Of a stretch of DNA of 64,000 nucleotides, positions 1 to 64,000 are shown piece after piece. The DNA is taken from the NCBI GenBank assembly GCA_022843945.1, contig JALHMR010000003.1, positions 62,001 to 126,000 on the forward strand. The letters run 5' to 3'. Position 1 is the first letter of the stretch, and every line of letters starts with the position of its first letter. A program made the position numbers and the translations under genes. The notes beneath the pieces are model-generated. The model ran no database searches, had not been told where the DNA came from, and worked only from the letters and a program-made list of their open reading frames with translations. The stretch comes from Rhodospirillaceae bacterium (lineage in GTDB: Bacteria > Pseudomonadota > Alphaproteobacteria > CACIAM-22H2).

Positions 1-33
1 AAGGCGGCCGACTTGCTTGAAGCCTTTGCTCAT
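1..33 (-). CDS. Start of the next gene in the operon (cut by window edge)
   Basis: Downstream of the amidohydrolase stop on the minus strand, an ATG at 33 opens a frame beginning MSKGFKQVGRL that runs off the window. A purine-rich stretch (GAGAGGA) lies about 12 bases upstream of the ATG. Only 11 residues are visible, so nothing can be said about function. Its place as the next gene of the ABC transporter/amidohydrolase operon is inferred from orientation and a gap of about 25 bases. Confidence 0.35.
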   Translation of the reverse strand, partial: MSKGFKQVGRL

Positions 34-58
34 TGCCGTTGTGTGTCCTCTCTGTTTT

Positions 59-1300
59 TTAGAACCATGTCTGGCGCCGGACTTCGGTCTCGGCGACCAC
101 CTTGCCGCGCTTGATCACCCAGCGCCGTGGCGCCTGCAGCCGGATAGCCTCGGCGGCATCGGGCGCCTCGATGATCACCGCGTCGGCGAGCGCGCCAGGC
201 TTGAGGCCGTAATCCTCGATGCCCAGGATGCGGGCCGCATTTACCGTCGGCATGGCGAAGAGCTGCTCGATCTGCGTCGGCTGGCTCAGGTGGGCGGCGT
301 GCGCGGTGATCAGTGCCACCTCGAGCGTATCGTCCCGGCCGAAGGGGTAGAAAGTATCGCGCACGCAGTCCTGGCCGAAGGACACGTTGATGCCGGCGGC
401 GAGCAGCTCCTGCACGCGGGTGATGCCGCGCCGCTTGGGCTGGGCATCGAGGCGGCCCTGCAGCATCAGATTGGTCGCCGGGTTGGTGATCATGTGCAGA
501 CCCGCCTGCTTCACCTTGGCGATCACCTTGGCGGCGTAATCCTGCGGATAGCCCGCCAGCGCGCAGGTATGGCCGGCGGTCACTCGCCCCTGCCAGGAGT
601 TGGCCATCGTCTGGTCGGCGAGCATCTCCAGGGTGCGGGCGTTGGGATCGTCGGTTTCGTCGACATGCATGTCGATGTCGGCATCGTGCTTGCGGGCGAT
701 CTCGAAGGCGATCTCGATGTGTCGCTTACTGTCGGCCGGCGAGGCCTCGTTGAACGGCATGCCGCCGACCACGTCGGCGCCCATTTCCATCGCCTTCCAC
801 ATCAGCTCTTCCGCACCCTTGTCGCGCAGGATGCCCTCCTGCGGAAAGGCGACGATCTGGATGTCGGCGATGTGCCTGTACTTCTCGCGCGCCGCGAGCA
901 CGCCTTCCATCGGCTTGAGGCCGCCGATCGTATCGACATCGACATGGGTACGGAAATGCAGGACACCGTTGGCGACGCCGGATTCGATGATCGAGCCGGC
1001 ACGCGCCACGACCTCCGCGGTCGAATAAGTCCTCTTCTTCTCCCAGATGATCTCGATCGCCTCGGTGAGCGTGCCGGAACTGTTGGTCCGCACCTCCTTG
1101 TTGATCATCACTTTGTCGAGATGGATATGCGGCTCGATGAAGCCGGGGATCGCGAGGCGCCCCGCGGCGTCGATCGTCCGCTTCGCGGTCATGCCGACGG
1201 TGGGCGCTATGAATCGGCCGCCGACAGCGGCAAGATCAACGGTCTTGGCCTCACCCCAGGGCTTGAGGTTGCGCAGCAACAGGTCAACGGTGGCCGTCAT
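59..1300 (-). CDS. Cytosine deaminase/AtzC-like metal-dependent amidohydrolase
   Basis: 413 aa, full length for the CodA/AtzC branch of the amidohydrolase superfamily, which hydrolyses C-N bonds of cyclic or amide nitrogen compounds in the cytoplasm. Metal and catalytic motifs are visible: HIHLDK near residues 58-63, HVDETDD near 212-218, TAGHT with His244, and SFGQD with Asp311. The C-terminal LKPGALAD stretch is the usual small beta-domain signature. It follows the ABC ATPase gene with an 8-base gap, so the substrate is probably imported by the adjacent transporter. Which compound is used (cytosine, creatinine, triazine-like) cannot be read from the sequence. Family confident, substrate unknown. 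Confidence 0.85.
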   Translation of the reverse strand: MTATVDLLLRNLKPWGEAKTVDLAAVGGRFIAPTVGMTAKRTIDAAGRLAIPGFIEPHIHLDKVMINKEVRTNSSGTLTEAIEIIWEKKRTYSTAEVVARAGSIIESGVANGVLHFRTHVDVDTIGGLKPMEGVLAAREKYRHIADIQIVAFPQEGILRDKGAEELMWKAMEMGADVVGGMPFNEASPADSKRHIEIAFEIARKHDADIDMHVDETDDPNARTLEMLADQTMANSWQGRVTAGHTCALAGYPQDYAAKVIAKVKQAGLHMITNPATNLMLQGRLDAQPKRRGITRVQELLAAGINVSFGQDCVRDTFYPFGRDDTLEVALITAHAAHLSQPTQIEQLFAMPTVNAARILGIEDYGLKPGALADAVIIEAPDAAEAIRLQAPRRWVIKRGKVVAETEVRRQTWF

Positions 1301-1308
1301 GATCGAAC

Positions 1309-2070
1309 CTAGTGAGTCTGGAGACGGCGCAGGAAGGCGCGCGTGCGGTCATTGCGCGGATTGCCGAAGATCTCGGCCGGCGCGCCCTGCTCGACGATCA
1401 CCCCGCCGTCCATAAAGACGACGCGGTCAGCGACATCGCGGGCAAACCCCATCTCGTGGGTGACGAGCAACATGGTCATGCCGTCGCTGGCCAGCTGGCG
1501 CAGGACGGCCAGCACCTCGCCGACCAGCTCAGGGTCGAGCGCCGAGGTCACCTCGTCGAACAGCATGAGGTTAGGCTCCATGGCGAGCGAGCGGGCGATA
1601 GCCACGCGCTGCTGCTGGCCACCCGAAAGTTCTCCCGGATAGGCACCAGCCTTGGCCGACAGGCCGACCTTGGCGAGCAGCGCCTCGGCGCGCGCTACGG
1701 CCTTATCGCGCGGCAGGTCGAGAACCTGGATCGGCGCCTCAATGATGTTCTCCAGCGCCGTCATGTGCGGGAATAGGTTGAACTGCTGAAACACCATGCC
1801 GATATGGGTGCGCATCCGATTGATATGGTTTTCCGGCTGTTTCACCCGCGCACCACCGCTGCCGGGCATGTAGCCGATCCACTCGCCGGCGACGCGCACC
1901 GTGCCGGCCTCGAACGACTCGAGCAGGTTGATGCAGTTGAGCAGCGTGCTCTTGCCCGATCCCGACGGCCCGATAATGACCACAACCTCGCCCGGCGCCA
2001 CCGCCAGATCGACGCCCTGAAGGACTTTGAGCTCGCCGAAGCTTTTGTGGAGCGCCTTGATCTCCACCAT
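1309..2070 (-). CDS. Polar amino acid-type ABC transporter ATP-binding protein
   Basis: 253 aa from the ATG at 2070, which begins [12 protein letters not shown] and has a G-rich ribosome site; an upstream ATG at 2100 would add ten unlikely residues. Walker [10 protein letters not shown] lies at about 34-42, followed by the Q-loop, the LSGGQQQR signature, a Walker B ending [11 protein letters not shown], and the H-loop VTHEMGF. The pattern matches the GlnQ/HisP group energising import of polar amino acids or related small nitrogen compounds. It lies 13 bases downstream of the TrzA-like amidohydrolase and in the same operon as the permease. No periplasmic binding protein gene is visible in the window. 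Confidence 0.92.
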
Positions 2071-2083
2071 GGGAATCCCCCCG

Positions 2084-3433
2084 TCAGTGCCTGCGTGCAT
2101 GGCGCCCTCGCTTCGGTCGTCGCGCCGCCGCCTCCCGCAGGATCGCGGCTTCGTCGATGGTAGTCAGTCTGCCGTCGTCGAGCACCAGGCGGCCGGCGAT
2201 CACGCTGAAGCGGACCGTCAGCGCCGTGTGGCACAGGACGATCTGCCGATGGAGATCGTTGCCGGGTGCAAGCGCCACGCTGCGGCGATCGAAGGCGACG
2301 AAGTCCGCCCTGCCGCCCGCTTTCAGCACACCCTCCGTCAGGCCGAACATGGTTGCCGGCGCGTGAGTCAGCATGACCAGAGCGTCGAGCGTCGAGGGCC
2401 AGCGGCGGCGGTCCTGGACCGACAGGCGCTGCAGGAAGGCGGCCGCCTTCGCGGCTTCGAGAATGTTCTGGCTATCGTTGCTCGCCGCGCCGTCGGTACC
2501 AAGCGCCACAAGCACGCCAGCCTCGCGCATTGCGTCGAGCCGGGCGATGCCGGAGCCCAGACGCATGTTACTCATCGGGTTGTGGACGATGCCCGCCCCG
2601 CCGCGGGCAAGGATGCGGAGGTCCGCGTCGGTCTGCCACACGCCGTGGGCGATCGACAGGCCGGGCCAGACGAGATCGAGGTCGCGCAGGTGGCGGACAG
2701 CCGTGGACCCGTAGCGCTTGCGCGCCTCGCCCGCCTCTTCCTTCGTTTCATCGACGTGGATGTGGAACGACAGGTCGGCCTCCCGCGCCAGAGCACCCGC
2801 CCCGCTCAGGAGCTCATCCGTGCAGCGCGTCGGCGCGGAGGGACCAACGCCGATCCGCAAGCCCTGCTCCGGCTTGTGCCAGCGCCGGGCGGCTTCGGCA
2901 CAGACTTCGATCTGGCGCTCGGCGTTGTTGGCGCGGTTGCGCGGGCCGACGGCGTCGCGCAGCCACACCGCTATGAGCGCCTTAAGCCCGGCATCCTGGT
3001 ACGCTTGGGCCACGGTATCGACCGCATCGAGGCGCGGCGGGTATTGGCGGAAATGATCGACGACGGCAACCGTGCCGGAGCGGATCATCTCGATGCAACC
3101 GAGCTGGGCCGCGAGGCGAATGCCGTCGGCATCCAGCCGGTCGAGCGAGCGCCAGACGCTGCCCAGCCAGTCGTCCAGACCAAGCCCGTCCGCCAGTCCG
3201 CGCGCCAGGTTCTCCGGCGAATGAGTGTGGGCGTTGACGAAGCCCGGCGTGATGACGAGATGAGTGGCATCTATCCGGCGGTCCACCGTCTGGCGCGCGA
3301 CTGCGTTCTTGCCCAATGCCGCGATGCGTCCATCGGCCACTACGACATCGCACTCTTCGAGAACGCGCCATTGCTTGTCGAACGGCAGGACCGTCGCATT
3401 GATGAAGGCGGTGCGGGTAGAAGCGCGCGCCAT
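2084..3433 (-). CDS. TrzA/AtzB/MtaD-like amidohydrolase (chlorohydrolase/deaminase family)
   Basis: 449 aa. The start is the ATG at 3433, overlapping the permease stop as TGATG; longer readings of this frame cover the permease and are not real. Metal ligands of subtype III amidohydrolases are visible: NAHTH at 68-72, HIHVDE at 224-229, IAHG with His263, and [10 protein letters not shown] with Asp314. Relatives include S-adenosylhomocysteine/guanine deaminases and atrazine-pathway hydrolases. Sitting between the permease and ATPase genes of an importer implies that it acts on the imported compound or its product. Together with the second amidohydrolase of the operon it suggests a two-step cytoplasmic deamination or hydrolysis of a nitrogen heterocycle. 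The substrate is not determinable. Confidence 0.85.
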
Positions 3434-4086
3434 CAGCGGATCCGGTACTTGCTTTCGACCCATTGATTCACCCACTGCATCGGCAGCGTCATGCACAGGT
3501 AGAACAAGGCAACGCCGGCAAACGGACTGAAAGTATTGGCCTTCCAGGTCATGATCTCGAGACCAACACGCAGCAGGTCGGTCAGGGCAATGGTCGAGAC
3601 CAGCGACGTGTTCTTCAGCAGGGTGATGAACTCGTTGGTTAGCGGCGGCAGGACGCGGCGCAGCGCCTGCGGCAGGATGATGCGCCGCATGGCCCGGCCG
3701 TAGGACATGCCAAGCGACCTCGCCGCGCGCATCTGCCCAGGCTCGATCGACTGGATACCAGCGCGCACGATCTCGGTTACGTAGGCCCCGTTGGTCAACG
3801 CCAGCGCCAGAATGCCGACCGTGAAGGCGCTGAGCTGGATGCCTGCCGAGGGCAGGCCGTAATAGAGAAAAGTCAGGGTGACAAGCAACGGCACGCCACG
3901 CATGAGCGTGACATAGAAGACGGCCAACCCCGCGATCACGGGGTTCTTGGAGACGCGCGCGAGGCCGCCCAGCGTACCGAGCACCAGGCCGATGACGAAG
4001 GAAATCACTGTCAGTTGCGCGGTCACCACCGCCCCCTGCGCCAGGAACGGAAGCGACTCGAGGAACAGCGACCACTGAAAATCCAC
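3433..4086 (-). CDS. Polar amino acid-type ABC transporter permease (HisM/GlnP family)
   Basis: 217 aa, the usual size for this inner-membrane permease family. Hydrophobic segments occur near residues 18-40, 55-75, 85-105 and 185-205. The cytoplasmic EAA loop contacting the ATPase is seen in the region reading SLGMSYGRAMRRIILPQALR, followed by PPLTNEFI. It is the first gene of the operon, starts at 4086 behind AGCGAGGAGAAA, and is translationally coupled to the next gene (TGATG overlap). Only one permease is encoded here, so the transporter is either a homodimer or uses a partner outside the window. Confidence 0.9.
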   Translation of the reverse strand: MDFQWSLFLESLPFLAQGAVVTAQLTVISFVIGLVLGTLGGLARVSKNPVIAGLAVFYVTLMRGVPLLVTLTFLYYGLPSAGIQLSAFTVGILALALTNGAYVTEIVRAGIQSIEPGQMRAARSLGMSYGRAMRRIILPQALRRVLPPLTNEFITLLKNTSLVSTIALTDLLRVGLEIMTWKANTFSPFAGVALFYLCMTLPMQWVNQWVESKYRIR

Positions 4087-4480
4087 TTTTCTCCTCGCTC
4101 GCTTTTGGCCTGAAGAGCCGAACGTCGCTACAGCCGCACGGCCGGCAATCGCGCCGGACGACAGTCGTTCTTAAGACAGTAGGGGGACTGTCGGCGCCAA
4201 CGGCGCCGGCCCACGCGGCAACCGCCTAAAAAGGCGGCTCCGTATTCAGGGGGTAGTTCGCCAGCGCCCGCGGGCGCGACGCAGGCCGTCGGAGCGGCGC
4301 GGGCGGCCGATAGGGGACGGCCGCGGCGCTGTCGCGCCTGCCCTCGTCCTGCTCCTACGCCGTTTGCCGCCAAACCGCATCGGTTGCACCTTACCTCTGC
4401 TCACGCGGGCACGATATTCCGATCCTGCGATGGTAATCTAGCAAGACTTGGGCCGTACGCATAGTCAGGTAAGAGTTAAG
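4087..4480 (-). promoter_or_regulatory. Long structured leader of the ABC transporter/amidohydrolase operon
   Basis: No gene is supported in these 394 bases. Read on the minus strand towards the permease start they hold several hairpins: CCGCC/GGCGG around 4222-4237, GGCGCC/GGCGCC around 4192-4208, GACAGT/ACTGTC at 4175-4192 and ACGAC/GTCGT at 4158-4168. The element CGACAGT (minus strand, 4187-4193) can pair either with ACTGTC (4175-4180) or with ACTGTCG (4159-4165), so two mutually exclusive stems are possible just before the start codon. This resembles an attenuator or riboswitch expression platform. I do not recognise a known riboswitch class. Function is inference. Confidence 0.35.
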
Positions 4481-4731
4481 GGGCTCTCAGCAAAGATCAG
4501 GCCGCGGTGGACTTGCGCCCAGGCACCCTACGCCTTCTGATTGCCGACAAGCGCCTGCTTCCGGATATTTTCGCCGCCAGTCTCCACTTGCGCTCATGAG
4601 CGGACGCTCTCTGCCTTGGTCCGCGGCGATGCCGACACCGGACACCAATCGATGGTCGTCAAGGCGGCAAGGTGCCCGCTCGCGCATGCTTCTCACCATC
4701 CGGGATTCCACACCCACGGGGAGAGACCGGC

Positions 4732-4905
4732 ATGAGGACCCATCGGTTGATCTATCTTGCTCTGCCGGCTCTGGCCGCGCTCCTGCCGCTGTCGGCAGCA
4801 CCCGCCTTCGGCCAGGCGGACGTCCAGATCGTCGCCGTCGACGTACGCGCCGTTGGCGAGGGATACCCCACCAGCAAGCGTCTACTGAACCGAATAGACC
4901 GCTAG
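4732..4905 (+). pseudogene. Truncated PRC-barrel-type secreted protein
   Basis: An ATG at 4732 with a good ribosome site (GGGGAGAGACC) opens 57 codons: a signal peptide (MRTHRLIYLALPALAALL, cleavage near AFGQA) and then a segment reading DVRAVGEGYPTSK. That last part resembles, from memory, the sequence just before the first strand of secreted alphaproteobacterial PRC-barrel proteins, which continue for another 60-100 residues. Here the frame ends a few codons later at a TAG, and no PRC-barrel continuation is seen downstream. I read it as the 5' remnant of a gene cut by the rearrangement that left the IS-like debris at 4.9-5.4 kb. Confidence 0.5.
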
Positions 4906-5434
4906 GATGTCTTAAATCTTAGTCTAAGTGGAGGTGAGGTCTGCTTTGGGCACGCGCGAAGATTGCTACTTTCCTTCCACTGACGTTTGGCCGCCCAAGA
5001 GTGTGGCCCAGATCGAGAACCGTAATCGCATGGAGAGCGATCTCGGCCTCGAACAGGAGAGCGATCTCGGCCTCGGCATCGCAACTAGCGATGCCCAACG
5101 AACCATCCATCGATGCTGGATGTGATCCGGGTTATGTGAGTGGGACAAATAAGCCCGAAACAATCAACTGATACGGGGGCTAAAAAGATCGGTGGTGCCC
5201 AGGGCCGGGCACGATTCTGAAGGCAAAATCAAATAGTTGGACACATTTTGAAGCCCTGATTCGAGCACTGGTTCATTATGTTTTTCGGCGCCAGTGTCCC
5301 ACTTTTTCGGCGCCATCCCCCTAGGCGAAGCCTTCGACGCTTGCCGGGCCAAGATGATCGAGGCCAGCGTAGCCCCTGTCGTGGCGAACTGATCCAGGCG
5401 AGGCGCGCCGGTGAGGGCGCGCCCCGCGGCCGGT
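4906..5434. other. Gene-free stretch with repeat and IS-like relics
   Basis: No coding sequence is supported here. The stretch contains a tandem duplication of a 24-base unit (GAGAGCGATCTCGGCCTCG core at 5033 and 5057), copy A of a dispersed repeat of about 100 bases (5110-5209), and inward-facing near-inverted ends GTTGGACAC (5236-5244) and GTGTCCCAC (5294-5302). The same kinds of motif recur at 25.6-25.8 kb. Base composition is patchier and more AT-rich than the flanking genes. It looks like the scar of one or more degenerate insertion sequences. Confidence 0.5.
5110..5209 (+). repeat. Dispersed repeat, copy A
   Basis: About 100 bases starting TCGATGCTGGATGTGATC and ending GGTGCCCAGGGCCGGG match 25586-25686 at most positions with scattered substitutions, in the same orientation. 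Shared blocks include GGGACA-ATAAGCCCGAAA, TCAACTGA and the last 18 bases. On the minus strand the end reads CCCGGCCCTGGGCACCA, like a tRNA acceptor 3' end with CCA, although no complete tRNA folds here. Probably a mobile-element relic. Confidence 0.6.
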
Positions 5435-5680
5435 TCAGAAATCGGTGACGGGGCTGAACGGTGTTACGACGGCGGACGCGTCGGACACCTTGATCACGCT
5501 CTCGGACACGGCAACGGCGTCAGTCCTGGTCGGCGCAGCCGCCTTCTCGTTGGAGGCAACGATCTGCGTGACGGCTTTCACCTGCGGCGCTTCGGCGCGC
5601 AGCCCGGCCGCCGCAAAAGCGACGAGGAAGAAGGCGGCACCGAGCCAGAGCACGGAATGCGATGAAGTCGGCTTGTTCAT
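5435..5680 (-). CDS. Small membrane-anchored or secreted hypothetical protein
   Basis: 81 aa from the ATG at 5680 (MNKPTSSHS), chosen because GGGAGA lies 8 bases upstream; an in-frame ATG at 5722 would add 14 residues without a better site. A single hydrophobic segment (residues about 9-27, ending AGLRAEA) could be an uncleaved anchor or a signal peptide. The remainder is rich in Ala, Val, Ser and Thr with no recognised domain. It stands alone between IS-like debris and the selenium island. No function is assigned. Confidence 0.55.
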   Translation of the reverse strand: MNKPTSSHSVLWLGAAFFLVAFAAAGLRAEAPQVKAVTQIVASNEKAAAPTRTDAVAVSESVIKVSDASAVVTPFSPVTDF

Positions 5681-5888
5681 GAGGGTCTCCCGAAGGTTTT
5701 CGTTGAGGGCGATGACACGCACTCTGCCATCCGGGATTTAAAGCGCGGTTAAATCGGCGCCGCTTTCTTGTTTGATTACAGTCAGTTAGGTAAATTGCCG
5801 GACAATCTTCACTACCGCTTCACGTTGCTTGCCGGCCCTTAAGGTTACCCGGGCGCAACGAAGATCGGCGAAGTCGCTGATTCGCCTG

Positions 5889-6935
5889 TCACTCCACCCG
5901 GACGCGCGGCGCCCCGGCGGCGACCTCGCCGATCACCTTCGAGTGGACGAAGCCCCGGTTCGTCAGCAGCTCCAGCACCGCCGGCACGGTCTTCTCGCCG
6001 CAGGCGATCAGCAGGCCGCCGCTGGTCTGCGGATCGCAGAGCAGGTTGCGCCGCCATTCGGGCAGACCGGCGGGGAGGTCGACCTCGTTTCCATAGCTCG
6101 CCCAGTTGCGCGTCGCGGCTCCGGTGCCGATCCCGCTTTCCGAGAGTTTCACCGAGGCCGGGATGAACGGCAGATCCGCCATGTCGATGCGCACGCCGAG
6201 AGAGGCGCCGCGGCACATCTCCAGCGTATGCCCTAGCAGCCCGAAGCCGGTCACGTCGGTGACCGCATGCACGCCCGGCAGCGGCGGCAGTTCGGCGCCG
6301 ACCGTGTTAAGTTGGGTCGTCTGGGCGATCATCTCGGCATAGGCGGCACTGTCGAGCAGCCCTTTCTTGAGGGCAGCGCTCAGGATACCGATGCCCAGGC
6401 GCTTGGCCAGGATCAGCCGGTCGCCGACCCGCGCCGTGCTGTTGCGCAGGACCCGGGCTGGGTCGACGATGCCGATGGCGGCAAGACCGTAGATCGGCTC
6501 GGGCGAGTCGATCGAATGGCCGCCGGCCACCGGAATGCCGGCCGCGGCGCAGACCGCCGCTCCGCCGCGCAGAATCTGCTGCACCTGCTCCACCGGCAGC
6601 TTGCCGACCGGCATGCCGACGATGGCCAGGGCCATGATCGGTGAGCCACCCATGGCGTAGATATCCGAGAGCGCATTGGTCGCGGCAATGCGCCCAAACT
6701 CGTAGGGATCGTCGACGATCGGCATGAAGAAATCGGTGGTGGCGACCACGGCCTGGCGGTCGTTGATCTTGTAGACGGCCGCGTCATCTGCCGTCTCCGT
6801 GCCGACCAGCAGATTGGGGAAGCTCGTCGCGGCTGGCATCTTGGCCAGGATCTGGCTGAGCACGGAGGGTGCCAGCTTGCAGCCGCAACCGCCGCCATGG
6901 GCCAGGTCTGTCAGTCGGATTGCACCGTCAGGCAT
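5889..6935 (-). CDS. selD: Selenide, water dikinase (selenophosphate synthetase)
   Basis: 348 aa, normal length. SelD makes selenophosphate from selenide and ATP, the selenium donor for Sec-tRNA synthesis by SelA. The glycine-rich N-terminal motif HGGGCGCK carries the catalytic pair Cys17/Lys20, the same numbering as in E. coli; the position is Cys here, not selenocysteine. The AIRS-type ATP-binding core follows, with [18 protein letters not shown] and [13 protein letters not shown], and the C-terminal domain has [10 protein letters not shown]. It is the last gene of the island, 9 bases after the GcvH-like gene, suggesting cotranscription with the sulfur-carrier-type genes and selB. Confidence 0.97.
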
Positions 6936-6944
6936 GGCTCTCTC

Positions 6945-7385
6945 CTACTCCGTGCGTTCCTTGTAGGCACCCGTGGCGAACCAGCCCTCGAAGGCCGGCG
7001 CGATACCGGCGCCGGTCACCAGCCCCTGCCGCCAGTCGTCGCTGGCGGGCTTCACGATAAGCATCCAGCCCTCGTCGAACGGATCGGTGTTGAGCAATCC
7101 CGGCCTGCCCACCAGGATCTCATTGGTGGCCACGACCGTCCCGGCGAAGGCTGAACGCGCCGCGCCGACCCACTTGCCGCCCTCGACCACCGCAAACGAC
7201 CGGTGCTTGTCGAACTCGCGCCCCACCCGCTTCGGTGTGAAGGCGAAGATGCCGCCCATGAAATTCGCCGACCAATGGGTAAATCCGGCGCGCACCGTTC
7301 CGTCCGCCAGCGGCTCGTACCAGACCTGGTTCTCCATGTCGTAGAAGAGCCGGTCGGGAAACTCGATGTTCTGCACCTGGACCAT
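6945..7385 (-). CDS. GcvH-like (lipoyl-type) carrier protein in the selenium island
   Basis: 146 aa, resembling glycine cleavage H protein. The segment FAVVEGGKWVG aligns with the E. coli lipoylation site (AVAESVKAAS), putting Lys71 at the lipoyl-lysine position. It continues like GcvH with AGTVVATNEIL, LLNTDPFDEGW and a C-terminal tail. No other glycine cleavage genes are near. It lies between the DsrE-family gene and selD, 9-10 bases from each. Stand-alone GcvH-like proteins are known as lipoate-binding sulfur carriers (LbpA) in sulfur oxidation; a selenium or sulfur relay role here is inference. Whether Lys71 is lipoylated is not shown by the sequence. Family confident, role unknown. Confidence 0.8.
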   Translation of the reverse strand: MVQVQNIEFPDRLFYDMENQVWYEPLADGTVRAGFTHWSANFMGGIFAFTPKRVGREFDKHRSFAVVEGGKWVGAARSAFAGTVVATNEILVGRPGLLNTDPFDEGWMLIVKPASDDWRQGLVTGAGIAPAFEGWFATGAYKERTE

Positions 7386-7394
7386 GGCGTGCCG

Positions 7395-7799
7395 TCAGTA
7401 CGTCAGCACGCGGCATGTGCCCTCCATGATGTCACCCATCATGGCGCCGGCCCCCATCAGGCCGCTGCATTCGGGAATCAGGTCGCTTTCCTTCATGTCG
7501 AGCAGCTCGAGATTCGCCGGGCAGGCCCAGAAGCGAGCCCCCTGGCTGTGCGCTTCCCTGATCCAGTCGTAGACGGTCTTGGAGTTGCCGATCTTGATCC
7601 GCAGCGTCTCGGCCACGCCCCTGCGCAGCAGTCGCCCCGCTGAGGCGGTGCAGACGATATCGACCTGGTAGTCCATCGCGGCAGCCACGGCCGCGTGATA
7701 GAAGGGCGCGCCGAGCTGCTCGACGTTGCGCGGATCGGTGTTCATCAACACGATCAGCAGCCGGCTTGCCGGACCTTGCGGTTGCGGCAAGCCCGTCAC
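7395..7799 (-). CDS. DsrE/DsrF-family sulfur-relay protein
   Basis: 134 aa from a GTG at 7799, reading (V)TGLPQPQGPASRLLIVLMN. This start leaves the frame just after the tRNA-Sec gene; a longer reading would run through the tRNA. The fold is DsrE-like: an N-terminal beta strand LLIVLMNTD and a mid-protein ARFWACPANLELL strand with Cys93 at the usual active-site position, plus Cys50, Cys111 and Cys129. DsrE proteins carry persulfide sulfur. The selenium-associated protein YedF has a DsrE-like domain, so a selenium or persulfide trafficking role fits this position between tRNA-Sec and selD. The specific role is inference. Confidence 0.8.
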   Translation of the reverse strand: MTGLPQPQGPASRLLIVLMNTDPRNVEQLGAPFYHAAVAAAMDYQVDIVCTASAGRLLRRGVAETLRIKIGNSKTVYDWIREAHSQGARFWACPANLELLDMKESDLIPECSGLMGAGAMMGDIMEGTCRVLTY

Positions 7800-7817
7800 C
7801 GCTGTGCCCCGGAAAAT

Positions 7818-7913
7818 TGGCGGAAGGGCGTGGGAGTCGAACCCACGAAGAACCGACTGGCGGCCCTTACTGGCTTTGAAGGCCAGCCGCCCCACCGGGG
7901 GCGATGCCCTTCC
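7818..7913 (-). tRNA. selC: tRNA-Sec (anticodon TCA)
   Basis: 96 bases on the minus strand. The 5' end GGAAGGGC pairs with GCCCTTCC to give the 8-bp acceptor stem typical of bacterial tRNA-Sec; the discriminator is G and CCA is encoded (7818-7820). The anticodon loop CTTCAAA carries TCA (7877-7879), with stem GGCTGGC/GCCAGT-like pairing, a long variable arm and a T-arm CGTGGGTTCGACTCCCACG. It starts 10 bases after the selB stop and ends about 19 bases before the DsrE start, so it is probably processed from the operon transcript. Confidence 0.97.
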
Positions 7914-7923
7914 GCGTTGTTGA

Positions 7924-9876
7924 TCATGCCGATACCCGTTCGGCCGGACGCACCGGGCCGAACGCCTCAAGCTTCTGCGGGTGTACGCGGCGCAGGTCGC
8001 CGCTTCGCAGCGTCACACCGGAGCGGTCGAAGAATTCCAGGATCAGAATTGCGACCTTACGTCCTGTGCCGATCTTGTCGCGGAACATCGCCGCCGTGAT
8101 CTCACTCTCCGCGCTCCCGGCCGCAATGTCAGCAACGATGCCGACCATTTGGGCCACCGTCTCGCGCAGGTAATAGTGGTCGTGCGCCACCAGCACGACC
8201 TTGCCCATGCGGGCCAGCCGGCGCATCAGGTTGCGCACGTCCTCTTCTTTCACGTTCATACTCTTGGAGAAATCGCGCACCCGCGGCGGATCATATTTCG
8301 AGGTCTTCATGACGGCCGCGATGCGGCCCCACAGCCGCTCGTCGGCTGGTGTCAGCGTGACCTTGTGCGTGGGGTGGCGCAGCCAGGGCCCGTCCGTAGC
8401 GATGGCCTTATCGTGCAGGAGCGACGCCGCCAGGATCTCGAACACCGGCAGCGGCAGCTTCGACTGGATCGCCGGCCGCAAGCGGCTGCGGTCCATGCCC
8501 GGCAGATCCGGCGACTTGCGGTGGAATTCCTCCAGCACCGCCAGCACGCGCTCGCGCAGCTCGATCCAGCGCTCCTGCGAGAAGCCGTAGAGATGATTGC
8601 CTTCGCGGCCGACCATCATCCGGACCTTCGGCCACAGGGCCGCCGCCTCTTCGTCGGTCAGGTTGCGCGCGATGGCGAACTGCTTGAGATCGACCCAATG
8701 CGGCGCCGTCTCGACGAGCGCCGCCAGCGCCTCCTCCGGCTTCGCCGGTATCAGGGCGCGGAGGATGGCCAGGCGCTCGGGTGTGCGCCGGTTACGGCTG
8801 GGCGCGAAAGGATCGAGAGCCTTGCCGCCGGCGATCGTCCGCTGCGCCGAATGGTCACGCAGGATGAAGCGGTCGCCGTGCAGCACACCGACCGGCCTGT
8901 CGAGCACGATCTGGGCAAGGGCCGACTTGCCGGGCTCCACCGTGTCACAATCGAGCAGGGCCACGTGGCCCATGCGATGCGCAGCGGCCAGATGGACATG
9001 CACTGGCGCCCAGTGGCGCAACGGGCGCTTCTCGGTGTCGAGTACATGCACGGAGACATCGAGACGATCGGTGGGCACATGCACGGCATGGTTCAGCACC
9101 CAATCGCCGCGCTCTATCTTGTCTTTCTCGAGATCGGTGCCGACCAGGTTCAGGGCGCAGCGCTGTCCCGCCTGACCCGAGGGGCTGTCCTGGTTCTGGG
9201 CGTGGATCCTACGGATACGCACGTCCATGCCCGACGGCGACAGGGTAAGCCGGTCGTCAATCTTCACGCGGCCCGAGTAGGCCGTACCGGTGACCACGAT
9301 GCCCGTGCCCGCCAGCAGAAAGGCGCGGTCGACGGCGAGCCGGAAATGGCCCTTCATCGGACGCTGAGCCAGCGCTTCGGCCGCCGCGTTGAGCTGGTCG
9401 GCAAGCCCTGCAACGCCCATGCCCGTTACGGCGGAGACCGGCACCACGTCGAAACCGCGCATGGATGTGGGTGCAAGCAGCGCCTTGATATCGGCGGTCA
9501 CCTCGGCCAGTCGTTCGGCGGAAACGAGGTCGGCCTTGGTCAGCGCCACGAGGCCGAAATCGAGTTCCAGCAGATCGAGGATCTGCACGTGCTCGCGCGT
9601 CTGCGGCATCACGCCGTCGTCGGCCGCCACCACCACCAGCACGAAATCGATGCCGATGGCCCCGGCCAGCATGTTGTGCACGAACTTCTCGTGGCCCGGC
9701 ACGTCGACAAAGCCAAGGATCTGGTCGGTGCCGGCCAGCGGCTTGTAGGCAAAGCCGAGATCGATGGTGATGCCGCGGCGCTTCTCCTCCGGCAGGCGGT
9801 CGGCGTCGACGCCGGTCAGAGCGCGGACCAGCGCCGTCTTGCCGTGGTCGATATGGCCGGCCGTCCCGACGATCAT
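7924..9876 (-). CDS. selB: Selenocysteine-specific translation elongation factor
   Basis: 650 aa, normal length. SelB brings Sec-tRNA to UGA codons marked by a SECIS hairpin. G-domain motifs are clear: [11 protein letters not shown] (G1), [10 protein letters not shown] (G2), [12 protein letters not shown] (G3) and TKADLV (G4). Domains 2-3 follow ([13 protein letters not shown]), then a long C-terminal region of winged helices (about residues 380-630) that bind the SECIS RNA. The start overlaps the stop of the Sel1-repeat gene by 4 bases (ATGA), and the stop lies 10 bases before tRNA-Sec. Its target here is fdnG. Confidence 0.97.
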
Positions 9877-10676
9877 GCCGGCGCCCTCGCCTGCTTCAAC
9901 GCGGCGCGGGCCAGGTTTTCCGCCTCGGCAATCTGGTCACGGGTCATCGTCGCCTGCACCCGCGGGATGAAGTTCATCGCGAGATCGCCGCCGGCATCCC
10001 GGCTGCGTAGCAGCCAGTAGAGCGCTGTGATCGCGTTGGCCTCGACGCCCTTACCCATGTGATAGGCAGCGCCCAGCATCGCCTGGGCTTCGAGCTCCCC
10101 CGTCTCGGCGGCCTTGTGCCACCAGTCGACCGCCGCGTGCGGGTCGGGATCGACGCCGAGCGCATCGTGATGAATGCGTCCCAGGCGCGTCTGGGCGGTC
10201 GCGATACCGGAAACGGCCGCCTTCTCCGCCCACAGCCGCGCCTCGACGTAGTTGATTTCGACGCCCACACCTTCCAGCAGCATGAAGCTCAGCATGTCCT
10301 GAGCCGTGGCATCTCCGGCCTCGGCGGCGCTGCGATACCAGCGCGCCGCCTCGACCTCGTCCTTGGGCACGCCGTTGCCCTCGTAGTAGAGGTAAGCGAG
10401 GTTGCGCTGCGCGAGGGCGTCACCCAATTCCGCGCCACGGCGGATCCACTTGGCACCGGCTTCAGGATTGCGCTCGACGCCCGATCCCTCCATGAGGAGA
10501 CCCCCTAAGTTATTGTTTGCACGTACATTTCCGGCCTGTGCCAGCTCGTGCCAGTCGCGTGCGGCGACGGCGAAGTCGCCGCGCTTGAAAGCCTCCAGCG
10601 CCGCCTCCATCCGTGAATCCTGCTCGGCCTCACTCGGCGCGCGACGAAACCATGAAGCAAGGCGAAGTGCGGACAT
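9873..10676 (-). CDS. Sel1-like repeat (TPR-related) protein
   Basis: 267 aa with about five Sel1-like repeats between residues 45 and 235, recognised by units such as [15 protein letters not shown] and [15 protein letters not shown]. These form an alpha-solenoid for protein-protein contacts. No signal peptide is obvious, so it is probably cytoplasmic. The gene is coupled on both sides: its ATG overlaps the selA stop (TGATG at 10676) and its stop overlaps selB (ATGA). Such tight embedding between selA and selB suggests a role linked to Sec synthesis or formate dehydrogenase assembly, but no function is known to me. Confidence 0.85.
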
Positions 10677-12112
10677 CAGAGAGCCAGCTCGGAAAGCTGC
10701 GCGACGAAACCGGCTTCGTCCTCGAGGCAGCGCAGATCGAAATGTAATGCGCCTTCGTGCACACGACCGATGACCGGCACCGGCAACGCACGGAATGCCG
10801 CCGCGAGCCGATCGATATCGGCACCGCTGGGGCGTTTCCCCTGCCCCTTGACCGGGCTAAGCACCAGGCTGGCACTGTCCAGCAACTCGACCGGCAGCGA
10901 GCCGCTGCCGATCTGGCTCTTGCACTCGCCTATCGACACCTCGGCGACGCCGGCGAGCCTGGTCGTCACGGTCGGCAGAAGCCGTTGCGCCAGGGCCCTG
11001 ATATCGTCCTTGCGCCGTGTCAGCAGACGAAGGGTCGGCAGCTTCTGCGGCAGCGTATCCGGATCGCGGTAGAGCCGCAGCACCGCTTCCAATGCCGCCA
11101 GGCGGACCTTGTCTAGCCTCAGCGCCCGCTTCAACGGATTCTTGTTGATCGGTTTGATGAGATCGTCGTGCCCGACGATGATCCCGCATTGCGGCCCACC
11201 GAGCAGCTTGTCGCCGCTGAAGCTTACGAGGTCGCCGCCGCTGTTGATCGCCTCCCTTGGCGTGGGCTCGTGCGGCAGGCCATAGCGCTCAAGATCGACC
11301 AGTGTGCCGGCACCCAGATCGATGACGAACGGAATCTTCCGCTTGTGGGCGATGTCCATCAGCGTCCGCTCGGGTACCGCGGCGGTAAAGCCCTGGATCG
11401 CATAATTGCTGGCGTGAACGCGCATGATCAGCGCCGTGCTCTCGCCAATGGCGGCCTCGTAGTCCTTAGGATGCGTGCGATTGGTGGTGCCGACTTCGAC
11501 CAGGCGGCAGTTGGCGCGCCGCATGATGTCGGGGATGCGGAACGCTCCGCCGATCTCGATCAGCTCGCCGCGGGAAACGATGACCTCCTTGCCTTCGGCG
11601 AAGGTATTCAGCAGCAGAAGGACTGCACCGGCATTGTTGTTGACCACGCAGGCCGCTTCGGCGCCGGTCAGCTCGCAGATCAGCTGTTCGACATGCGCGT
11701 CACGCTCGCCGCGCGACCCCTTCTCCACCTCGAATTCGAGGTTCGAGGGATACGCCATGACATCGAGAACCGCGTCGACGGCCTCCTGCGGCAGAACGGC
11801 GCGGCCCAGATTGGTGTGGAGCACCGTCCCGGTCAGGTTGAAGACGCGCCGTTGCGACGGTCGGGCCCGTGCCAAAACACGCTGCCGGCAGGCGCCGGCG
11901 ATGGTCTCGATGCCGGGGATGGCCGCGTTTTCATCGCGCAAGGCGTCGCGGGCCTCACCCAGGACGCGCCGCAACGCGGCTACCGTTTCCTGATGGCCGT
12001 ACGTTGCCACCAGCTCTGCGACAACGGGATGGGCCAGAGCCCGGTCGACCGAGGGAAGAGCGGCGGCCTTGGCCTTTTCCGGAACGGCAGTCACGGCCCT
12101 ATCCGGACGCAT
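10676..12112 (-). CDS. selA: L-seryl-tRNA(Sec) selenium transferase
   Basis: 478 aa, close to E. coli SelA. A PLP enzyme that converts Ser-tRNA-Sec to Sec-tRNA-Sec using selenophosphate. The PLP-binding region SFSGDKLLGGPQCG has Lys302 as Schiff-base lysine. Other family signatures are NLTGTVLHTNLGRA, EFEVEKGSRGER, VNNNAGAVLLLL and RVHASNYAIQGF. The stop overlaps the Sel1-repeat start; the start lies one base after the fdhE stop. The start MRPDRAVTAV is the first ATG. An internal methionine start is not attractive because the N-terminal helical domain would be lost. Confidence 0.97.
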   Translation of the reverse strand: MRPDRAVTAVPEKAKAAALPSVDRALAHPVVAELVATYGHQETVAALRRVLGEARDALRDENAAIPGIETIAGACRQRVLARARPSQRRVFNLTGTVLHTNLGRAVLPQEAVDAVLDVMAYPSNLEFEVEKGSRGERDAHVEQLICELTGAEAACVVNNNAGAVLLLLNTFAEGKEVIVSRGELIEIGGAFRIPDIMRRANCRLVEVGTTNRTHPKDYEAAIGESTALIMRVHASNYAIQGFTAAVPERTLMDIAHKRKIPFVIDLGAGTLVDLERYGLPHEPTPREAINSGGDLVSFSGDKLLGGPQCGIIVGHDDLIKPINKNPLKRALRLDKVRLAALEAVLRLYRDPDTLPQKLPTLRLLTRRKDDIRALAQRLLPTVTTRLAGVAEVSIGECKSQIGSGSLPVELLDSASLVLSPVKGQGKRPSGADIDRLAAAFRALPVPVIGRVHEGALHFDLRCLEDEAGFVAQLSELAL

Positions 12113-12113
12113 G

Positions 12114-13043
12114 TCAGGCGTCGCCGAAGGTCAGCAGTGGATTGGGGGCGAGACGCTGCCATTCTGCCTCGGAAACAAGGATATCCAGGCCGAGCGTGGC
12201 CAAGTCATCGATCACGGCTTCGGCATCAGGCTCCTTCTCGAGCGAGATGATCTTGAGGTAGGTCTTGCACTCGTCGCACGTCTCCGCCCGCACGGCGTCG
12301 GACTGTCCTTCGATCACCTGGTAGGTAATGCCCTTGGTCGACGCGCAGTTCGAGCATTTCACGCGGACGCAATGCCATTCGCTGCCACACAGGCCGCAGG
12401 ACAGGAAGCGGGTGTTCTGGAGATTGCCCATGGTGTGAAGCAGGCTCGCTACCGGCGGGCTCCCGCAGACCGGGCAGAGACTGGTCACCTCCTCCGGCCC
12501 GATATCCTGGGCATCGATCAGCGAGGCCATGCGCGTGGCATGCACCTGGAGGGCCGCGGCCACGTAGGGCGTCAGCGCCCGCTCCTCGGCGCTCAGATCG
12601 AAATCCAGCACACGCCGGGCAAGCTCCTGGCGCTCCGGAACGGCCATGCCGACCAGGCGCCGTCGGGCCGCCTCGGCGGCCTCCGGCTTCTCGACCGGCG
12701 CCATGCTCTCCAGAATGGCGTCGAGGGCGACCGTCCAGGTCGGATCGGACCACAGGCCGTCGGAAGCCAGAGCCGCCGCCCCGCGCTTGCGGCGCTCGAA
12801 TATCTCCTGCTGGCCGGGGAGCGTCCCGGCGGGAAGCTTCCCCAGCGCCGCGTGCTGGGCGCGGGCCAGGGCGGAGACGAACAACAAAAAGCCTTCCAGG
12901 GGCTTTTGCTGTGCCGCGAGCTGGGAGGCTCTGGTGGCACGCCGCTGGAAGGCGGAGGTAAGACTAGGCAAGCGAACGAACGGTGGTGTCGCTACATTGC
13001 CGATTTCCTCTTGCGGTACGATCCCACCTTTCGCTGCCGTCAT
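12114..13043 (-). CDS. fdhE: Formate dehydrogenase accessory protein
   Basis: 309 aa, the usual FdhE length. FdhE is a cytoplasmic rubredoxin-like protein needed for formate dehydrogenase maturation. Four CxxC motifs are visible in the C-terminal half: CPVCGS, CGLCGSEW, CSNC and CDECKTY, forming the two metal-binding knuckles. The N-terminal half is helical and rich in Ala, Arg and Glu. Its ATG overlaps the fdnI stop by 4 bases. It sits between the enzyme genes and selA, matching its role between synthesis and export of the selenoenzyme. Confidence 0.94.
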   Translation of the reverse strand: MTAAKGGIVPQEEIGNVATPPFVRLPSLTSAFQRRATRASQLAAQQKPLEGFLLFVSALARAQHAALGKLPAGTLPGQQEIFERRKRGAAALASDGLWSDPTWTVALDAILESMAPVEKPEAAEAARRRLVGMAVPERQELARRVLDFDLSAEERALTPYVAAALQVHATRMASLIDAQDIGPEEVTSLCPVCGSPPVASLLHTMGNLQNTRFLSCGLCGSEWHCVRVKCSNCASTKGITYQVIEGQSDAVRAETCDECKTYLKIISLEKEPDAEAVIDDLATLGLDILVSEAEWQRLAPNPLLTFGDA

Positions 13044-13678
13044 TTAGCTCCTTTGGACACCTCTTCGCGCAGCCACTTCCGGTGATGGCGCCAGGCCCAC
13101 CCGCCGGTAACGGAGCCGCGTGTCATGCCGCGAACGGTGCCCTTGACCCAGATGGCGGCGTAGATGTGCACGACGACGATCATGATGATGCCGGTCGCGG
13201 CGAGCGCATGGATGACGGCCGCCCAGCGCTTCTGATCGATCGTGAAATACTGGGCGAAGTACTGATCCCAGAGCACGATGCCGCTGGTGATCAGCGCGAT
13301 GATCGTCAGGACCATGCCCCAGAAGACGAGCTTCTGGCCGGCGTTATACTTGCCGACCTCCGGAAGCTTGTCTTCGCGCGCATTCACCACGTCGCCGACC
13401 TGCTTCATCCACTGCGTGTCTTCCTTCGTCCAGAAATTGAATTTGACGAAGCGGAAGAACAACCCGCCGAAGGACAGAACGACAGCGACCCCCATCCAGG
13501 GATGGAGGATCCGCGCCATCGCCCCGCCGCCGAACAGGTCGGTGAGGAAGAACAGAGAGGGATGGAAGAACGCCATGCCGCTCAAGGCGAGCGCGATGAG
13601 CAGCGCAGCGTTGATCCAGTGGTTGATCCGCGCACCCGTGGTGTAGCGGTCAAGGATGTTTTCCGGTTTCTCGCTCAC
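13040..13678 (-). CDS. fdnI: Formate dehydrogenase cytochrome b556 (gamma) subunit
   Basis: 212 aa, four transmembrane segments (about residues 22-40, 58-77, 118-137 and 155-175), as in FdnI/FdoI, which carry electrons from the beta subunit to the quinone pool. Candidate haem ligands are His20 (RINHWIN), His59 (ILHPW) and His residues of the AAVIHAL and VVHIYAA segments. The start codon overlaps the fdnH stop (ATGA) and the stop overlaps fdhE. The C-terminal tail is basic and cytoplasmic. fdoI is the alternative name; the N and O forms cannot be told apart here. Confidence 0.93.
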
Positions 13679-14568
13679 GACGCCTTCCTCCGCATCTCAC
13701 GAGCGGCGGCCTCCTCATCGTGCGCATCGACCCGGTTCGGACCCTTGGTCATGTAGTGGAAGACCCCGGCAAGAGCCGTCAGACCGATGCCGACCATGGC
13801 GATCGGCTTGAGCATGCCCTTCCACAGATCGACCAGCGGACTGATCGTCGGATCCTTCGCCAGGCCGGCGAAGATCTGCGGCCGGTCCGCGTGCTGCAGC
13901 ACGTACATCACATGCGTGCCGCCGACACCCGGCGGATCGTAGAGCCCGGCGTTCTTGTAGCCGCGCTCCTTGAGGTCGGTGATCCGCGTCTGGGCCTGGG
14001 CGATCATCGCGGCCTTGGTGCCAAAGGTGATCGCCTGGGTCGGGCAGGCCTTGGCGCAGGCCGGGCCCTGGCCGACATTCACCCGGTCGGAGCACAAGGT
14101 GCACTTGTACGCCTTGTGATCGGCCTTGGAGATGCGCGGGATGTTGAACGGGCACCCCTTCACGCAGTAACCGCAGCCGATGCAGTTCTCCTTGACGAAG
14201 TCGACGATGCCGTTGGTGTACTGCACGATGGCGCCGGGCGACGGGCAGGCCTTGAGGCAGCCCGGATCGGCGCAATGCATGCATCCGTCCTTGCGGATGA
14301 GCCATTCGAGGTTGCCGTTATCGGCGACAACCTCGCTGTAGCGCATCAGGGTCCAGCTGTTCTCGGTGAGGTCGTGCGGGTTGTCGTAGACACCCGTGTT
14401 GACCCCCACTTCCTCGCGCAGATCGTTCCATTCAAGACATGCCGCCTGGCAGGCCTTGCAGCCGATGCACTTGGAGATGTCGATGAGCTTAGCGACTTCC
14501 GTCGTCGGACCGCTCAGGCTTCCTGCAGGGGTGCTGGAAGCAGAGCGGCGCATGAGATCGAGAGCCAT
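13675..14568 (-). CDS. fdnH: Formate dehydrogenase iron-sulfur (beta) subunit
   Basis: 297 aa, as expected for FdnH/FdoH. Four [4Fe-4S] cluster motifs can be followed: [11 protein letters not shown] at about 35-45, [26 protein letters not shown] and [22 protein letters not shown] single C-terminal transmembrane helix (about 248-265, [19 protein letters not shown]) anchors it on the periplasmic side, as in the FDH-N structure. It lies 15 bases after fdnG and overlaps fdnI. No Tat signal of its own is seen, matching piggy-back export with the alpha subunit. Confidence 0.95.
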
Positions 14569-14583
14569 GTCGTCCTCCCTTCC

Positions 14584-17500
14584 TTAGGAAACCACGTTGA
14601 TTTTTTCGACATCGACAAGGAACGCCTTGTACTCGGGCGTTTCAATGTTGGCGTCGCCGACATAGGGGGTCAGCATGTTGGCGCCATACCCCTTCTTTGT
14701 CGCTCCCGTGAATCCCCAGTGAATGGGAATGCCGACCTGGTGCACCACCTTTCCGTCGCACTTGAGCGTCATCATGCGCTTGGTGACCACCGCCTTGGCT
14801 TTGATCGAGCCGCGGTTGCTGCTCACCTTCATCCAGTCGCCGTTGCGGATGCCTTTCTCTTTCGCCAGGTCCTCGCCGAGCTCGACGAACAGCTCGGGCT
14901 GCAGCGAGGCGTTGACCTGGACGTGCTTCGACCAGAAGTGGAAGTGCTCGGTGAGGCGGTAGGTCGTGGCGACATAAGGGAAGTCCTTGGCTGTGCCGAA
15001 GACCTCCATGTCGCCCCGGAACACGCGCGCCACCGGGTTGGACACCACTTTCTGATGCATCGGGTTGCCGACCGGTGTCTCGAACGGCTCGTAGTGCTCG
15101 GGGAACGGCCCGTCACGCATCATGCCGCGCGTGAACAGCCGTGCCGTGCCTTCCGGGTTCATGATGAACGGCCCGACACCTGCTTCCGGCTTGTTGGCGG
15201 GGCCGTAGTCGGGCACGTCGAGGCCCGTCCAGGTGGTGCCGTTCCACTCGATCAGCTTCTTGCTCGGCCCCCAGGGCTTGCCGTTGAGATCGGCCGAGGC
15301 GCGGTTGTAGAGGATCCGGCGATTGGCCGGCCACGACCAGGCCCAGCGGGGCGCAAGTCCCGCGTTCTCGGGGTCGGCCGTGTCGCGACGCGCCATCTGG
15401 TTGCCGGCAGGAGTCCACGAACCCGAATAGATCCAGCAGCCACAGGCCGTCTTGCCGTCGTCGCGCAGTAGCGCGAAGCCGGGCATCTGCTGTCCCGCGG
15501 TAAGGAGCTTCTTCGTCGCATCGTTGGGGTCTGGCACGTCCTCCAGGACGTAGCCGTTCACTTCCTTGGCGATCTCCTCTGGATGCGGCTTCTTCGGGTC
15601 CTTGTACGGCCATACCAGGTTGAGGATCGGATCGGGGAAGACCCCGCCTTCTTTCTGGTAGAGTGCCTTCAGCCGCAGGTGGAGCTCGGCCATGATGTCG
15701 ATGTCGCCCTTCGTCTCCCACGGAGCGTCGGCACCAGCCCAGTGCCACTGCAGCCAGCGGCCCGAGTTGGTGAGCGATCCTTCGTCCTCGGCGAAGCACG
15801 TCGTCGGCAGCTCGAACACTTCGGTCTGGATCGAGGCCGAATTGACGTCGTTGTGCTCGCCGTGATTTTCCCAGAACCGCGCCGTTTCGGTCTGCAGCGG
15901 GTCGATGACCACCAGGTATTTCAGCTTCGCCAACGCGCCGGCGATCTTCTTCCGGTTCGGGAACGACATCAGCGGGTTGAAGCCTTGGCAGAAATACCCG
16001 TTGATCCGGCCCTGGTGCATCAGCTCGAAGGCGCGCAGCACGTCATAGGTAACGTCGAGCTTGGGCAACCAGTCGTAGCAGAAGTCGTTGTCCTTCGTCG
16101 CCGCCGCGCCCCACATGGACTTTGTGAAGCTGACGAAGAACTTGCCGTAGTTCTGCCAGAAGCTGGTCTGGCCTGGCCGCATCGGCTTGAACTGCCGCGT
16201 CTTCATGTACTCGGCGTAGTTCGGCTCGCGCTCGTTGGCCAGGGTCAGGTAGCCGGGGATGAGGTTGCTCATCAGCCCGATATCCGTGAGGCCCTGGATG
16301 TTCGAGTGGCCGCGAAGCGCGTTCATGCCGCCGCCGCGCATACCGATATTGCCCAGCAGGAGCTGAATCACCGCCATGGCGCGGATGTTCTGCGACCCCT
16401 TGCTGTGCTGGGTCCAGCCAAGCGCGTACATGCTGGTCATCGCCTTGTCGGGCGCCGACGTCGTCGCGATCACCTCGCAGATCTGCAGGAACTTGTCCTT
16501 GGGTGAGCCGCAGACCCGCTCCACCATCTCCGGTGTATAGCGCTCGTAGTGCTTCTTCATCAGCTGAAAGACGCTGCGGGGATGCTGCATCGACTCGTCG
16601 AGCTTGACGAAGCCGTCATCTCCCATCTCGTAGTCCCAGCTGCTGCGGTTATAGTCGCGCTGCTCGGCGTTGTAGCCGGTGAACAGCCCGTCCTCGAACC
16701 CGTAGCCGTCCTTCACGATGTACGAGGCGTTGGTGAACGCCTTGACGTACTCGTGCTGCAGCTTGTTGTTGTCCAGCAGGTACTTGATGACGCCGCCGAG
16801 GAAGGCGATGTCGGTGCCGGCCCGGATCGGGCAGAAGATGTCCGCCAGCGCCGCCGAGCGCGTGAAGCGCGGATCGACGACGATCAGCTTCGCCTTGTTA
16901 TGCGCCTTGGCTTCCGTAACCCACTTGAACCCGCAGGGATGTGCTTCGGCGGCGTTGCCGCCCATGATCGTGATGACATCCGCATTCTTGATGTCCATCC
17001 ACAGGTTCGTCATCGCGCCGCGACCGAAAGTTGGGGCCAGACTGGCCACCGTCGGTCCGTGTCAAACTCTTGCTTGATTATCGAAGACGACCATCCCCGA
17101 ACTGCGCACCATCTTGTAGGTGACGAACGCAGTCTCATTGCTCGTGGCCGAGGCGGCGAGGAAGCCGGTGGTCGTCCAGCGGTTGACCGTGGTGCCCGCC
17201 TGGTTCTTCTCGATGAAGTTCTTGTCGCGGTCTTCCTTCATCAGCTTGGTGATGCGGTCGAGCGCGAAGTCCCAGGTGACGCGGCGGAAAGCCTTCTCGC
17301 CGGGGCCGCGGTACTGCGGGTACTGCGTGCGCGTCTTGCTGTTCACGAAGTCGAGGAGAGCCGAGCCCTTCGGGCACAGCGTGCCGCGGTTCACCGGATG
17401 GTCCGCGTCGCCCTCGATGTGGAAGATCTCGGACTTGCCGCTCGCCGGGTTGGCGCGGCTGTACATGATGATGCCGCAACTCACCGAGCAGTACGGGCAG

Positions 17501-17655
17501 GTGTTCCGCGTTTCCTTGGCCTGCGCCAGCTTGAACGGCCGGACCGCCGCGACGGCGGCGTCGGACGAGAAGCCGAGAGCCGACAGGGTCGAGGCACCGA
17601 CGGCTGTGCCGGTGTAGCGGAAGAACTGCCTCCGCGTGACGTTCATGACACCCAT
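14584..17655 (-). CDS. fdnG: Selenocysteine-containing formate dehydrogenase alpha subunit
   Basis: 1023 aa when the in-frame TGA at 17062-17064 is read as selenocysteine (Sec198); E. coli FdnG has Sec196. The flanking sequence DNQARV-Sec-HGPTVASLAP matches the FdnG active site. The N-terminus has a Tat signal (TRRQFFRYTG) and a [4Fe-4S] motif CPYCSVSC with a later CPKGSALL. The rest is a molybdopterin guanine dinucleotide enzyme with VVDPRFTRSA and the C-terminal MopB domain. It oxidises formate in the periplasm and is first in the operon. A start at 17646 (MNVTRRQ) is also possible. Gene prediction that ignores Sec would split it in two. Confidence 0.97.
17024..17064 (-). promoter_or_regulatory. 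Bacterial SECIS element of fdnG
   Basis: Directly after the UGA the mRNA can form a hairpin whose top is GG-U-GGCC-AGUCU-GGCC-CC (17033-17050): a short stem with a bulged U and a small loop containing GUC, as in the E. coli fdhF and fdnG SECIS. Below it CCGAC can pair with a GGTCGC-like segment. The spacing from the UGA (about 13 bases) fits SelB-dependent recoding. Confidence 0.88.
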
Positions 17656-18032
17656 GGATGGGTCTCCTGGAAACCGCGCCGGTCAGCGACCGAAGCGCGC
17701 ATGGAGCCGCGACACGCGCGAGCCATATCGGCCGCGCGAGCGCGTCGGCCGATGATTTCGACGTTCAGAAAGTTGATTCGCATAACCAAAAGGTCCTCCC
17801 AAACCCTGTGGTCGAGGCCCTCCCCGGGCCCCCGCCCGGCTCGCGCCTTTAATGTGCAAAATTTACTCTCATGAGATAGATAACGTCAATCATGCGCAAA
17901 TTTGCAGCTTTATGCATACTTGGATGCCGGCCGCAGATCAGAGAGCGACGCTAACCCATTGAGATTGTAGGAATCTGAGTTTCGGCCCACCGGCCCCGGC
18001 CCACGATCCGCGTATAAGAAGGAGACGAGCTA
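17656..18032. other. Intergenic region between fdnG and the divergent plus-strand gene
   Basis: 377 bases without a supported gene. The half next to fdnG is GC-rich leader; the middle (17850-17935) is distinctly AT-rich and holds the promoter-like elements described separately. The right end carries the strong ribosome site AGAAGGAGACG for the gene at 18033. No clear FNR box or sigma-54 promoter was found. Weak palindromes GCAAATTTGC (17896-17905) and TATGCATA (about 17911-17918) could be regulator sites. Confidence 0.5.
17860..17905 (-). promoter_or_regulatory. Candidate promoter and operator of the fdn-sel operon
   Basis: On the minus strand TTGACG (17884-17889) is followed after 18 bases by TAAATT (17860-17865), a fair sigma-70-like pair, about 205 bases before the fdnG start. 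Just upstream lies the perfect palindrome GCAAATTTGC (17896-17905), placed where an activator could bind. No second clear promoter was found within the island, so this may drive fdnG through selD. Prediction only. Confidence 0.35.
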
Positions 18033-18461
18033 ATGGCGGCGCGATCCCGGCAAGGAGCCCAAGTCACCGATTCGCCCCCCGGAAGCACCGACCTGATCGC
18101 CTGGATGCGGACGCAGTTTCGCGAGGCCGGGGCCTACACCGCACTCATCATTCTCGTGCGCATCGAGGGGGCCAGCGTCACCCCCCAGGCCTCGAGCTAT
18201 CTCCATGTCATCGGCGACGAGATCGATTGGCCGGAACTCCGGCAGATGCTCAGCCGCTCCGGTGTGCCGTGGAACGGCGTGGCCCTTTTCCCGGCCGCCC
18301 GGGACGGCGGCCCCCTTCCCGACCATGTCGCGCGCCTCCAGCTCAACGAGCTGCAGGCGCGCGTGAATCTGGACCGGCTGACGATCGCCGAGGAAGGCCA
18401 GTTCTTCGATGATCAGGGGCGCCGTCTGAAGCTCGAGGTCGTCGGCTCGGGCCTGCACTGA
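18033..18461 (+). CDS. Conserved-looking hypothetical protein
   Basis: 142 aa with a strong ribosome site (AAGGAGACGAGCTA before ATG), so expression is likely. The protein is soluble, with a mixed alpha/beta pattern (ALIILVRIEGASVTP, GVPWNGVALFPAAR) and no cysteines, signal peptide or membrane segment. I recognise no domain. It is divergent from fdnG across a 377-base region and convergent with the next gene, whose stop is 19 bases away. No function is assigned. Confidence 0.75.
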   Translation: MAARSRQGAQVTDSPPGSTDLIAWMRTQFREAGAYTALIILVRIEGASVTPQASSYLHVIGDEIDWPELRQMLSRSGVPWNGVALFPAARDGGPLPDHVARLQLNELQARVNLDRLTIAEEGQFFDDQGRRLKLEVVGSGLH

Positions 18462-18479
18462 CGGGCGCCGATGCCGATT

Positions 18480-19070
18480 TCAACCCCAGTTGAAGGGCAT
18501 ATAGGCGGGATCGGCGTTCTGCTCCCGCAAGGCGACCTCGTCGATCGCCGGCCGGGCGTTGGCCTGCTCCTGCTGGCGCGGCCGGACTGCGAGGAGGTTC
18601 TCCGGATAGTGCCGGGTCTGGTGACAGGCCAAGGTCTCCGGCGGCGCCGGCCAGGCAATTGCCTTGGGATCACCGCCGGCCTCGGCCGCCACAAGCAGCG
18701 CCTGGCACCAGTCGCGAAGCGCCGGCAGCAATTCGGCGCTTTGCCGCATCAACCCGGCTTCAGGATTCACCTCGCCGGCACCAACCGTGGCGAGAAACCC
18801 GGTTCCGGGCAGGAAACGGTTGCCGCCGGCATCCACCGCATAATGCGGCTCAAGGTCGAAACCCAGTTCCTGCGCGAACGCGTAGGTGATCTGGCATCGC
18901 TGATCCGGGTACGACTGGCGAAGCTTCACCTCGACGAGAGGCCGCTCCGCGTCCGTGGCCTCGACGGCATCAAGACGAACAACGACAGCGAAAGCGTGAA
19001 AACCGTCGGGCGGCGAAACCGAGGTTTCGACCCACTCCGCCGCCGCGGATACCGTCGTCGTCACCGTCAT
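18480..19070 (-). CDS. Hypothetical protein
   Basis: 196 aa from the ATG at 19070 (MTVTTTVSAAAEW), chosen for its GGGGAAACG ribosome site; an upstream in-frame ATG at 19088 is less favourable. Soluble and acidic; a hydrophobic patch GFLATVGAG is too short for a membrane helix. The last 60 residues are Gln-, Ala- and Pro-rich and end in MPFNWG. No recognised domain. It is convergent with the gene at 18033 and divergent from the M50 protease gene, 26 bases away. Confidence 0.65.
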   Translation of the reverse strand: MTVTTTVSAAAEWVETSVSPPDGFHAFAVVVRLDAVEATDAERPLVEVKLRQSYPDQRCQITYAFAQELGFDLEPHYAVDAGGNRFLPGTGFLATVGAGEVNPEAGLMRQSAELLPALRDWCQALLVAAEAGGDPKAIAWPAPPETLACHQTRHYPENLLAVRPRQQEQANARPAIDEVALREQNADPAYMPFNWG

Positions 19071-19096
19071 CGTTTCCCCACAGAACACGCCGGCGC

Positions 19097-19786
19097 ATGG
19101 ACGTACTGAGCGACATAGCCCTGGCGGCCTCGACCTGGATCATACCAGTCCTGGGCGGGCTGACATTGCACGAGATCGCGCACGGCTATATGGCCGCAGC
19201 CCTTGGCGATCCGACGGCACGAAAGAGCGGGCGGCTCAGCCCCAATCCCTTTCGCCATCTCGATCGCATCGGCACCGTGGCTCTCCCTCTGCTGCTGTTC
19301 GCCGCCTCGTCACCTGTCCTTATCGGTTATGCCCGCCCTATTCCAGTCGCCTATCACCGGCTTCCGGTCCCACGGCGCGATATTGCGCTCGTCGCGGCAG
19401 CAGGCCCTGCGGCGAATCTGCTGCTCGCCGCGCTCGCCGTGCTCTCCTACCACGCCATACACATCGTTCCGGACGCCGCTCAATGGTGGACCGGCCAGAA
19501 CATCATCCACTCGATCTACGTGAATCTCATCTTCGCGGTGGTGAATCTGCTGCCGATTCCCCCGCTCGACGGCGGGCGCATCCTGCTGGGGCTCATCAGC
19601 CCCGAATGGTCGTTCCAGCTCGCCCGCTACGACTGGGTCGGACTTCTCGCGGTGGCCGTCCTCTTCCTTGTGGTCCCGCTCGTCGGGCTTCTCTTCGGTG
19701 TGGAGATCACCTTTCTCCAGGAGATTCTGACGGGAGCGGTCGACTGGCTCTTTTATTCGCTGGTTCACGTTTTCAGGCTCACCTAG
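19097..19786 (+). CDS. Site-2 protease family (M50) membrane metalloprotease
   Basis: 229 aa, the compact RseP-less form of the M50 family. The zinc motif HEIAHG (His25, Glu26, His29) lies in the first membrane segment, and the third ligand motif NLLPIPPLDGGRILLG is near residues 150-165. Other hydrophobic segments occur near 70-85, 105-120 and 180-205. Such proteases cut substrates within the membrane; there is no PDZ domain. No linked anti-sigma factor or obvious substrate gene lies nearby. Family confident, substrate unknown. Confidence 0.88.
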   Translation: MDVLSDIALAASTWIIPVLGGLTLHEIAHGYMAAALGDPTARKSGRLSPNPFRHLDRIGTVALPLLLFAASSPVLIGYARPIPVAYHRLPVPRRDIALVAAAGPAANLLLAALAVLSYHAIHIVPDAAQWWTGQNIIHSIYVNLIFAVVNLLPIPPLDGGRILLGLISPEWSFQLARYDWVGLLAVAVLFLVVPLVGLLFGVEITFLQEILTGAVDWLFYSLVHVFRLT

Positions 19787-19993
19787 CCGCTTCTTGACAA
19801 CGGCATCGCCCATCCGTGATGCTTCTTGCGTCGCGCCTATACCCGGTTCGGGTTGACCTTGAGGATCGTTGATCCTCCATCCAGCGCGACGAGATCGTCG
19901 TCGTCGACAATCTCTCCTGACGAAATCCTGCGCTGACGCCCGCCCTCGCCTTGTCCAGGCGGCGCGCCATCGTGGTTGTCATGGGGGTGATCG

Positions 19994-20548
19994 ATGCGGC
20001 CACGCGCCTTGCTGGCGATGGTCTTGTGTCTATGCCTGGGGGGCGGCACCGCACCCGTGGGCGCAGAGATCCTGCGCCCGTGGAGCGGAAGCCCGAAGCC
20101 GTCATTTGCGCTCAAGGAACTGAACGGAGGCGCCCGCGGCCTTGACCAGCACCGCGGACAGGTCGTCCTCGTCCATTTCTTCGCGACGTGGTGTGAGCCC
20201 TGCATCCCCGAGATGACATCCCTGCGCGCCATGATGGAGAAGCAGGCCGACAATCGGGTCGCCGTACTGGCCATCGATGTCGCAGAAGTCGAGGACCGCG
20301 TGCGCCGCTTCTTCGAGCGACTGCCGGTGAACTTTCCCATTCTTCTCGATGGCGACCGCGCCGTGACGAAGGCCTGGCAGGTCCACGGTCTGCCGACAAC
20401 CTACATCCTCGACGGAACACTCACGCCACGCTTCGTTGTCGAGGGTGCTGTCGATTGGACAAAGGTCGAGGTGATGCGGCTGATCGACGGCCTCACGTCG
20501 CGCACAGACATTCAGCTCGAAAACTCAATGTTTCACAAGGGAGGGTAA
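19994..20548 (+). CDS. TlpA/ResA-type periplasmic thioredoxin
   Basis: 184 aa with an N-terminal signal sequence (hydrophobic residues about 5-20, cleavage near VGAEI) and a thioredoxin fold. The active site is ATWCEPC (Cys67, Cys70), with the cis-proline strand HGLPTTYIL later in the protein. TlpA-type proteins reduce periplasmic disulfides, for example in cytochrome c or copper-site assembly. The stop lies 2 bases before the next start, so the two genes are cotranscribed. A 207-base gap upstream shows nothing recognisable. Confidence 0.88.
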   Translation: MRPRALLAMVLCLCLGGGTAPVGAEILRPWSGSPKPSFALKELNGGARGLDQHRGQVVLVHFFATWCEPCIPEMTSLRAMMEKQADNRVAVLAIDVAEVEDRVRRFFERLPVNFPILLDGDRAVTKAWQVHGLPTTYILDGTLTPRFVVEGAVDWTKVEVMRLIDGLTSRTDIQLENSMFHKGG

Positions 20549-20550
20549 AC

Positions 20551-21660
20551 ATGACAATTCACCGTCGCGAGTTTCTAATGGGCACGGCAGCTTTTGCTGC
20601 CGTTGCCAGCGCCCCGGGCCAGGCACTGGCCCAGGCCGGCGCCAGTCCCTTCCGGCCGAAGCCTGAGGGGTGGCGGCGTTTCGACATCGTGACGCGCCTC
20701 GAGGTCAAGCCGCAAGGCGAGACAAGGGCATGGATCCCATTGCCGTCAGTCCACGAGGCGGAGTGGAGCCGCCCGATGGGCAATCTGTGGACGACCAATG
20801 CGACACGTGCCGCAATTCATCGCGACCCGAAGAGCAATGCCGAGTTCCTGCGCGTCGAGTGGGCCGCGTCGGAAGCGGCACCGGTCGTCGAGGTGCAGAG
20901 CCGTTTTGCCTCGCGCGACCGCGCCATCGATCTGTCCAAGCCGGGGCAGGCTCGACCGCTCAGCGCCGGTGCCCGCAAGTACTACACCTCCGCCACGGCG
21001 CTGCTGCCCACGGATGGCATCGTCAAGGAGACCGCCGAGAAGATCACCGCGGGCGCCACGACGGACATGCAGAAAGCCCAGCGCCTCTATGACTGGGTGG
21101 TCGAGAACACGGCGCGCAACGGCCAGACCCGCGGCTGCGGCGTTGGCGACATTGCCTCGATGCTGAAGTCCGGAAACCTCACTGGAAAATGCGCCGACCT
21201 CAATGCGCTCTATGTCGGCCTTGCCCGCGCCTCGGGTCTGCCGGCACGCGACGTCTACGGGCTGCGCGTGGCGCCGTCGAAATTCGGCTACAAGAGCCTC
21301 GGCACCGGCTCCGACACCATCACCCGGGCGCAGCACTGCCGCGCCGAGGTCCACCTCGCCGGCTTCGGCTGGGTTCCCGTCGATCCCGCCGACGTGCGCA
21401 AAGTCGTGCTTGAAGAGCCGCCGGGCAATCTGGCCCTCAACAACGATATGGTCGTTAGCGCCCGCAAGGGGCTGTTCGGCTCGTGGGAAGGCAACTGGCT
21501 GGCCTACAACGACGGGCATGACATCGTTCTACCGGGTGCGAAGGGACCGACACTCGACTTCCTGATGTATCCGCAGGCTGAAACTGTCGCGGGACGTCTG
21601 GATTGCCTCGACCCGGACAATTTCCGCTACACCATCAAGGTCACCGAGCTCGCCACCTAA
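20551..21660 (+). CDS. Tat-exported transglutaminase-like protein
   Basis: 369 aa from the ATG at 20551, which has a GGGAGGG ribosome site. The N-terminus is a Tat signal (HRREFLMGTAAFAAVA, cleavage near ALAQA). The transglutaminase-like core shows the triad as TGKCADLNALYVGLARASG (Cys214), HCRAEVHL (His262) and GWVPVDPAD (Asp278). Such domains act as cysteine peptidases or amidotransferases in the cell envelope. Placed directly after a TlpA-type thioredoxin, whose role might be to keep the catalytic cysteine reduced; that link is inference. A strong hairpin follows the stop. Confidence 0.87.
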   Translation: MTIHRREFLMGTAAFAAVASAPGQALAQAGASPFRPKPEGWRRFDIVTRLEVKPQGETRAWIPLPSVHEAEWSRPMGNLWTTNATRAAIHRDPKSNAEFLRVEWAASEAAPVVEVQSRFASRDRAIDLSKPGQARPLSAGARKYYTSATALLPTDGIVKETAEKITAGATTDMQKAQRLYDWVVENTARNGQTRGCGVGDIASMLKSGNLTGKCADLNALYVGLARASGLPARDVYGLRVAPSKFGYKSLGTGSDTITRAQHCRAEVHLAGFGWVPVDPADVRKVVLEEPPGNLALNNDMVVSARKGLFGSWEGNWLAYNDGHDIVLPGAKGPTLDFLMYPQAETVAGRLDCLDPDNFRYTIKVTELAT

Positions 21661-21666
21661 CTCGGC

Positions 21667-21705
21667 AAGGGCCCGGACACTGCCACATGCAGCGTCCGGG
21701 CCCTT
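21667..21705 (+). terminator. Strong hairpin after the transglutaminase gene
   Basis: Perfect 12-bp inverted repeat AAGGGCCCGGAC / GTCCGGGCCCTT with a 15-base loop, starting 7 bases after the stop codon at 21660. There is no T-tract, so termination may be weak or Rho-assisted; it also separates this pair from the desulfurase gene. Confidence 0.6.
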
Positions 21706-21733
21706 CAGCCCTCTCCGGCATTGAGAGGGATCA

Positions 21734-22867
21734 ATGCAAAAGCAGATCTATCTCGATTACAACGCCAGCACGCCTATCGCGCCCGATGTCGCGGCCGCCA
21801 TGCGGCCGTATGTCGACGCCGAGTTCGGCAATCCATCCAGCGGCCACTGGGCCTCGACGACGGCCAAACGCGGCATCGAACGCGCCCGGCAGCAGGTCGC
21901 CGTTCTCCTTGGTTGCACGGCGGACGAGATCGTCTTCACCAGCGGCGGCACCGAGGCGAACAACCTGGCGCTCAAAGGGGTGTTCTTCACCTGCCGCGAG
22001 CGCGGCAACCACATCATCACCAGCCAGGTCGAGCACCCGGCCATCCTCAACCCCTGCCGGTTCCTCGAGCGCCTCGGCGCCACGGTGACCTACCTGCCAG
22101 TCGACCACAGCGGGCGGGTCGATCCCGACGACGTGCGGCGTGCCCTCACGCCGCAAACCGTCCTGGTCAGCATCATGCACGCCAATAACGAGGTCGGTAC
22201 GATCCAGCCGATCGAGGAGATCGCGCGCATCGCCCGCGAGCACGGCGCGCTCATGCACACCGACGCGGCGCAATCCGTCGGAAAAATTCCAACCAATGTC
22301 CAGGCCCTCAACGTCGATCTGCTGACCGTCGCCGGCCACAAGCTCTACGCACCCAAGGGCGTCGGTGCGCTCTATATCCGTCGTGGTCTCCGGCTTGAAC
22401 CGCTTCTGCACGGCGCCGGGCATGAGTCCGGCCGGCGCGCAGGCACGGAATCCGCAATCCTGACGGTGGCCCTCGGTGCCGCGGCGGCCTACGTCGATCT
22501 GACGTCCATCGGGCGCATCAAGGCCTTGCGCGACAGGCTCTGGAAAACTCTGCGCGAGCGTTTCGGCGACGGGATTGTCCTGAACGGCCACCCCGAGCAC
22601 CGGCTGCCCAATACGCTGAACGTGTCGTTCCCCGGTCTGGTGGGCCCCGAGATCCTTGCCCGGATTCCCGAGCTTGCCGCCTCGACCGGCTCGGCCTGTC
22701 ATGCCGGCACGGTCGAGCTGTCTCCGGTGCTCAAAGCCATGGGCGTCGAGCCCCATGTCGGCATGGGCGCGATCCGCCTCAGCCTCGGCCGGCCAACCAC
22801 CGAAGATGACATCCGACAGGCTGCCGAACGCCTTGCCGAAGCGGCGCGAGCCTACACGACCGTTTGA
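21734..22867 (+). CDS. NifS/IscS-family cysteine desulfurase
   Basis: 377 aa. PLP enzyme that removes sulfur from cysteine (or selenium from selenocysteine) as an enzyme-bound persulfide. The PLP lysine is Lys203 in TVAGHKLYAPKG, and the catalytic cysteine is Cys322 in STGSACHAG, the short-loop arrangement of group I (NifS/IscS) proteins. DTDAAQSVGK-like sequence (MHTDAAQSVGKI) precedes the PLP site. A ribosome site GAGAGG is present. No isc or suf genes are adjacent. Given the selenium island 4 kb away it could feed selenide to SelD, but that is only a proposal from proximity. Confidence 0.9.
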   Translation: MQKQIYLDYNASTPIAPDVAAAMRPYVDAEFGNPSSGHWASTTAKRGIERARQQVAVLLGCTADEIVFTSGGTEANNLALKGVFFTCRERGNHIITSQVEHPAILNPCRFLERLGATVTYLPVDHSGRVDPDDVRRALTPQTVLVSIMHANNEVGTIQPIEEIARIAREHGALMHTDAAQSVGKIPTNVQALNVDLLTVAGHKLYAPKGVGALYIRRGLRLEPLLHGAGHESGRRAGTESAILTVALGAAAAYVDLTSIGRIKALRDRLWKTLRERFGDGIVLNGHPEHRLPNTLNVSFPGLVGPEILARIPELAASTGSACHAGTVELSPVLKAMGVEPHVGMGAIRLSLGRPTTEDDIRQAAERLAEAARAYTTV

Positions 22868-22896
22868 CGGGCAAAACGATATCTCGGGTCTTCGTT

Positions 22897-24375
22897 CTAG
22901 GCTGCGACGCTTGCCAGGCTGATCCACACCGTTTTCTGTTCGGTGTAGTTCTCCAGCGCTGCCTCACCCAGATCACGGCCGATACCAGACTCGCCACCAT
23001 AGCCGCCCCACGGCAGCCGCGTATCGGTGTGACCGTAGGTATTTCCCCAGACGGTGCCGGCCCTCAGGCGACTGGCCACGCGCGGCACACGGGCGATATC
23101 CCGGCTCCAGACAGCCGCCGCCAGACTGTACGGGCTGTCGTTGGCCAGATGGATCGCCTCATCCTCATCGCGAAAGCGGATGACGGTCGCCACCGGGCCG
23201 AAAATCTCCTCGCGCGCGATCCGCATGTCATTACGCGCCTCAGCGAACACGGTCGGCTCCAGAAAATAGCCGCGATTGCCGATGCGCGAGCCGCCGGCGA
23301 CAATCTCAGCGCCGTCCCGCCGGCCGCTGTCGATATATTCGACCACCCGGTTCATCTGCTTTTCCGAAATGATCGGGCCCATAGTCGTCTCGGCGGCTTG
23401 CGGATCGCCGACGCGGATCGATTTCGCGCGAGCGGCGAGGCGTGCAACAAACTCGTCGTGGATCCGATCTTCCACCAGGATGCGGGAGCCGGCAGAACAG
23501 ACCTGTCCGGCGTTAAAGAAGATGCCGGAGGACGATGCCCTGACGGCGGCATCGATCTCAGCATCGGCAAAGACGATGTTTGGCGACTTCCCTCCCAACT
23601 CCAGGCCGATCCGCGTTCCGTTCGCTGCAGCTGCTCGCATGATTTGCTTGCCGACCGCTGGCGACCCGGTAAACGAGATCTTGTTGACGCGCGGATGCTC
23701 GACCAGGGCCGCACCGACCGTCGTGCCGTAGCCGGGCAGAACGTTCAAGACGCCGGGCGGCAAACCGGCTTCTAGAGCCAGCGCGCCGAGCTTCAACGCC
23801 GTGAGCGGCGTGAGTTCGGCGGGCTTCAGGACTACCGTGCAGCCGCAGGCCAAGGCCGGCGCGATCTTCCACACGGCATTCATCAACGGGAAGTTCCAGG
23901 GCACGATGGCCGCCACGACACCGGCGGGTTCGCGCGTCGTATAGGTGAGAGCGTCGCTGCGTACCGGCACGACCCGACCCGTCAGCTTATCGGCCCAGCC
24001 CGCGTAGTATTCGAGGCAGTCGATCGCCGCCGGGATATCCTGGCGCCGTGTCGCGCTGACCGGTTTCCCGCCATCCAGGCTTTCCAGGAGCACGAACTCT
24101 TCGAAGCGTTCGCGCAACAGGGCAGCCATGCGATAGAGGATCCGGCCGCGGGCGGCACCCGTCATGGTCGCCCATGGCCCCTGTGTCAGAGCCCGATGCG
24201 CTGCCCCGACAGCGATATCCGCATCTGCGCTGTCAGCCTCAGCGATCACGGCGAGTGTTTCCTCGGTCGCTGGATTCTGCGTTTGAAAGGTTCGACCGGA
24301 AACAGCGGGAATCCAGGCACCATCGATCAGCAGCCGGTCATCAGAAATCAGCGATGTGCCCACGGATTCCTCCAA
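22897..24375 (-). CDS. NAD(P)-dependent aldehyde dehydrogenase
   Basis: 492 aa, full length for the betaine/phenylacetaldehyde-type aldehyde dehydrogenase family. The Rossmann region includes VPWNFPL and SFTGSPAVGKQI. The catalytic glutamate is Glu259 (GLELGGKSPN) and the nucleophile Cys293 (NAGQVCSAGSR). The substrate is unknown. The gene follows a LysR-family regulator on the same strand across an 80-base gap containing a LysR-type palindrome, so it is the likely target of that regulator. It is convergent with the cysteine desulfurase gene. Confidence 0.92.
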   Translation of the reverse strand: MEESVGTSLISDDRLLIDGAWIPAVSGRTFQTQNPATEETLAVIAEADSADADIAVGAAHRALTQGPWATMTGAARGRILYRMAALLRERFEEFVLLESLDGGKPVSATRRQDIPAAIDCLEYYAGWADKLTGRVVPVRSDALTYTTREPAGVVAAIVPWNFPLMNAVWKIAPALACGCTVVLKPAELTPLTALKLGALALEAGLPPGVLNVLPGYGTTVGAALVEHPRVNKISFTGSPAVGKQIMRAAAANGTRIGLELGGKSPNIVFADAEIDAAVRASSSGIFFNAGQVCSAGSRILVEDRIHDEFVARLAARAKSIRVGDPQAAETTMGPIISEKQMNRVVEYIDSGRRDGAEIVAGGSRIGNRGYFLEPTVFAEARNDMRIAREEIFGPVATVIRFRDEDEAIHLANDSPYSLAAAVWSRDIARVPRVASRLRAGTVWGNTYGHTDTRLPWGGYGGESGIGRDLGEAALENYTEQKTVWISLASVAA

Positions 24376-24438
24376 AGAAGGTATGGAGGGAGTCTCGGTG
24401 GCTTGACCCTGCCGATCAAATTGATTGTTCTGCCCCTT

Positions 24439-24457
24439 TGATAGGTTTTTCCTATCA
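24439..24457. promoter_or_regulatory. LysR-type palindromic operator upstream of the aldehyde dehydrogenase
   Basis: Perfect palindrome TGATAGG-TTTTT-CCTATCA containing ATAG-N7-CTAT, which has the T-N11-A architecture of LysR-family sites and resembles an OxyR half-operator. It overlaps the stop codon of the LysR gene and lies about 65-80 bases upstream of the aldehyde dehydrogenase start, the right place for activation. Confidence 0.5.
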
Positions 24458-25390
24458 GCTGGCAGCGATTGAAACGTCGCGGCGCAGCCGCTCGATCTGG
24501 GCCGACATATTGATCGGCCGCAGCAGGGTCATCAACGCCCGTGCCAGCGGCGAAAGCGGATCTCTTGCCGTCACGACAAGGCCGACGCTTTGGCTTGCTG
24601 CGGGCTCCTTGAGCGCGATCGCCCGCATGCCCCTGAGCTCGCCGAACAGCGAAACGAAGGTATGAGGCACGACCGTCGACCAGCGCCCCGACCGGACGTG
24701 GGAGCACAGCCCGGTGATCGAATCGGTCTCGATGACGGTGCGCGGCTCGGCATTGGCGCTCTGGAAGTTCCGGTTCACGATCCGCCGGTTCTGCATATTC
24801 GGCGTCAGCAGGCACAGCGGCAGTCCAGCGGCCTCTGCCCAGGTCACCGCGCGTCGACTATCGAAGGGGCCTCCGCTCGGGGTGAGCAGCAGATAGCGCT
24901 CCCGGTAGAGCGGCAGGGTTTTCACGTTCTTCAGAGGCTCGTTGTCGAGATAGGTCAAACCCGCTTCGATCTCGAACTCGTCGAGGCCGCGCTGGATGGC
25001 AACGGACGATTGCGAGAGGACTGTCACGGTCACCACGGGGTGCCGCCGGACAAACGGCGTAGTGATGAGCGAGACAGTCGGCATCGCGGCCGGGATCACC
25101 CCGAGACGGAGGCGCCCCGTCAGTCCCTGGCGCATCTCGCCGAGCTCCTGGCCGAGAGAATCGAGGTCCGCCAGGATGCGCTGGGCCCACTCCAGCACCC
25201 GTAGCCCCTCGGGTGTGAAACCGCGCAGCCGCTGCTGACTGCGCTCGACCAGCGGCACGCGCAGGTCTTCCTCGAGCTGTTTGATGGCCTGCGACAGGGT
25301 CGGCTGAGTGACGTTGCAAGCCTCGGCCGCCCGCCTGAAGTGCTTTTCGCGCCCGAGTGCGACGAGATAGGTGAGCTGACGGATGTTCAC
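24455..25390 (-). CDS. LysR-family transcriptional regulator
   Basis: 311 aa. The N-terminal winged helix (MNIRQLTYLVALGREKHF, then AAEACNVTQPTLSQAIKQLE) is typical and close to the OxyR/formate-dehydrogenase-regulator type of HTH; the effector domain spans residues about 90-300. Its two cysteines (C200-region CLLTP and GLCSHV) do not make an obvious OxyR redox pair. It is on the same strand as the aldehyde dehydrogenase and ends within the palindrome described there. Likely regulator of that gene and of itself; the effector is unknown. Confidence 0.9.
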   Translation of the reverse strand: MNIRQLTYLVALGREKHFRRAAEACNVTQPTLSQAIKQLEEDLRVPLVERSQQRLRGFTPEGLRVLEWAQRILADLDSLGQELGEMRQGLTGRLRLGVIPAAMPTVSLITTPFVRRHPVVTVTVLSQSSVAIQRGLDEFEIEAGLTYLDNEPLKNVKTLPLYRERYLLLTPSGGPFDSRRAVTWAEAAGLPLCLLTPNMQNRRIVNRNFQSANAEPRTVIETDSITGLCSHVRSGRWSTVVPHTFVSLFGELRGMRAIALKEPAASQSVGLVVTARDPLSPLARALMTLLRPINMSAQIERLRRDVSIAAS

Positions 25391-25822
25391 AACGACGCTT
25401 TTAAAACAGCGACCTGGGGTTTGCTATCCGGACGTGTATCAGCAGGCGCCTACCAGAAGGTGTCTGCGCTGCCCTTGCTAAAGCAGATGCTGGAGCACGT
25501 GCCAACACCTCCGGTCTACTACGCCGGCTCAAACACAACATCCTCCTAACGGACACCTGGAGTGAATGGTCGCAGCATTCCCCCGTCGATGCTGGATGTG
25601 ATCCCGGTTATGTCTGTGGGACAGATAAGCCCGAAAAAGTCAACTGAACCGGGGGCTTAAATGGGACGCTGGTGCCCAGGGCCGGGGCGACACAAGCATG
25701 GATGATCAACAGCTTAGCGGAAAGTTGGACACTCTCGGAACCCTAGGCTTTCCGCTGCTTCCCGGTAAAGGTGTCCAACCATGTTGCCCTGAGTGGCATC
25801 GGCGCGCGGCTAGGATAATCCT
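25391..25822. other. Junction region between host genes and the prophage
   Basis: 432 bases without a supported gene. A short plus-strand frame ending at 25549 (tail LLKQMLEHVPTPPVYYAG) may be a gene fragment but begins inside the LysR shadow and is not called. The stretch holds copy B of the dispersed repeat (25586-25686) and a perfect inverted pair GTTGGACAC (25724-25732) / GTGTCCAAC (25771-25779), resembling insertion-sequence ends. It is the most likely zone for the left end of the prophage, but no duplicated attachment core can be shown without the right end. Confidence 0.5.
25586..25686 (+). repeat. Dispersed repeat, copy B
   Basis: Matches 5110-5209 in the same orientation; see that entry for the shared blocks. 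Copy B reads TGAACCGGGGGCTTAA where copy A has a shorter, diverged form, so both copies have drifted. It is followed at 38 bases by the GTTGGACAC end. Confidence 0.6.
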
Positions 25823-26332
25823 ATGAAGGTGCGCGACCCTGACGGCATATTGCTCGGCGCCGTCCCGGACCTTCCGGCGGCCATCAACCCGCAGACGCTC
25901 GACGCCTACCAAGGTCATCCCGTCCGACAGTTCCAGCTCCACGGCCGGCCGGCGGAACGGTGTGTCGTCACGCCAAGCCTGGTCGTGGCCTGTGCTATCC
26001 CCGGCTTCGTCGAGAACCGGCCGCCGCGCAGCGTTGCCGAGCTGCTCGCCCTGCCGGAAGGGCCCGGGGCCGTCGCTGCCGTCCTGCACCCGATCACGCC
26101 ACAGGAACGGGCCAACGGCTTCGCCACGATCCAGGGTCGCAAGGTGCAGGTCTCGCGGGTGACGCCGGGCAAGTTCATCATGGTGCCGGTATCGGACGGC
26201 ACGGAAGCGACTTTCGCCGCGGAGACCGATATCGTCGCCGCGACCGATGCCGAGGGGCGGTCGTGGACGGCGGGGCGCTATCCTGACGGCGAGTATTTCC
26301 GGCGACGGCTCTCGACCCTGCACCTGCCGTAA
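25823..26332 (+). CDS. Hypothetical protein at the prophage left end
   Basis: 169 aa from ATG with an AGGATAATCCT ribosome region. Beta-rich and soluble (VQVSRVTPGKFIMVPVS, ADTEATF-like stretch), no cysteine pair, signal peptide or membrane helix. No recognised domain. It lies on the strand opposite to the phage late genes and heads a small plus-strand group with the next two genes, the usual layout for moron or cargo genes at a prophage end. Function unknown. Confidence 0.55.
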   Translation: MKVRDPDGILLGAVPDLPAAINPQTLDAYQGHPVRQFQLHGRPAERCVVTPSLVVACAIPGFVENRPPRSVAELLALPEGPGAVAAVLHPITPQERANGFATIQGRKVQVSRVTPGKFIMVPVSDGTEATFAAETDIVAATDAEGRSWTAGRYPDGEYFRRRLSTLHLP

Positions 26333-26375
26333 AGTGAGTGTCCAGCTAACCCCCCAAAGACCAAGGTCAGGCACT

Positions 26376-26915
26376 ATGACCCTCGACGACATGATCGCCC
26401 AATGGGCCGCCGACCATGAGAGGCCCCTACTCCGGGCCTCGGTGCGGGGCATGGAACGCCTGCTGTTGTCGATCGACGATGACGCTCGCCGCATGGCCAA
26501 GGCGATCGAACTGATGGGGCGAGACGGGCCGCAGTTTCTTCAATTTATGGGCTGGCACGCCGATCAAGCGCGCCGAATTGGGGTGGGGCGGTGCGGCAGC
26601 GGCGCGGCGGGCGACGAGATGCGCGCCGATCTTCTTGCGACCGGGGACTGGGAGTTGCGCGAAGGCCGCCGGCTGCGGATCAAGGTCACGAAAGACTGGG
26701 CCGAGGTGATCGAGATCACGCTAAGCTCAGAGGCGCTCAAGGACATCGACGAGGTCTGGTACACGGTGACGCCCCGGAACGCCCCGCTCGGCTGGCGGGG
26801 AAACCTGTCGGGCTACCTGACCATTGAATTGATCGACGATCCGGCGGCGATGCGGGCCTTGGCTGAGTGCAAGACGGACCGCCCTCGCGTCATCGTGCTG
26901 AGGGGTGCGGCATGA
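26376..26915 (+). CDS. Hypothetical protein
   Basis: 179 aa from the ATG at 26376 (MTLDDMIAQWAADHE), preceded by AAGGTCAGG; the longer frame would overlap the upstream gene. N-terminal half helical, C-terminal half with strands (LRIKVTKDWAEVIEITL, GYLTIELID). No recognised family. Its stop overlaps the next start as ATGA, indicating translational coupling. Probably a prophage accessory gene; function unknown. Confidence 0.6.
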   Translation: MTLDDMIAQWAADHERPLLRASVRGMERLLLSIDDDARRMAKAIELMGRDGPQFLQFMGWHADQARRIGVGRCGSGAAGDEMRADLLATGDWELREGRRLRIKVTKDWAEVIEITLSSEALKDIDEVWYTVTPRNAPLGWRGNLSGYLTIELIDDPAAMRALAECKTDRPRVIVLRGAA

Positions 26916-27130
26916 CGACCAAAGCCAGGATCGACGCGCTCAAGGCCCGGCTCGGCCCCGAGGGCATGCGCATCCTCTCGATCTTCGGCGTCCCGCCTGG
27001 TGCCGTGCGCGCGATCACATCGGCGCAGGAAGCGCTCCGCCGCAGGCGGGACGCCGAGGAACAGCGCGACCGCTATTTGAGCCGCGCATTCAGCAGAATA
27101 GCCCGAGAGATCGAGAAGATGAAGGGTTGA
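26912..27130 (+). CDS. Small helical hypothetical protein
   Basis: 72 aa from the ATG at 26912 (ATGA overlap with the previous gene). Highly charged, with a helical C-terminus containing EALRRRRDAEEQRDRYL, likely coiled-coil. No recognised domain. It is the last gene of the plus-strand trio; a terminator-type hairpin follows 12 bases after its stop. Confidence 0.6.
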   Translation: MTTKARIDALKARLGPEGMRILSIFGVPPGAVRAITSAQEALRRRRDAEEQRDRYLSRAFSRIAREIEKMKG

Positions 27131-27141
27131 CGATGCGAAAA

Positions 27142-27188
27142 AAGCCCGCCACCGGATTCCAGCGTGAGCCGGAACCGATGGCGGGCTT
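27142..27188. terminator. Terminator between convergent prophage gene groups
   Basis: Inverted repeat AAGCCCGCCA (27142-27151) / TGGCGGGCTT (27179-27188), with A-tracts on the left and GAGTTT on the right. It could stop transcription from both sides: the plus-strand trio and the minus-strand lysis operon end here. Confidence 0.65.
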
Positions 27189-27266
27189 GAGTTTGGAGAG
27201 GGTCCGCGTCCCGGGCAGGAGCGGCCCCGATTATCCCGGCCAGGGGCGACCGGGATTACGTCTGCG

Positions 27267-27674
27267 TCAGCATTCGTAGAGTTCGCCGTTCTTCAGAAAA
27301 CCGTGAAAGCCCTTCTGGGCGATCGAGCCGCCGCCGGCAGCGCAGGTCTTGCCATTCTTGTCGACCGTGAGCCTCTCGCCGACGGTGCCGTGGCGGACCC
27401 AGCATTTGTGCGCGTCGTCCTTGGGCATGGTGCAATTGTTGGCCCGGCTGTCGATGTACCATTGGCCCGCCGGCGTGACGCAAACGATGCTCTTGCCGTC
27501 GGCGCCGACCAGGGGCGGCTTCGCCCAGGTCGCGACGAACAGCGATCCAACCGGCGCGCCCTCGAATTCCTCGCCGGTGTCGAGCCGTCGATAGATCGGC
27601 TTCGCGGTAGCGCCGACAAACGGCGCATGCCGCCCCGTGTCCTCGACCCAGAACGTCTGGATGCGAAAGCCCAT
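27267..27674 (-). CDS. Cysteine-containing phage hypothetical protein
   Basis: 135 aa from the ATG at 27674 (MGFRIQTFWVED). The C-terminal half has a compact pattern with WYIDSRANNC, HKCWVRHGTVGE and a final Cys, resembling phage DUF6527-type proteins, though that match is from memory and tentative. No signal peptide. It is the last gene of the leftward lysis and accessory group and starts 2 bases downstream of the previous stop. Function unknown. Confidence 0.6.
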   Translation of the reverse strand: MGFRIQTFWVEDTGRHAPFVGATAKPIYRRLDTGEEFEGAPVGSLFVATWAKPPLVGADGKSIVCVTPAGQWYIDSRANNCTMPKDDAHKCWVRHGTVGERLTVDKNGKTCAAGGGSIAQKGFHGFLKNGELYEC

Positions 27675-27676
27675 GC

Positions 27677-28075
27677 TCACGTCTCCGCCGGCCGCACGAA
27701 GCAGATGACACCCTTCCATGGCGTCCAGCAGACCACGGGCTTTCCGGTCGGATTGTCGGCCCGGGTCAGGATGCGCTCGGGCGGCACCCGCACCCATTGC
27801 TCGACGGCGACGGGGAAGGTTGGCGGCGAGATCAGCACTTCGTAGTGCCCGCCGATGGCGAAGCCGTTTTCGTCGCGCTCCGTGACGCCACGCGCCGACA
27901 CGGTGCGGCAGTCCGACAGGTCGCAGCAGCTCGCCCCGCTGCCCGGCTGGGTCAGCGAGCGGAACCACTGCGCGGTTGGTGAATTGGGATCGGCCCCTGC
28001 CGGCGGCGCGCCCAGCACCTTGGGCATGGTGATCAGCGCGAGCAGGGTGAGGACGCCGATAATGCGCAGGATCAT
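27677..28075 (-). CDS. Secreted cysteine-rich phage accessory protein
   Basis: 132 aa from the ATG at 28075 (MILRIIGVLTLLALI). A signal peptide ends near VLGAPP. The mature part has SCCDLSDCR near residues 48-56 and a C-terminal VVCWTPWKGVICFV, suggesting disulfides in the periplasm. Similar small secreted proteins occur in alphaproteobacterial chromosomes and prophages, with no known role. The ATG overlaps the Rz1-like stop by 4 bases. Confidence 0.7.
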   Translation of the reverse strand: MILRIIGVLTLLALITMPKVLGAPPAGADPNSPTAQWFRSLTQPGSGASCCDLSDCRTVSARGVTERDENGFAIGGHYEVLISPPTFPVAVEQWVRVPPERILTRADNPTGKPVVCWTPWKGVICFVRPAET

Positions 28076-28380
28076 GGCACAACACCCATGGTCGGCCGCT
28101 CGATCTGCCGCGCCCATTCCGCCCAGGCCTCGACCTTGGCCCGGCAATCCTCGCCGGCGGCCGCGATCTCGACCAAGTAGCGCGCCACGTCCGCCTGCCT
28201 CGCCGTGTCAGGGTTGGGCGGCAGGGGATGCGGGGCGCAATCGAACAGGGGCTCCGGTGGCCGGAGCTTCTCGACCCGGAACTCCGTCACGGTTTCGACC
28301 CTTGGCGCCGAAGTCCCGCAGGCCGACAAGAGCGGCGCGCAGGCTAGGAGCGACAGGGCACTCGTGTTGAGCAGTCGCAC
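28072..28380 (-). CDS. Rz1-like outer-membrane spanin lipoprotein
   Basis: 102 aa. A lipoprotein signal ends with LLSAC (lipobox, Cys near residue 21), and the mature part is rich in Pro and charged residues (KLRPPEPLFDCAPHPLPP). It starts inside the Rz-like gene in another frame (28208-28380 shared), the classic nested Rz/Rz1 arrangement. With the inner-membrane partner it would fuse the inner and outer membranes at lysis. The lipobox and nesting make the call good, even though spanins diverge fast. Confidence 0.8.
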   Translation of the reverse strand: MRLLNTSALSLLACAPLLSACGTSAPRVETVTEFRVEKLRPPEPLFDCAPHPLPPNPDTARQADVARYLVEIAAAGEDCRAKVEAWAEWARQIERPTMGVVP

Positions 28381-28699
28381 GTTCCACCTCTTTGATGATG
28401 GTGTTGGTCCGGGTCACGACCTCGACCTTGCGCTCCGCGGCGATCGCCACGGCAGCGGCGCGCGCGCCTTCGGCCGAGGCCTTGCTGGCGGTGAGGTCGC
28501 GGATCTCGTCCGCGTTGCGCCGGTTCACATCGACCGCGGTGTCGAGCTGGGACTGGATCGCCTCGACCCGGCTTTCACACGCCTCGAGCTGCAGGCCGCG
28601 CACGTAGAGCCAGCCGCCCAGCACGACCGCGATCAGACCAGCGGCGGCCCAGCCGCCGAGCTTCGAGCCGATGAATTGCAGCAGCATCGCCGGCATCAC
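28208..28699 (-). CDS. Rz-like inner-membrane spanin
   Basis: 163 aa with one N-terminal transmembrane helix (about residues 14-32, AAAGLIAVVLGGWLYV) and a long charged helical segment (residues 40-110) of coiled-coil type, then a Pro/Arg-rich tail. This is the i-spanin architecture. Its 3' third overlaps the lipoprotein gene in a different frame. The start overlaps the stop of the YkuD-type gene (ATGA). Confidence 0.78.
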   Translation of the reverse strand: MMPAMLLQFIGSKLGGWAAAGLIAVVLGGWLYVRGLQLEACESRVEAIQSQLDTAVDVNRRNADEIRDLTASKASAEGARAAAVAIAAERKVEVVTRTNTIIKEVERATAQHECPVAPSLRAALVGLRDFGAKGRNRDGVPGREAPATGAPVRLRPASPAAQP

Positions 28700-29169
28700 G
28701 CGCGCTCCATCATTTGAGCGATCTCGATCTCGGCCATGGTCTCGCCCAGCACCTCGACCAGCGCTCGCATGTCGTCATCCTCGATCCTCAGACACCCGTA
28801 GGTCGGGATCAGCCGGTCCTCGCCGCGGCCTCCATCGTTCGTCCGCGTGGCGTGGATGTAGAGCTCGGTCCGCCCGCCCTTCACCGCCTCGAGCGCCTGT
28901 CCGCCGATTCCGATCAGCGGGATCGCGTACGGTCCCAGCGTGGCATGCTCGGGCGTGAAGCGGCGGACCTTCGCCGGCCGATAGGTGCCCGCTGGCGTGT
29001 CGCCCCAGGGCTTGGTCGGGTCCCGGGTCGGGTTGTCGTTCTCCAGCGCCTTGGCGTTATCGGACTTGCCCAGGCAGGGCATGGCGAGCATCGGCGTGCC
29101 CGCGTCGTCGAGCAGACGCAGCGTGCCGGGCCTGGTCCGGTCCTTGGGCAGCAGAACGGCGATGCGCAT
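28696..29169 (-). CDS. YkuD-like L,D-transpeptidase-fold protein, probable phage lysin
   Basis: 157 aa without a signal peptide. The YkuD signature is seen as YIHATRTNDGG (His106) and, 20 residues later, LIPTYGCLRI (Cys126). In bacteria such enzymes cross-link peptidoglycan; here it occupies the slot between membrane proteins and spanins where the endolysin normally lies, and no other muralytic enzyme is visible. A lytic or peptidoglycan-binding role in lysis is therefore likely but inferred. Exact reaction unknown. Confidence 0.72.
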   Translation of the reverse strand: MRIAVLLPKDRTRPGTLRLLDDAGTPMLAMPCLGKSDNAKALENDNPTRDPTKPWGDTPAGTYRPAKVRRFTPEHATLGPYAIPLIGIGGQALEAVKGGRTELYIHATRTNDGGRGEDRLIPTYGCLRIEDDDMRALVEVLGETMAEIEIAQMMERA

Positions 29170-29489
29170 CAGCCGATCCAGGCATTCTCGCGCCGGTATT
29201 CCCGGACCCGGTCACGATGGAAGATGGCGAGCCAGAGCATGAGCAGCCCGACACTCAAGGTGACGATCAATTCGCCGCCGGAGACGTCCCGGCAGCCGAA
29301 CATCAGGACGGTCAGCACGTTCGAGCCGGCGCCGATCGGCAGGCCGATGAACACGAGCCGCAGCAGCAGACCGGCCTTCGCGAAGACCATGGCCGCGACA
29401 TGCAGCGCGCTGACCACGATGACGACATTGGCGATCAGGTGAAGCGCGGCGATCAGGTCGCCGGCGAAAGAGCCGATCTGGCACATCAT
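29169..29489 (-). CDS. Small three-helix membrane protein, holin candidate
   Basis: 106 aa with three hydrophobic segments (about residues 12-36, 40-58 and 72-90) and a short charged C-terminus (HRDRVREYRRENAWIG). Position directly before the YkuD-type gene and next to another membrane protein fits a holin or its partner. There is no sequence family I recognise. Start and stop abut neighbouring genes with no gap. Confidence 0.6.
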   Translation of the reverse strand: MMCQIGSFAGDLIAALHLIANVVIVVSALHVAAMVFAKAGLLLRLVFIGLPIGAGSNVLTVLMFGCRDVSGGELIVTLSVGLLMLWLAIFHRDRVREYRRENAWIG

Positions 29490-29801
29490 CTATTGGACTC
29501 CTGTCCAGCGTTTCACGATCCCATCGGCGAGCCGCGGCACATTGACCAGCAGCCATTCGCAGAACTTCCAGCCCATCACCCCGAAACAGAAGCCGAGGGC
29601 CGTCTTGGAGTTCTCGCTCACCAGCCCGATATGCTCGGCCGCGAACGGGGTGACGAAGAAGGCCACGCCGAAGCCGACCATGAAGTTGGAGATGATCTCG
29701 CGCCGGGTGGCCGCCCCTTTGATCGCGACGGGCACGAGCGCGCCGAATAGCGCCGCCAGCACCCGCCAGACCTCGTCCATGGAAATCCCCGACTGGAACA
29801 T
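29490..29801 (-). CDS. Small membrane protein, holin or antiholin candidate
   Basis: 103 aa from the ATG at 29801, which has GGGGAGGGGGAGCTG before it and overlaps the previous stop (TGATG). Two to three hydrophobic segments occur (about 14-30, 42-60 and 72-88), with charged ends. Together with the neighbouring three-helix protein it could form a two-component holin. No recognised family. Confidence 0.58.
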   Translation of the reverse strand: MFQSGISMDEVWRVLAALFGALVPVAIKGAATRREIISNFMVGFGVAFFVTPFAAEHIGLVSENSKTALGFCFGVMGWKFCEWLLVNVPRLADGIVKRWTGVQ

Positions 29802-30217
29802 CAGCTCCCCCTCCCCTGACCCCTGCCCGTGTAGATTTCCGCCAGCGCCGCCGGCACGGCCGTGCTGCGCAGCACACAACCCCCCGCCATCTCATGCACC
29901 CAGGCGGCCGGGGAATCCGGCCGGTGCAGGATCAGCAGCGTGTCGGGGATGGCGACAAGCGGCGGCGCCTCGGGGCGGCGATAACCCTCAAGCAGGTTGG
30001 CGGCCAGGTCGTCGCGGATGCGGTGCACGAGCCAGCCCTGCCACGCCGCGACCTTCGGATCGAAGGGCGCGCCGACGACGCATCGCGGCTGATCGGGCAC
30101 CGTGGCGCACCCGGCCAGGGCATAGGCGCCCAGGGTCAGCGCCGCGGCGCCGAGCAGGACTCGCAAGCTTGGCCTGCGGGCGCCTGGGACGAGACGGGCG
30201 GGCTCTCGATTATTCAT
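29801..30217 (-). CDS. Phage-encoded lipoprotein
   Basis: 138 aa from the ATG at 30217 (MNNREPARLV); an ATG nine bases upstream is equally possible. The lipoprotein signal ends with LAGCATVP (lipobox Cys near 36). The mature part is about 100 aa with no known domain. It lies at the head of the membrane and lysis genes. Could be a lysis regulator or a surface-exclusion protein; neither is shown. Confidence 0.65.
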   Translation of the reverse strand: MNNREPARLVPGARRPSLRVLLGAAALTLGAYALAGCATVPDQPRCVVGAPFDPKVAAWQGWLVHRIRDDLAANLLEGYRRPEAPPLVAIPDTLLILHRPDSPAAWVHEMAGGCVLRSTAVPAALAEIYTGRGQGRGS

Positions 30218-30244
30218 GGCAGGCATACCCCCTGTCTTGATGAA

Positions 30245-30260
30245 GGCCGCTTCAACGGCC
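30245..30260. other. Hairpin in a 150-base gap
   Basis: GGCCG-CTTCAA-CGGCC in the gene-free stretch 30218-30371. A related, stronger hairpin (GCGGCCGC-TTCA-GCGGCCGC, 30687-30706) lies in the gap before the next gene. Possibly RNA-processing or attenuation sites of the late transcript; nothing else is seen here. Confidence 0.4.
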
Positions 30261-30371
30261 GAAAGCCCCTCCGGCTTGGCCGGAAGGGCGGGTGTGAGGC
30301 CGCCCACTGACAGCGGCTCGCGGCTGTGCCTAGATTGTCCCCGGCCATGGCCCGGCGGGGGATACGCGCGT

Positions 30372-30662
30372 CTACCTTGGTAATCCATTCGAGGCACCCC
30401 CTCGTCTGCCGCTCGGTGCTTCAACACCGGACGGCCCCGCCGTTACTTCTCTCTGGCGCTCGCCCGACGGACCGGGCGACGATGCCCGCGCCGCGGCGAG
30501 GCGGCGGCGCAGATCCAGCCATTGCGGCGCATCCGGCAGGCCGGGTCGCGCCTGGCGCACGGTGTCGGCGAGCGCCTCGACCTGGTCGGCGATGGCTTCG
30601 AGCGCCTCGACCGGCGCGATCTTCTCGAGCAGGGCGCGGTGTAGCGCCATCCTGGCGGTCAT
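30372..30662 (-). CDS. Small phage protein, paralogue of the next gene upstream
   Basis: 96 aa. The first 60 residues (MTARMALHRALLEKIAPVEALEAIAD and following) align with those of the 64-aa protein at 30720: both share a helix, a V-EALEAI/S-EAIEAL core and a conserved region ending W-LD or WDELD. The rest is a low-complexity Ser/Gly/Pro tail. Soluble, unknown function. The two genes look like a tandem duplication after tail-fibre genes. Confidence 0.55.
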   Translation of the reverse strand: MTARMALHRALLEKIAPVEALEAIADQVEALADTVRQARPGLPDAPQWLDLRRRLAAARASSPGPSGERQREVTAGPSGVEAPSGRRGGASNGLPR

Positions 30663-30686
30663 GCGAGGCTTCCCCCTTCGCGTCTG

Positions 30687-30706
30687 GCGGCCGCTTCAGC
30701 GGCCGC
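30687..30706. other. Perfect hairpin between duplicated small genes
   Basis: GCGGCCGC-TTCA-GCGGCCGC: an 8-bp self-complementary stem with a 4-base loop in the 57-base gap between the two paralogous genes. No T-tract, so more likely a processing or stability element than a terminator. Confidence 0.45.
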
Positions 30707-30719
30707 GGGTTGGTGCCAG

Positions 30720-30914
30720 TCAGTCCGGGTTGGCGGCGATGATCGCCTGGACCTTGGCGTCGAGCTCGTCCCACTTGGCAGCGCTGGCAAAGGCCGGACG
30801 CACGATCTTCACCTCGGCGGTGATCGCCCGGACTTGGCGATAGAGCGCCTCGATCGCCTCGATCTCGCTGACCTCCCGGAGGATGGCGCGGCGGAGCAGG
30901 ACGGGACTGGCCAT
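30720..30914 (-). CDS. Small phage protein (64 aa)
   Basis: 64 aa from the ATG at 30914, preceded by a perfect AGGAGG. Helical and charged (REVSEIEAIEALYRQVRAIT). It follows the tail-fibre gene by 20 bases, a common place for fibre chaperones or tail-fibre assembly proteins, but no such similarity is evident. Paralogue of the gene at 30372. Confidence 0.6.
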   Translation of the reverse strand: MASPVLLRRAILREVSEIEAIEALYRQVRAITAEVKIVRPAFASAAKWDELDAKVQAIIAANPD

Positions 30915-30934
30915 GGCTCTGACCTCCTGTTGTT

Positions 30935-32431
30935 CTAGTAGATCGGCACGGCGTCGAGCCGGTAGACGTTCCGCTCCTTGCCGTCGTTGAGCGTGTTGTA
31001 TTCCACCTTCAGACTGCGGGGGCTCGGGCTGCCCACGTTCTGCGCCGAGACATCGCACTGGTAGCGATAGAGCCGCTTGTCGCTCACCGCGTAGTCGGGC
31101 GATTGCAGCGTGCCGGTGGCCCAGGTGGCCCCGCCGTCGATCGAGGCGCGGATGCGCCGGGTCGGGCTGGCGTCCACCGTCTTCTCGAGCACATAGACGT
31201 CAACCAGCTCGCAATCGGCGTTGATGGTCTCGGCATCGTCCGACAGGGTCATCTCGGGCGCGCTGCTGGTCTCGAAGAACTCGACCTCGGCGATGCACTG
31301 GCCGTTGGTGCCGCTGCCCGACTTGGTCATGTAGACCCAGTGATAGCGGTAAGGTGTCGTGGTCGTGATGCCTGAGGTATAGGTCTTCACGGCGCTGTTG
31401 GAATCCGCGAACGTGTCAGTGTGCAGCGTGGTCGCGGCCGCCGCGTCGTTCGTGTTCGAGCCGCGCAGCTCGATCGTGACATCGCCGCCGCCGTTGCGGT
31501 TGAAGCCCGAATCGCTGGTGGCGTAGGCGATATACTTGGTCACCGTCTTGGTGTTGCCCGAGCCCCAGTCCTTGCCGACATAGCCGGCGGTGGCGACGTT
31601 GCCGGTGTCGGCGCCTTGCGCCTGCGACTGGGTCGTGTCGCTGTCGAAGGCCGCGGCGTTGCCGCCGCTGGCCGTCATGTTGCCGATCACCGTGCCGGTG
31701 CCCTGGGCGATCTGCGAGAAGCCGCCAGGGTTGTAATAGTGGTCGGTGTCGAAGGTAGCGTTGGTCTTGGTCGAGAAGTTGTCGGCGCTGACCACCCAGG
31801 AGATGGCCGGGCCGCGCAGACCGCCGGTCGAGGTGGCGGCGATCAGGGCCGAGATGGCGAGGTCGCGGGCCACCTGGTCGAGACTTTCAACGGCCAGTTC
31901 GTCCAGCGCGCCCTTGACCGTGGTCGCCGACAGGCCGGACGATGAATTGTCATAGGGGATGCTGCCCGAGGCGAAGGCGACCCAGGCCGGGCGGATGTCG
32001 TCGATGTCGCCGTCGGTGATCACCGTCATGCCGACGGTGAGGGTGACGCGCGCGATCGGGATGGCGCCGGCCGGCAGGGTCGGGTCGAAAATCGCGCCCT
32101 CGGCGCCCGCCACCACGGCGGCCACGCCGCTGCTTTGGTGGATGTAGACGATGTCGCGGCGGGTGGCGCCGGTCGGCGCGGTGAAGGTGCCGGTGGTCTG
32201 GGCCGACTGTGTGACCAGCGTGCCGTTGGCCAGGTAGGCGCCAGCATCCAGGGTCACCGTCATATCAGGTGCGGACGGCGAGCCAGCCTGCGACGAATGC
32301 GCCGCGAAGGCACCCGCCAGCCGATTGTGCACCGAAAGGGCGGCGTCGATCGCCAACGGGTATTTCGTCCCCGTCATGATCACCGAGTAATAGCTCGGCA
32401 GGCCCAGCGCCTGGATGTTGGCTACGGTCAT
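30935..32431 (-). CDS. Phage tail fibre / receptor-binding protein
   Basis: 498 aa, rich in Gly, Ser, Thr and Asp, with few Cys. The N-terminal part (residues about 1-160: PSYYSVIMTGTKYPLAID, then VDGDIDDIRPAWV-like sequence) looks like a virion-attachment domain. The C-terminal 200 residues form a jelly-roll-like carbohydrate-binding region (TVTKYIAYATSDSGFNRNG). It lies directly after the tail-tip gene (4-base gap), as receptor-binding proteins do. Likely binds a host surface glycan. Confidence 0.75.
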   Translation of the reverse strand: MTVANIQALGLPSYYSVIMTGTKYPLAIDAALSVHNRLAGAFAAHSSQAGSPSAPDMTVTLDAGAYLANGTLVTQSAQTTGTFTAPTGATRRDIVYIHQSSGVAAVVAGAEGAIFDPTLPAGAIPIARVTLTVGMTVITDGDIDDIRPAWVAFASGSIPYDNSSSGLSATTVKGALDELAVESLDQVARDLAISALIAATSTGGLRGPAISWVVSADNFSTKTNATFDTDHYYNPGGFSQIAQGTGTVIGNMTASGGNAAAFDSDTTQSQAQGADTGNVATAGYVGKDWGSGNTKTVTKYIAYATSDSGFNRNGGGDVTIELRGSNTNDAAAATTLHTDTFADSNSAVKTYTSGITTTTPYRYHWVYMTKSGSGTNGQCIAEVEFFETSSAPEMTLSDDAETINADCELVDVYVLEKTVDASPTRRIRASIDGGATWATGTLQSPDYAVSDKRLYRYQCDVSAQNVGSPSPRSLKVEYNTLNDGKERNVYRLDAVPIY

Positions 32432-32435
32432 TCGT

Positions 32436-35400
32436 TCAAACCCCTGTGGCTATGCCGTTGCCGAGGCCACCCGCGATCTCGACGCCGGCCGCACTCCACA
32501 CGCGGGGCGTGAAGCCGGTCGCCGAGGCATCCTCGTAGGTGGCGTAGCGTGGTGCGGTCGGCGAGCCCGTGTCGTTTTCCGGCGTCACCTGGATGTTGGG
32601 CACCGCGTTGAACTGCGGCGTAAATTCCACCGGGATGCCGCCGACGAAATCGAAGGCGAGGGTGCGCTCCTCGGCGTCGAGCACCGGCTTGAAGCTCGCG
32701 ATGTAGGCCTTGCGGGTCGAGGTATCGAGGGTCAGCCGGGCCTTGAGATAGCGGAAATCCGCCGTGCCGATGCTCCAGCCCTCGTAGCCGTCGAAGGCAT
32801 CGGCCGCGTTGCGATAGTCGATCGAGAAGGCCGGGTCCGAGGTGGCGCTGCTCACCCCGCGGCCAAGCGGCGCCGCGTGCTCGCGGTAGACGCGCGTCCC
32901 CGTGCCGTCGAAGCCGAGGTCGAGGACCGGCGCCTCGTAGACGCAGGTCGCCTGCGGATAGGGCAGGTACTGCTCGAAGAGCTCGGCATTGGTGTGCTCG
33001 CTGGCCAGCTTGGTCGAGTCGGGCACCAGCACGCCGGTCCAGTGGCGCACGAAGTTGGTCAGGGTGCCCGCCCATTGCGGCGCCTGCTCGGCCTCCTCGA
33101 TCACGTCGTTGCTGTTGCTCACCGTGATGGCGAAGGTGGCGGCCGAGGCCGAGTAGTTGCCCGAGGTGTCCACGGCCTTGACGCCGCAGTTCCAGTCGCC
33201 GGGCGGCAGTGCCGTGTTGGTGATCAGCGTGCCGCGGGTGACCGAGGTCAGGACCTGCGCCAGGTCCCAGTCGAAGCCGCCCCAGGACTGCGCCAGGAAG
33301 CGCATCTCGTAGCCGCCCAGGTCGGCATCGCTCACCTGGTCGTAGCGATGCGTACAGACGTTGCCGTTCTGCTGCACCGAGTAGCCGGTGACGTTGGAGG
33401 GCAGAGACGTCTTGCCGATGACGGTGTGTGGCGCCGTCTCGGCGCGCTCTGAGGCCACGCCAACGCCGCTGCGTGCGGTCAACGCGACCTGATAGGCCTC
33501 GCCGTCGTCGACATCCAAAATGAAAGTCCGGGTCTGATCGCCGCGAACCGCGCCATACGGGCGCCACGGCTCCGTCGGGCTGCCGGAAGTCTTGCGATAT
33601 TCGACCTCGATCGTGCCGCCCGAGGTGACGAAGATTGACGCGGGTGCGGTCCAGGTGACGAGGATGCGGCTGAACACCGTGCCGTCCTCGCGGATGCCCA
33701 GCACATCGGTGCCGGAGAACATCTGGATGTTGGTCGGCGGCGGCACGATGCCGGCATTGGGCAGATCCGTCGTCGGCGCCGGAACAAGCGTCTGCTCGTC
33801 GACCGTCTCGTCCCAGGCGAAGACATTGGCGTCGGTCTCTTCGCCCGTTGCCCGGACGCCGAGGCGCAAGCCCCGCTCGTCCTGGATCATGGCGAGGCCC
33901 CATTGCGCGCAATAGAACGCCTTGTCGTTCCACCCCCGCTTTTCGTTGGTGAAACTGAAGTTCTCGCCAGCGCGGATCTTCACGCCGCGCAGATTGAGCG
34001 GGACTGAGGTCGCGATATGGCGGCGGATACGCTCTAGGTCGATCTTGCAAATGCGCTGTGCCGCTGACGGCGAATTTGTGAAGCGCAGTTCGGCGTCGCG
34101 CCAGATCCGCTCGCCGTCCTCGAGGATGTAGCCCGCGCCGCTGATCGGCGGAAAGTCCGTCGGCTGATAGAGGTCGTCCGGGTTGATGAAGACGCCCTTG
34201 ACGCCGTTGTAGATATCGCGGAACGAGCGGCGGAACTGGCTGGTCAGGGAGCCATCAAGGTCGTCCTCGTTGAACGATATGGTGGGCGCAACCCACACGC
34301 CGGCGAAGAGTGAAAGCCGGCCGGCCGGCTCCGACTTGCGGCCGGCCATAGCCGAGAGCAGGCGCGGGATGACCTGGCTCGGCTCCTCCTCCGTCTCGAT
34401 CACGCCGTTGCAGGTGTAGCGGGGCTCGGCGTTGACCACGAGCGTGCCGGAATTGGTGACGCCGGGATTGACCCGGACCTGCGCCCTGGAATTGGCCAGC
34501 GTCGTGCAGGCATAGCCCGTGTCCGGCGTGATCTCCTCCCAGAAGTAATTCGTATGGGCCGTGTAGCCCGACAGGCCGTCGCTGTCCGGGGAGCCCGACC
34601 CCGCGAGCGTGAACCGCGTGCCGGTGCGCAGGGCCGCCGAGCGGGCAGACAGCGTGATCAGGCCGGCGGCGTCCGAAGTGAACCCCACCACTGCCGGCTT
34701 GCGCGCCACCATCTCATCGCAGGCGTTGGCTGCCGCGATGACCGTGGTTTCGTCCACAAAGGCATCGGTGTAGCCGAGGCCCCGGCCTGTATCCCGGAAA
34801 TACTGCGCGATGCACAGTGCGGCATTATCGGTCCAGGCCACGCCGGATGGCGAGCCCGCGACACGGGGGTCGGTGATCTGGCTGTAGCCGGCCAGGATGA
34901 AGGTGATGTTCGGGATGCCGCCGGAGAACTTGTCGCTGTTATAGGTCAGCTCGAGATAGACCTTGGCGCAGCCCGACTGCCGATGATCCGAGGTCCATTT
35001 ATCGGGCACGGCGGCTATCAGGGCGGCGTTGAATGCTGCATCCCCTGCCGTGGTGCCCGTGCCGTAGACGCATTTCACGAAGCCGGCATAGTTGCCCGTC
35101 GCGTTGCCCGAGCCGTCGAGCGGGACCACCTCATCGTCGAAGATCAGCGCATCGAACCCCCGCACGGGATGACCCGCGACGGTGATCACCAGGTGCAGCT
35201 TGCTGCGGTCGGTCCCCGTGGTGTGGATAAAGGTGATGTAGCCGCCGGCGCGCGTGCGGCCGAAGATGATCGAGCGCGCGGCGGCGGACTGCCGCACCGT
35301 GACCAGGTTGTCCCGCTGAAACGACCCCAGGTCGGACACCTCGGGCGCCCTCGGCTTGGGCGTCAGGGCCTGGGACGCATAACCCACCGCCAGCACACCG

Positions 35401-35528
35401 ATGCCGGCGACGAGGGCCGCGGCAATGCCCGCCTCCATCAGCACGACGCCGAACACCACGATGCCGGCCGAGTAGGCGGCCGAGGCGGCAATGGCGGCGC
35501 CGGCGACGGCTACCACAGCGGGCGGCAT
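32436..35528 (-). CDS. Tail tip / host-specificity protein (gpJ-like)
   Basis: 1030 aa from the ATG at 35528, overlapping the previous stop (TAATG). An N-terminal hydrophobic stretch (residues about 3-45) is followed by gpJ/TipJ-like sequence (SLGSFQRDNLVTVRQSA region, DKWTSDHRQSGCAKVYLEL), then fibronectin-III-like modules (residues about 580-800) and a C-terminal 200 residues probably binding the receptor. It forms the tail hub that contacts the host and is the largest gene in the tail module. Confidence 0.85.
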   Translation of the reverse strand: MPPAVVAVAGAAIAASAAYSAGIVVFGVVLMEAGIAAALVAGIGVLAVGYASQALTPKPRAPEVSDLGSFQRDNLVTVRQSAAARSIIFGRTRAGGYITFIHTTGTDRSKLHLVITVAGHPVRGFDALIFDDEVVPLDGSGNATGNYAGFVKCVYGTGTTAGDAAFNAALIAAVPDKWTSDHRQSGCAKVYLELTYNSDKFSGGIPNITFILAGYSQITDPRVAGSPSGVAWTDNAALCIAQYFRDTGRGLGYTDAFVDETTVIAAANACDEMVARKPAVVGFTSDAAGLITLSARSAALRTGTRFTLAGSGSPDSDGLSGYTAHTNYFWEEITPDTGYACTTLANSRAQVRVNPGVTNSGTLVVNAEPRYTCNGVIETEEEPSQVIPRLLSAMAGRKSEPAGRLSLFAGVWVAPTISFNEDDLDGSLTSQFRRSFRDIYNGVKGVFINPDDLYQPTDFPPISGAGYILEDGERIWRDAELRFTNSPSAAQRICKIDLERIRRHIATSVPLNLRGVKIRAGENFSFTNEKRGWNDKAFYCAQWGLAMIQDERGLRLGVRATGEETDANVFAWDETVDEQTLVPAPTTDLPNAGIVPPPTNIQMFSGTDVLGIREDGTVFSRILVTWTAPASIFVTSGGTIEVEYRKTSGSPTEPWRPYGAVRGDQTRTFILDVDDGEAYQVALTARSGVGVASERAETAPHTVIGKTSLPSNVTGYSVQQNGNVCTHRYDQVSDADLGGYEMRFLAQSWGGFDWDLAQVLTSVTRGTLITNTALPPGDWNCGVKAVDTSGNYSASAATFAITVSNSNDVIEEAEQAPQWAGTLTNFVRHWTGVLVPDSTKLASEHTNAELFEQYLPYPQATCVYEAPVLDLGFDGTGTRVYREHAAPLGRGVSSATSDPAFSIDYRNAADAFDGYEGWSIGTADFRYLKARLTLDTSTRKAYIASFKPVLDAEERTLAFDFVGGIPVEFTPQFNAVPNIQVTPENDTGSPTAPRYATYEDASATGFTPRVWSAAGVEIAGGLGNGIATGV

Positions 35529-35965
35529 TACCCGACCCTCCATGCCAACCGACAATCTAACAACGCGCGGCGGATCAAGCCGCCCTCGCTGGCGAAGAGG
35601 GCGCCTCGGCCGTCAAGCGCCACAACACCGAGCGTCGGCTCAGGCACGTCCGCCAGCACGATGTCGCCGCGCTGCGCCATCAGAGGACCGATCTGCTCGC
35701 CGCCCCATTGCAGCCGGAACGCCTCGGCGGCCTGCTCCAGCCGCGGGGTGCCGAACAGCTCCTTCATGCGGCGCAGGGCGCCCAGGCCCGTGTCGTAGCG
35801 GCCGCGCCAGGCGGAGGTGCCGTCGATCCCGGTCTGGGCCTCGGCAGCGCCGAGGGCGAACAGCACGCAATCGAACGTGCCCCAGCAAAAAGGCCGCCTT
35901 TCGGCGGCCTTGAGATAGATCGACAGGCGCTCGGGCCAGTCGGGAAGACGGGTCACGCCGGGCAT
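35528..35965 (-). CDS. DUF6950-type phage tail protein (NlpC/P60-related)
   Basis: 145 aa beginning MPGVTRLPDWPERLSIYL; a GTG three codons later is an alternative start. The region WGTFDCVLFALGAAE holds a Cys in a position like the NlpC/P60 nucleophile, and DIVLADVPE and GVVALDGRGALF follow. In siphophages and gene transfer agents a protein of this class sits just before the tail hub and helps local peptidoglycan opening. It overlaps the cupin gene by 13 bases. Confidence 0.75.
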   Translation of the reverse strand: MPGVTRLPDWPERLSIYLKAAERRPFCWGTFDCVLFALGAAEAQTGIDGTSAWRGRYDTGLGALRRMKELFGTPRLEQAAEAFRLQWGGEQIGPLMAQRGDIVLADVPEPTLGVVALDGRGALFASEGGLIRRALLDCRLAWRVG

Positions 35966-36498
35966 AGCTGATTCTCATGCTCCGTGTTGACCGGCTCGCC
36001 GTCCCAGTCCTCACCCACAGACCGGCGCATCACCCCGTCCGTGAAGTGCTGCAGCGAGACGAAGGCAGAGCCCGAGGCGCCGACGGTCAAGTGGTGTGGC
36101 ACGCCGGGCCGCACCCGCACCGCCCTGCCCCACCAGCGCGACACGCCAAACCGTTGGTCCATGAGCTTCCCCGGCGGAATCACGGGGTGGCCGTTGACGC
36201 AGAAGGTCATCTCACCGCCGGTGTGGATCTCGAACGTGTCGGTGTTCGGGTGCTGGTGCTCGGTCAGCACGCAGCCCGGCGGCACGATGTAGAGCTGCGC
36301 CTGAAAGGGGGCTTTTCGATACTGCGTCACGCCCCAGATCAGCGAATTGAACCAGAAGCCGTCCGGCGGCGGCGCGGGTACGGACGGGCCGTGCTCGACG
36401 AACCAGGTCTGGAACTTCTCCAGCGTGTCACCGGTGAACTCGGCTGGCGCACGTCGGGCAGCCCGCGTCCATTCGTGTCGCAGGAAATCGGCGATCAC
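35953..36498 (-). CDS. Cupin-fold protein embedded in the tail module
   Basis: 181 aa. Cupin motif 1 is visible as TEHQHPNTDTFEIHTGGEM and motif 2 as RVRPGVPHHLTVG, giving possible metal ligands His-His-Glu and a later His. No signal peptide. The gene is coupled on both sides (ATGA with the gene upstream, 13-base overlap downstream), so it is translated with tail proteins. Cupins can be sugar isomerases, dioxygenases or binding domains; a link with the glycan cassette is possible but not shown. Confidence 0.78.
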   Translation of the reverse strand: MIADFLRHEWTRAARRAPAEFTGDTLEKFQTWFVEHGPSVPAPPPDGFWFNSLIWGVTQYRKAPFQAQLYIVPPGCVLTEHQHPNTDTFEIHTGGEMTFCVNGHPVIPPGKLMDQRFGVSRWWGRAVRVRPGVPHHLTVGASGSAFVSLQHFTDGVMRRSVGEDWDGEPVNTEHENQLCPA

Positions 36499-37052
36499 GC
36501 GCGTCCCCAGACTATCTTGGCGTCCTGCAGCCCGGCCACGTAGTTGAATCCCTTGTCGGTCGGATCGTCGATCTGCTGGTCTTCCGGCGTGTAGCGGCGG
36601 ACCCGGGAGCGCTGCTGATCAACGGCGCGCTTCTCCGTCGAGATGCGGATCGTCGCCGCGTCGGTCCCGTCGACCAGTTCCGGCACGTCGGTCAGCCCCC
36701 GGTCGAACGGGGTCAGTTCGCCGATCAGCCGGTTGCGCTCGTCGAACACGCCCATGTAGAGCGTGGCCATATACTTGTGGCGGATCGACTGGATCGAGAT
36801 CGACACGAGCTCCGGCGGAATGCCCGAAAGCTCGTAGACCAGGCCGGCGGCGCGGCCGTCCGTCGTCTCCTCAACCGTCGAAATCTTCCCGTCGATGCCC
36901 GTGCCTTTCCACAGCTTGCCGTCGATGGTGATGTCACCCAGGCCGGCGAAGGCGCGCACGAAACCCGCCTCCGTCTCGATCTCGGCGAACAAGGCGACTT
37001 TGACCTGCGGCTTGTCCAGCTCGGCCAGCACCAAGGCGTCGATGTCGCGCAT
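36495..37052 (-). CDS. Tail assembly protein, DUF2163-like
   Basis: 185 aa. Begins MRDIDALVLAELDKPQVKVAL and continues in a beta-rich pattern (DGKLWKGTGIDGKIS, ELSGIPPELVSISI) typical of hub-associated proteins located between the tape measure and the tail tip. Ends near DPTDKGFNYVAGLQD. Start overlaps the previous stop by one base. The DUF2163 assignment rests on position and pattern, not on a search. Confidence 0.7.
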   Translation of the reverse strand: MRDIDALVLAELDKPQVKVALFAEIETEAGFVRAFAGLGDITIDGKLWKGTGIDGKISTVEETTDGRAAGLVYELSGIPPELVSISIQSIRHKYMATLYMGVFDERNRLIGELTPFDRGLTDVPELVDGTDAATIRISTEKRAVDQQRSRVRRYTPEDQQIDDPTDKGFNYVAGLQDAKIVWGRA

Positions 37053-37726
37053 CAGGCGCCGTCCCCGATCGCCTCGAACGCCAGCAGCGACGTGCTGTAG
37101 AGCTGTGCCTCACCGATATTGAAACCCTGCCCTGGCATAAGCCGGAACGTGCCTTGGCAGGAGCGGTAGGTGATCGCCGTCCCATCCGGCACATCCCGGC
37201 GCAGGAACGGCCAGATATCGAGCACGGCACGGCCCGAGGGGTCGCTCGCCACGTCGGTCAGGTTGGTGTGCAGGCGTGTCTTGAACCCATCCGAGAAGCT
37301 GATCATGTCGCCCTTGCGGAAGATGTTGGCGACGCCGGCGGAGGGCGATCCTGCGGCGACGGGGCAGGCCCGCAGATAAAGCTGATTGTCCCGGGCCAGG
37401 TTGATCGAAGGCGACCCCACCGAATCAGCGACCGGCGAGCCGGAGATCACGCCGCGGGGCTCCCGAAACGACGGGTCGACATTGAGCAGAAACGTGCCGA
37501 AGCGGCCGCGCAGCCCAAGCCTGAAGGCCCACCATTCCATGGCCGCGGCCTTCTCCATCACCGGCAATTGGATCTCGATCGGCCCCCAGCCTTCGCCCAT
37601 GCCGAGCTGGACCTGCTGCGCGTAGCTGTAGGGCGACTCGGACATGCCGTCGCTATGCCGGAAATCCCAGCCGATCGTGCGATAGGCCGGGCTTGTCGGC
37701 ATTGAGAGCGGATAGGTAATGGTCAC
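37052..37726 (-). CDS. Distal tail protein candidate
   Basis: 224 aa, beta-rich (MEWWAFRLGLRGRFGTFLLNVDPS). It is the first gene after the tape measure and would be the distal tail or baseplate hub protein by position. No signal peptide or cysteines in pairs. The ATG overlaps the tape-measure stop (ATGA). Confidence 0.68.
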   Translation of the reverse strand: MTITYPLSMPTSPAYRTIGWDFRHSDGMSESPYSYAQQVQLGMGEGWGPIEIQLPVMEKAAAMEWWAFRLGLRGRFGTFLLNVDPSFREPRGVISGSPVADSVGSPSINLARDNQLYLRACPVAAGSPSAGVANIFRKGDMISFSDGFKTRLHTNLTDVASDPSGRAVLDIWPFLRRDVPDGTAITYRSCQGTFRLMPGQGFNIGEAQLYSTSLLAFEAIGDGA

Positions 37727-39744
37727 CGGCTGAACGCCCTCGAATAAGCCCCGCCCCGACGCACGGCGTCCGAGGTAGCGGCAATGGCCCTACTTTCGAT
37801 CGAGCCGTTGATCTGCGCCACGAAGCGCTCGAGCCGCTGCACGGCGGCCACGTCCGCGCCGCGCAGATCGGCGTAGATGGTCGGGCCGCCACCGCCCAGG
37901 GAGGCGATCTCATCCCCCCGGAACACCTGCTCGCCGCCGTTGAAATTGATGAGTTCCTTGCCGCGCTCGCCCACCCAGGCCAGACCCGGCGGGGCGCTGT
38001 CCGTGCCGGTGGCGAAGCCGCCCAGACCCGCCGAGACGACGCCGCCAGGGCCGGCAAAACTCGATATCCCGCCCGAGACGCTGGCTGACCCGCCGAAGCC
38101 AAACGCACCGCCACTGAACAGGGAGCCGAAACTGAACCCGCCGAGCGCGCCCGTGATGGCGTTTTCGATCGGCTTGGTCAGCAGCACCCGCAGCAGGATG
38201 CGGCCAAAATCCTGAAGGGCCGATTTCGCAACGTCGATCGCCTTGGCACCTCTGAGCATCGAGTCTTCAAGGCCGGTGCCGATGACGTGGGCGAAGTCGC
38301 GTGATGCCTCGTTGGATCGCTCGACCTCGGCCGTCTGTTTCGCGGTCGCCTTGCGCAGCTCTTCGGCGGCGTCGACCTGGCGCCGGGCGGCTTCGCCCGC
38401 CTCATCGTCACTCAACCCTTCCTTCACGAGGCGCTGCTTCTCGATCAGGATATCGAGCTCACGGGTGTTGACCCGGTAGGCACGCGACAACGCATCCCAT
38501 TCGACCGTCGCGTTACGTGCAGCCGCGGCCTGCTCTTCCGTCTCGACCGTCGCGTTGACCGCGTTCGCCCGGGCCTGCTGCTGCTTGTTCAGGGCCACCT
38601 GGGCCACCGGCACGTCCTGCGCGGCCATCTCCTCGGCGTCGGCGACGGCCTTGCTGTTGTCCGTGACGATCTTGCGACGCTGCTCGGAAAGCTGGATCAC
38701 ATACTGGTTGAAGGCTTCCCAGGCCTCGGCCGCATCCTTGGCTGACATCTCCTCGGCGTCGGCCAGCGCCTTCGCCAGGTCGGCCCGCTGCTTCGAAGTC
38801 AGCATGGGCGTCGGCGGAGCGGCCGGGGCAGGACCACCGAAGCCGGGCGTTACACCGCTGATCGGCGCTGAGGGCGCGCCCGGGGGTGTGCGCGGCGCCG
38901 ACGTGTTGTCCGTGTTGACGCCCCGCGAGAGCAGCTCCATGCCCTTGCCGATGCGCGTCAGCCAGTCGATGTAGGGCTTGAACATGCGCTCGGCGAGGCT
39001 GGGGGCCTCGGCGGCAGCATTGGCGGCCCACGCCTTGAGCGTTACCCCGGCGAGCTGGGCGAAGTCGTCGAAGGCCTTAGCGGCCTTGATCGTCTCCTCG
39101 CTTATTTTGCCGCCCCATTCGGCGATCTTGCGGCCCGATTCATCGAACCCCCGGGTGCCCTCGCCCAGCGCGGCGGCCAGGCGCGGGCCGATCCGCTCGC
39201 CCAACACCCCGGCAATCGCTGCCGCGCGCTTGGCGTGATCGTCGATCCGGGCAATGGCGTCGGCGAACTCGCGGAACACATCGTCCGTGGCCCGGAGGTT
39301 GCCGGCGGTGTCGAAGATGTTGATGCCGAGCTTGCGGAACCCATCCGCCGCCGTGTCGACGCCATCACCGGCCTGCCCCAGCCGGGTGTTGAACTTGGAC
39401 AGGGCGTTGTCCATGTCCTCGATCGAGGCGCCGGAGACGAGCGCCTGCGCCCGGTAGTCCTGTAGCCGGTCGGTCGAGATGCCCAACCGCTCCGACAGAT
39501 CGCCAAGGTCCGCGGCCGCCTTGACCGCCGTTGCGGCAAAGGCCGCAACAGCGGCCGCGCTCGCCGTGATACCCAGGAACCCGATCGACTTGTTGAGCAT
39601 CGAGAAGCCGCGCTCGATGCTGCCTAGCGAGCGGTTCATCTGCACCGCCGTGCTCGACAGCGTCTGCCGCGCGCGCGACAGGTTGGTGTCGAAGCTGGCC
39701 GTGTTTGCGGTGAGGTCTGCGGAAAGAACGCCAATCGTGGGCAT
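37723..39744 (-). CDS. Phage tail tape measure protein
   Basis: 673 aa, short for this family, so the tail should be correspondingly short. The N-terminal helical part has TNLSRARQTLSSTAVQMNRS and a hydrophobic stretch (residues about 50-75). The middle has long coiled-coil helices with EEMSAKDAAEAWEAFNQY-type repeats, and the C-terminal part is glycine-rich (FGSLFSGGAFGFGGSASVS). It follows the frameshifted chaperone, as in lambdoid siphophages. Confidence 0.88.
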   Translation of the reverse strand: MPTIGVLSADLTANTASFDTNLSRARQTLSSTAVQMNRSLGSIERGFSMLNKSIGFLGITASAAAVAAFAATAVKAAADLGDLSERLGISTDRLQDYRAQALVSGASIEDMDNALSKFNTRLGQAGDGVDTAADGFRKLGINIFDTAGNLRATDDVFREFADAIARIDDHAKRAAAIAGVLGERIGPRLAAALGEGTRGFDESGRKIAEWGGKISEETIKAAKAFDDFAQLAGVTLKAWAANAAAEAPSLAERMFKPYIDWLTRIGKGMELLSRGVNTDNTSAPRTPPGAPSAPISGVTPGFGGPAPAAPPTPMLTSKQRADLAKALADAEEMSAKDAAEAWEAFNQYVIQLSEQRRKIVTDNSKAVADAEEMAAQDVPVAQVALNKQQQARANAVNATVETEEQAAAARNATVEWDALSRAYRVNTRELDILIEKQRLVKEGLSDDEAGEAARRQVDAAEELRKATAKQTAEVERSNEASRDFAHVIGTGLEDSMLRGAKAIDVAKSALQDFGRILLRVLLTKPIENAITGALGGFSFGSLFSGGAFGFGGSASVSGGISSFAGPGGVVSAGLGGFATGTDSAPPGLAWVGERGKELINFNGGEQVFRGDEIASLGGGGPTIYADLRGADVAAVQRLERFVAQINGSIESRAIAATSDAVRRGGAYSRAFSR

Positions 39745-39757
39745 GGGGGTCCCTTAA

Positions 39758-40084
39758 TCAGTGCTTTTTCCGCTGGCGGTTCTTCACGCCCTCGAGGAAG
39801 CCCACGAGCGACCCCTCGTCGATGCCTTCAGCCACAACCCGCTCACCGCTGAACACGGCCCAGGCTGGAAAGCGCTTCACGCGGCCCAGCGCGGCGCCGC
39901 TATAGGCGGCCCACTTGATCCAGTGGACTTGTTCCTTGCGGGACTTGAAGTGCTCTTCGACGATGTGCCGCAGCAGGTACGGCGTTAGCCGCCAGAACTC
40001 GGATGGCCCGACGCCGGCGCGGTGCGCCAGGCGAAAAGAGCTGACAATCTCGTCAGCAGGCGCGCCATCCGCTTGGGAGGGTTT
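39758..40084 (-). CDS. Tail assembly chaperone T-domain, reached by -1 frameshift (gpGT-like)
   Basis: A 109-codon extension in the -1 frame relative to the tail chaperone gene, with no ATG, GTG or TTG for more than 300 bases upstream. It reads, after the heptamer, KPSQADGAPADEIVSSF, then GVGPSEFWRLTPYLLRHIVE and ends KNRQRKKH, as tail-assembly-chaperone C-terminal domains do. It overlaps the shorter chaperone frame and ends 14 bases before the tape measure. As in lambda gpG/gpGT, a small share of ribosomes would make the longer protein. Confidence 0.75.
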   Translation of the reverse strand, partial: KPSQADGAPADEIVSSFRLAHRAGVGPSEFWRLTPYLLRHIVEEHFKSRKEQVHWIKWAAYSGAALGRVKRFPAWAVFSGERVVAEGIDEGSLVGFLEGVKNRQRKKH

Positions 40085-40413
40085 GGCTTGGTCTGCTCCT
40101 CCGGCTCCCCCTTGGGCCCGAACAGGGCGTAGGCGAGCGCCAGATTGAGGGCGTCGATCGCCGGCATGATCGGTGGCGAGGCCTTCCAGACCGCCTCGAA
40201 GGTCATCTCGGGGTGATGCCGAGCCAGCCCGGCGGCGAGCATCAGCGAGATGATCCGAGGCTCCGCTCCCTTGAGGGCCAGTTGAATGGCGGCCAGGAGA
40301 TGCCCCTCGCCGACATCCGCCTTGACCCGGGCCAGGGCTTCGTAATCGAAGACCAGGCGGTAGGTCTTGCCGGCGATCTCGAGGGGCGTCTCCGCCTTAT
40401 ACCTGTTCGTCAT
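39985..40413 (-). CDS. Tail assembly chaperone (gpG-like)
   Basis: 142 aa when translated without frameshifting. N-terminal beta segments (PLEIAGKTYRLVFDYEALARVK) are typical of tail chaperone TAC proteins, followed by helices (LNLALAYALFG). The last 30 residues in this frame are low-quality (SALFAWRTAPASGHPSSGG), as expected if the conserved product shifts frame first. It lies 6 bases after the major tail protein gene. Confidence 0.8.
   Translation of the reverse strand: MTNRYKAETPLEIAGKTYRLVFDYEALARVKADVGEGHLLAAIQLALKGAEPRIISLMLAAGLARHHPEMTFEAVWKASPPIMPAIDALNLALAYALFGPKGEPEEQTKPNPPKRMARLLTRLSALFAWRTAPASGHPSSGG
40078..40084 (-). promoter_or_regulatory. Programmed -1 frameshift heptamer A_AAC_CCT
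   Basis: In the chaperone frame the codons are CCA AAC CCT, so the mRNA has A AAC CCU, a perfect X_XXY_YYZ slippery heptamer. A slip by one base continues into the open frame of the T-domain. It lies near the 3' end of the gene, as in other siphophage G/GT pairs. Stimulatory RNA structure downstream was not modelled. Confidence 0.68.
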
Positions 40414-40419
40414 GCCGGA

Positions 40420-40839
40420 TCAGCCGTAGGGGCCGGTGACGTTGCCCGAGATGCGGATCTGGAACGAGCGGTCGACCTTCGCATCCACGCCGCCGGAGAT
40501 CGGGGCGTTGAGCACGAAGCCCGTGAACTCGTAATACTTGTCGTTGGACATGATCAGCTTGAAGTTGCGGATCCCGCGGTCGCCCTTGGCGACCAGCATC
40601 GCCGCCTGACCGGGATCGGATTCCACGTCGTTGAACTCGCCGTTGAAGCCGCCCCAGTCCTGCAGACCCATCAGGAATTCCTTGGCCTCGCTGTCCAGGT
40701 TGGTGACGTCGATCTCCTGCGCCTGGCCGTCGAAGGCGGTGAAGGAGACGAGCTCCTTGACCTGGGTAAAGGACGGCGGCGAGCCGGCGGGCGAGATGTG
40801 CAGTTGCGTGCCTTGGGTTTCTTTGGCGAGCGAGGCCAT
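40420..40839 (-). CDS. Major tail (tube) protein
   Basis: 139 aa. Beta-rich, with TQVKELVSFTAFDGQAQEID, a SEAKEFLMGLQDWG stretch and FTGFVLNAPISGGVDAKV, characteristic of gpV-like tail tube subunits. Position between the DUF3168 protein and the chaperone pair confirms the role. It starts at 40839, 13 bases after a terminator-like hairpin. Confidence 0.86.
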   Translation of the reverse strand: MASLAKETQGTQLHISPAGSPPSFTQVKELVSFTAFDGQAQEIDVTNLDSEAKEFLMGLQDWGGFNGEFNDVESDPGQAAMLVAKGDRGIRNFKLIMSNDKYYEFTGFVLNAPISGGVDAKVDRSFQIRISGNVTGPYG

Positions 40840-40851
40840 GGTAGCTCCCTC

Positions 40852-40880
40852 AAAAAGAGAACGGCGCCACTCAGGGCGCC
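40852..40880 (-). terminator. Terminator-like hairpin before the major tail protein gene
   Basis: On the minus strand GGCGCC-CTGAGT-GGCGCC is followed by GTTCTCTTTTT. It lies in the 103-base gap after the DUF3168 gene, just before the tail-tube start. Two further small hairpins (GCCCAAGGGC and CCTCGCC-AA-GGCGAGG) lie upstream in the same gap. May act as an attenuator or as an RNA 5'-end stabiliser. Confidence 0.5.
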
Positions 40881-40942
40881 GCGGGGTTCACGATCATCAG
40901 CCTTGCCCAAGGGCGGTTCAGGCAACCTCGCCAAGGCGAGGA

Positions 40943-41359
40943 TTACTCTGCGTAGAGAATCCGATAGTCCCGACTGACCCGGTGCAGCTTCGGCGTCACG
41001 TCGGTTTCGTTGAAGTCCGTCGTCCGGACGATCGTCACGCCCGCGATGCGCACCGAGACTGTCGGGCTGCCCGCCAGATCGACGGCCCCGCGAAACGGCC
41101 GCAGCAACGCCCGAACCGCCGAGGCGACCTGACGCGCTGCCGCGTAGGTTTCAGCGTAGGCGTCGAGCTGGAACGTCACGGCCGGCAGGTTGCCCGGCCC
41201 GTCGTTGTTCTTGGCGATGTCCTGCTCGGTGATCTGCTGATAGATCACGTAGGGCCGCGCAGCATTCTGCGGTGCGATCGACGGATAGATGCGCGTCGAG
41301 ACAAGCGCCAGCACGTTGCTGTTCGTCGACAGCAACCGGTAAAGCGCCTGTTCGATCAT
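40943..41359 (-). CDS. Tail terminator/completion protein (DUF3168 family)
   Basis: 138 aa. Pattern IEQALYRLLSTNSNVLALVS, RPYVIYQQI, FQLDAYAETYAAARQVASAV is typical of DUF3168 tail-completion proteins, which cap the tail and join it to the head. It overlaps the HK97-gp10-like gene by one base. Position between head-tail joining and tail-tube genes fits. Confidence 0.85.
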   Translation of the reverse strand: MIEQALYRLLSTNSNVLALVSTRIYPSIAPQNAARPYVIYQQITEQDIAKNNDGPGNLPAVTFQLDAYAETYAAARQVASAVRALLRPFRGAVDLAGSPTVSVRIAGVTIVRTTDFNETDVTPKLHRVSRDYRILYAE

Positions 41360-41820
41360 CAGTTCCTCAAGATCGCCTTGCGCACAGAGCCGTAGCGCTG
41401 CGCCAGCCTCTTGACCTGCCGATCCAGCCCCCGGGCCAGCGCTTCGGTCATGGCGTTGAACGCCTGGCCCGAGGCGCGCTCGAAAGCCGGGCGGAAAAAC
41501 GGCCGGGCGGGCTGCCGCGACGTGCCGAACTCATACCAGGTCATCCAGAAGGCTCGGCCCATCGACACCCGAAAGCCGGCAACGTGCCGGCCGACATTGC
41601 GCAGCCGGCGCATCACGACATTGTCGCGCGCCCTGCCGTACTTCTTCGAAGCCTCGGACCGGTCCTCGCCGACCGGTGTCGCGCCCTTGATCTCCCGCTG
41701 TGCGACCTGCGCGCCGGCCCGGGTCGCCCCCGCCAGCACGTTACGCTGCATCGACGGCGGCAGCTCGCGCAGCACGTCGCCGAGCTCCTTGAAGCCGGAG
41801 ACGCCCCCCTCGAACTTCAC
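41359..41820 (-). CDS. HK97 gp10-like head-tail protein
   Basis: 153 aa from a GTG at 41820, which overlaps the preceding stop (GTGA). Contains the gp10-like stretch VRELPPSMQRNVLAG-type sequence (LRELPPSMQRNVLAGATRAG) and a C-terminal region with YEFGTSRQPARPFFRPAF, a typical signature of this neck protein family. It joins head completion and tail. Confidence 0.82.
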   Translation of the reverse strand: MKFEGGVSGFKELGDVLRELPPSMQRNVLAGATRAGAQVAQREIKGATPVGEDRSEASKKYGRARDNVVMRRLRNVGRHVAGFRVSMGRAFWMTWYEFGTSRQPARPFFRPAFERASGQAFNAMTEALARGLDRQVKRLAQRYGSVRKAILRN

Positions 41821-42140
41821 TGCACCCTCTTCCGGGCCAGGATCTGCAACCACTGGTGCCGCCCCAACTCGATCGGCGGGTGCATAATGTCGTAGAGCAC
41901 GTTCTCACACCGCAGCTTCATGTCCGGCGTGATGTCGGTCCGGTACCGGACGATGAACTTGGTGTTGACCTCGGCATTGATCTGCCCGGCCGAGAAGAAC
42001 TCCTTGCCGGTGACGTCGAGCTTCTGGCCCCACACCGTATGACCGGGCGTGAAGGATTCGACCTCCTCGCCGGTGTTCGGGTCCTGGGTCCGGGTCACCG
42101 TCATCAGGGTGACACGGCGGTCAAGTTTGCCGATCTCCAT
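41817..42140 (-). CDS. Head-tail joining (head closure) protein
   Basis: 107 aa from the ATG at 42140, which overlaps the previous stop (TGATG); longer readings cover the connector gene. MEIGKLDRRVTLMTVT and DPNTGEEVESF, then KFIVRYRTDITPDMKL are typical of the SPP1 gp16-like/phage head-tail joining family. Stop overlaps the next start. Confidence 0.85.
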   Translation of the reverse strand: MEIGKLDRRVTLMTVTRTQDPNTGEEVESFTPGHTVWGQKLDVTGKEFFSAGQINAEVNTKFIVRYRTDITPDMKLRCENVLYDIMHPPIELGRHQWLQILARKRVQ

Positions 42141-42790
42141 CAGCCGAACATCGTGATCGGCGCGGGCAGCAGCGCCAGCGCCTGCTTCGGGAAGTCGACA
42201 CTGGCGTCGCCCCGGTTCTCGTAGAGCCAGGACAGGGCGGCCTTGATGCCCAGCTTGATGTTGCCCGGCACGCCGGCCTGCGTGTCGCCCGGCGAGGAAT
42301 TGTCTAGATACCCGGCGACGAAACGGACCCGTACCGCCTCGGGCTGACAGCGCGTCGAGGGCCACGAGTAGGTCGGCGCCGGCACGATCCGGGCGCGCGC
42401 GTCGCCGTTGCCGGCGCCGGCGACCTGATAGGCGCTCGGGCTCAAGGTCTGCTCCACGCCATCGCCATCGACGTAGCGGATGAACTCGACGTATTGCAGC
42501 GGCGGCAGAGGGACCTTGATATCCGGCGACGTCTTGCCCTTCTGGATCTCCTGCGTCGTCAGGCAGGGAAATTCGTCAAGGAACAGGTCCCAGGTCTGGG
42601 TGCACAGGGCCCGGCCCAGGATGCCGGCATTGCCGTCGAGGCGCTTCGTCAGCCCGATGATCAGGCCCTGCACGAGCTCGTCATCGGGATGCGTCTCGGG
42701 TGAGCCCTCGGCGTCCAGGCGCAGGTGAGCCCGCGCCTGCTCAAGGGTGATCGGCTCAACGGTCGGCGCGGTGACCAGGTTCAATGTCAT
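42140..42790 (-). CDS. Head-tail connector protein (gp6-like)
   Basis: 216 aa. The start MTLNLVTAPTVEPITLEQAR, followed by HLRLDAEGSPETHPDDELV, is typical of HK97 gp6-like connectors. C-terminal part KLGIKAALSWLYENRGD fits. It is directly preceded by the FkbM-type gene of the sugar cassette (ATGA overlap), which separates it from the capsid genes by about 8 kb. Confidence 0.85.
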   Translation of the reverse strand: MTLNLVTAPTVEPITLEQARAHLRLDAEGSPETHPDDELVQGLIIGLTKRLDGNAGILGRALCTQTWDLFLDEFPCLTTQEIQKGKTSPDIKVPLPPLQYVEFIRYVDGDGVEQTLSPSAYQVAGAGNGDARARIVPAPTYSWPSTRCQPEAVRVRFVAGYLDNSSPGDTQAGVPGNIKLGIKAALSWLYENRGDASVDFPKQALALLPAPITMFG

Positions 42791-43446
42791 GCGCCTGCAC
42801 CCCTTAGGCTTCGGTAAGCGGTCGTATCGCTTCCGCAGTCAAAGAATTCGTAGCCGTGCGCCCGGAGCAGCGCCTTGCATTCCTCGGCGTCGCCCCGGGA
42901 CAGGAAGTGGCTCTCGAAATTGATGATCGTCGGCCGATACCTGCGAAGATCGACGGTCTTCAGGATTTCGTAGTCGTAGCCCTCGGCGTCGATCTGCAGA
43001 AAGTCCACACGCTCGACCGCCAGATCCTCGAACGTCATCACCTCGACCGGTGTCGACACGACGTAGCTTTCAGGGTCGATGTTGCCGGGCAGCTTGCCGG
43101 CCAGGGTCTTAAGACGAACACCCTTGAGAAAGGAGGCGCCGCCGGTAAACGCCCGGCGGGCATCTTCGGTCTTGAGATGCTCGTCCTTGACGGTGTAGAG
43201 CGGCGCCCTGCCGCGCTCCTTGCCGATCGCGGCGTTGATGCACTTGACCCGCGGGTAAGCGGCGTAGGTCCGGGTCAGCACTTCGAAGACTGAGGGGGCC
43301 GGCTCAAGAGCGACGCCCGCCAGGTTGTGCTTCGTGATGTAGCGGTGCAGCGGGTCATAGGTGACGCCGTCGTTTGCCCCGATCTGCACGAAAAAGGGAT
43401 CGACGGCCATCCCGAAATACAGGCTGAAGAAATCATCCCGGGTCAT
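42787..43446 (-). CDS. FkbM-family methyltransferase
   Basis: 219 aa from the ATG at 43446. The FkbM fold shows FFVQIGANDGVTYDPLHRYI (SAM-binding region), VALEPAP, and the C-terminal VDFLQIDAEGYDYEILK motif. Such enzymes O-methylate sugars in glycans and polyketides. It is the last gene of the sugar cassette and overlaps both neighbours (ATGA). Probable role: methylation of the glycan made by the cassette. Confidence 0.88.
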   Translation of the reverse strand: MTRDDFFSLYFGMAVDPFFVQIGANDGVTYDPLHRYITKHNLAGVALEPAPSVFEVLTRTYAAYPRVKCINAAIGKERGRAPLYTVKDEHLKTEDARRAFTGGASFLKGVRLKTLAGKLPGNIDPESYVVSTPVEVMTFEDLAVERVDFLQIDAEGYDYEILKTVDLRRYRPTIINFESHFLSRGDAEECKALLRAHGYEFFDCGSDTTAYRSLRGAGA

Positions 43447-44156
43447 GCGCGGCCGCCGATTTCGGCGGACACGCGGCGCCATTCGCTTGCATAGGGCGCG
43501 TTCTCATAGCCCGGCAGGTCGGGCGTGCCCCGAGTAAAATGCACCGCCGCCGGGTCGATCTCCGGCGAAGAGTGACCTTCCAACCAGTTCCAGGCCTCCG
43601 GCAGCTCGCCGATCAGCGCATCGGGCAGCCAGGCGAAGGCATGCAGCTCACGGCCGGTCAGGCTGGTCATTTTCTCCGGCGTCAGCGCCCGCAGCGCGGG
43701 GTGCGCGCAATTGAAGCCGATCAGCGAGGACCAGTTCTTGCGCGGGTAGTGCGTCTGTACCTGCCCGTCCATTTTGGCCGTTTCGGCCGGCTTGTGATCG
43801 TGCTTGACCACCATCACCGCTTTCGAGGGGTCGAACAGCGCGACCATCTCGGCGATATCCCGGCGCCACAGAAAATCGCTATCGCAGAACGTCGCCCAAC
43901 CTCGGAACCCCATCAGGCGAGGCACCAGGAACCGCGACAGGGCGAAGTCGGTCGACATCGGCGCGGCCGACTTCACGTCCCATAGCCCCGCGCCCCGGCG
44001 CTGCGTCGCCCGCTCGTAGATCTTCGCCGCCTGCAGGTGCGGCAGCACCAAGGGCTGCACGTTCACCGGCCAGGAGGAGGTTGAGACGAGAGAGCGCACG
44101 CAGACCTGATAGGCCGTCGTGAACCGTCCATCCCAGCCGACGAAGACGTTGAGCAT
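43443..44156 (-). CDS. Glycosyltransferase-like protein (GT-A type)
   Basis: 237 aa from the ATG at 44156 (MLNVFVGWDGRF). A short Rossmann-type start, LSRFLVPRLMGFRGWATFCDSDFLW (DSD as likely metal-binding DxD-type motif) and VVKHDHKP follow. Matches the pattern of nucleotide-sugar GT-A folds, but I cannot name the family. Overlaps the FkbM gene by 4 bases. Confidence 0.68.
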   Translation of the reverse strand: MLNVFVGWDGRFTTAYQVCVRSLVSTSSWPVNVQPLVLPHLQAAKIYERATQRRGAGLWDVKSAAPMSTDFALSRFLVPRLMGFRGWATFCDSDFLWRRDIAEMVALFDPSKAVMVVKHDHKPAETAKMDGQVQTHYPRKNWSSLIGFNCAHPALRALTPEKMTSLTGRELHAFAWLPDALIGELPEAWNWLEGHSSPEIDPAAVHFTRGTPDLPGYENAPYASEWRRVSAEIGGRA

Positions 44157-44160
44157 GGCT

Positions 44161-44997
44161 TTAACCCGGCTCGAAAATGTGCGGGGCGTGACCCCAGAAG
44201 GTTTCGCAGCACTCGCGCGCAAGTCCGGAGGCGATCTCCTCGACCGTGAACTGGCACCATGCGAGATGCGCCGCCCACTGGCGCCGATAGTCCATGTCGA
44301 ACTGATCGCTGCAGCGTCGCGGCTCTTCGATGCTGCGGAAGCCGCCCATCGAAAGCGGAGCGGCGGCGGACTCCGGCCCGGTCACGACGATCACGCCAGC
44401 CAACGCCGCCTCGATCGCCGTTGCCGACGACCAGGCGACCACCGCGTGAGCAGTCTTCAAGGCTTCCGCAAAGGGCGGCTCGCGGCCGGTCATGGCCTGG
44501 GCCTTGTTCCGCACGATGATCCGCCGGTCGGTGTGCTGCTTCAGCGTCGCTATCGTCTCATCGACCCAGCCCTGTAGGCCGAAGAACGCGGCATGCGCAT
44601 CGCTCGACGTGCAGACAAGGATGTCCCGGCCGGCCGGGCGAGAGGGCTGCACGGCAATGCCCAGCGCTTCGAACCGCTCGGTCTTGCGCTGATACCAGCC
44701 ATCCATCCAGAAATGGTTGTAGGCATCCGGCACGACCCGATAGCGGATGCGCTTACCCTTTTCCTTGGCCGCCATATAGCCGGCGTCGACGAAGACGTAG
44801 CGGTGTTTTACGTCTCGCGCCTCCCTCAGCAGCTTCGGCTGATCGAAATCCAGCCCGCCCAGGATGGCCGTGCCGTTGCGGTAGAGCTTGCGCTGCCGGC
44901 CTGGCGTCCATGACGGATCGGCCTCGGCCGCATCAAATCCCTTGCGCAAGGCAGTCCAGACGTCGGCGCCCTTGGGCTGGGAATACGCGATGTACAT
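44161..44997 (-). CDS. KpsC/KpsS-like glycosyltransferase paralogue A
   Basis: 278 aa. The C-terminal half has ALKTAHAVVAWSSATAIEAALAGVIVV and PESAAAPLS, resembling the Kdo-transferase/capsule-export protein pattern (shared with the paralogues at 46516 and 48712). The N-terminal half has KHRYVFVDAGYMAAKEKGKRI, also shared with the 46516 protein. It overlaps the next gene upstream by one base. Donor sugar unknown, Kdo-like plausible because a KdsB-like gene is in the cassette. Confidence 0.65.
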   Translation of the reverse strand: MYIAYSQPKGADVWTALRKGFDAAEADPSWTPGRQRKLYRNGTAILGGLDFDQPKLLREARDVKHRYVFVDAGYMAAKEKGKRIRYRVVPDAYNHFWMDGWYQRKTERFEALGIAVQPSRPAGRDILVCTSSDAHAAFFGLQGWVDETIATLKQHTDRRIIVRNKAQAMTGREPPFAEALKTAHAVVAWSSATAIEAALAGVIVVTGPESAAAPLSMGGFRSIEEPRRCSDQFDMDYRRQWAAHLAWCQFTVEEIASGLARECCETFWGHAPHIFEPG

Positions 44998-45722
44998 CAG
45001 GCGGCCATCTCCTGGCGTGCTTCGGCGATCGCCGCGCGCACCCGGTCACCGGCCTCGGCGATCTCGGCGCCGAACCGCGCCAAGCGCAGGTTGTCGCGCT
45101 GCGACACGCTCCGGCCGGCCTCGTCTTCGGTGCGCTTCTCGGCATACGTCGCGTCTTTTGCGGCCTTGCCGTATTTGAAATGCAGGTGCTCCAGCTCGAT
45201 CTCGGCCAGCCACAGACGCCGGTTGACCGCCCGGGCGATGCGCTCGACATGCTCGTCCGCGCAGAAATGCTCGTATTCCGGCCGCATGAAATAGCCCACG
45301 GCCTTGACCCATTCCTTGGACACGGCGAAGTGCTCGGCCTTGTCGCGGTCCCGCCCATCGTTGAAGAAGGCGAAGCCCAGGCGATCCGGAAAAGCGGTCA
45401 GGAACCGGTGCGCCAAGGTCCGGTCCCAGCCCGGGGTGCGAAAGGCGATGTCATCCGAGCCGGCGATCAGCAGGTCGGCGTCGGACTGCTTGGCCAGGAT
45501 GTCGAGCGCCGCCGGGCACGACACCCGGGGATCCTGCACGATCAGCGTGACGCGCGGGGTCTGCGCATTGACGTAGTCGGCAAGGCGGGGATCGTCGCGG
45601 TCGACCAGCAGCATCACCGAGACGTTGTTCGGGTCATGCGCCGTCGCCATCGCCGTCTTGAGCATCTCGGAGAAGCGCTCCGGGCGGCCCCGGGAGGGGC
45701 AAAGGATCGCGATGCGGGTCAT
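44997..45722 (-). CDS. GT2-like glycosyltransferase
   Basis: 241 aa from the ATG at 45722 (MTRIAILCPSRGRPERF). The GT-A nucleotide-binding start and a SDADLLIAGSDDIAF region (DDI as a likely metal site) are visible, with AAGWDRTLAHRFL-like (TPGWDRTLAHRFLTAF) sequence following. Such short GT2-type proteins are common in phage and capsule clusters. The stop overlaps the next start by one base. Acceptor unknown. Confidence 0.72.
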   Translation of the reverse strand: MTRIAILCPSRGRPERFSEMLKTAMATAHDPNNVSVMLLVDRDDPRLADYVNAQTPRVTLIVQDPRVSCPAALDILAKQSDADLLIAGSDDIAFRTPGWDRTLAHRFLTAFPDRLGFAFFNDGRDRDKAEHFAVSKEWVKAVGYFMRPEYEHFCADEHVERIARAVNRRLWLAEIELEHLHFKYGKAAKDATYAEKRTEDEAGRSVSQRDNLRLARFGAEIAEAGDRVRAAIAEARQEMAA

Positions 45723-46510
45723 GCCGCTTGCCTTTCGGTCAGGATCAGGTCCAGGGCGCTCAACACCCGAGCGGGGGTGATCGCCGCCAGGGCCGATTTG
45801 CAGTGATCGCAGGGAACGCGCATGCCGCACGGTTCCCCACCGGTGAACAGGTTGACGTGCTCCGGATACCCGGTCTGCACGGGCGAGATGTAGCCCCCGA
45901 ACAGCACTACGGCCGGCCGGAAAAAGGCGGCGGCGGCGTGATGCAGGCCGCCCTCGGGCAGGACAGCCGCTCTTGCCAGGCTCAGCACCGCCGCCGCGTG
46001 CCGGAAATCCGGCGTCACGACGTGCCGCACGCCCGGCAGCAGGCGGGTGTTATTGGCCGGCCCGAGCTGCGCCCAGGGCAGACCCGGGGCCGCGGCCACC
46101 AGCGCGGCCCAGCGCCCGTAACCCCAGTCCTTGTTCGGCGAGGCGTTCGGCTTGATCGTCGGCTCGACGACGATCGCGTGCGCGACCTGTGCCCGCCTTG
46201 CGAATTCCTTTTCGGCCTCGGTCAGGTAGAGCTCGGGCCGGGCCGGGCCGACCGTCGACCAGACGCGCCGTTCCTTCGTCTCGCTGATCCGATAGCGACG
46301 GCCCGCATTCTCGTCGAGCCACTGGATGTTCCGCTCGTTATTGCGCGGCGATGTCAGATCCGAGAGCGTGGCGAAGTTCGGGTTGTGGTCGAATACAGGC
46401 GACCAGCGCCAACCGTTGCCGCTCTTGCCGCGCGCCGCGACCTTGCGCGGGTCGCGCTTCCGCAGATCGCGGGCCTCGCCGGCGAGCATCATTTCGTCGC
46501 CATAGCCCAT
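45719..46510 (-). CDS. GT9-like (heptosyltransferase-type) glycosyltransferase
   Basis: 263 aa. The central region AIVVEPTIKPNASPNKDWGY, the ALVAAAPGLPWAQLGP stretch and VLPEGGLHHAAAAFFRPAVVLFGG resemble the C-terminal domain of ADP-heptose:LPS heptosyltransferases. A cluster of Cys (GEPCGMRVPCDHC) near the C-terminus is also seen in some GT9 proteins. Start at 46510; stop overlaps the GT2-like gene by 4 bases. Confidence 0.78.
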   Translation of the reverse strand: MGYGDEMMLAGEARDLRKRDPRKVAARGKSGNGWRWSPVFDHNPNFATLSDLTSPRNNERNIQWLDENAGRRYRISETKERRVWSTVGPARPELYLTEAEKEFARRAQVAHAIVVEPTIKPNASPNKDWGYGRWAALVAAAPGLPWAQLGPANNTRLLPGVRHVVTPDFRHAAAVLSLARAAVLPEGGLHHAAAAFFRPAVVLFGGYISPVQTGYPEHVNLFTGGEPCGMRVPCDHCKSALAAITPARVLSALDLILTERQAA

Positions 46511-46515
46511 AAAAT

Positions 46516-47385
46516 TCAGACCTTCAGCCAGTCGTGCGCGCAGGGGCGCATCGCGGTGTCACGGAAGCCCGGCACGCCCTTGAGCCAGTCTTTGCTCACA
46601 GGATCTGGCCGGCACCATTCCCATTCCTTGACGATGCTCCGGGCCAGGCCGGAGAAAATCTCGCCCGTCTCGAACTGGCCCCAGGCCAGCGAATTCGCCC
46701 AGGCGTCACGGTCGGGGCGCTTCGGTGCTTCGATCTGCGCCAGGTCTGTATTGCCGACCGGCGCCGCGGCGTTCTCCGGCGCGACGAACACCGGCGCGCC
46801 CAACAGGACGGCCTCGATCGCCACCGTGCTCGTGTGCGTCACCACCGCGTGCGCGGTCCTCAGCGCGGCATGCAGCGGCAGAGCGCCACCCGAGGCGGCG
46901 TCCTCGTGCCGGCGCAGGATGATCGGCCGGTCCGTGACTTTCTTGAGCGCCGCAATCGTCTCGCTGACCCAGCTCTCCAGCCCGAAGAACCAGTGGTGTT
47001 TCGAGGCCGAGGTGCAGACCAGGATGTCCCGGCCGCCCTGTTTCCAAGGCTGCGGGGTCAGGCCCATCACCTCGGCCCTAGCTCTGTCGTTCGCCCGGTT
47101 CGGGTTGACCCAGTAATGTGTGAAGCCGTTCGGCACCATGCGGAACCTGATCCGCTTCTGCTCGACCTTCGAATGCAGATAGCCGGCATCGACGAACACG
47201 TAAGGGTGCCCGGTCGTGCGGGCGTCCCTCAGCAGTGAATCCGAGCCGTATTCCAGGCCGCCGACGATCGCCACCGACTTGCGCTCGAGCAGCGACGAGG
47301 CCGGCACGTCGTTCGCGCCGTAGGTCTTGACCAGCGCGTTCCAGACCTCGGGGGTTTTGGGGCACCGGTAGGCAGTGAATCTCAT
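46516..47385 (-). CDS. KpsC/KpsS-like glycosyltransferase paralogue B
   Basis: 289 aa, paralogue of the proteins at 44161 and 48712. Shared blocks with the first are GHPYVFVDAGYLHSKVEQKRI and the C-terminal ALRTAHAVVTHTSTVAIEAVLL, with PENAAAPVG. The GGRDILVCTSASKHHWFFGL segment corresponds to GRDILVCTSSDAHAAFFGL. The stop is 6 bases before the GT9-like start; its ATG overlaps the HAD gene stop. Confidence 0.66.
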   Translation of the reverse strand: MRFTAYRCPKTPEVWNALVKTYGANDVPASSLLERKSVAIVGGLEYGSDSLLRDARTTGHPYVFVDAGYLHSKVEQKRIRFRMVPNGFTHYWVNPNRANDRARAEVMGLTPQPWKQGGRDILVCTSASKHHWFFGLESWVSETIAALKKVTDRPIILRRHEDAASGGALPLHAALRTAHAVVTHTSTVAIEAVLLGAPVFVAPENAAAPVGNTDLAQIEAPKRPDRDAWANSLAWGQFETGEIFSGLARSIVKEWEWCRPDPVSKDWLKGVPGFRDTAMRPCAHDWLKV

Positions 47386-48002
47386 GCGAGGCCGAGCGCC
47401 CCGGGAAGGTCGGTGATCGCGTCGATGTACGGATAGCTGGTCTTCGGTTCCGTGCCGTAGCCCCAGGCCGCGTGTATGTAGGCCATCTTGGCGCGCAGCG
47501 CGGCGATGCAGTCGCTGTGCATGTCGCCGACATAAATAGCGTCGTCAGGATCGGTCCCGGTCTCCACCAGGGCCAAGAGCAGGTGATCCGGCGCCGGCTT
47601 GCCGCGGCAGTTCGCGCCCGGCGTCTGCACCGAGGCGAAGGGCACGGGCAGCCGTCGAAGGCAGGCCGTCGTGCGCTGCGTGTCCTTGGACGTGACGATG
47701 CCGAGCAGGAGCCCGGCCTCGGTGAGCGTCTGCAGCGTCTGTGTCACCCCTTCGAAGAAGGGCGTTTTATCCATCGTCGCCAGCGAGGCCCGGCGAAACA
47801 CCGGCTCGATCTGCGCGAGACGATCCCCCAGCCCGAGCAGGCCGAGAATGTCGCCGAACGGCCGGCCGATCAGCGCGAAATAATCGCCGAACGGCGCGCT
47901 GACGCCGCACTCAGCACGCACCGCGGTCCAGGCCTGATCCATGTTGTGCCGGCTGTCGAGCAGGACGCCGTCCAGATCGAAGAGCACGAGGCGCTTTTTC
48001 AT
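47382..48002 (-). CDS. HAD-superfamily phosphatase (Gph-like)
   Basis: 206 aa from the ATG at 48002. HAD motif I FDLDGVLLDS (Asp9, Asp11), motif II around GIVTSKDTQR, motif III KPAPDHL and motif IV YVGDMHSDCIAAL are all in order, with a helical cap between motifs I and II. A pairing with KdsB suggests removal of a phosphate from a sugar-acid phosphate (a KdsC-type step), although the fold is Gph-like, not KdsC-like. Overlaps KdsB by 4 bases. Confidence 0.85.
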   Translation of the reverse strand: MKKRLVLFDLDGVLLDSRHNMDQAWTAVRAECGVSAPFGDYFALIGRPFGDILGLLGLGDRLAQIEPVFRRASLATMDKTPFFEGVTQTLQTLTEAGLLLGIVTSKDTQRTTACLRRLPVPFASVQTPGANCRGKPAPDHLLLALVETGTDPDDAIYVGDMHSDCIAALRAKMAYIHAAWGYGTEPKTSYPYIDAITDLPGALGLA

Positions 48003-48715
48003 GCGGCCTTCATCATGGCGCGCACGCGCTCCAGGTCGGCCGGGGTGTCGACGGGGATGGACCGGTCCTCGACCTCGACCATGCGCACGAAACAGCCCTG
48101 TTCCACGAAGCGCAGCATTTCCACGCCCTCGGCTTGTTCCAGCGGGCCGGCGGGCGTCCCCGCAAAGAACCGCAGCGCCTCGGTGCCGAAGGCGTAGAGG
48201 CCGAGCTGCCGGCGATAATCCACCCGGCCCCCCTTGGGATAGGGGATGGGCTGGCGAGAGAAGTAGAGCGCGTTGCCGTCGGCGCCGATCACAACCTTGA
48301 CGTTGTTCGCATCCACCACATCGGACGTTTCCGAGAAACGGGCCCAGCCGTTCGATACATCGCCCGCGATCTCGATCGCCGAAGCCACCGCGTCGATCGC
48401 CGCGGGCTCGATCATCGGCTCGTCGCCCTGAATGTTGACGATGACGCAGGCCTCGATCTGCCCGGCCGCTTCGGCAACCCGATCCGTCCCCGTCGCGTGA
48501 TCGGACCGGGTCATCAGCACGTTCATACCGAGATTGCGGCAAACCTCCGCGATCCGCTCGTCATCGGTCGCGACATAGACCGCCGCGAGCGACTTGCATT
48601 CCAGGGCCCGCTCGTAAACGTGCCACATCATCGGCATGCCGTTGATCTCGGCCAGAGGCTTCCCCGGAAAGCGGGTCGAGCCCCAGCGGCAGGGGATGAT
48701 TCCGACAACCCTCAT
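47999..48715 (-). CDS. kdsB: CMP-Kdo synthetase-like enzyme (3-deoxy-manno-octulosonate cytidylyltransferase)
   Basis: 238 aa from the ATG at 48715, near the E. coli KdsB length (248). Signature blocks are PCRWGSTRFPGKPLAEI, VYVATDDERIAE, the HATGTDRVAEAA motif and NIQGDEPMIEP. The enzyme activates Kdo with CTP for transfer. Having it inside a phage structural operon is unusual. The exact sugar acid (Kdo or an analogue) cannot be read from sequence alone. Confidence 0.9.
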   Translation of the reverse strand: MRVVGIIPCRWGSTRFPGKPLAEINGMPMMWHVYERALECKSLAAVYVATDDERIAEVCRNLGMNVLMTRSDHATGTDRVAEAAGQIEACVIVNIQGDEPMIEPAAIDAVASAIEIAGDVSNGWARFSETSDVVDANNVKVVIGADGNALYFSRQPIPYPKGGRVDYRRQLGLYAFGTEALRFFAGTPAGPLEQAEGVEMLRFVEQGCFVRMVEVEDRSIPVDTPADLERVRAMMKAA

Positions 48716-49554
48716 GCGGCACCGCGGCCGACCAGGCGGCCGCCCTTGCGTCCCAGGATCCATTCGAAGGCGAGGCCGGAGCCCAGCTCTTCCAACCGCC
48801 ACTGAGCCCAGGCCATGCGCCGAAGCGCGGCCATGCGGTCGAGCAGCGCCGGATTGTCCACCCGCTCGACGTTTCGCAGCCCGGCCGGCTCCGCCGACCA
48901 ATGCGGCGCATCGAAGAACACCGGAATTCCCTCAACCAGGGCCTTGATTCCGGAGCTCGACGACCAGACCACGACGGCCCAGCAATTCTTGAAGTCTTCC
49001 TCGAGCGGCGGTAGTTCGGTGCGCTGCTGCTGCGCGAGCTGTGCGGCCAGGTCCCGCGCGCCCGGGTGCGGCCGCACGCGGATCTCACGGCGGGTCGTCT
49101 CGCGCAGACGGCGTGCCATCTTCGCACCCCAGTTCGCCGGTGAGGCCATCAGCGATGTGCCGATGCCGCGCTGATCGCAGACCAGCACATGCTTGCCCGC
49201 CTCACGCCACGGCTTGACCGGGATGCCGAGCGGCAACCACCGGTCATCGGGCCCGACATACCAGGTCCCCGACCCGTTATGCCCATTCCGGGCCAGCGCG
49301 TAGAGCTGCTGCCCGTCCTTGTCCTTGCCGATGTAGCCGTTCTCGGCGACCAGCACCGTGGCGCCGACCTTCTCAAAGGCCTGGGCCAGGGATTCCCCCG
49401 CCCCGTACCGGTTCCAGATCACTAGCACGTCGCCGCGGTTGATCGCGCCGCCCTGCCAGCCTTCAATGTATTCGAACCCCGCGGCCTTCAGGCCGGCGGC
49501 AAAGGCATCGCGGCGATACTCGGGACCGGGGCGGATGAGGGAGACGGCTTTCAT
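48712..49554 (-). CDS. KpsC/KpsS-like glycosyltransferase paralogue C
   Basis: 280 aa from the ATG at 49554 (MKAVSLIRPGPEYRRD), overlapping the HNH gene stop (ATGA). The most complete of the three: it has REIRVRPHPGARDLAAQL and WAVVVWSSSSGIKALVEGIPVFF, the HP and SS-G-EAL motifs of beta-Kdo transferase/capsule proteins. The N-terminal part contains VLVAENGYIGK. Located beside KdsB, so a Kdo-like donor is plausible. Confidence 0.72.
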   Translation of the reverse strand: MKAVSLIRPGPEYRRDAFAAGLKAAGFEYIEGWQGGAINRGDVLVIWNRYGAGESLAQAFEKVGATVLVAENGYIGKDKDGQQLYALARNGHNGSGTWYVGPDDRWLPLGIPVKPWREAGKHVLVCDQRGIGTSLMASPANWGAKMARRLRETTRREIRVRPHPGARDLAAQLAQQQRTELPPLEEDFKNCWAVVVWSSSSGIKALVEGIPVFFDAPHWSAEPAGLRNVERVDNPALLDRMAALRRMAWAQWRLEELGSGLAFEWILGRKGGRLVGRGAA

Positions 49555-50078
49555 GGCAACCGCGCCCAATCACGGCGGGTCGCGACCTTCCACGCTGCCG
49601 TGTGAGATACTCCGAACTGTTCGCCGATTTCAGCGAAGGTCATCGTCTTCATCGCCGCAAGCGCTCGTATTGCTACCACCTGATCCGCCGAAAGCTTGGA
49701 CGTGTTGACGCGGCTGCCCCAGACAGTCTTGCCGTGCTCGTCTCGGTCACTCGCGTTACCGGTCGGTGTCGCCCAACGCAGATTTGTCGCGCGGTTATCG
49801 GTGCGAACACCGTTCGCGTGCGCCCCCTGGTGATTTCGCGGCCGCGGGCCATGGAAGGCCCAGCAAACGAGCGTATGCACGGGGTGTCGCTTTGGTCGGG
49901 CGCCACGCCTGCGGATGAGATTTACGTGCTTATAGCCATGGTTGCATTGGCATTGCGCCTTCAGAATTGGTGTGGTGCGCGGCCGCGCCTGCCAATCTAT
50001 TAGGCTGCGCACGCGGCCTAAATTGCTGACCTCGTAGCGCCCTTCGAAGCCCGGGATCGTTCGCCATTCTTCGTTCAT
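49551..50078 (-). CDS. NUMOD4/HNH homing endonuclease
   Basis: 175 aa. NUMOD4 region EEWRTIPGFEGRYEVSNLGR at the start, then the HNH block with HTLVCWAFHGPRP, HANGVRTDNRATNLRWATP, and a C-terminal HTH (KLSADQVVAIRALAA, FAEIGEQFGVSHTAAWKVA). A free-standing selfish endonuclease, lower in GC than its neighbours. It is embedded between sugar genes and overlaps both, so it is translated with them. Confidence 0.9.
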   Translation of the reverse strand: MNEEWRTIPGFEGRYEVSNLGRVRSLIDWQARPRTTPILKAQCQCNHGYKHVNLIRRRGARPKRHPVHTLVCWAFHGPRPRNHQGAHANGVRTDNRATNLRWATPTGNASDRDEHGKTVWGSRVNTSKLSADQVVAIRALAAMKTMTFAEIGEQFGVSHTAAWKVATRRDWARLP

Positions 50079-50614
50079 AGAACGTCCACCAAGTGCGCGC
50101 GCCTGAAAGAGGTGAGCGCCGTTTCTTCCGAGCAGTTGATCACTTCAATGCCGAGCTGCTTGAACTGCGGCACGGTCACATCGAACAGGCGGGCCCAGCC
50201 CGCCATTGAATTTGCGTCCGGGTTCTTCAGCGGCCCCGTGTGATCGGGGTGATGGTGCAATCTGCCGCCCGGGCCGGGCTTGAAGTCGTAGCCGCAGAGC
50301 AGCAACCTGCCGCCCTTGCCGACCATGTGCGCCAGCACGTTGAGAAGCTGGAACCCTGAGTTCCTGCCCCACCGGATAAAATGCGGATCGGTCGAGATGC
50401 CCAGGTTCGGCTTGTCCTCGCCCGGCGCGCGCCGGACATTAGGCACCATGTTCTTGACCCGCTCGTCGGTCGACACCCGCAAGCCGGCGAAGGCCTCAAG
50501 CCTCGGCAGCGAGCGGTCCTTCTGTGTCTCCGCCAGCTCGTGCTCCCACCACCGTGCATCGGCGGCGTAGAGAAGATCGGCCCAAGGTGCCAGGCGCCAG
50601 GTGCGGTTGATCAC
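50075..50614 (-). CDS. Phage sugar-cassette protein, DUF115-like fragment or frameshift product
   Basis: 179 aa if it starts at the GTG at 50614. The open frame continues upstream in the same reading phase to a TGA at 50789-50791. That upstream part reads RLWPGATVVCLASGPSL, then GRCRVAVINRTWRLAPWADL and LLYAADARWWE; from memory this resembles N-termini of phage proteins of this class. There is no conventional start codon before 50614. The rest includes GRLLLCGYDFKPGPGG. So the true N-terminus is missing from any simple gene model. See the frameshift site at 50779-50785. Function unknown; possibly an S-layer- or sialyltransferase-like protein. Confidence 0.6.
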   Translation of the reverse strand: MINRTWRLAPWADLLYAADARWWEHELAETQKDRSLPRLEAFAGLRVSTDERVKNMVPNVRRAPGEDKPNLGISTDPHFIRWGRNSGFQLLNVLAHMVGKGGRLLLCGYDFKPGPGGRLHHHPDHTGPLKNPDANSMAGWARLFDVTVPQFKQLGIEVINCSEETALTSFRRAHLVDVL

Positions 50615-50658
50615 CGCGACCCTGCAGCGACCCCCCTCTCGGGCTTTTCTCGCTGCCT

Positions 50659-51048
50659 CTACCTGCTGCGCCGTGAGCGACGGCCCGGAAGCAAGGCAGA
50701 CGACGGTTGCTCCTGGCCAGAGTCGCCGGATAGGCGGCCAGGGTCCGTCAGGTTCGGCTGCGTCTCCGGCTGTCCGTCCAAAGGGCGGTCACCCTGCTCC
50801 GGATTCGGCCCCCCCCTCAAAGTCTCGTCGGCGGTTTCGACCGCCGGCGCCGGAGCGGGCGCGGGTATTTCCTGTTTGGCGGGCAGCGGACGCCGCGCCC
50901 AGCCTTCCTTGAGCGCCACTTCCGCGCAGCGGGCGGTCATCGGGACCGGCTTCTGCTGCGCGTCGGGCGTGAATTCCTGTACGCGGATGCCTTCGTGGGC
51001 GAACCGGAATGGCCGGATCACCACGAGCTCCTGCTGGGCTTGCGTCAT
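50659..51048 (-). CDS. Phage structural-operon protein (129 aa)
   Basis: 129 aa from the ATG at 51048 (MTQAQQELVVIRPFRF), preceded by AGGTGAGC. Conserved-looking N-terminal 55 residues (RFAHEGIRVQEFTPDAQ), then a Pro/Ala-rich linker and a low-complexity tail. In frame 0 it ends with SALLPGRRSRRSR; a frameshift product would join it to the downstream protein. It starts right after a terminator hairpin. Function unknown. Confidence 0.65.
   Translation of the reverse strand: MTQAQQELVVIRPFRFAHEGIRVQEFTPDAQQKPVPMTARCAEVALKEGWARRPLPAKQEIPAPAPAPAVETADETLRGGPNPEQGDRPLDGQPETQPNLTDPGRLSGDSGQEQPSSALLPGRRSRRSR
50779..50785 (-). promoter_or_regulatory. Candidate -1 frameshift heptamer C_CCT_TTG
   Basis: In the frame of the upstream gene the codons are CGC CCT TTG GAC, so the mRNA has C CCU UUG, a perfect X_XXY_YYZ heptamer, starting four bases after the -1-frame TGA. 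A -1 slip would join the 129-aa upstream protein to the WPGATVVC frame. A random match in this short window is possible, so the claim stays tentative. Confidence 0.45.
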
Positions 51049-51065
51049 CGTGCTCACCTGTGCCG

Positions 51066-51113
51066 GAAAACAAAGGGGCGGATCCCAATCCTGTAAGACT
51101 GGGAGCCGCCCCT
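51066..51113 (-). terminator. Rho-independent terminator after the decoration-type gene
   Basis: On the minus strand AGGGGCGG (RC of 51106-51113) pairs with CCGCCCCT (RC of 51074-51081), with an inner CTCCCA/TGGGAT extension, followed by TTTGTTTT. It lies 27 bases after the stop of the 132-aa gene at 51140. It would reduce transcription into the downstream sugar and tail genes unless antiterminated. Confidence 0.75.
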
Positions 51114-51139
51114 CTTTCTCAACCGATGCCTGGGCGGTC

Positions 51140-51538
51140 TTAGCTGATCGGCAGGATGTTCGGCTTGGTCACGATGGTGGCCGAGCACGGCAGGCCCGTC
51201 AGGATGGACGGGGACTGGTTGGCCACGGTCAGCACGGCGCGGATGTACTTCTTCCCGCCGAGATAGTTGACCTTGTAGACCTGGTTGTCGTCGTTCGCGT
51301 CGTCGACCGTCGGCTCGGTGCCGTCGAGGTCTTCGTCGGCCACGGCGGTATAGGTCACGTTGTCGTCGGACTCCTCGAGGCTGAAGGCATACGAGCCCTC
51401 GGTGAGCAGGCCGGCGTTGATCTCCGCCATGACGCGGTCGGAACCGGAGACGTCGACACCGGTGCCATTGGCGCTCGTCAGCCGCGTCGCCGGAGCGAGC
51501 GACTGAGCGAAGCTCAGGTTGTTACGCAGATCGCGCAT
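51140..51538 (-). CDS. Capsid-associated (decoration-like) protein
   Basis: 132 aa. Starts MRDLRNNLSFAQSLAPATRL and has SYAFSLEESDDNVTYTAVAD and KYIRAVLTVANQSPSILTG, with beta-strand pattern. Position directly after the capsid gene (95-base gap) and size fit a decoration or head completion protein; many alphaproteobacterial prophages have a similar protein here. No search was possible. Confidence 0.68.
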   Translation of the reverse strand: MRDLRNNLSFAQSLAPATRLTSANGTGVDVSGSDRVMAEINAGLLTEGSYAFSLEESDDNVTYTAVADEDLDGTEPTVDDANDDNQVYKVNYLGGKKYIRAVLTVANQSPSILTGLPCSATIVTKPNILPIS

Positions 51539-51585
51539 TGGGGTGGCCCTCCTTGTGGCCGGAAGTCAGATGGATCGTCGCGAGA

Positions 51586-51611
51586 CGGGGCGGAGCCGAA
51601 GCCCCGCCCCG
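51586..51611 (-). other. UUCG-type hairpin between capsid and decoration genes
   Basis: On the minus strand CGGGGCGGGGC-TTCG-GCTCCGCCCCG, a stem of ten or more pairs capped by a TTCG tetraloop, 23 bases after the capsid stop. No T-tract. Such a hairpin can stabilise the very abundant capsid mRNA or slow polymerase; it is not a classic terminator. Confidence 0.55.
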
Positions 51612-51633
51612 CAGCTTTTCGTGTCAGGCGCCC

Positions 51634-53034
51634 TTACGAGGTGCCGAACTTGAGCAGCTTGATCGCGTCGAAGTTGACGACGTCACCGCCGACACGCTTG
51701 CGGCTGTAGAACTTCACGAAGCCCTTCGTGGTGAAGGGATCGCGGAGCACCGTGAAGCCGAGGCGGTCGAGGATGAGGTAGCCCTCGCGGAAGTCACCGA
51801 AGGCGATCGAGAACGAGTCGGCGGCCATCGCCGTCATGTCCTCGGCCTCGGTGACCGGGTAGCCCAGGAGCGTGGACGGCTGACCCTTGGTGATGTCGCC
51901 CATCGACCAGCGGTAGTTGCCGTCCGAGTCCTTGAGCTTGCGCACCTCGCCCGCCGTCGCCCGGCTCATCGTCCAACGCGCGTTGGTCCGATAGTCGGCC
52001 TTCAGCTTGTGGATGAGCGTGATCAGCGCGTCCGAGTCGTCGCCCTGGTTGGTGACCTCGGGGAACGCACCGTTCGCGCCCACCGGCACGTACTGCAGAA
52101 GGCCCCAGGCGCGCGACGCGTCGTCGGTCGTGACCGCCGTGCCGCCGTAGGCCAGGAAGCCCTTGGGCTTGCGAGCGCCATTGCCCGACACGAACGCCGC
52201 GTTTTCGTCGCGCGACATCTTGCCGGAGATCTTGCGCTCCAACCACGCCTCGACGTTGAACTGCCTGTCGTCCAGCAGCTTCTGGGTGATGCGCGGCTCC
52301 GCGTACTGCTCGTGCACCGGGATGCGGTGCTCGCCGATCTCCGGCGTCGCCGACTCGGAGCGGGTTGACTTCTCACCCACCCAGCCGCCGGTGACGGCGT
52401 CGTTGGTGTCGGTCGGCTGCTCCCAGGCGTCGGTGCCGATCGTCTCCACCGTCGCGATCTGGCGGATCGGCGAGGTTTCGAAGATGCGGGTGAGCATGAC
52501 GTCCGAACGCTCCGGCACGACCCAGTAGCCGCCGCCCGGATCCGAACCGACGGACATCGAGGCCATGACCTCGCGGCCCGCGGCGTCGGCGCCCTTGCGG
52601 TAGTAGGCGTTCGCCGCCTTGCGATAAGCGCGATAGTCGTCGATCTTGACCGCGTCGGCCGGAACGTCCTTGCCGCTGATGTGCGAGAAGAACCGGGCCG
52701 CGGCCTTGATCTCCTTCTCGGCATCGGCGCCGTTGGCCAGGTTACCGCCCGTCGTGAGACGGCCGATATCCTTGATGGCCTTGTCGAGCGCGGCGGAATG
52801 CTCGCCGAGCTCCTTGTTGATCTTGTTGACGGCCTCGGTCGTGATCGGGTCGGCAGAGCCCCTGGCTTCGATCTGCTTCAGGCGCTTGTCGTTCTCGGCC
52901 TTGAAGGCCTCGAAGTTGGTGCCGACCTTGTTGACCAGTTCGATCAGCTCGGCGATGCCGCCGCCGTCGGGTCCATTGAGGACGAGCGGAGACGCACCGC
53001 GGAGCAGACGCTCGCGGACATTGATACGAGACAT
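51634..53034 (-). CDS. HK97-type major capsid protein
   Basis: 466 aa. N-terminal helical delta-like domain (about residues 25-115: FEAFKAENDKRLKQIEA), then a linker and the HK97 core starting near GREVMASMSVGSDPGGGYWV, with VVPERSDVMLTRIFETSPIR and a C-terminal YLILDRLGFTVLRDPFTTKG. The ClpP-type protease gene lies 12 bases upstream, suggesting cleavage of the delta domain in the prohead. Its mRNA is followed by the UUCG hairpin. Confidence 0.94.
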   Translation of the reverse strand: MSRINVRERLLRGASPLVLNGPDGGGIAELIELVNKVGTNFEAFKAENDKRLKQIEARGSADPITTEAVNKINKELGEHSAALDKAIKDIGRLTTGGNLANGADAEKEIKAAARFFSHISGKDVPADAVKIDDYRAYRKAANAYYRKGADAAGREVMASMSVGSDPGGGYWVVPERSDVMLTRIFETSPIRQIATVETIGTDAWEQPTDTNDAVTGGWVGEKSTRSESATPEIGEHRIPVHEQYAEPRITQKLLDDRQFNVEAWLERKISGKMSRDENAAFVSGNGARKPKGFLAYGGTAVTTDDASRAWGLLQYVPVGANGAFPEVTNQGDDSDALITLIHKLKADYRTNARWTMSRATAGEVRKLKDSDGNYRWSMGDITKGQPSTLLGYPVTEAEDMTAMAADSFSIAFGDFREGYLILDRLGFTVLRDPFTTKGFVKFYSRKRVGGDVVNFDAIKLLKFGTS

Positions 53035-53046
53035 GGGTGAGGTTCC

Positions 53047-53967
53047 CTATTTCTGAAGGGTTGCGTTGAGCCGCTTTGCAGCGGCGATCGCGGCCTCGAC
53101 ACCAGCGTCCTGCGTGGTCGTCGTTTCGGCCTTTGCCAGGACGGTCATCACCGACCTGGCCTGCGAACGGGTGAGCCCAGCGTCCTGCGTGAGCAACCGT
53201 TCGACATCTCGGCGCGTCTCGGGGGCGTGCCAGTCCTGGCTGCCGCCGGCGCGAATCAGTTCCTTGGGCGCGTTCTTGAACACGCTCAGGTCGAAGAGGG
53301 CTTTCGCCTTCTCGTCTTCCTTGCCCGTCCCGAAGGTTGCATCCGCGAAACCCTCGGCCACGGCCTGCGTGCCGTTGAGCCATGTTTCGGCGTCCATCAT
53401 CGAGACGACGTCCTCGTATTTCTTCTTGGTGCGCGCGACGTAGGTATTCGCCAGCGCGTCGTCGATCTCGGCCAACAGATCGGCCGTCTCGCGGAAGTCG
53501 TGCTTGTTGCCGAGCGCGATGCTCCAGGCGTTGTGGATCATCACGAAGGCGTTCGCGCCGACTTCGATACGGTCGCCGGCCATCGCCACGATCGAGGCGG
53601 CCGAGGCGGCGAGGCCCGTCACCTGCACGGTCCACTCGGCCGGGTGATCAGCCAGGTCGTTGTGCATGGCGATGCCATCGAACACATCGCCGCCCGGCGA
53701 GTTGATCTTCAGCACGGCCTTCGGCGTCTTCACCTGGGCCAGGGTTTCGTTGAACCGCTTCGCCGTGACGCCCCAGAAGCCGATTTCGTCATAGAGCGTG
53801 ACCACCGTCACGTCGGCCGCGGCCTGCACTTCGAAGCGCAGTCCCGTCGCACGATTGAAGAAGGGTTTGCGCTGCTGCTGCGCCAGACCTTCGGGCATCT
53901 CGATCTTGTTGAAGACGAGCGGAAGCGGGCGATCCGCCACGAGGCGGGCCAGGTTGGCGCGGGTCAT
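53047..53967 (-). CDS. ClpP-type prohead protease (S14)
   Basis: 306 aa. ClpP-like core: INSPGGDVFDGIAMHN, GLAASAASIVAMAG with the catalytic Ser, FVMIHNAWS with the catalytic His and an Asp later (near DALANTY). The C-terminal part has charged helices (ETRRDVERLLTQDAG). It matures the capsid prohead. Starts 11 bases after the portal stop. Confidence 0.92.
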   Translation of the reverse strand: MTRANLARLVADRPLPLVFNKIEMPEGLAQQQRKPFFNRATGLRFEVQAAADVTVVTLYDEIGFWGVTAKRFNETLAQVKTPKAVLKINSPGGDVFDGIAMHNDLADHPAEWTVQVTGLAASAASIVAMAGDRIEVGANAFVMIHNAWSIALGNKHDFRETADLLAEIDDALANTYVARTKKKYEDVVSMMDAETWLNGTQAVAEGFADATFGTGKEDEKAKALFDLSVFKNAPKELIRAGGSQDWHAPETRRDVERLLTQDAGLTRSQARSVMTVLAKAETTTTQDAGVEAAIAAAKRLNATLQK

Positions 53968-53978
53968 GTGGATCTCCG

Positions 53979-55271
53979 TTACGTGTTGGACGGCGGCGCG
54001 CCGGAAGGCGCCTTAGCGACCTTCGCCGGAAGGCCCTTGGTCTGGTCGGTCATGTTCTCTTCGACGATGTACTGATCGCCGCCCACGTCATCGCGCGGGT
54101 TGAGGTCTTCGAAGGCGCGCCACTCATTGGCGTTGATCACGCCGGCACGGCGCTGTGCGAGCAGGCCTTCCTGCCGCGTCTTGAAGTCGCCGCGCAGCAG
54201 CGCGTTGAGGTTGAGTTTGACGTACAGCTCGGGGTCGTTCCCGAGCAGGTCCGAATTGCACGACTGTTCGAAGCACACGGCGGCGGGGCCGATGCAGTCA
54301 GTGACGAACTCCAGGCCCTGGTGCTCGATGTTGTTGTTCGTCGAGCGCTCGAGGTCGCCGATCTTGTGCGGCGGCACGCCCCACAGGCCGGCGATCTCGG
54401 CACGGTTGAACTTGCGCGCATCGAGGTACTGGGCATCCTCCATCGAGATGCCGACCTGCTTGTACTCGACGCCCTGGTCGAGGATGGCGATCTTGTGCGC
54501 GTTCTCCGGCCCGGCGTAGAGCGATTCGAAGTCCGACCGCATGTCCGCCTTGGACTCCGGCGGAATCTTCGCCGCGGCCTGCAGCACGCCGAGCGGCTTG
54601 GCGCCGTTGCTGAAGAACCGGCTGCCGTGCTCGCGCAGCGCGATGCCGTCGCCGATCGTCTCGCGGTACAGGGCGATCTGATTAAGGCCCTTGATCCCGT
54701 CCTCGCTGACCTCCCAGAGGTGCAGGATTTCCGAGCGCTCGAAAATGATCGTCGCGCCATCCGGGCGGCGATATTCGTAGGTGACCCTGCCGGTCTGCTT
54801 GTCCTGCTTCGGCTCCACGCAATCCGGGTGCAGGCGGCGCAGCTCCAGCAGGCGACCGCCAACACCGACGACCTTCAGGGCGTAAGCGTTGCCTCGGTAA
54901 AACTGGTCGCGAAACAGCGTCCGGCGGAACTGATAGCTGGTCTGATGATCGTTCGCCTTATCGTGCAGCAGGCGGTAGACCGGCAGGTCAGTTGCGGGCT
55001 CCTTCTTCTTGCCGTCCTTGCGCAAGGTCACGCACGGCAGATGCGCGAGCGTCTGAGAACGGACGCGCTCGCACGACGCCACCGCGGCCAGCCGCTGCGC
55101 CGAGGTGAGCGACACAACCGCGCCAGAGATCGAGATGCCGCCCCAGCCCATGCGGCGAAAGACCTTCTCAAGGTCTTCCGACGTGGTGATCGTCGACGAG
55201 CCTTCGGCGCGCGGCCGGAAGGCATCACCGAGCCGCCAGATTGCGGCGGCGGCCCGGTTGATCATGCCCAT
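53979..55271 (-). CDS. HK97-family portal protein
   Basis: 430 aa. Typical blocks are CERVRSQTLAHLPC, YRLLHDKANDHQTSYQFRRT, QFYRGNAYAL and the C-terminal GVPPHKIGDLERSTNNNIEHQ. Forms the portal ring of the head. The start could be MGMINR or, two codons later, MINR. Ends 11 bases before the protease start. Confidence 0.94.
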   Translation of the reverse strand: MGMINRAAAAIWRLGDAFRPRAEGSSTITTSEDLEKVFRRMGWGGISISGAVVSLTSAQRLAAVASCERVRSQTLAHLPCVTLRKDGKKKEPATDLPVYRLLHDKANDHQTSYQFRRTLFRDQFYRGNAYALKVVGVGGRLLELRRLHPDCVEPKQDKQTGRVTYEYRRPDGATIIFERSEILHLWEVSEDGIKGLNQIALYRETIGDGIALREHGSRFFSNGAKPLGVLQAAAKIPPESKADMRSDFESLYAGPENAHKIAILDQGVEYKQVGISMEDAQYLDARKFNRAEIAGLWGVPPHKIGDLERSTNNNIEHQGLEFVTDCIGPAAVCFEQSCNSDLLGNDPELYVKLNLNALLRGDFKTRQEGLLAQRRAGVINANEWRAFEDLNPRDDVGGDQYIVEENMTDQTKGLPAKVAKAPSGAPPSNT

Positions 55272-55283
55272 TCGAGCGCGTCC

Positions 55284-57089
55284 TTAGGCGAACATGCCGC
55301 CGCGGCTGTATGCCACCGGCGGTTTCTCTTCCGTCCCAGCGAACACGATCGGTGCCATGCCGTTGATCAGCGCGTCGATGCCGTCGATCTTGTTCGCGCT
55401 CATCGGCGTTTCCTTTTTCGGCAGGATCGACCCGTCCGTGCGCCGGCTGACCACGACGCTTGAGGCCATCCAGGTCATCACCGGATTGCCGTCGTGCACG
55501 AAGCGCTCCGGGCCGGCCTTGACCCGGGCCTCGAGTTCCTTCGCCGGGTCCGTCACGTTCTTGGCGGCCTTGTGCAGCACCGCGGCGAACGGCCGATCCG
55601 GCTCGGCGAAATCCTCATTGAGCCGCGACGCCATGAGCTGCGCGGCCGCGAACTGATCGAAGGTGCAGCGACGGATCGAGAACCGCTTCTTCCACTCGCG
55701 GATCTGATCTTCCACGGCGCCGTGATCGACCCAATCGCCGGGCGTGAGCTGGATATGCCCCTGCTTCTGCCAGGCCCGGTACTGCGCCGCCTGATCGGCG
55801 TGCACCCCGTTACGGCCCGGGATGAGTGAATTCTCCGGCAGCCAGAACACCGGCTTTTCGATCAACCGGTTCTTCGTGTCGATCGCGCTCAACACCAGCG
55901 CCGTGATGTCGTCCTTATCAGCAAGGTCGCCGCCGATGTAGCAATCCAGTCCCTCGAAGTCTTCCCAGCGAACCTGCCCCGCGCACTTCGCCCACTGCGC
56001 CATATTCAGCCAGGCCGCCGAGGCGTTGAGCCAGATATTGAGGCGCTTGGTCTTGAACTCGCCTTCACTGGCCGGGCTCGCCGCGGCCTCGGCCGCGTAG
56101 CCGCGCATCTCGTCGAGCTTCGGCGTAATCCCAAGCATGGGATTCGCCTTGATCCAGACCCGCTCGTCATAGGGGTTATCCCCCTCGTCGAGCGTGAAGA
56201 TGATTCCGAAGTAGTGCTCGGCCTCGAGCACGCCCTCCAACACCTTGACCACAAACTGGCGCTGCTCGTAGCAGACGCCGTTCATGTCGTAGCCCGCCGT
56301 GGTGATGATCCACATCAGCGGGTTATCGCGCGAGCCGAAGGCCGAGCGAATCACATCGAAGAGCGCCCGGTCCTTGTGAGCGTGGAGCTCGTCGAGGATA
56401 CCGACGTGCGGGTTCCAGCCGTCCTGCGTTTTGCCTTTCGAGTTGATCGGCTGGATGAAGCCGCCGTTCTCTCCGCAGGTGATCGATCGGGCCCAGGCCG
56501 CGACGCCGAAGGCGGCGCGCAGATCCGGGGTCCGCTGCACCATCCGCTTCGCCGGGTTGAAGACCTTGCCGGCCTGTTCGCCCGTCGTCGCGCCGATGAT
56601 AATCTGCGGACCGATCTCGCCTTCGCAGGTCAGGCAGTAGAGCCCGACCGCGGCGGTCAGCGTCGACTTCGCGCCCTTGCGGGCCATCTCCATATAGACG
56701 CGCGTGAAGCGGCGCTTGCCGTTCGACCGGCGACGCCAACCGAACACGACCACGAGCGAGAACACCTGGGCCGGCTCAAGCCGGATCGTCGGCGTCGTCC
56801 ACTGCCCCTCGACGTGCGGCAGCTTCTCGGTGAAATCGCAAACATCGGAGCCGTGCCAGTTGTCGAACCGGTACGGCCAGGTCGGATCCTTCTGGCGCTC
56901 GAGATCGTCCAAATGGCGCTTCGCCGCCAGGCGGACGTACTTACAGAACCTCTCGCCCTTCTCGTCGCCCGCGGCGTCGCGGGCAAACTTCTCAGCGATC
57001 GCAACAAAGTCGCGCGGGGCGGTGTCAACCGGCGGGCTGGCCTCGCTGGCCGTTGCGCGAGAACGTGTTGCCTTCTTTCGTTTTGCCAC
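55284..57089 (-). CDS. Terminase large subunit
   Basis: 601 aa. ATPase part: MEMARKGAKSTLTAAVGLY (Walker A variant) and HVGILDELHAHKD (Walker B plus catalytic Glu). The C-terminal nuclease has YIGGDLADKDDITALVLSA with acidic metal ligands. It packages DNA into proheads. Overlaps the small-subunit gene by 65 bases in another frame. Confidence 0.95.
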   Translation of the reverse strand: MAKRKKATRSRATASEASPPVDTAPRDFVAIAEKFARDAAGDEKGERFCKYVRLAAKRHLDDLERQKDPTWPYRFDNWHGSDVCDFTEKLPHVEGQWTTPTIRLEPAQVFSLVVVFGWRRRSNGKRRFTRVYMEMARKGAKSTLTAAVGLYCLTCEGEIGPQIIIGATTGEQAGKVFNPAKRMVQRTPDLRAAFGVAAWARSITCGENGGFIQPINSKGKTQDGWNPHVGILDELHAHKDRALFDVIRSAFGSRDNPLMWIITTAGYDMNGVCYEQRQFVVKVLEGVLEAEHYFGIIFTLDEGDNPYDERVWIKANPMLGITPKLDEMRGYAAEAAASPASEGEFKTKRLNIWLNASAAWLNMAQWAKCAGQVRWEDFEGLDCYIGGDLADKDDITALVLSAIDTKNRLIEKPVFWLPENSLIPGRNGVHADQAAQYRAWQKQGHIQLTPGDWVDHGAVEDQIREWKKRFSIRRCTFDQFAAAQLMASRLNEDFAEPDRPFAAVLHKAAKNVTDPAKELEARVKAGPERFVHDGNPVMTWMASSVVVSRRTDGSILPKKETPMSANKIDGIDALINGMAPIVFAGTEEKPPVAYSRGGMFA

Positions 57090-57459
57090 CAGCCGGCACC
57101 TTCTGCGACGCAGGCGTATCGTAGAACTCGGCCGCCCACATGCGCTCTTGCGCCACCATCGCCATGGTCGGCTGCACTTGCCGCTTGCGCATCGACTGCA
57201 GCTCGGCGCTCAGCGCGCTGTAGCTGGCGAGCGCCTCCTGAAATCCATCGACCTTCTGTCCGCGCTTTCGATAGGCATCGACCCGGTGCGCGAAGATCGT
57301 CTTGGCTTCCTTGCTTAGCCAGGCCGGCGCATCGATGCGCTCGGGATCGGGGCGATCGGCCACCGAGCCGAACAGAGGGACGACCTTGCGAGAGGGCCGC
57401 GTCTCGCCGCGCGCAGCAAGCGCCTCAGGCGACAGCCCCTTGGGTCCTCTGCGTGCCAT
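57025..57459 (-). CDS. Terminase small subunit (P27-like)
   Basis: 144 aa. Basic N-terminus MARRGPKGLSPEALAARGET, DAPAWLSKEAKTIFAHRVDA, and a helical core with FQEALASYSALSAELQ are characteristic of P27-family terminase small subunits, which bind the packaging site. Starts at 57459 with a GGAAGAAGG ribosome region. The non-coding 127 bases just before it probably contain the cos or pac site. Confidence 0.88.
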   Translation of the reverse strand: MARRGPKGLSPEALAARGETRPSRKVVPLFGSVADRPDPERIDAPAWLSKEAKTIFAHRVDAYRKRGQKVDGFQEALASYSALSAELQSMRKRQVQPTMAMVAQERMWAAEFYDTPASQKVPAGGKTKEGNTFSRNGQRGQPAG

Positions 57460-57586
57460 GACCTTCTTCCGAACGCGACAGGAAGGAATCAGGAAATAGA
57501 AATTCCTGAAATTTTAATTCGTCCACAGCATTTTTAGACTGGGGGGGCGGTGCGGAGGCCAAGGGCCCCAGGGATCGGAGGGCCCC
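57460..57586. promoter_or_regulatory. Candidate cos/pac packaging region
   Basis: 127 bases between terS and the HNH gene, lower in GC than the surroundings. Holds the inverted repeat TCAGGAA-ATAGAAA-TTCCTGA (57489-57509), an A/T-rich stretch and a run of seven Gs (near 57541-57547). In HK97-like phages the cos site lies between an HNH gene and terS. No cleavage site can be named. Confidence 0.4.
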
Positions 57587-57925
57587 CTACCCCTTCGCAC
57601 TCGCAGCATGCTCTTCGCGCTGCTTGGCGCTGCTGTGATGATGATCGCAGAGCGATTGCAGCAGACCGTTGACGAACCTGTTCCAGTCCCCTCGGTGCGG
57701 CTCGACGTGGTCAGCGACTGTTGCAACCCTCACGACGCCAGCAGCCCTGCACATACAACACAGCGGCTCGGCGGCGAGCTGCACAGTCCGGCGCTGCAGC
57801 CAGATCGCCAGACTGTACCACCTGCGCCAAGGCTTCTCTTCGCGCCGTCTCACGTCGTAGACAACGGCACGCTGCTCGCGCGTTAGCGAGCCAGGAGGCC
57901 TGAGGTTGGGTGGTCTAGTAGCCAC
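57587..57925 (-). CDS. Phage HNH endonuclease next to terminase
   Basis: 112 aa. CCMCRAAGV and, later, ADHVEPHRGDWNRFVNG and SLCDHHHSSAKQRE give the HNH with its zinc-binding Cys pair. HNH nucleases adjacent to terminase (HK97 gp74 type) support DNA packaging at cos. It starts at 57925 and its end is 127 bases upstream of terS. Confidence 0.9.
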   Translation of the reverse strand: MATRPPNLRPPGSLTREQRAVVYDVRRREEKPWRRWYSLAIWLQRRTVQLAAEPLCCMCRAAGVVRVATVADHVEPHRGDWNRFVNGLLQSLCDHHHSSAKQREEHAASAKG

Positions 57926-58004
57926 GCGATCAACAGTCGTCGAACCCGGCCGCGCGAACGCGAGTCGGGGAGCAATACAGTCGAGTCGCGGAGGATAGCA
58001 TCGC

Positions 58005-58033
58005 TTATGTCAACTAACCCGGGTTGCTGTCAA
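58005..58033 (-). promoter_or_regulatory. Candidate late promoter with palindromic spacer
   Basis: On the minus strand TTGACA (58028-58033) is followed after exactly 17 bases by ACATAA (58005-58010). The spacer contains AACCCGGGTT, a perfect palindrome, and a second TTGACA overlaps the -10 region. It lies between the DUF6362-like gene and the HNH/terminase late operon, about 80 bases before the HNH start. Confidence 0.55.
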
Positions 58034-58065
58034 CACCGAATAGAGGATGAATCAACAATCAACAC

Positions 58066-58851
58066 TCAACCTGTAGCGGCCTGGGCCGCGGGACGCGCGA
58101 AGCGCTCATTGAGGCGAGCAACGATGATCTGTGCTGAGGCAGCCCAGCGTTGCCTCGCCCATTCGTGGCTGCAGCCGACGATCGTGCCGATGGCCCGCAG
58201 GTTGAGCCCGAGCGCCACGCCATAGACGATCTTTCGATCACGGACCTCGTCGAGCATCAGTATCCACGAGGGGATGACGAAGTCGTATAGCGCAAGGTCG
58301 TCCTTCGTCGCCTGGCCTGTCATCTCGTGCGGTGACGGATCGTCGGCGCCGTAAGCCTCATACTTCGACCGCACCACGTCGGGCATGCAGGACTTGTAGC
58401 GAGCAGGATAGAGGTGCGGCCGTGCGCGGATGCGGCGCTCGACTGTCAGCGCCTCGGTCAGCCAGTGGCGCACCAAGTCCTCGGTCCAGCACGTCGGCAT
58501 GCGGTGAACGACCTCGTCACCATCCAGCACCGGGATAGGTTCTTCGCTCGGCTTATAGGGCTTTGTCATTACGTGCTCCGTGAAGGCTCTGACTGTGTCG
58601 ATCGCCAACGTCGGCCCGTCCTTGGGATCCAGCTTCAGATAGCAGCGGCGCTTGGGGCGGGCTGGCCAAGAGACCGGCCGAGCGACCTGCGGGCCCAGAT
58701 CGATGTCGGGGAACTTGAAGCTGGCGAAGGTGCGCGGGTGCAGCGCCACATCGACGCATTCGATCTTCAACAACTCGCGCCGGACGACCTGATCTGCGGT
58801 CTTCCGCTCTTTCACGCGGCGCGCCCGGCCCTTGGATTTACGCTTTGCCAT
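58066..58851 (-). CDS. DUF6362-like HTH protein, possible late regulator
   Basis: 261 aa from the ATG at 58851 (MAKRKSKGRARRVKER), highly basic N-terminus. The C-terminal 80 residues end with DRKIVYGVALGLNLRAIGTIVGCSHEWARQRW, an HTH pattern shared with DUF6362 proteins of alphaproteobacterial phages. Being last before the candidate late promoter, it could be a late transcription activator; this is inference. It overlaps the T5orf172-like gene by 14 bases. Confidence 0.72.
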   Translation of the reverse strand: MAKRKSKGRARRVKERKTADQVVRRELLKIECVDVALHPRTFASFKFPDIDLGPQVARPVSWPARPKRRCYLKLDPKDGPTLAIDTVRAFTEHVMTKPYKPSEEPIPVLDGDEVVHRMPTCWTEDLVRHWLTEALTVERRIRARPHLYPARYKSCMPDVVRSKYEAYGADDPSPHEMTGQATKDDLALYDFVIPSWILMLDEVRDRKIVYGVALGLNLRAIGTIVGCSHEWARQRWAASAQIIVARLNERFARPAAQAATG

Positions 58852-59254
58852 TCGTCGCCCGCTGCCTCCTCGGTGCCCGCGGCTCGACCAGATCAAGCGC
58901 CAGATTCACCGGGGTGCGGCGCTTGACGTGCTCGAGCAGCGCTCTAACCTGCGAAATGCAGGTAAACCATTCACCATGCTTGCGATATTTGGCAAACTGC
59001 GCGTGAATCATCCGCTCGACGCCATCGTTTCCAGGGATCACGCCGATCAGCTTGAGTTGGACTGGGCTAGTGGCCTGAAGCTGCGCTAAGCGCGCCTTCA
59101 CGTCGACCGAGACGCCGATCTTCACCAGGCCGTTTCCGCCGTCGATGAAGTAGACGCGCTGCGCCCCGAAGCTCCTGGGGTTTCCCAATGATGGTTGATA
59201 GTAAACCCGCTTTCTACGCAGCGCCTTCTCCAGCAGATCGTCGAAGTCGGTCAT
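58838..59254 (-). CDS. T5orf172/MUG113-type GIY-YIG-related protein
   Basis: 138 aa. RVYFIDGGNGLVKIGVSVDV and ARLAQLQATSPVQLKLIGVIPG, then ERMIHAQFAKYRKHGEWF are characteristic of the T5orf172 (MUG113) domain, a GIY-YIG nuclease relative common in phages. Its start overlaps the next gene's stop by one base. Role in replication or superinfection unknown. Confidence 0.88.
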   Translation of the reverse strand: MTDFDDLLEKALRRKRVYYQPSLGNPRSFGAQRVYFIDGGNGLVKIGVSVDVKARLAQLQATSPVQLKLIGVIPGNDGVERMIHAQFAKYRKHGEWFTCISQVRALLEHVKRRTPVNLALDLVEPRAPRRQRATNGKA

Positions 59255-59469
59255 CAGTTCCCCCTGCGTGCTTTAAGCCCGTACTGCCGATATGGCCGGC
59301 CGATCTTCAGCCTGCTGATCTTGACGCGCACCGCCTGCGGTGACCGCTCAAGCACTTGGGCGATGTCGGCAATCGACAGATGTTTCGCCTTGAGCAGCTT
59401 AAGCGTTGAAATCTCATGCGGTGACCATGGAGGGGCGAAACTTGCTTCACGTGAAACATCCCCGCTCAT
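59254..59469 (-). CDS. Small HTH protein
   Basis: 71 aa from the ATG at 59469 (MSGDVSREASF). WSPHEISTLKLLKAKHLSIAD, IAQVLERSPQAVRVKISRLK forms a Myb/GcrA-like helix-turn-helix, so probably DNA-binding. Start is 2 bases after the stop of the previous frame at 59472. Confidence 0.7.
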   Translation of the reverse strand: MSGDVSREASFAPPWSPHEISTLKLLKAKHLSIADIAQVLERSPQAVRVKISRLKIGRPYRQYGLKARRGN

Positions 59470-59471
59470 GG

Positions 59472-59567
59472 TCAATGCACCTGCACCGACGTATCGGTGC
59501 GCCGCAGGAATGCTGGGATATCGAGCAGGTCTTCGCCCTCGATCACACGCTCCGGCTCGATCGCCAC
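59472..59567 (-). CDS. Possible very small phage protein
   Basis: 31 aa if translated from the GTG at 59567. The stretch IEGEDLLDIPAFLRR looks like real protein and overlaps the 3' end of the 182-aa gene in another frame. The same phase is also the open tail of the 510-codon frame starting at 61004, so this may instead be the C-terminus of that protein. Confidence 0.3.
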   Translation of the reverse strand: MAIEPERVIEGEDLLDIPAFLRRTDTSVQVH

Positions 59568-61004
59568 GGGGCCAGGATCGCTTCCACCTGGGCAACCTGC
59601 GCCTGTCGCTGCTCCGGCGGTAAGGGCTTGTCCTCGACTGCCGCCCTGCTCGCCTTCCACAACCCCACCTTGATCTTCATCCGCCGCTGATACTCCAGGC
59701 TCACCGTCTCTGCGATCTCCCGCGGCATCGGCGGTCGCATACCCCACTTGTGGGTATTCTTGATCGTCTCGAATGCCTGGGTCAGCAGGTCCGCCGGCAG
59801 GTGCCGCAGCGCCGATTCCAGGGCCGGCGTGAACGTCTGTTCGATGTTGATCATGCTGATGCCGAACGTCCGACACCACTGCACCATCCGGGCGATCTCC
59901 ACCGTCATGTGCTTCCGGTCCGCCGGCAGCAAGGCCGCTGTGATCGCCCGCGTCGCGGCGGGGATCAGCGCCGCCTTCTCCGCCGAGATCCACTGCGTCG
60001 GCGTCTCCGCGAACGCGATAGCCCATCCCGCGCAGGACCGCAGCGCTATCCTGTCGGCCCTGTGTTGCTGGGTCAGGTCTGTTCCCGCCACGATTGCCTC
60101 CTCGGGCTTGTGCGAATTCGTTCTCGAGGGCGCACCAATTGGCCCAGGTGGTGCGCCAATCCTTGGGGGCCTTGGCTGCGTCTCGGCGCGTGCTGCCCCT
60201 GCCCGTGGTCCAGTAGACCCGGAACTTCAGGGCCGCCGAGGCGAGCCGGTCGCCGGTCAGGTTGATCGATGCCGCCGCGGCGATGTCGAGCTGGTCAGGC
60301 ACCCAGTCGGCCGGCAGGCGGGCCTTGGGCGCGCGCTTGACCGTCGGCTTGGCCGCCCGCTCCGCCTGGGGTGGCGGCGCGGCCGGCGCCGCACCCGCGA
60401 CCGAAGGGAGCGGGGGTGCCGGTGCAGGCGCCGGAGCCGGAATGTCGATCCTATTGCCCTTGGCATCGTCATTCTGTGCCGATAGCTCGCCCGTGCCATG
60501 GGGCGGGCCATTCGCATGCGATGGCGATGCTACGGCAGGCCTTTGCGCCATAGCATCGCCATCGCCTGCGGATAGCATCGCCATAGCATTCGTAAGCCAT
60601 GCCCATGCGTCGGCGTGCTTATTGCCCATGGCATGCAACTGCCTGACGACGCTTCCGAAAACCGGGCTAGACCTCGGTATGGCCTTGGCCAAAGTCAGGG
60701 CAGCCTGCCAGTGGTTCCGGACCGTCGGCGGGTCGTTGGTCAGTTGCGCTGGGATGTGCGTCCAGCCGTTCTCGTCGCGCACGATGTAGCCCATGCCCGA
60801 TAGCACGCCGATGGCATGCTCGACGGCTTCCCGAGGCCATCCGAGGTCGCCCTCGATGTACCCGGTGGGCAGGCGCATAGCCCCGATCAGGTTGCGGTGA
60901 TGGCTGGTGCGAAAGAAGAACGCGAGCTCGCGCGGCCGCCCGTCGAGGCGGCGGGTCGGTTCCTCCGTCCAGAACGATGATTCGATCTTGCCGTAGCCGC
61001 TCAT
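59472..61004 (-). CDS. Replication-initiator-like protein with unusually long open frame
   Basis: 510 codons. The first 300 residues look real: MSGYGKIESSFWTEE, the wHTH-like ELAFFFRTSHHRNLIGAMRL and GWPREAVEHAIGVLSGMGYI, then a Pro/Ala-rich linker and AAASINLTGDRLASAALKF with KDWRTTWANWCALE, the usual C-terminal end of such phage proteins. After about residue 305 the frame overlaps the 182-aa gene and has shadow-like composition, except for the last 30 residues. The true end is uncertain; a stop codon seems to have been lost. Confidence 0.65.
   Translation of the reverse strand: MSGYGKIESSFWTEEPTRRLDGRPRELAFFFRTSHHRNLIGAMRLPTGYIEGDLGWPREAVEHAIGVLSGMGYIVRDENGWTHIPAQLTNDPPTVRNHWQAALTLAKAIPRSSPVFGSVVRQLHAMGNKHADAWAWLTNAMAMLSAGDGDAMAQRPAVASPSHANGPPHGTGELSAQNDDAKGNRIDIPAPAPAPAPPLPSVAGAAPAAPPPQAERAAKPTVKRAPKARLPADWVPDQLDIAAAASINLTGDRLASAALKFRVYWTTGRGSTRRDAAKAPKDWRTTWANWCALENEFAQARGGNRGGNRPDPATQGRQDSAAVLRGMGYRVRGDADAVDLGGEGGADPRRDAGDHSGLAAGGPEAHDGGDRPDGAVVSDVRHQHDQHRTDVHAGPGIGAAAPAGGPADPGIRDDQEYPQVGYATADAAGDRRDGEPGVSAADEDQGGVVEGEQGGSRGQALTAGAATGAGCPGGSDPGPVAIEPERVIEGEDLLDIPAFLRRTDTSVQVH
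59543..60091 (-). CDS. Phage replication-module protein (182 aa)
   Basis: 182 aa from a GTG at 60091, with a perfect AGGAGG ribosome site six bases away. Helical protein (ALESALRHLPADLLTQAFETIK, MPREIAETVSLEYQRRMKIK), soluble, no recognised domain. It follows the replication-initiator-like gene, which has no stop codon before this gene's end, so the two frames overlap for the whole length. Its own strong start supports that this frame is translated. Confidence 0.75.
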   Translation of the reverse strand: MAGTDLTQQHRADRIALRSCAGWAIAFAETPTQWISAEKAALIPAATRAITAALLPADRKHMTVEIARMVQWCRTFGISMINIEQTFTPALESALRHLPADLLTQAFETIKNTHKWGMRPPMPREIAETVSLEYQRRMKIKVGLWKASRAAVEDKPLPPEQRQAQVAQVEAILAPWRSSRSV

Positions 61005-61672
61005 GCTGGCGCCTCCATTGCGAGAGCTGGAGCGCTGTGCGGCGCCAAAGCGAGGCTCTCGATCAAACGATTGTTTTTCTTTTGGTTCTCGTCAGCGGTG
61101 ATAATTTGCAGGTTCCAGGGCACGTGCAGCCCGCATACCCTCGGGTGGCAGAGCGGAACGATATGATCGACGTGATGGACGACGTTGGTCGAGGCCGTGA
61201 TCAGCCTGGCGCGCTCGTAAATTCGACTAATCTGCTGCTGATCTGCCCAGCTCGGCATGGCTGCCCGGCGACGCGCGCGAAGGATCCTGCGGATAGCGGC
61301 TATTTTGTTCGCGTTGCGGACTTTGTAGGAAAGCCAATAAGTCCTGCGATACGCCCTTCGGCGCTCTGCGTTTCTTTCGCGCCACGCTGCAAAGGTGGCT
61401 CGTAGCTTCTGTCGGTTGTTCTTGCAGTAAATGCGGCGCGCTGCCTTGACCTTCTCAAGATTGCGTGCACGGTAGCTCTTCGCGCATGCCGTCGCCCAGC
61501 CTGGGTTGCGTTGCCGATACTGCCGTGATGCTACTCGATAGATTTCCGGCTTAACCGCCCTGTAGGCCTGATTGATGATCTTTTCACAAGCAAGGCATGC
61601 TCTCGTCGAATTGCGCCGCGGCGCAATATGACCTCGCTTGCAGGGTTTTCCGGTGAAGTACGTTGCGCTCAT
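61001..61672 (-). CDS. HNH endonuclease with zinc-binding N-terminus
   Basis: 223 aa. CKRGHIAPRRNSTRACLACE at the N-terminus makes a zinc knuckle. The middle is Arg-rich and helical. HHVDHIVPLCHPRVCGLHVP and WNLQIITADENQKKNN form the HNH motif. A free-standing selfish nuclease. Overlaps the replication gene by 4 bases (ATGA). Confidence 0.9.
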   Translation of the reverse strand: MSATYFTGKPCKRGHIAPRRNSTRACLACEKIINQAYRAVKPEIYRVASRQYRQRNPGWATACAKSYRARNLEKVKAARRIYCKNNRQKLRATFAAWRERNAERRRAYRRTYWLSYKVRNANKIAAIRRILRARRRAAMPSWADQQQISRIYERARLITASTNVVHHVDHIVPLCHPRVCGLHVPWNLQIITADENQKKNNRLIESLALAPHSAPALAMEAPA

Positions 61673-61887
61673 CGTGAACCTGCCGCCTTCTTCATCGGCT
61701 TCCCATAGTGCTTGTTAGCCAGGTTGGTGACGTACTGGCGGTCGAAGTCGTTTGTGATGTCCTTAAGCACGAACACGATGACGCCGTGCTCGTGGTAGGC
61801 GCGCTGGGCCATGTGCTTCACCTGCTCCGGGCTCAGCGGATTCCGGGGCGCGTTGCGCAGGCTGGTGCGCATGGGGATGTCGGTCAT
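61669..61887 (-). CDS. Small early phage protein (72 aa)
   Basis: 72 aa, basic, with VKHMAQRAYHEHGVIVFVL and YVTNLANKHYGKPMKK. No recognised domain. Coupled by 4-base overlaps on both sides to the HNH gene and the next upstream gene. Unknown role. Confidence 0.65.
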   Translation of the reverse strand: MTDIPMRTSLRNAPRNPLSPEQVKHMAQRAYHEHGVIVFVLKDITNDFDRQYVTNLANKHYGKPMKKAAGSR

Positions 61888-62132
61888 GCGGGCACCCCGC
61901 CATCCCCGCCCAGCTCGGCAAAGATTTCCTCAAACGGCGCTTCGTATCCGAGGTAGCGAAGCTGCTGAAGGCGCCGCTTGAAGTCAGCGAGGGTCACATC
62001 GCGGAAGGTCGCGCCGTGGTGCTCGATGTGCGACACGCGCTCATGGTCGGTGATGTGCGTCGTGTAGCCGCCCTTCACGTCCGCATAGCAGTAGAGATCG
62101 CAGCCAGGGTGCTGCCAACGGCAGTAGCTCAT
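61884..62132 (-). CDS. Small cysteine-containing early protein (82 aa)
   Basis: 82 aa from the ATG at 62132 (MSYCRWQHPGCDLYCY), which overlaps the previous stop. Three N-terminal Cys and several His suggest a metal site. The C-terminal half is helical (DFKRRLQQLRYLGYEAPFEE). Unknown function. Confidence 0.65.
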   Translation of the reverse strand: MSYCRWQHPGCDLYCYADVKGGYTTHITDHERVSHIEHHGATFRDVTLADFKRRLQQLRYLGYEAPFEEIFAELGGDGGVPA

Positions 62133-62389
62133 GCCGCATTCCCCGGCGTCGGCGCCTGCCATACCGGCTTGACCGACATAGACTTGTGCTGCTGCGTCTC
62201 CATCACCTGCTCCAGGTCCCCTGTCTTGAATTCCTGTAGGCGTAGCTTCCCGCCTTCATCGCCTGTGCAGAGCACGACGGCGGTTGTTGGCCCCAGGCCA
62301 CGCACCACCAGCATGTTCGGGCCGGCGCCCTTGGCGCGCACGACGGCGCCGCGGGCGAAGCCCAGCGAGGGGATTGCGGTCACGCTCAT
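62129..62389 (-). CDS. Small early phage protein (86 aa)
   Basis: 86 aa. Beta-rich, with FARGAVVRAKGAGPNMLVVR and TAVVLCTGDEGGKLRLQEF. Soluble and unknown. Overlaps both neighbours by 4 bases, including the methyltransferase stop at 62386. Confidence 0.65.
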   Translation of the reverse strand: MSVTAIPSLGFARGAVVRAKGAGPNMLVVRGLGPTTAVVLCTGDEGGKLRLQEFKTGDLEQVMETQQHKSMSVKPVWQAPTPGNAA

Positions 62390-64000
62390 GCCGCCTGCCT
62401 CTTGGCCTTAGGTTTCGCCGCCGGCCGTGCTGCATCGGCCATGATCGCGCCGACGCAGGCCTTCATCTTGGCCACCGACACGGCGTTGCCGATTTGCTTG
62501 ATCTTCTCCGTCTTGGTGCCAGCGAATTCGTACCGAGCCTCTTCGCTGTTGAAGCCCATCGCCGCTGCCAGCTCGTGCGGCTCGAGCATGCGGAACAGGA
62601 TGTCGTAGCCGTCCACACCTTCGACCAGGTCTACATGACCCGTGGCCGCAATCGTCGGTGCCGGGTTGGCGATGTCGTGGACGCGCGGCGCCTGGCCGGG
62701 ACGCTCGCCATGCTGGGCGGTGATGAAAGACAACTCGCCACGATTGGCGCCCGTCACGGCCGGTAACGGCTCATCCGGCCCGCGCACCCGGTCGCTCGTA
62801 TCGTGATGTGTCACCGGCATGACCATGGCGAACTCGCCGCCCTTGGCTGTCGTCATCGTGGGTAAGGGCTGCTCAACGTCGCGTGGGTCTGGGCCGCCAT
62901 TGCTGTTCGTGACCGGCACCACCATCCCGAACCGGCCTTTGCTGGTCACAGTGTCCAGCGGCACCTCGGCGCTCTTGCACGTCTCACCGGATCCGCTGCC
63001 GTAGTAGGGCGCGATCAGCACGTGACTCTGCTTGGCGACCTGCGTCGGTGTGGGCTCGTCGACCGCTCTCGGTGCGCCACCAGCGTGCCGGGAGAGGACG
63101 AAGGGCTCAACGAGCATGGGCCGTGCGCAGCCTGGGCGCCTGTCAGTCCCTGCGCCGCCTGTCGTAATCGTGGGGAGCGGATCACCTTCGCCACGCGGCG
63201 CGCCGGAGCTGTGCTGCGACAGAATCACCGCATCCGCTTTCCAGACCCCGCCCTTGGTGTCCAGCGTCGGCACTGGTGCACTCGATGCGCCAACGGCCTT
63301 GTTGCCCTTGCGGCCGTTTAGGATCAGCGGCTCGGCCACAGCGATCCGGCTGTCCGTCGCGGTCAGTGTCGGTGCAGGCTCGTCAACGCTGCGCGGCGCC
63401 GGTCCGCCGGTGTGCTGACGCGTCGAGAGGATGATCGGCTGTGCTAGCGCGATATGCCCTCCGCCCTTGTTGCCCCCGGTGCAGATCGTCGGCAACGGCC
63501 CGTCCACGCTCTGGGCGCTCATGTGGTTGCGCAGGATGACCAGGAACGGCTCGGGCCAGTTGAACTTGACCGCGCCGGCATGGATGCGCGCCAGCGTCTT
63601 CGGAGACAGCGGCTTCTTGCGGTTGAAGATCGACTTGCCACGGATGTCCCAGTCGATGATTTCCCGTGCTGCGCGCCAGGGCTTCGCCGTCGGGAAGAGC
63701 GCCAGGTTTTGCCCGGGCTTCTTCATATGCGTCGCGACCGGCCATTGCAGCGGTCTGCCATCGTTGCGCGCCATCAGGATGAAGCGCTGCCGGGTCGTGG
63801 CGTCGCCGTAGTCGGCCGCGTTGAGCTTCCGCCACTCGGGCTCGTAGCCCAGCTTGCGGATGACGTCGACCCAGGCTTTGAAGTATTCGCCCTTGCGCGC
63901 CTTGATCGGCTTGCCCGACCGCGCATCGACCGGGCCCCAGCCGATGAACTCCCAGACGTTCTCGATGATCATCCGCTTGACCCGAAGCTCGGTCAGCCAG
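62386..64000 (-). CDS. C5 DNA cytosine methyltransferase with repeat-rich target-recognition region (partial)
   Basis: At least 538 residues; the N-terminus with the catalytic PC motif lies beyond the window. Motif VI is seen as MIIENVWEF, motif VIII region as DATTRQRFILMA, motif IX as MLEPHELAAAMGF and motif X as KQIGNAVSV. Between VIII and IX lies a stretch of about 350 residues with some nine imperfect repeats with a core like VDEP-PTxT and a following hydrophobic strand. The product would methylate cytosine in phage DNA. Confidence 0.85.
   Translation of the reverse strand, partial: WLTELRVKRMIIENVWEFIGWGPVDARSGKPIKARKGEYFKAWVDVIRKLGYEPEWRKLNAADYGDATTRQRFILMARNDGRPLQWPVATHMKKPGQNLALFPTAKPWRAAREIIDWDIRGKSIFNRKKPLSPKTLARIHAGAVKFNWPEPFLVILRNHMSAQSVDGPLPTICTGGNKGGGHIALAQPIILSTRQHTGGPAPRSVDEPAPTLTATDSRIAVAEPLILNGRKGNKAVGASSAPVPTLDTKGGVWKADAVILSQHSSGAPRGEGDPLPTITTGGAGTDRRPGCARPMLVEPFVLSRHAGGAPRAVDEPTPTQVAKQSHVLIAPYYGSGSGETCKSAEVPLDTVTSKGRFGMVVPVTNSNGGPDPRDVEQPLPTMTTAKGGEFAMVMPVTHHDTSDRVRGPDEPLPAVTGANRGELSFITAQHGERPGQAPRVHDIANPAPTIAATGHVDLVEGVDGYDILFRMLEPHELAAAMGFNSEEARYEFAGTKTEKIKQIGNAVSVAKMKACVGAIMADAARPAAKPKAKRQAA

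Follow-up and report, generated by a model that had tools for sequence, protein, structure and literature searches.

A DsrE3C-LbpA-type carrier pair in a selenocysteine/formate dehydrogenase locus, hinting at a sulfur or selenium hand-over route

What role might two proteins of sulfur-carrier families play when their genes lie between a selenocysteine tRNA gene and selD? In the window (the whole 64,000-nucleotide stretch of DNA that was analyzed), a minus-strand block runs in the order fdhA(UGA)-fdhB-fdhC-fdhE-selA-Sel1-selB-tRNA-Sec-DsrE-GcvH-like-selD. The formate dehydrogenase alpha subunit gene fdhA (14584..17655) carries an in-frame UGA for Sec198, at which we identified a SECIS_3 element (17009..17067; RF01989, 82 bits). 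The beta subunit gene (13675..14568; TIGR01582, 464 bits) and the gamma subunit gene (13040..13678; assigned by position and conservation in relatives) are followed by fdhE, encoding a formate dehydrogenase accessory protein (12114..13043), selA (10676..12112; 478 aa), a gene for a 267-aa Sel1-repeat protein (9873..10676), selB (7924..9876; 650 aa) and tRNA-Sec with anticodon TCA (7818..7913; identified by ARAGORN and by Rfam RF01852, 79 bits). Beyond these lie the DsrE gene (7395..7799; 134 aa, GTG start; Pfam DrsE_2 E 3e-8, DsrE 1e-4), the GcvH-like gene (6945..7385; 146 aa; Pfam GCV_H E 1e-21) and selD, encoding selenide water dikinase (5889..6935; 348 aa; NCBIfam E 1e-155), all on the minus strand.

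The first-pass annotation had reported the one-strand order from selB to selD, the gene coordinates and the placement of Lys71 in the GcvH-like protein, and all of these were confirmed; the block is longer than it described, starting at the Sec-encoding fdhA at 17655. Gaps are 10 nt between selB and tRNA-Sec, 18 nt between tRNA-Sec and DsrE, and 9 nt on either side of the GcvH-like gene, so that the pair is flanked by gaps of 9-18 nt. In a pattern scan, fdhA was preceded by a promoter-like site and selD directly followed by a terminator-like stem; because such sites were about equally frequent in shuffled sequence, transcription of the block from fdhA to selD as one unit is likely, but no more. 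A Sel1-repeat gene is likewise placed in most relatives, and nearly every alphaproteobacterial cluster seen has one between selA and selB. Divergent from fdhA, on the plus strand, is a 142-aa member of an unnamed family, hyp2 (18033..18461), whose relatives follow tRNA-Sec elsewhere. From about 30900 to 64000, the window holds a mostly minus-strand run that resembles prophage genes, judged by eye from ORF starts and order.

The protein encoded at 6945..7385 had been called GcvH-like, with Lys71 at the lipoyl position. The lipoyl fold and the lysine both held; its type, however, is LbpA rather than GcvH. Lys71 (codon 7173-7175) aligns with the lipoyl lysine of GcvH and is identical in 43/43 LbpA-type rows. 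The predicted structure (pLDDT 94) places it in a beta-hairpin, at the turn that joins strands 63-69 and 72-77, and the best PDB match of this model is the lipoylated E. coli H-protein. The window protein shares its fold and lipoyl lysine with GcvH of the glycine cleavage system, but it scored 52.6 bits against a cut-off of 115.85 bits (TIGR00527), and in a 53-row tree it grouped with LbpA of sHdr clusters, apart from a clade of ten GcvH rows (support 100/99). A GcvH function was rejected on these grounds. The same genome has a second match, more like GcvH, on a different contig (C35).

For the neighboring protein, structure prediction gave a DsrE fold (pLDDT 90) with Cys93 (codon 7521-7523) directly after strand 89-92, and the model matched the DsrE/DsrF-like proteins 3mc3 and 2qs7 and DsrEFH (2hy5) in the PDB. 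Cys93 is identical in 41/41 DsrE rows. Based on the DsrE fold, the conserved cysteine after the core strand and the adjoining LbpA gene, we predict a DsrE3C-type sulfur carrier that partners LbpA; one related locus (L064) has an LbpA gene, and DsrE was not found there. The first-pass annotation had pointed to the selenium link of YedF (TIGR03527, a SirA-DsrE protein), whose DsrE-type domain is likewise linked to selD (PMC5322559). YedF proved not to be the nearest relative: the window DsrE lacks a TusA/SirA domain and the CGxC motif and does not match the TIGR03527 family model, and YedF membership was rejected.

Family matches, folds and the 53-row tree thus assign the pair to the DsrE3C-LbpA type described for sHdr sulfur oxidation (PMC6067878, PMC11582611). 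The proteins of sHdr clusters belong to the same families (LbpA 39-48% and DsrE 51-56% identical to the window proteins), have the same carrier residues and, in part of the loci, also have a lipoate-ligase-like gene nearby. In contrast to them, the window pair lies in a Sec/FDH-N locus of a genome lacking sHdr genes (none in the window, and no sHdrB1-type gene genome-wide), and the main Sec-linked LbpA clade (15 rows, support 100/99) is missing the N-terminal GC and C-terminal GFxGC cysteines of sHdr LbpA. The sHdrB1-type gene was likewise absent genome-wide from 18 of the 19 other genomes with Sec/FDH-linked pairs. Sec-linked rows are scattered in the free LbpA tree; a single Sec-linked clade was not rejected by AU tests for LbpA (p 0.46 for alphaproteobacterial rows, 0.36 for all rows) or for DsrE (p 0.18), and we therefore do not claim multiple independent origins.

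An alignment of four Sec-linked LbpA, used to scan 84,980 species genomes, yielded at least 14 loci, a lower bound given the short patterns. Nearly all of these loci have the order fdhABC-fdhE-selA-Sel1-selB-tRNA-Sec-(hyp1-hyp2)-DsrE-LbpA. Carriers include Rhodoplanes elegans DSM 11907, R. serenus DSM 18633, R. tepidamans DSM 9987, Bradyrhizobium sp. Ec3.3 and several Hyphomicrobiales and Xanthobacteraceae. In total, we compared 23 Sec/FDH loci, including the window, from Alphaproteobacteria and two lineages outside that class; tRNA-Sec is visible in 18 and FDH genes in 20, several loci being cut by contig ends. Because Sec/FDH genes adjoin the pair in 22 further loci, the arrangement in the window is not a matter of chance.

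Arrangements vary among the 23 loci, DsrE-LbpA after tRNA-Sec being one of them. In a locus from another class (L120; fdhA-B-C-fdhE-selA-selB-tRNA-Sec-LbpA-DsrE), the pair follows tRNA-Sec in the order LbpA-DsrE, 31 nt after the tRNA. Three loci (L117-L119) come from one genus outside the Alphaproteobacteria and presumably resemble the Pseudomonas aeruginosa group in gene order; in the two that are uncut, DsrE-LbpA and tRNA-Sec are 3.6-4.1 kb apart. The pair is divergent from a ligase-like gene and fdhA in L065-L067, and the arrangement is convergent in L039 and L064; in L039 the pair adjoins fdhE-fdhA, and selB is on another contig. Across these loci, the cluster has no constant donor or acceptor gene. 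The same Sec/FDH cluster also exists without the pair, several such genomes having selD at the tRNA-Sec end, and the pair is therefore an optional insert. Many Sec/FDH clusters have hyp1 (about 150 aa; L029:7482-7940) and hyp2 (about 130 aa; L029:7927-8319) after tRNA-Sec. These genes, which have no Pfam or NCBIfam match and possibly encode FDH-N accessory proteins, also occur in or beside clusters lacking the pair.

Apart from three exceptions, relatives of the pair outside Sec/FDH loci sit in sHdr clusters. Of 385 sampled alphaproteobacterial genomes, 15 had an LbpA match: nine in sHdr clusters, five in Sec-FDH loci (the window and L064-L067) and one in genome G003 (L024). In G003, TusA and a YeeE/TsuA-like sulfur transporter are close to the pair, which lacks sHdr and Sec neighbors; the genome is SelB- and FdhE-positive, with its Sec/FDH locus on another contig, and has no sHdrB1-type gene. 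Strong matches in 398 genomes of the phylum were mostly in sHdr clusters (L122-L124, L126, L127), the others being L120, L117-L119, an orphan LbpA (L121) and L125. The L125 pair, from a genome listed as 100% complete (G752), is accompanied by LipS1, LipS2, lipoate ligase and DsrE2, and belongs either to a different sulfur enzyme or to an sHdr type that the query missed. No sHdrB1-type gene was detected in G003 or G752, and the sHdr label that the rows of L024 and L125 bear in the LbpA and DsrE trees does not apply to them. The orphan LbpA gene (L121:8869-9315) lies away from sHdr and Sec loci, as do the Acidithiobacillus LbpA-type genes that were the only finds of a plasmid search; the match there also touches an annotated hemerythrin-domain gene. 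SelB was present in 6/9 genomes with sHdr-linked LbpA and in 55/385 overall, with kin genomes counted singly.

If the pair serves selenium metabolism, it would not be expected to occur as often in genomes without Sec genes. Most non-sHdr pairs do lie in Sec/FDH loci, but homologous pairs do occur in SelB-negative genomes, mostly in sHdr clusters and, in the case of L125, with neither SelB nor an sHdr gene detected. In the sample of 385 genomes, FdhE was found in 16, and the non-sHdr pair was present in 6/16 FdhE-positive and 0/369 FdhE-negative genomes. All six genomes with this pair are FdhE-positive and five are SelB-positive; the sixth (G370) has a UGA-split fdhA, and its Sec/FDH contig breaks off close to selA. 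Among SelB-positive Alphaproteobacteria, the non-sHdr pair occurs in 5/14 genomes with FdhE and 0/41 without (p 6e-4 counting genomes); only two families (f1, f57) carry it in this test, so the effective number is small. A single sampled genome (G276) has FDH-N without Sec, and it is without the pair; with such genomes nearly absent, the sample cannot separate a Sec link from an FDH-N link. By gene content, the pair follows FDH-N no less closely than Sec.

We favor, at a probability of roughly 40%, the reading that the pair is a chalcogen (S/Se) carrier module, related to DsrE3C-LbpA and housed within a Sec/FDH-N island, that would feed selenium to SelD. At the level of sequence, this draws on family membership, the invariant Cys93 and Lys71, the Sec/FDH-N linkage and the lack of sHdr genes. 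Cys93 of DsrE would take up sulfane-type selenium (perselenide), the donor being of the desulfurase or rhodanese type; LbpA, through the dihydrolipoyl arm on its Lys71, would accept this selenium or reduce it off DsrE and deliver it, protein-bound, to SelD. Synthesis of Sec-FDH could then proceed when selenium is low, with no toxic selenide set free. The Km of SelD for selenide is in the toxic range, and carrier proteins have therefore been sought, with rhodanese under discussion (PMC8538045); in vitro, dihydrolipoate serves as an acceptor of sulfane sulfur (PMC6067878). We slightly prefer SelD as the target because selenium carriers are presumably needed and because selD is contiguous with the pair: DsrE, LbpA and selD follow one another in the same direction in the window, L021/L022 and L026, and in L032 selD adjoins the pair convergently.

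The first-pass annotation had proposed a relay feeding SelD. Its carrier part is borne out by the protein families, the invariant residues and the placement in Sec/FDH loci; SelD, however, adjoins the pair in only 5/23 loci (several being cut by contig ends), from which "feeding SelD" does not follow. Most SelB-positive genomes do without the pair, and in G003 the pair is separate from the Sec/FDH locus and accompanied by TusA and a sulfur-type transporter; both count against the selenium reading. Nothing in the sequence separates selenium from sulfur, and certainty is lowest for the final step, in which selenium would go to SelD and not sulfur to the molybdenum cofactor of FDH.

The more specific form of the selenium reading, a lipoate-dependent relay in which DsrE would carry perselenide and lipoyl-LbpA would hand selenide to SelD, we consider tentative, at about one chance in three. 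It depends on lipoylation of Lys71, which is predicted. A lipoate-protein-ligase-like gene (Pfam LplA-B_cat where scanned) adjoins the pair in seven loci (L021, L022, L032, L039, L065-L067), which speaks for lipoylation. Two other marks of LbpA, shdr gene neighbors and a dedicated lipoate-protein ligase, were sought in the window's genome and not found. No LplA-type ligase was matched in this genome, which has LipB (its sole PF21948 match resembles LipB), or in many other pair-bearing genomes, where LipB/LipA would therefore have to act. This gene content counts against the selenium reading, as does the report that sHdr LbpA is left unmodified by the canonical machineries of E. coli and of B. 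subtilis (PMC10332631).

A close rival, somewhat less probable than the selenium reading, is that the cargo of the pair is persulfide sulfur, supplied or protected on its way, with FdhD, to the bis-MGD molybdenum cofactor of FDH-N. Since FDH-N is the selenoprotein, linkage to sel genes would be explained. The restriction of the non-sHdr pair to FdhE-positive genomes makes an FDH-specific role at least as good among SelB-positive Alphaproteobacteria, and the pairs that adjoin fdhA (L065-L067) or fdhE-fdhA away from selB (L039) agree with it, as do the sulfur handled by the homologous system and the sulfur-related neighbors in G003. FDH maturation requires sulfur via FdhD, yet IscS-FdhD is sufficient in E. 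coli (PMC6239281); fdhD is present in the window's genome, but on another contig. Moreover, the contiguity with selD described above would go unexplained.

It is improbable that the pair acts in clearance, taking away sulfane sulfur or excess selenide around SelD/FDH without delivering it, whether keeping sulfur out of the selenium route or protecting Mo-Se centers. Such a role would agree with carrier chemistry, which can run either way, with the optional status of the pair in SelB-positive genomes and with the lack of a fixed donor or acceptor in the cluster; a general role of this kind would nevertheless not be expected to hold the pair so tightly in FDH-N/Sec loci. We give still less credence to a redox role in which lipoyl-LbpA and dihydrolipoamide dehydrogenase feed electrons to selenium assimilation or FDH assembly, with DsrE as a non-carrying partner. 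Lipoyl domains do shuttle electrons, and in L021/L022 and L026 SelD is fused to an NADH-dehydrogenase-like domain directly after LbpA (L026:6114-8351), but the remaining loci have plain SelD or none adjacent, and the invariant DsrE cysteine is left unexplained. In L021, a cysteine-desulfurase-like gene is convergent to the SelD fusion, the coordinates there being 10401-12620 and 12615-13820. Hitch-hiking of leftover sulfur-oxidation genes with Sec/FDH islands, where they would have no role, fits the patchy distribution of a family otherwise known from sHdr clusters but is very improbable given carrier residues that are invariant across long branches, linkage kept through several arrangements and a ligase-like gene beside the pair in part of the loci.

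The selenium reading shares with rhodanese- and thioredoxin-type delivery the idea of protein-bound selenium for SelD (PMC8538045); the proteins differ, and the physiological role of those candidates is itself unsettled. A keyword search of sHdr/LbpA and selenium comparative-genomics papers, in a literature that mostly excluded subscription journals, returned no mention of the pair in Sec/FDH loci, in keeping with the earlier statement that the combination had not been described. We rate the finding as known carriers in a new setting, without their known enzyme, which hints at a dedicated sulfur or selenium hand-over route for making selenium-containing formate dehydrogenase. The delivery of selenide to SelD without harm to the cell has long been an open question, and the pair offers a compact candidate module that, being present in cultured bacteria (three Rhodoplanes strains), is directly testable. 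If the selenium relay is true, selenocysteine synthesis would be added to the roles of lipoate; should the molybdenum cofactor be the target, lipoate would still have a role outside 2-oxoacid and glycine metabolism and sulfur oxidation.
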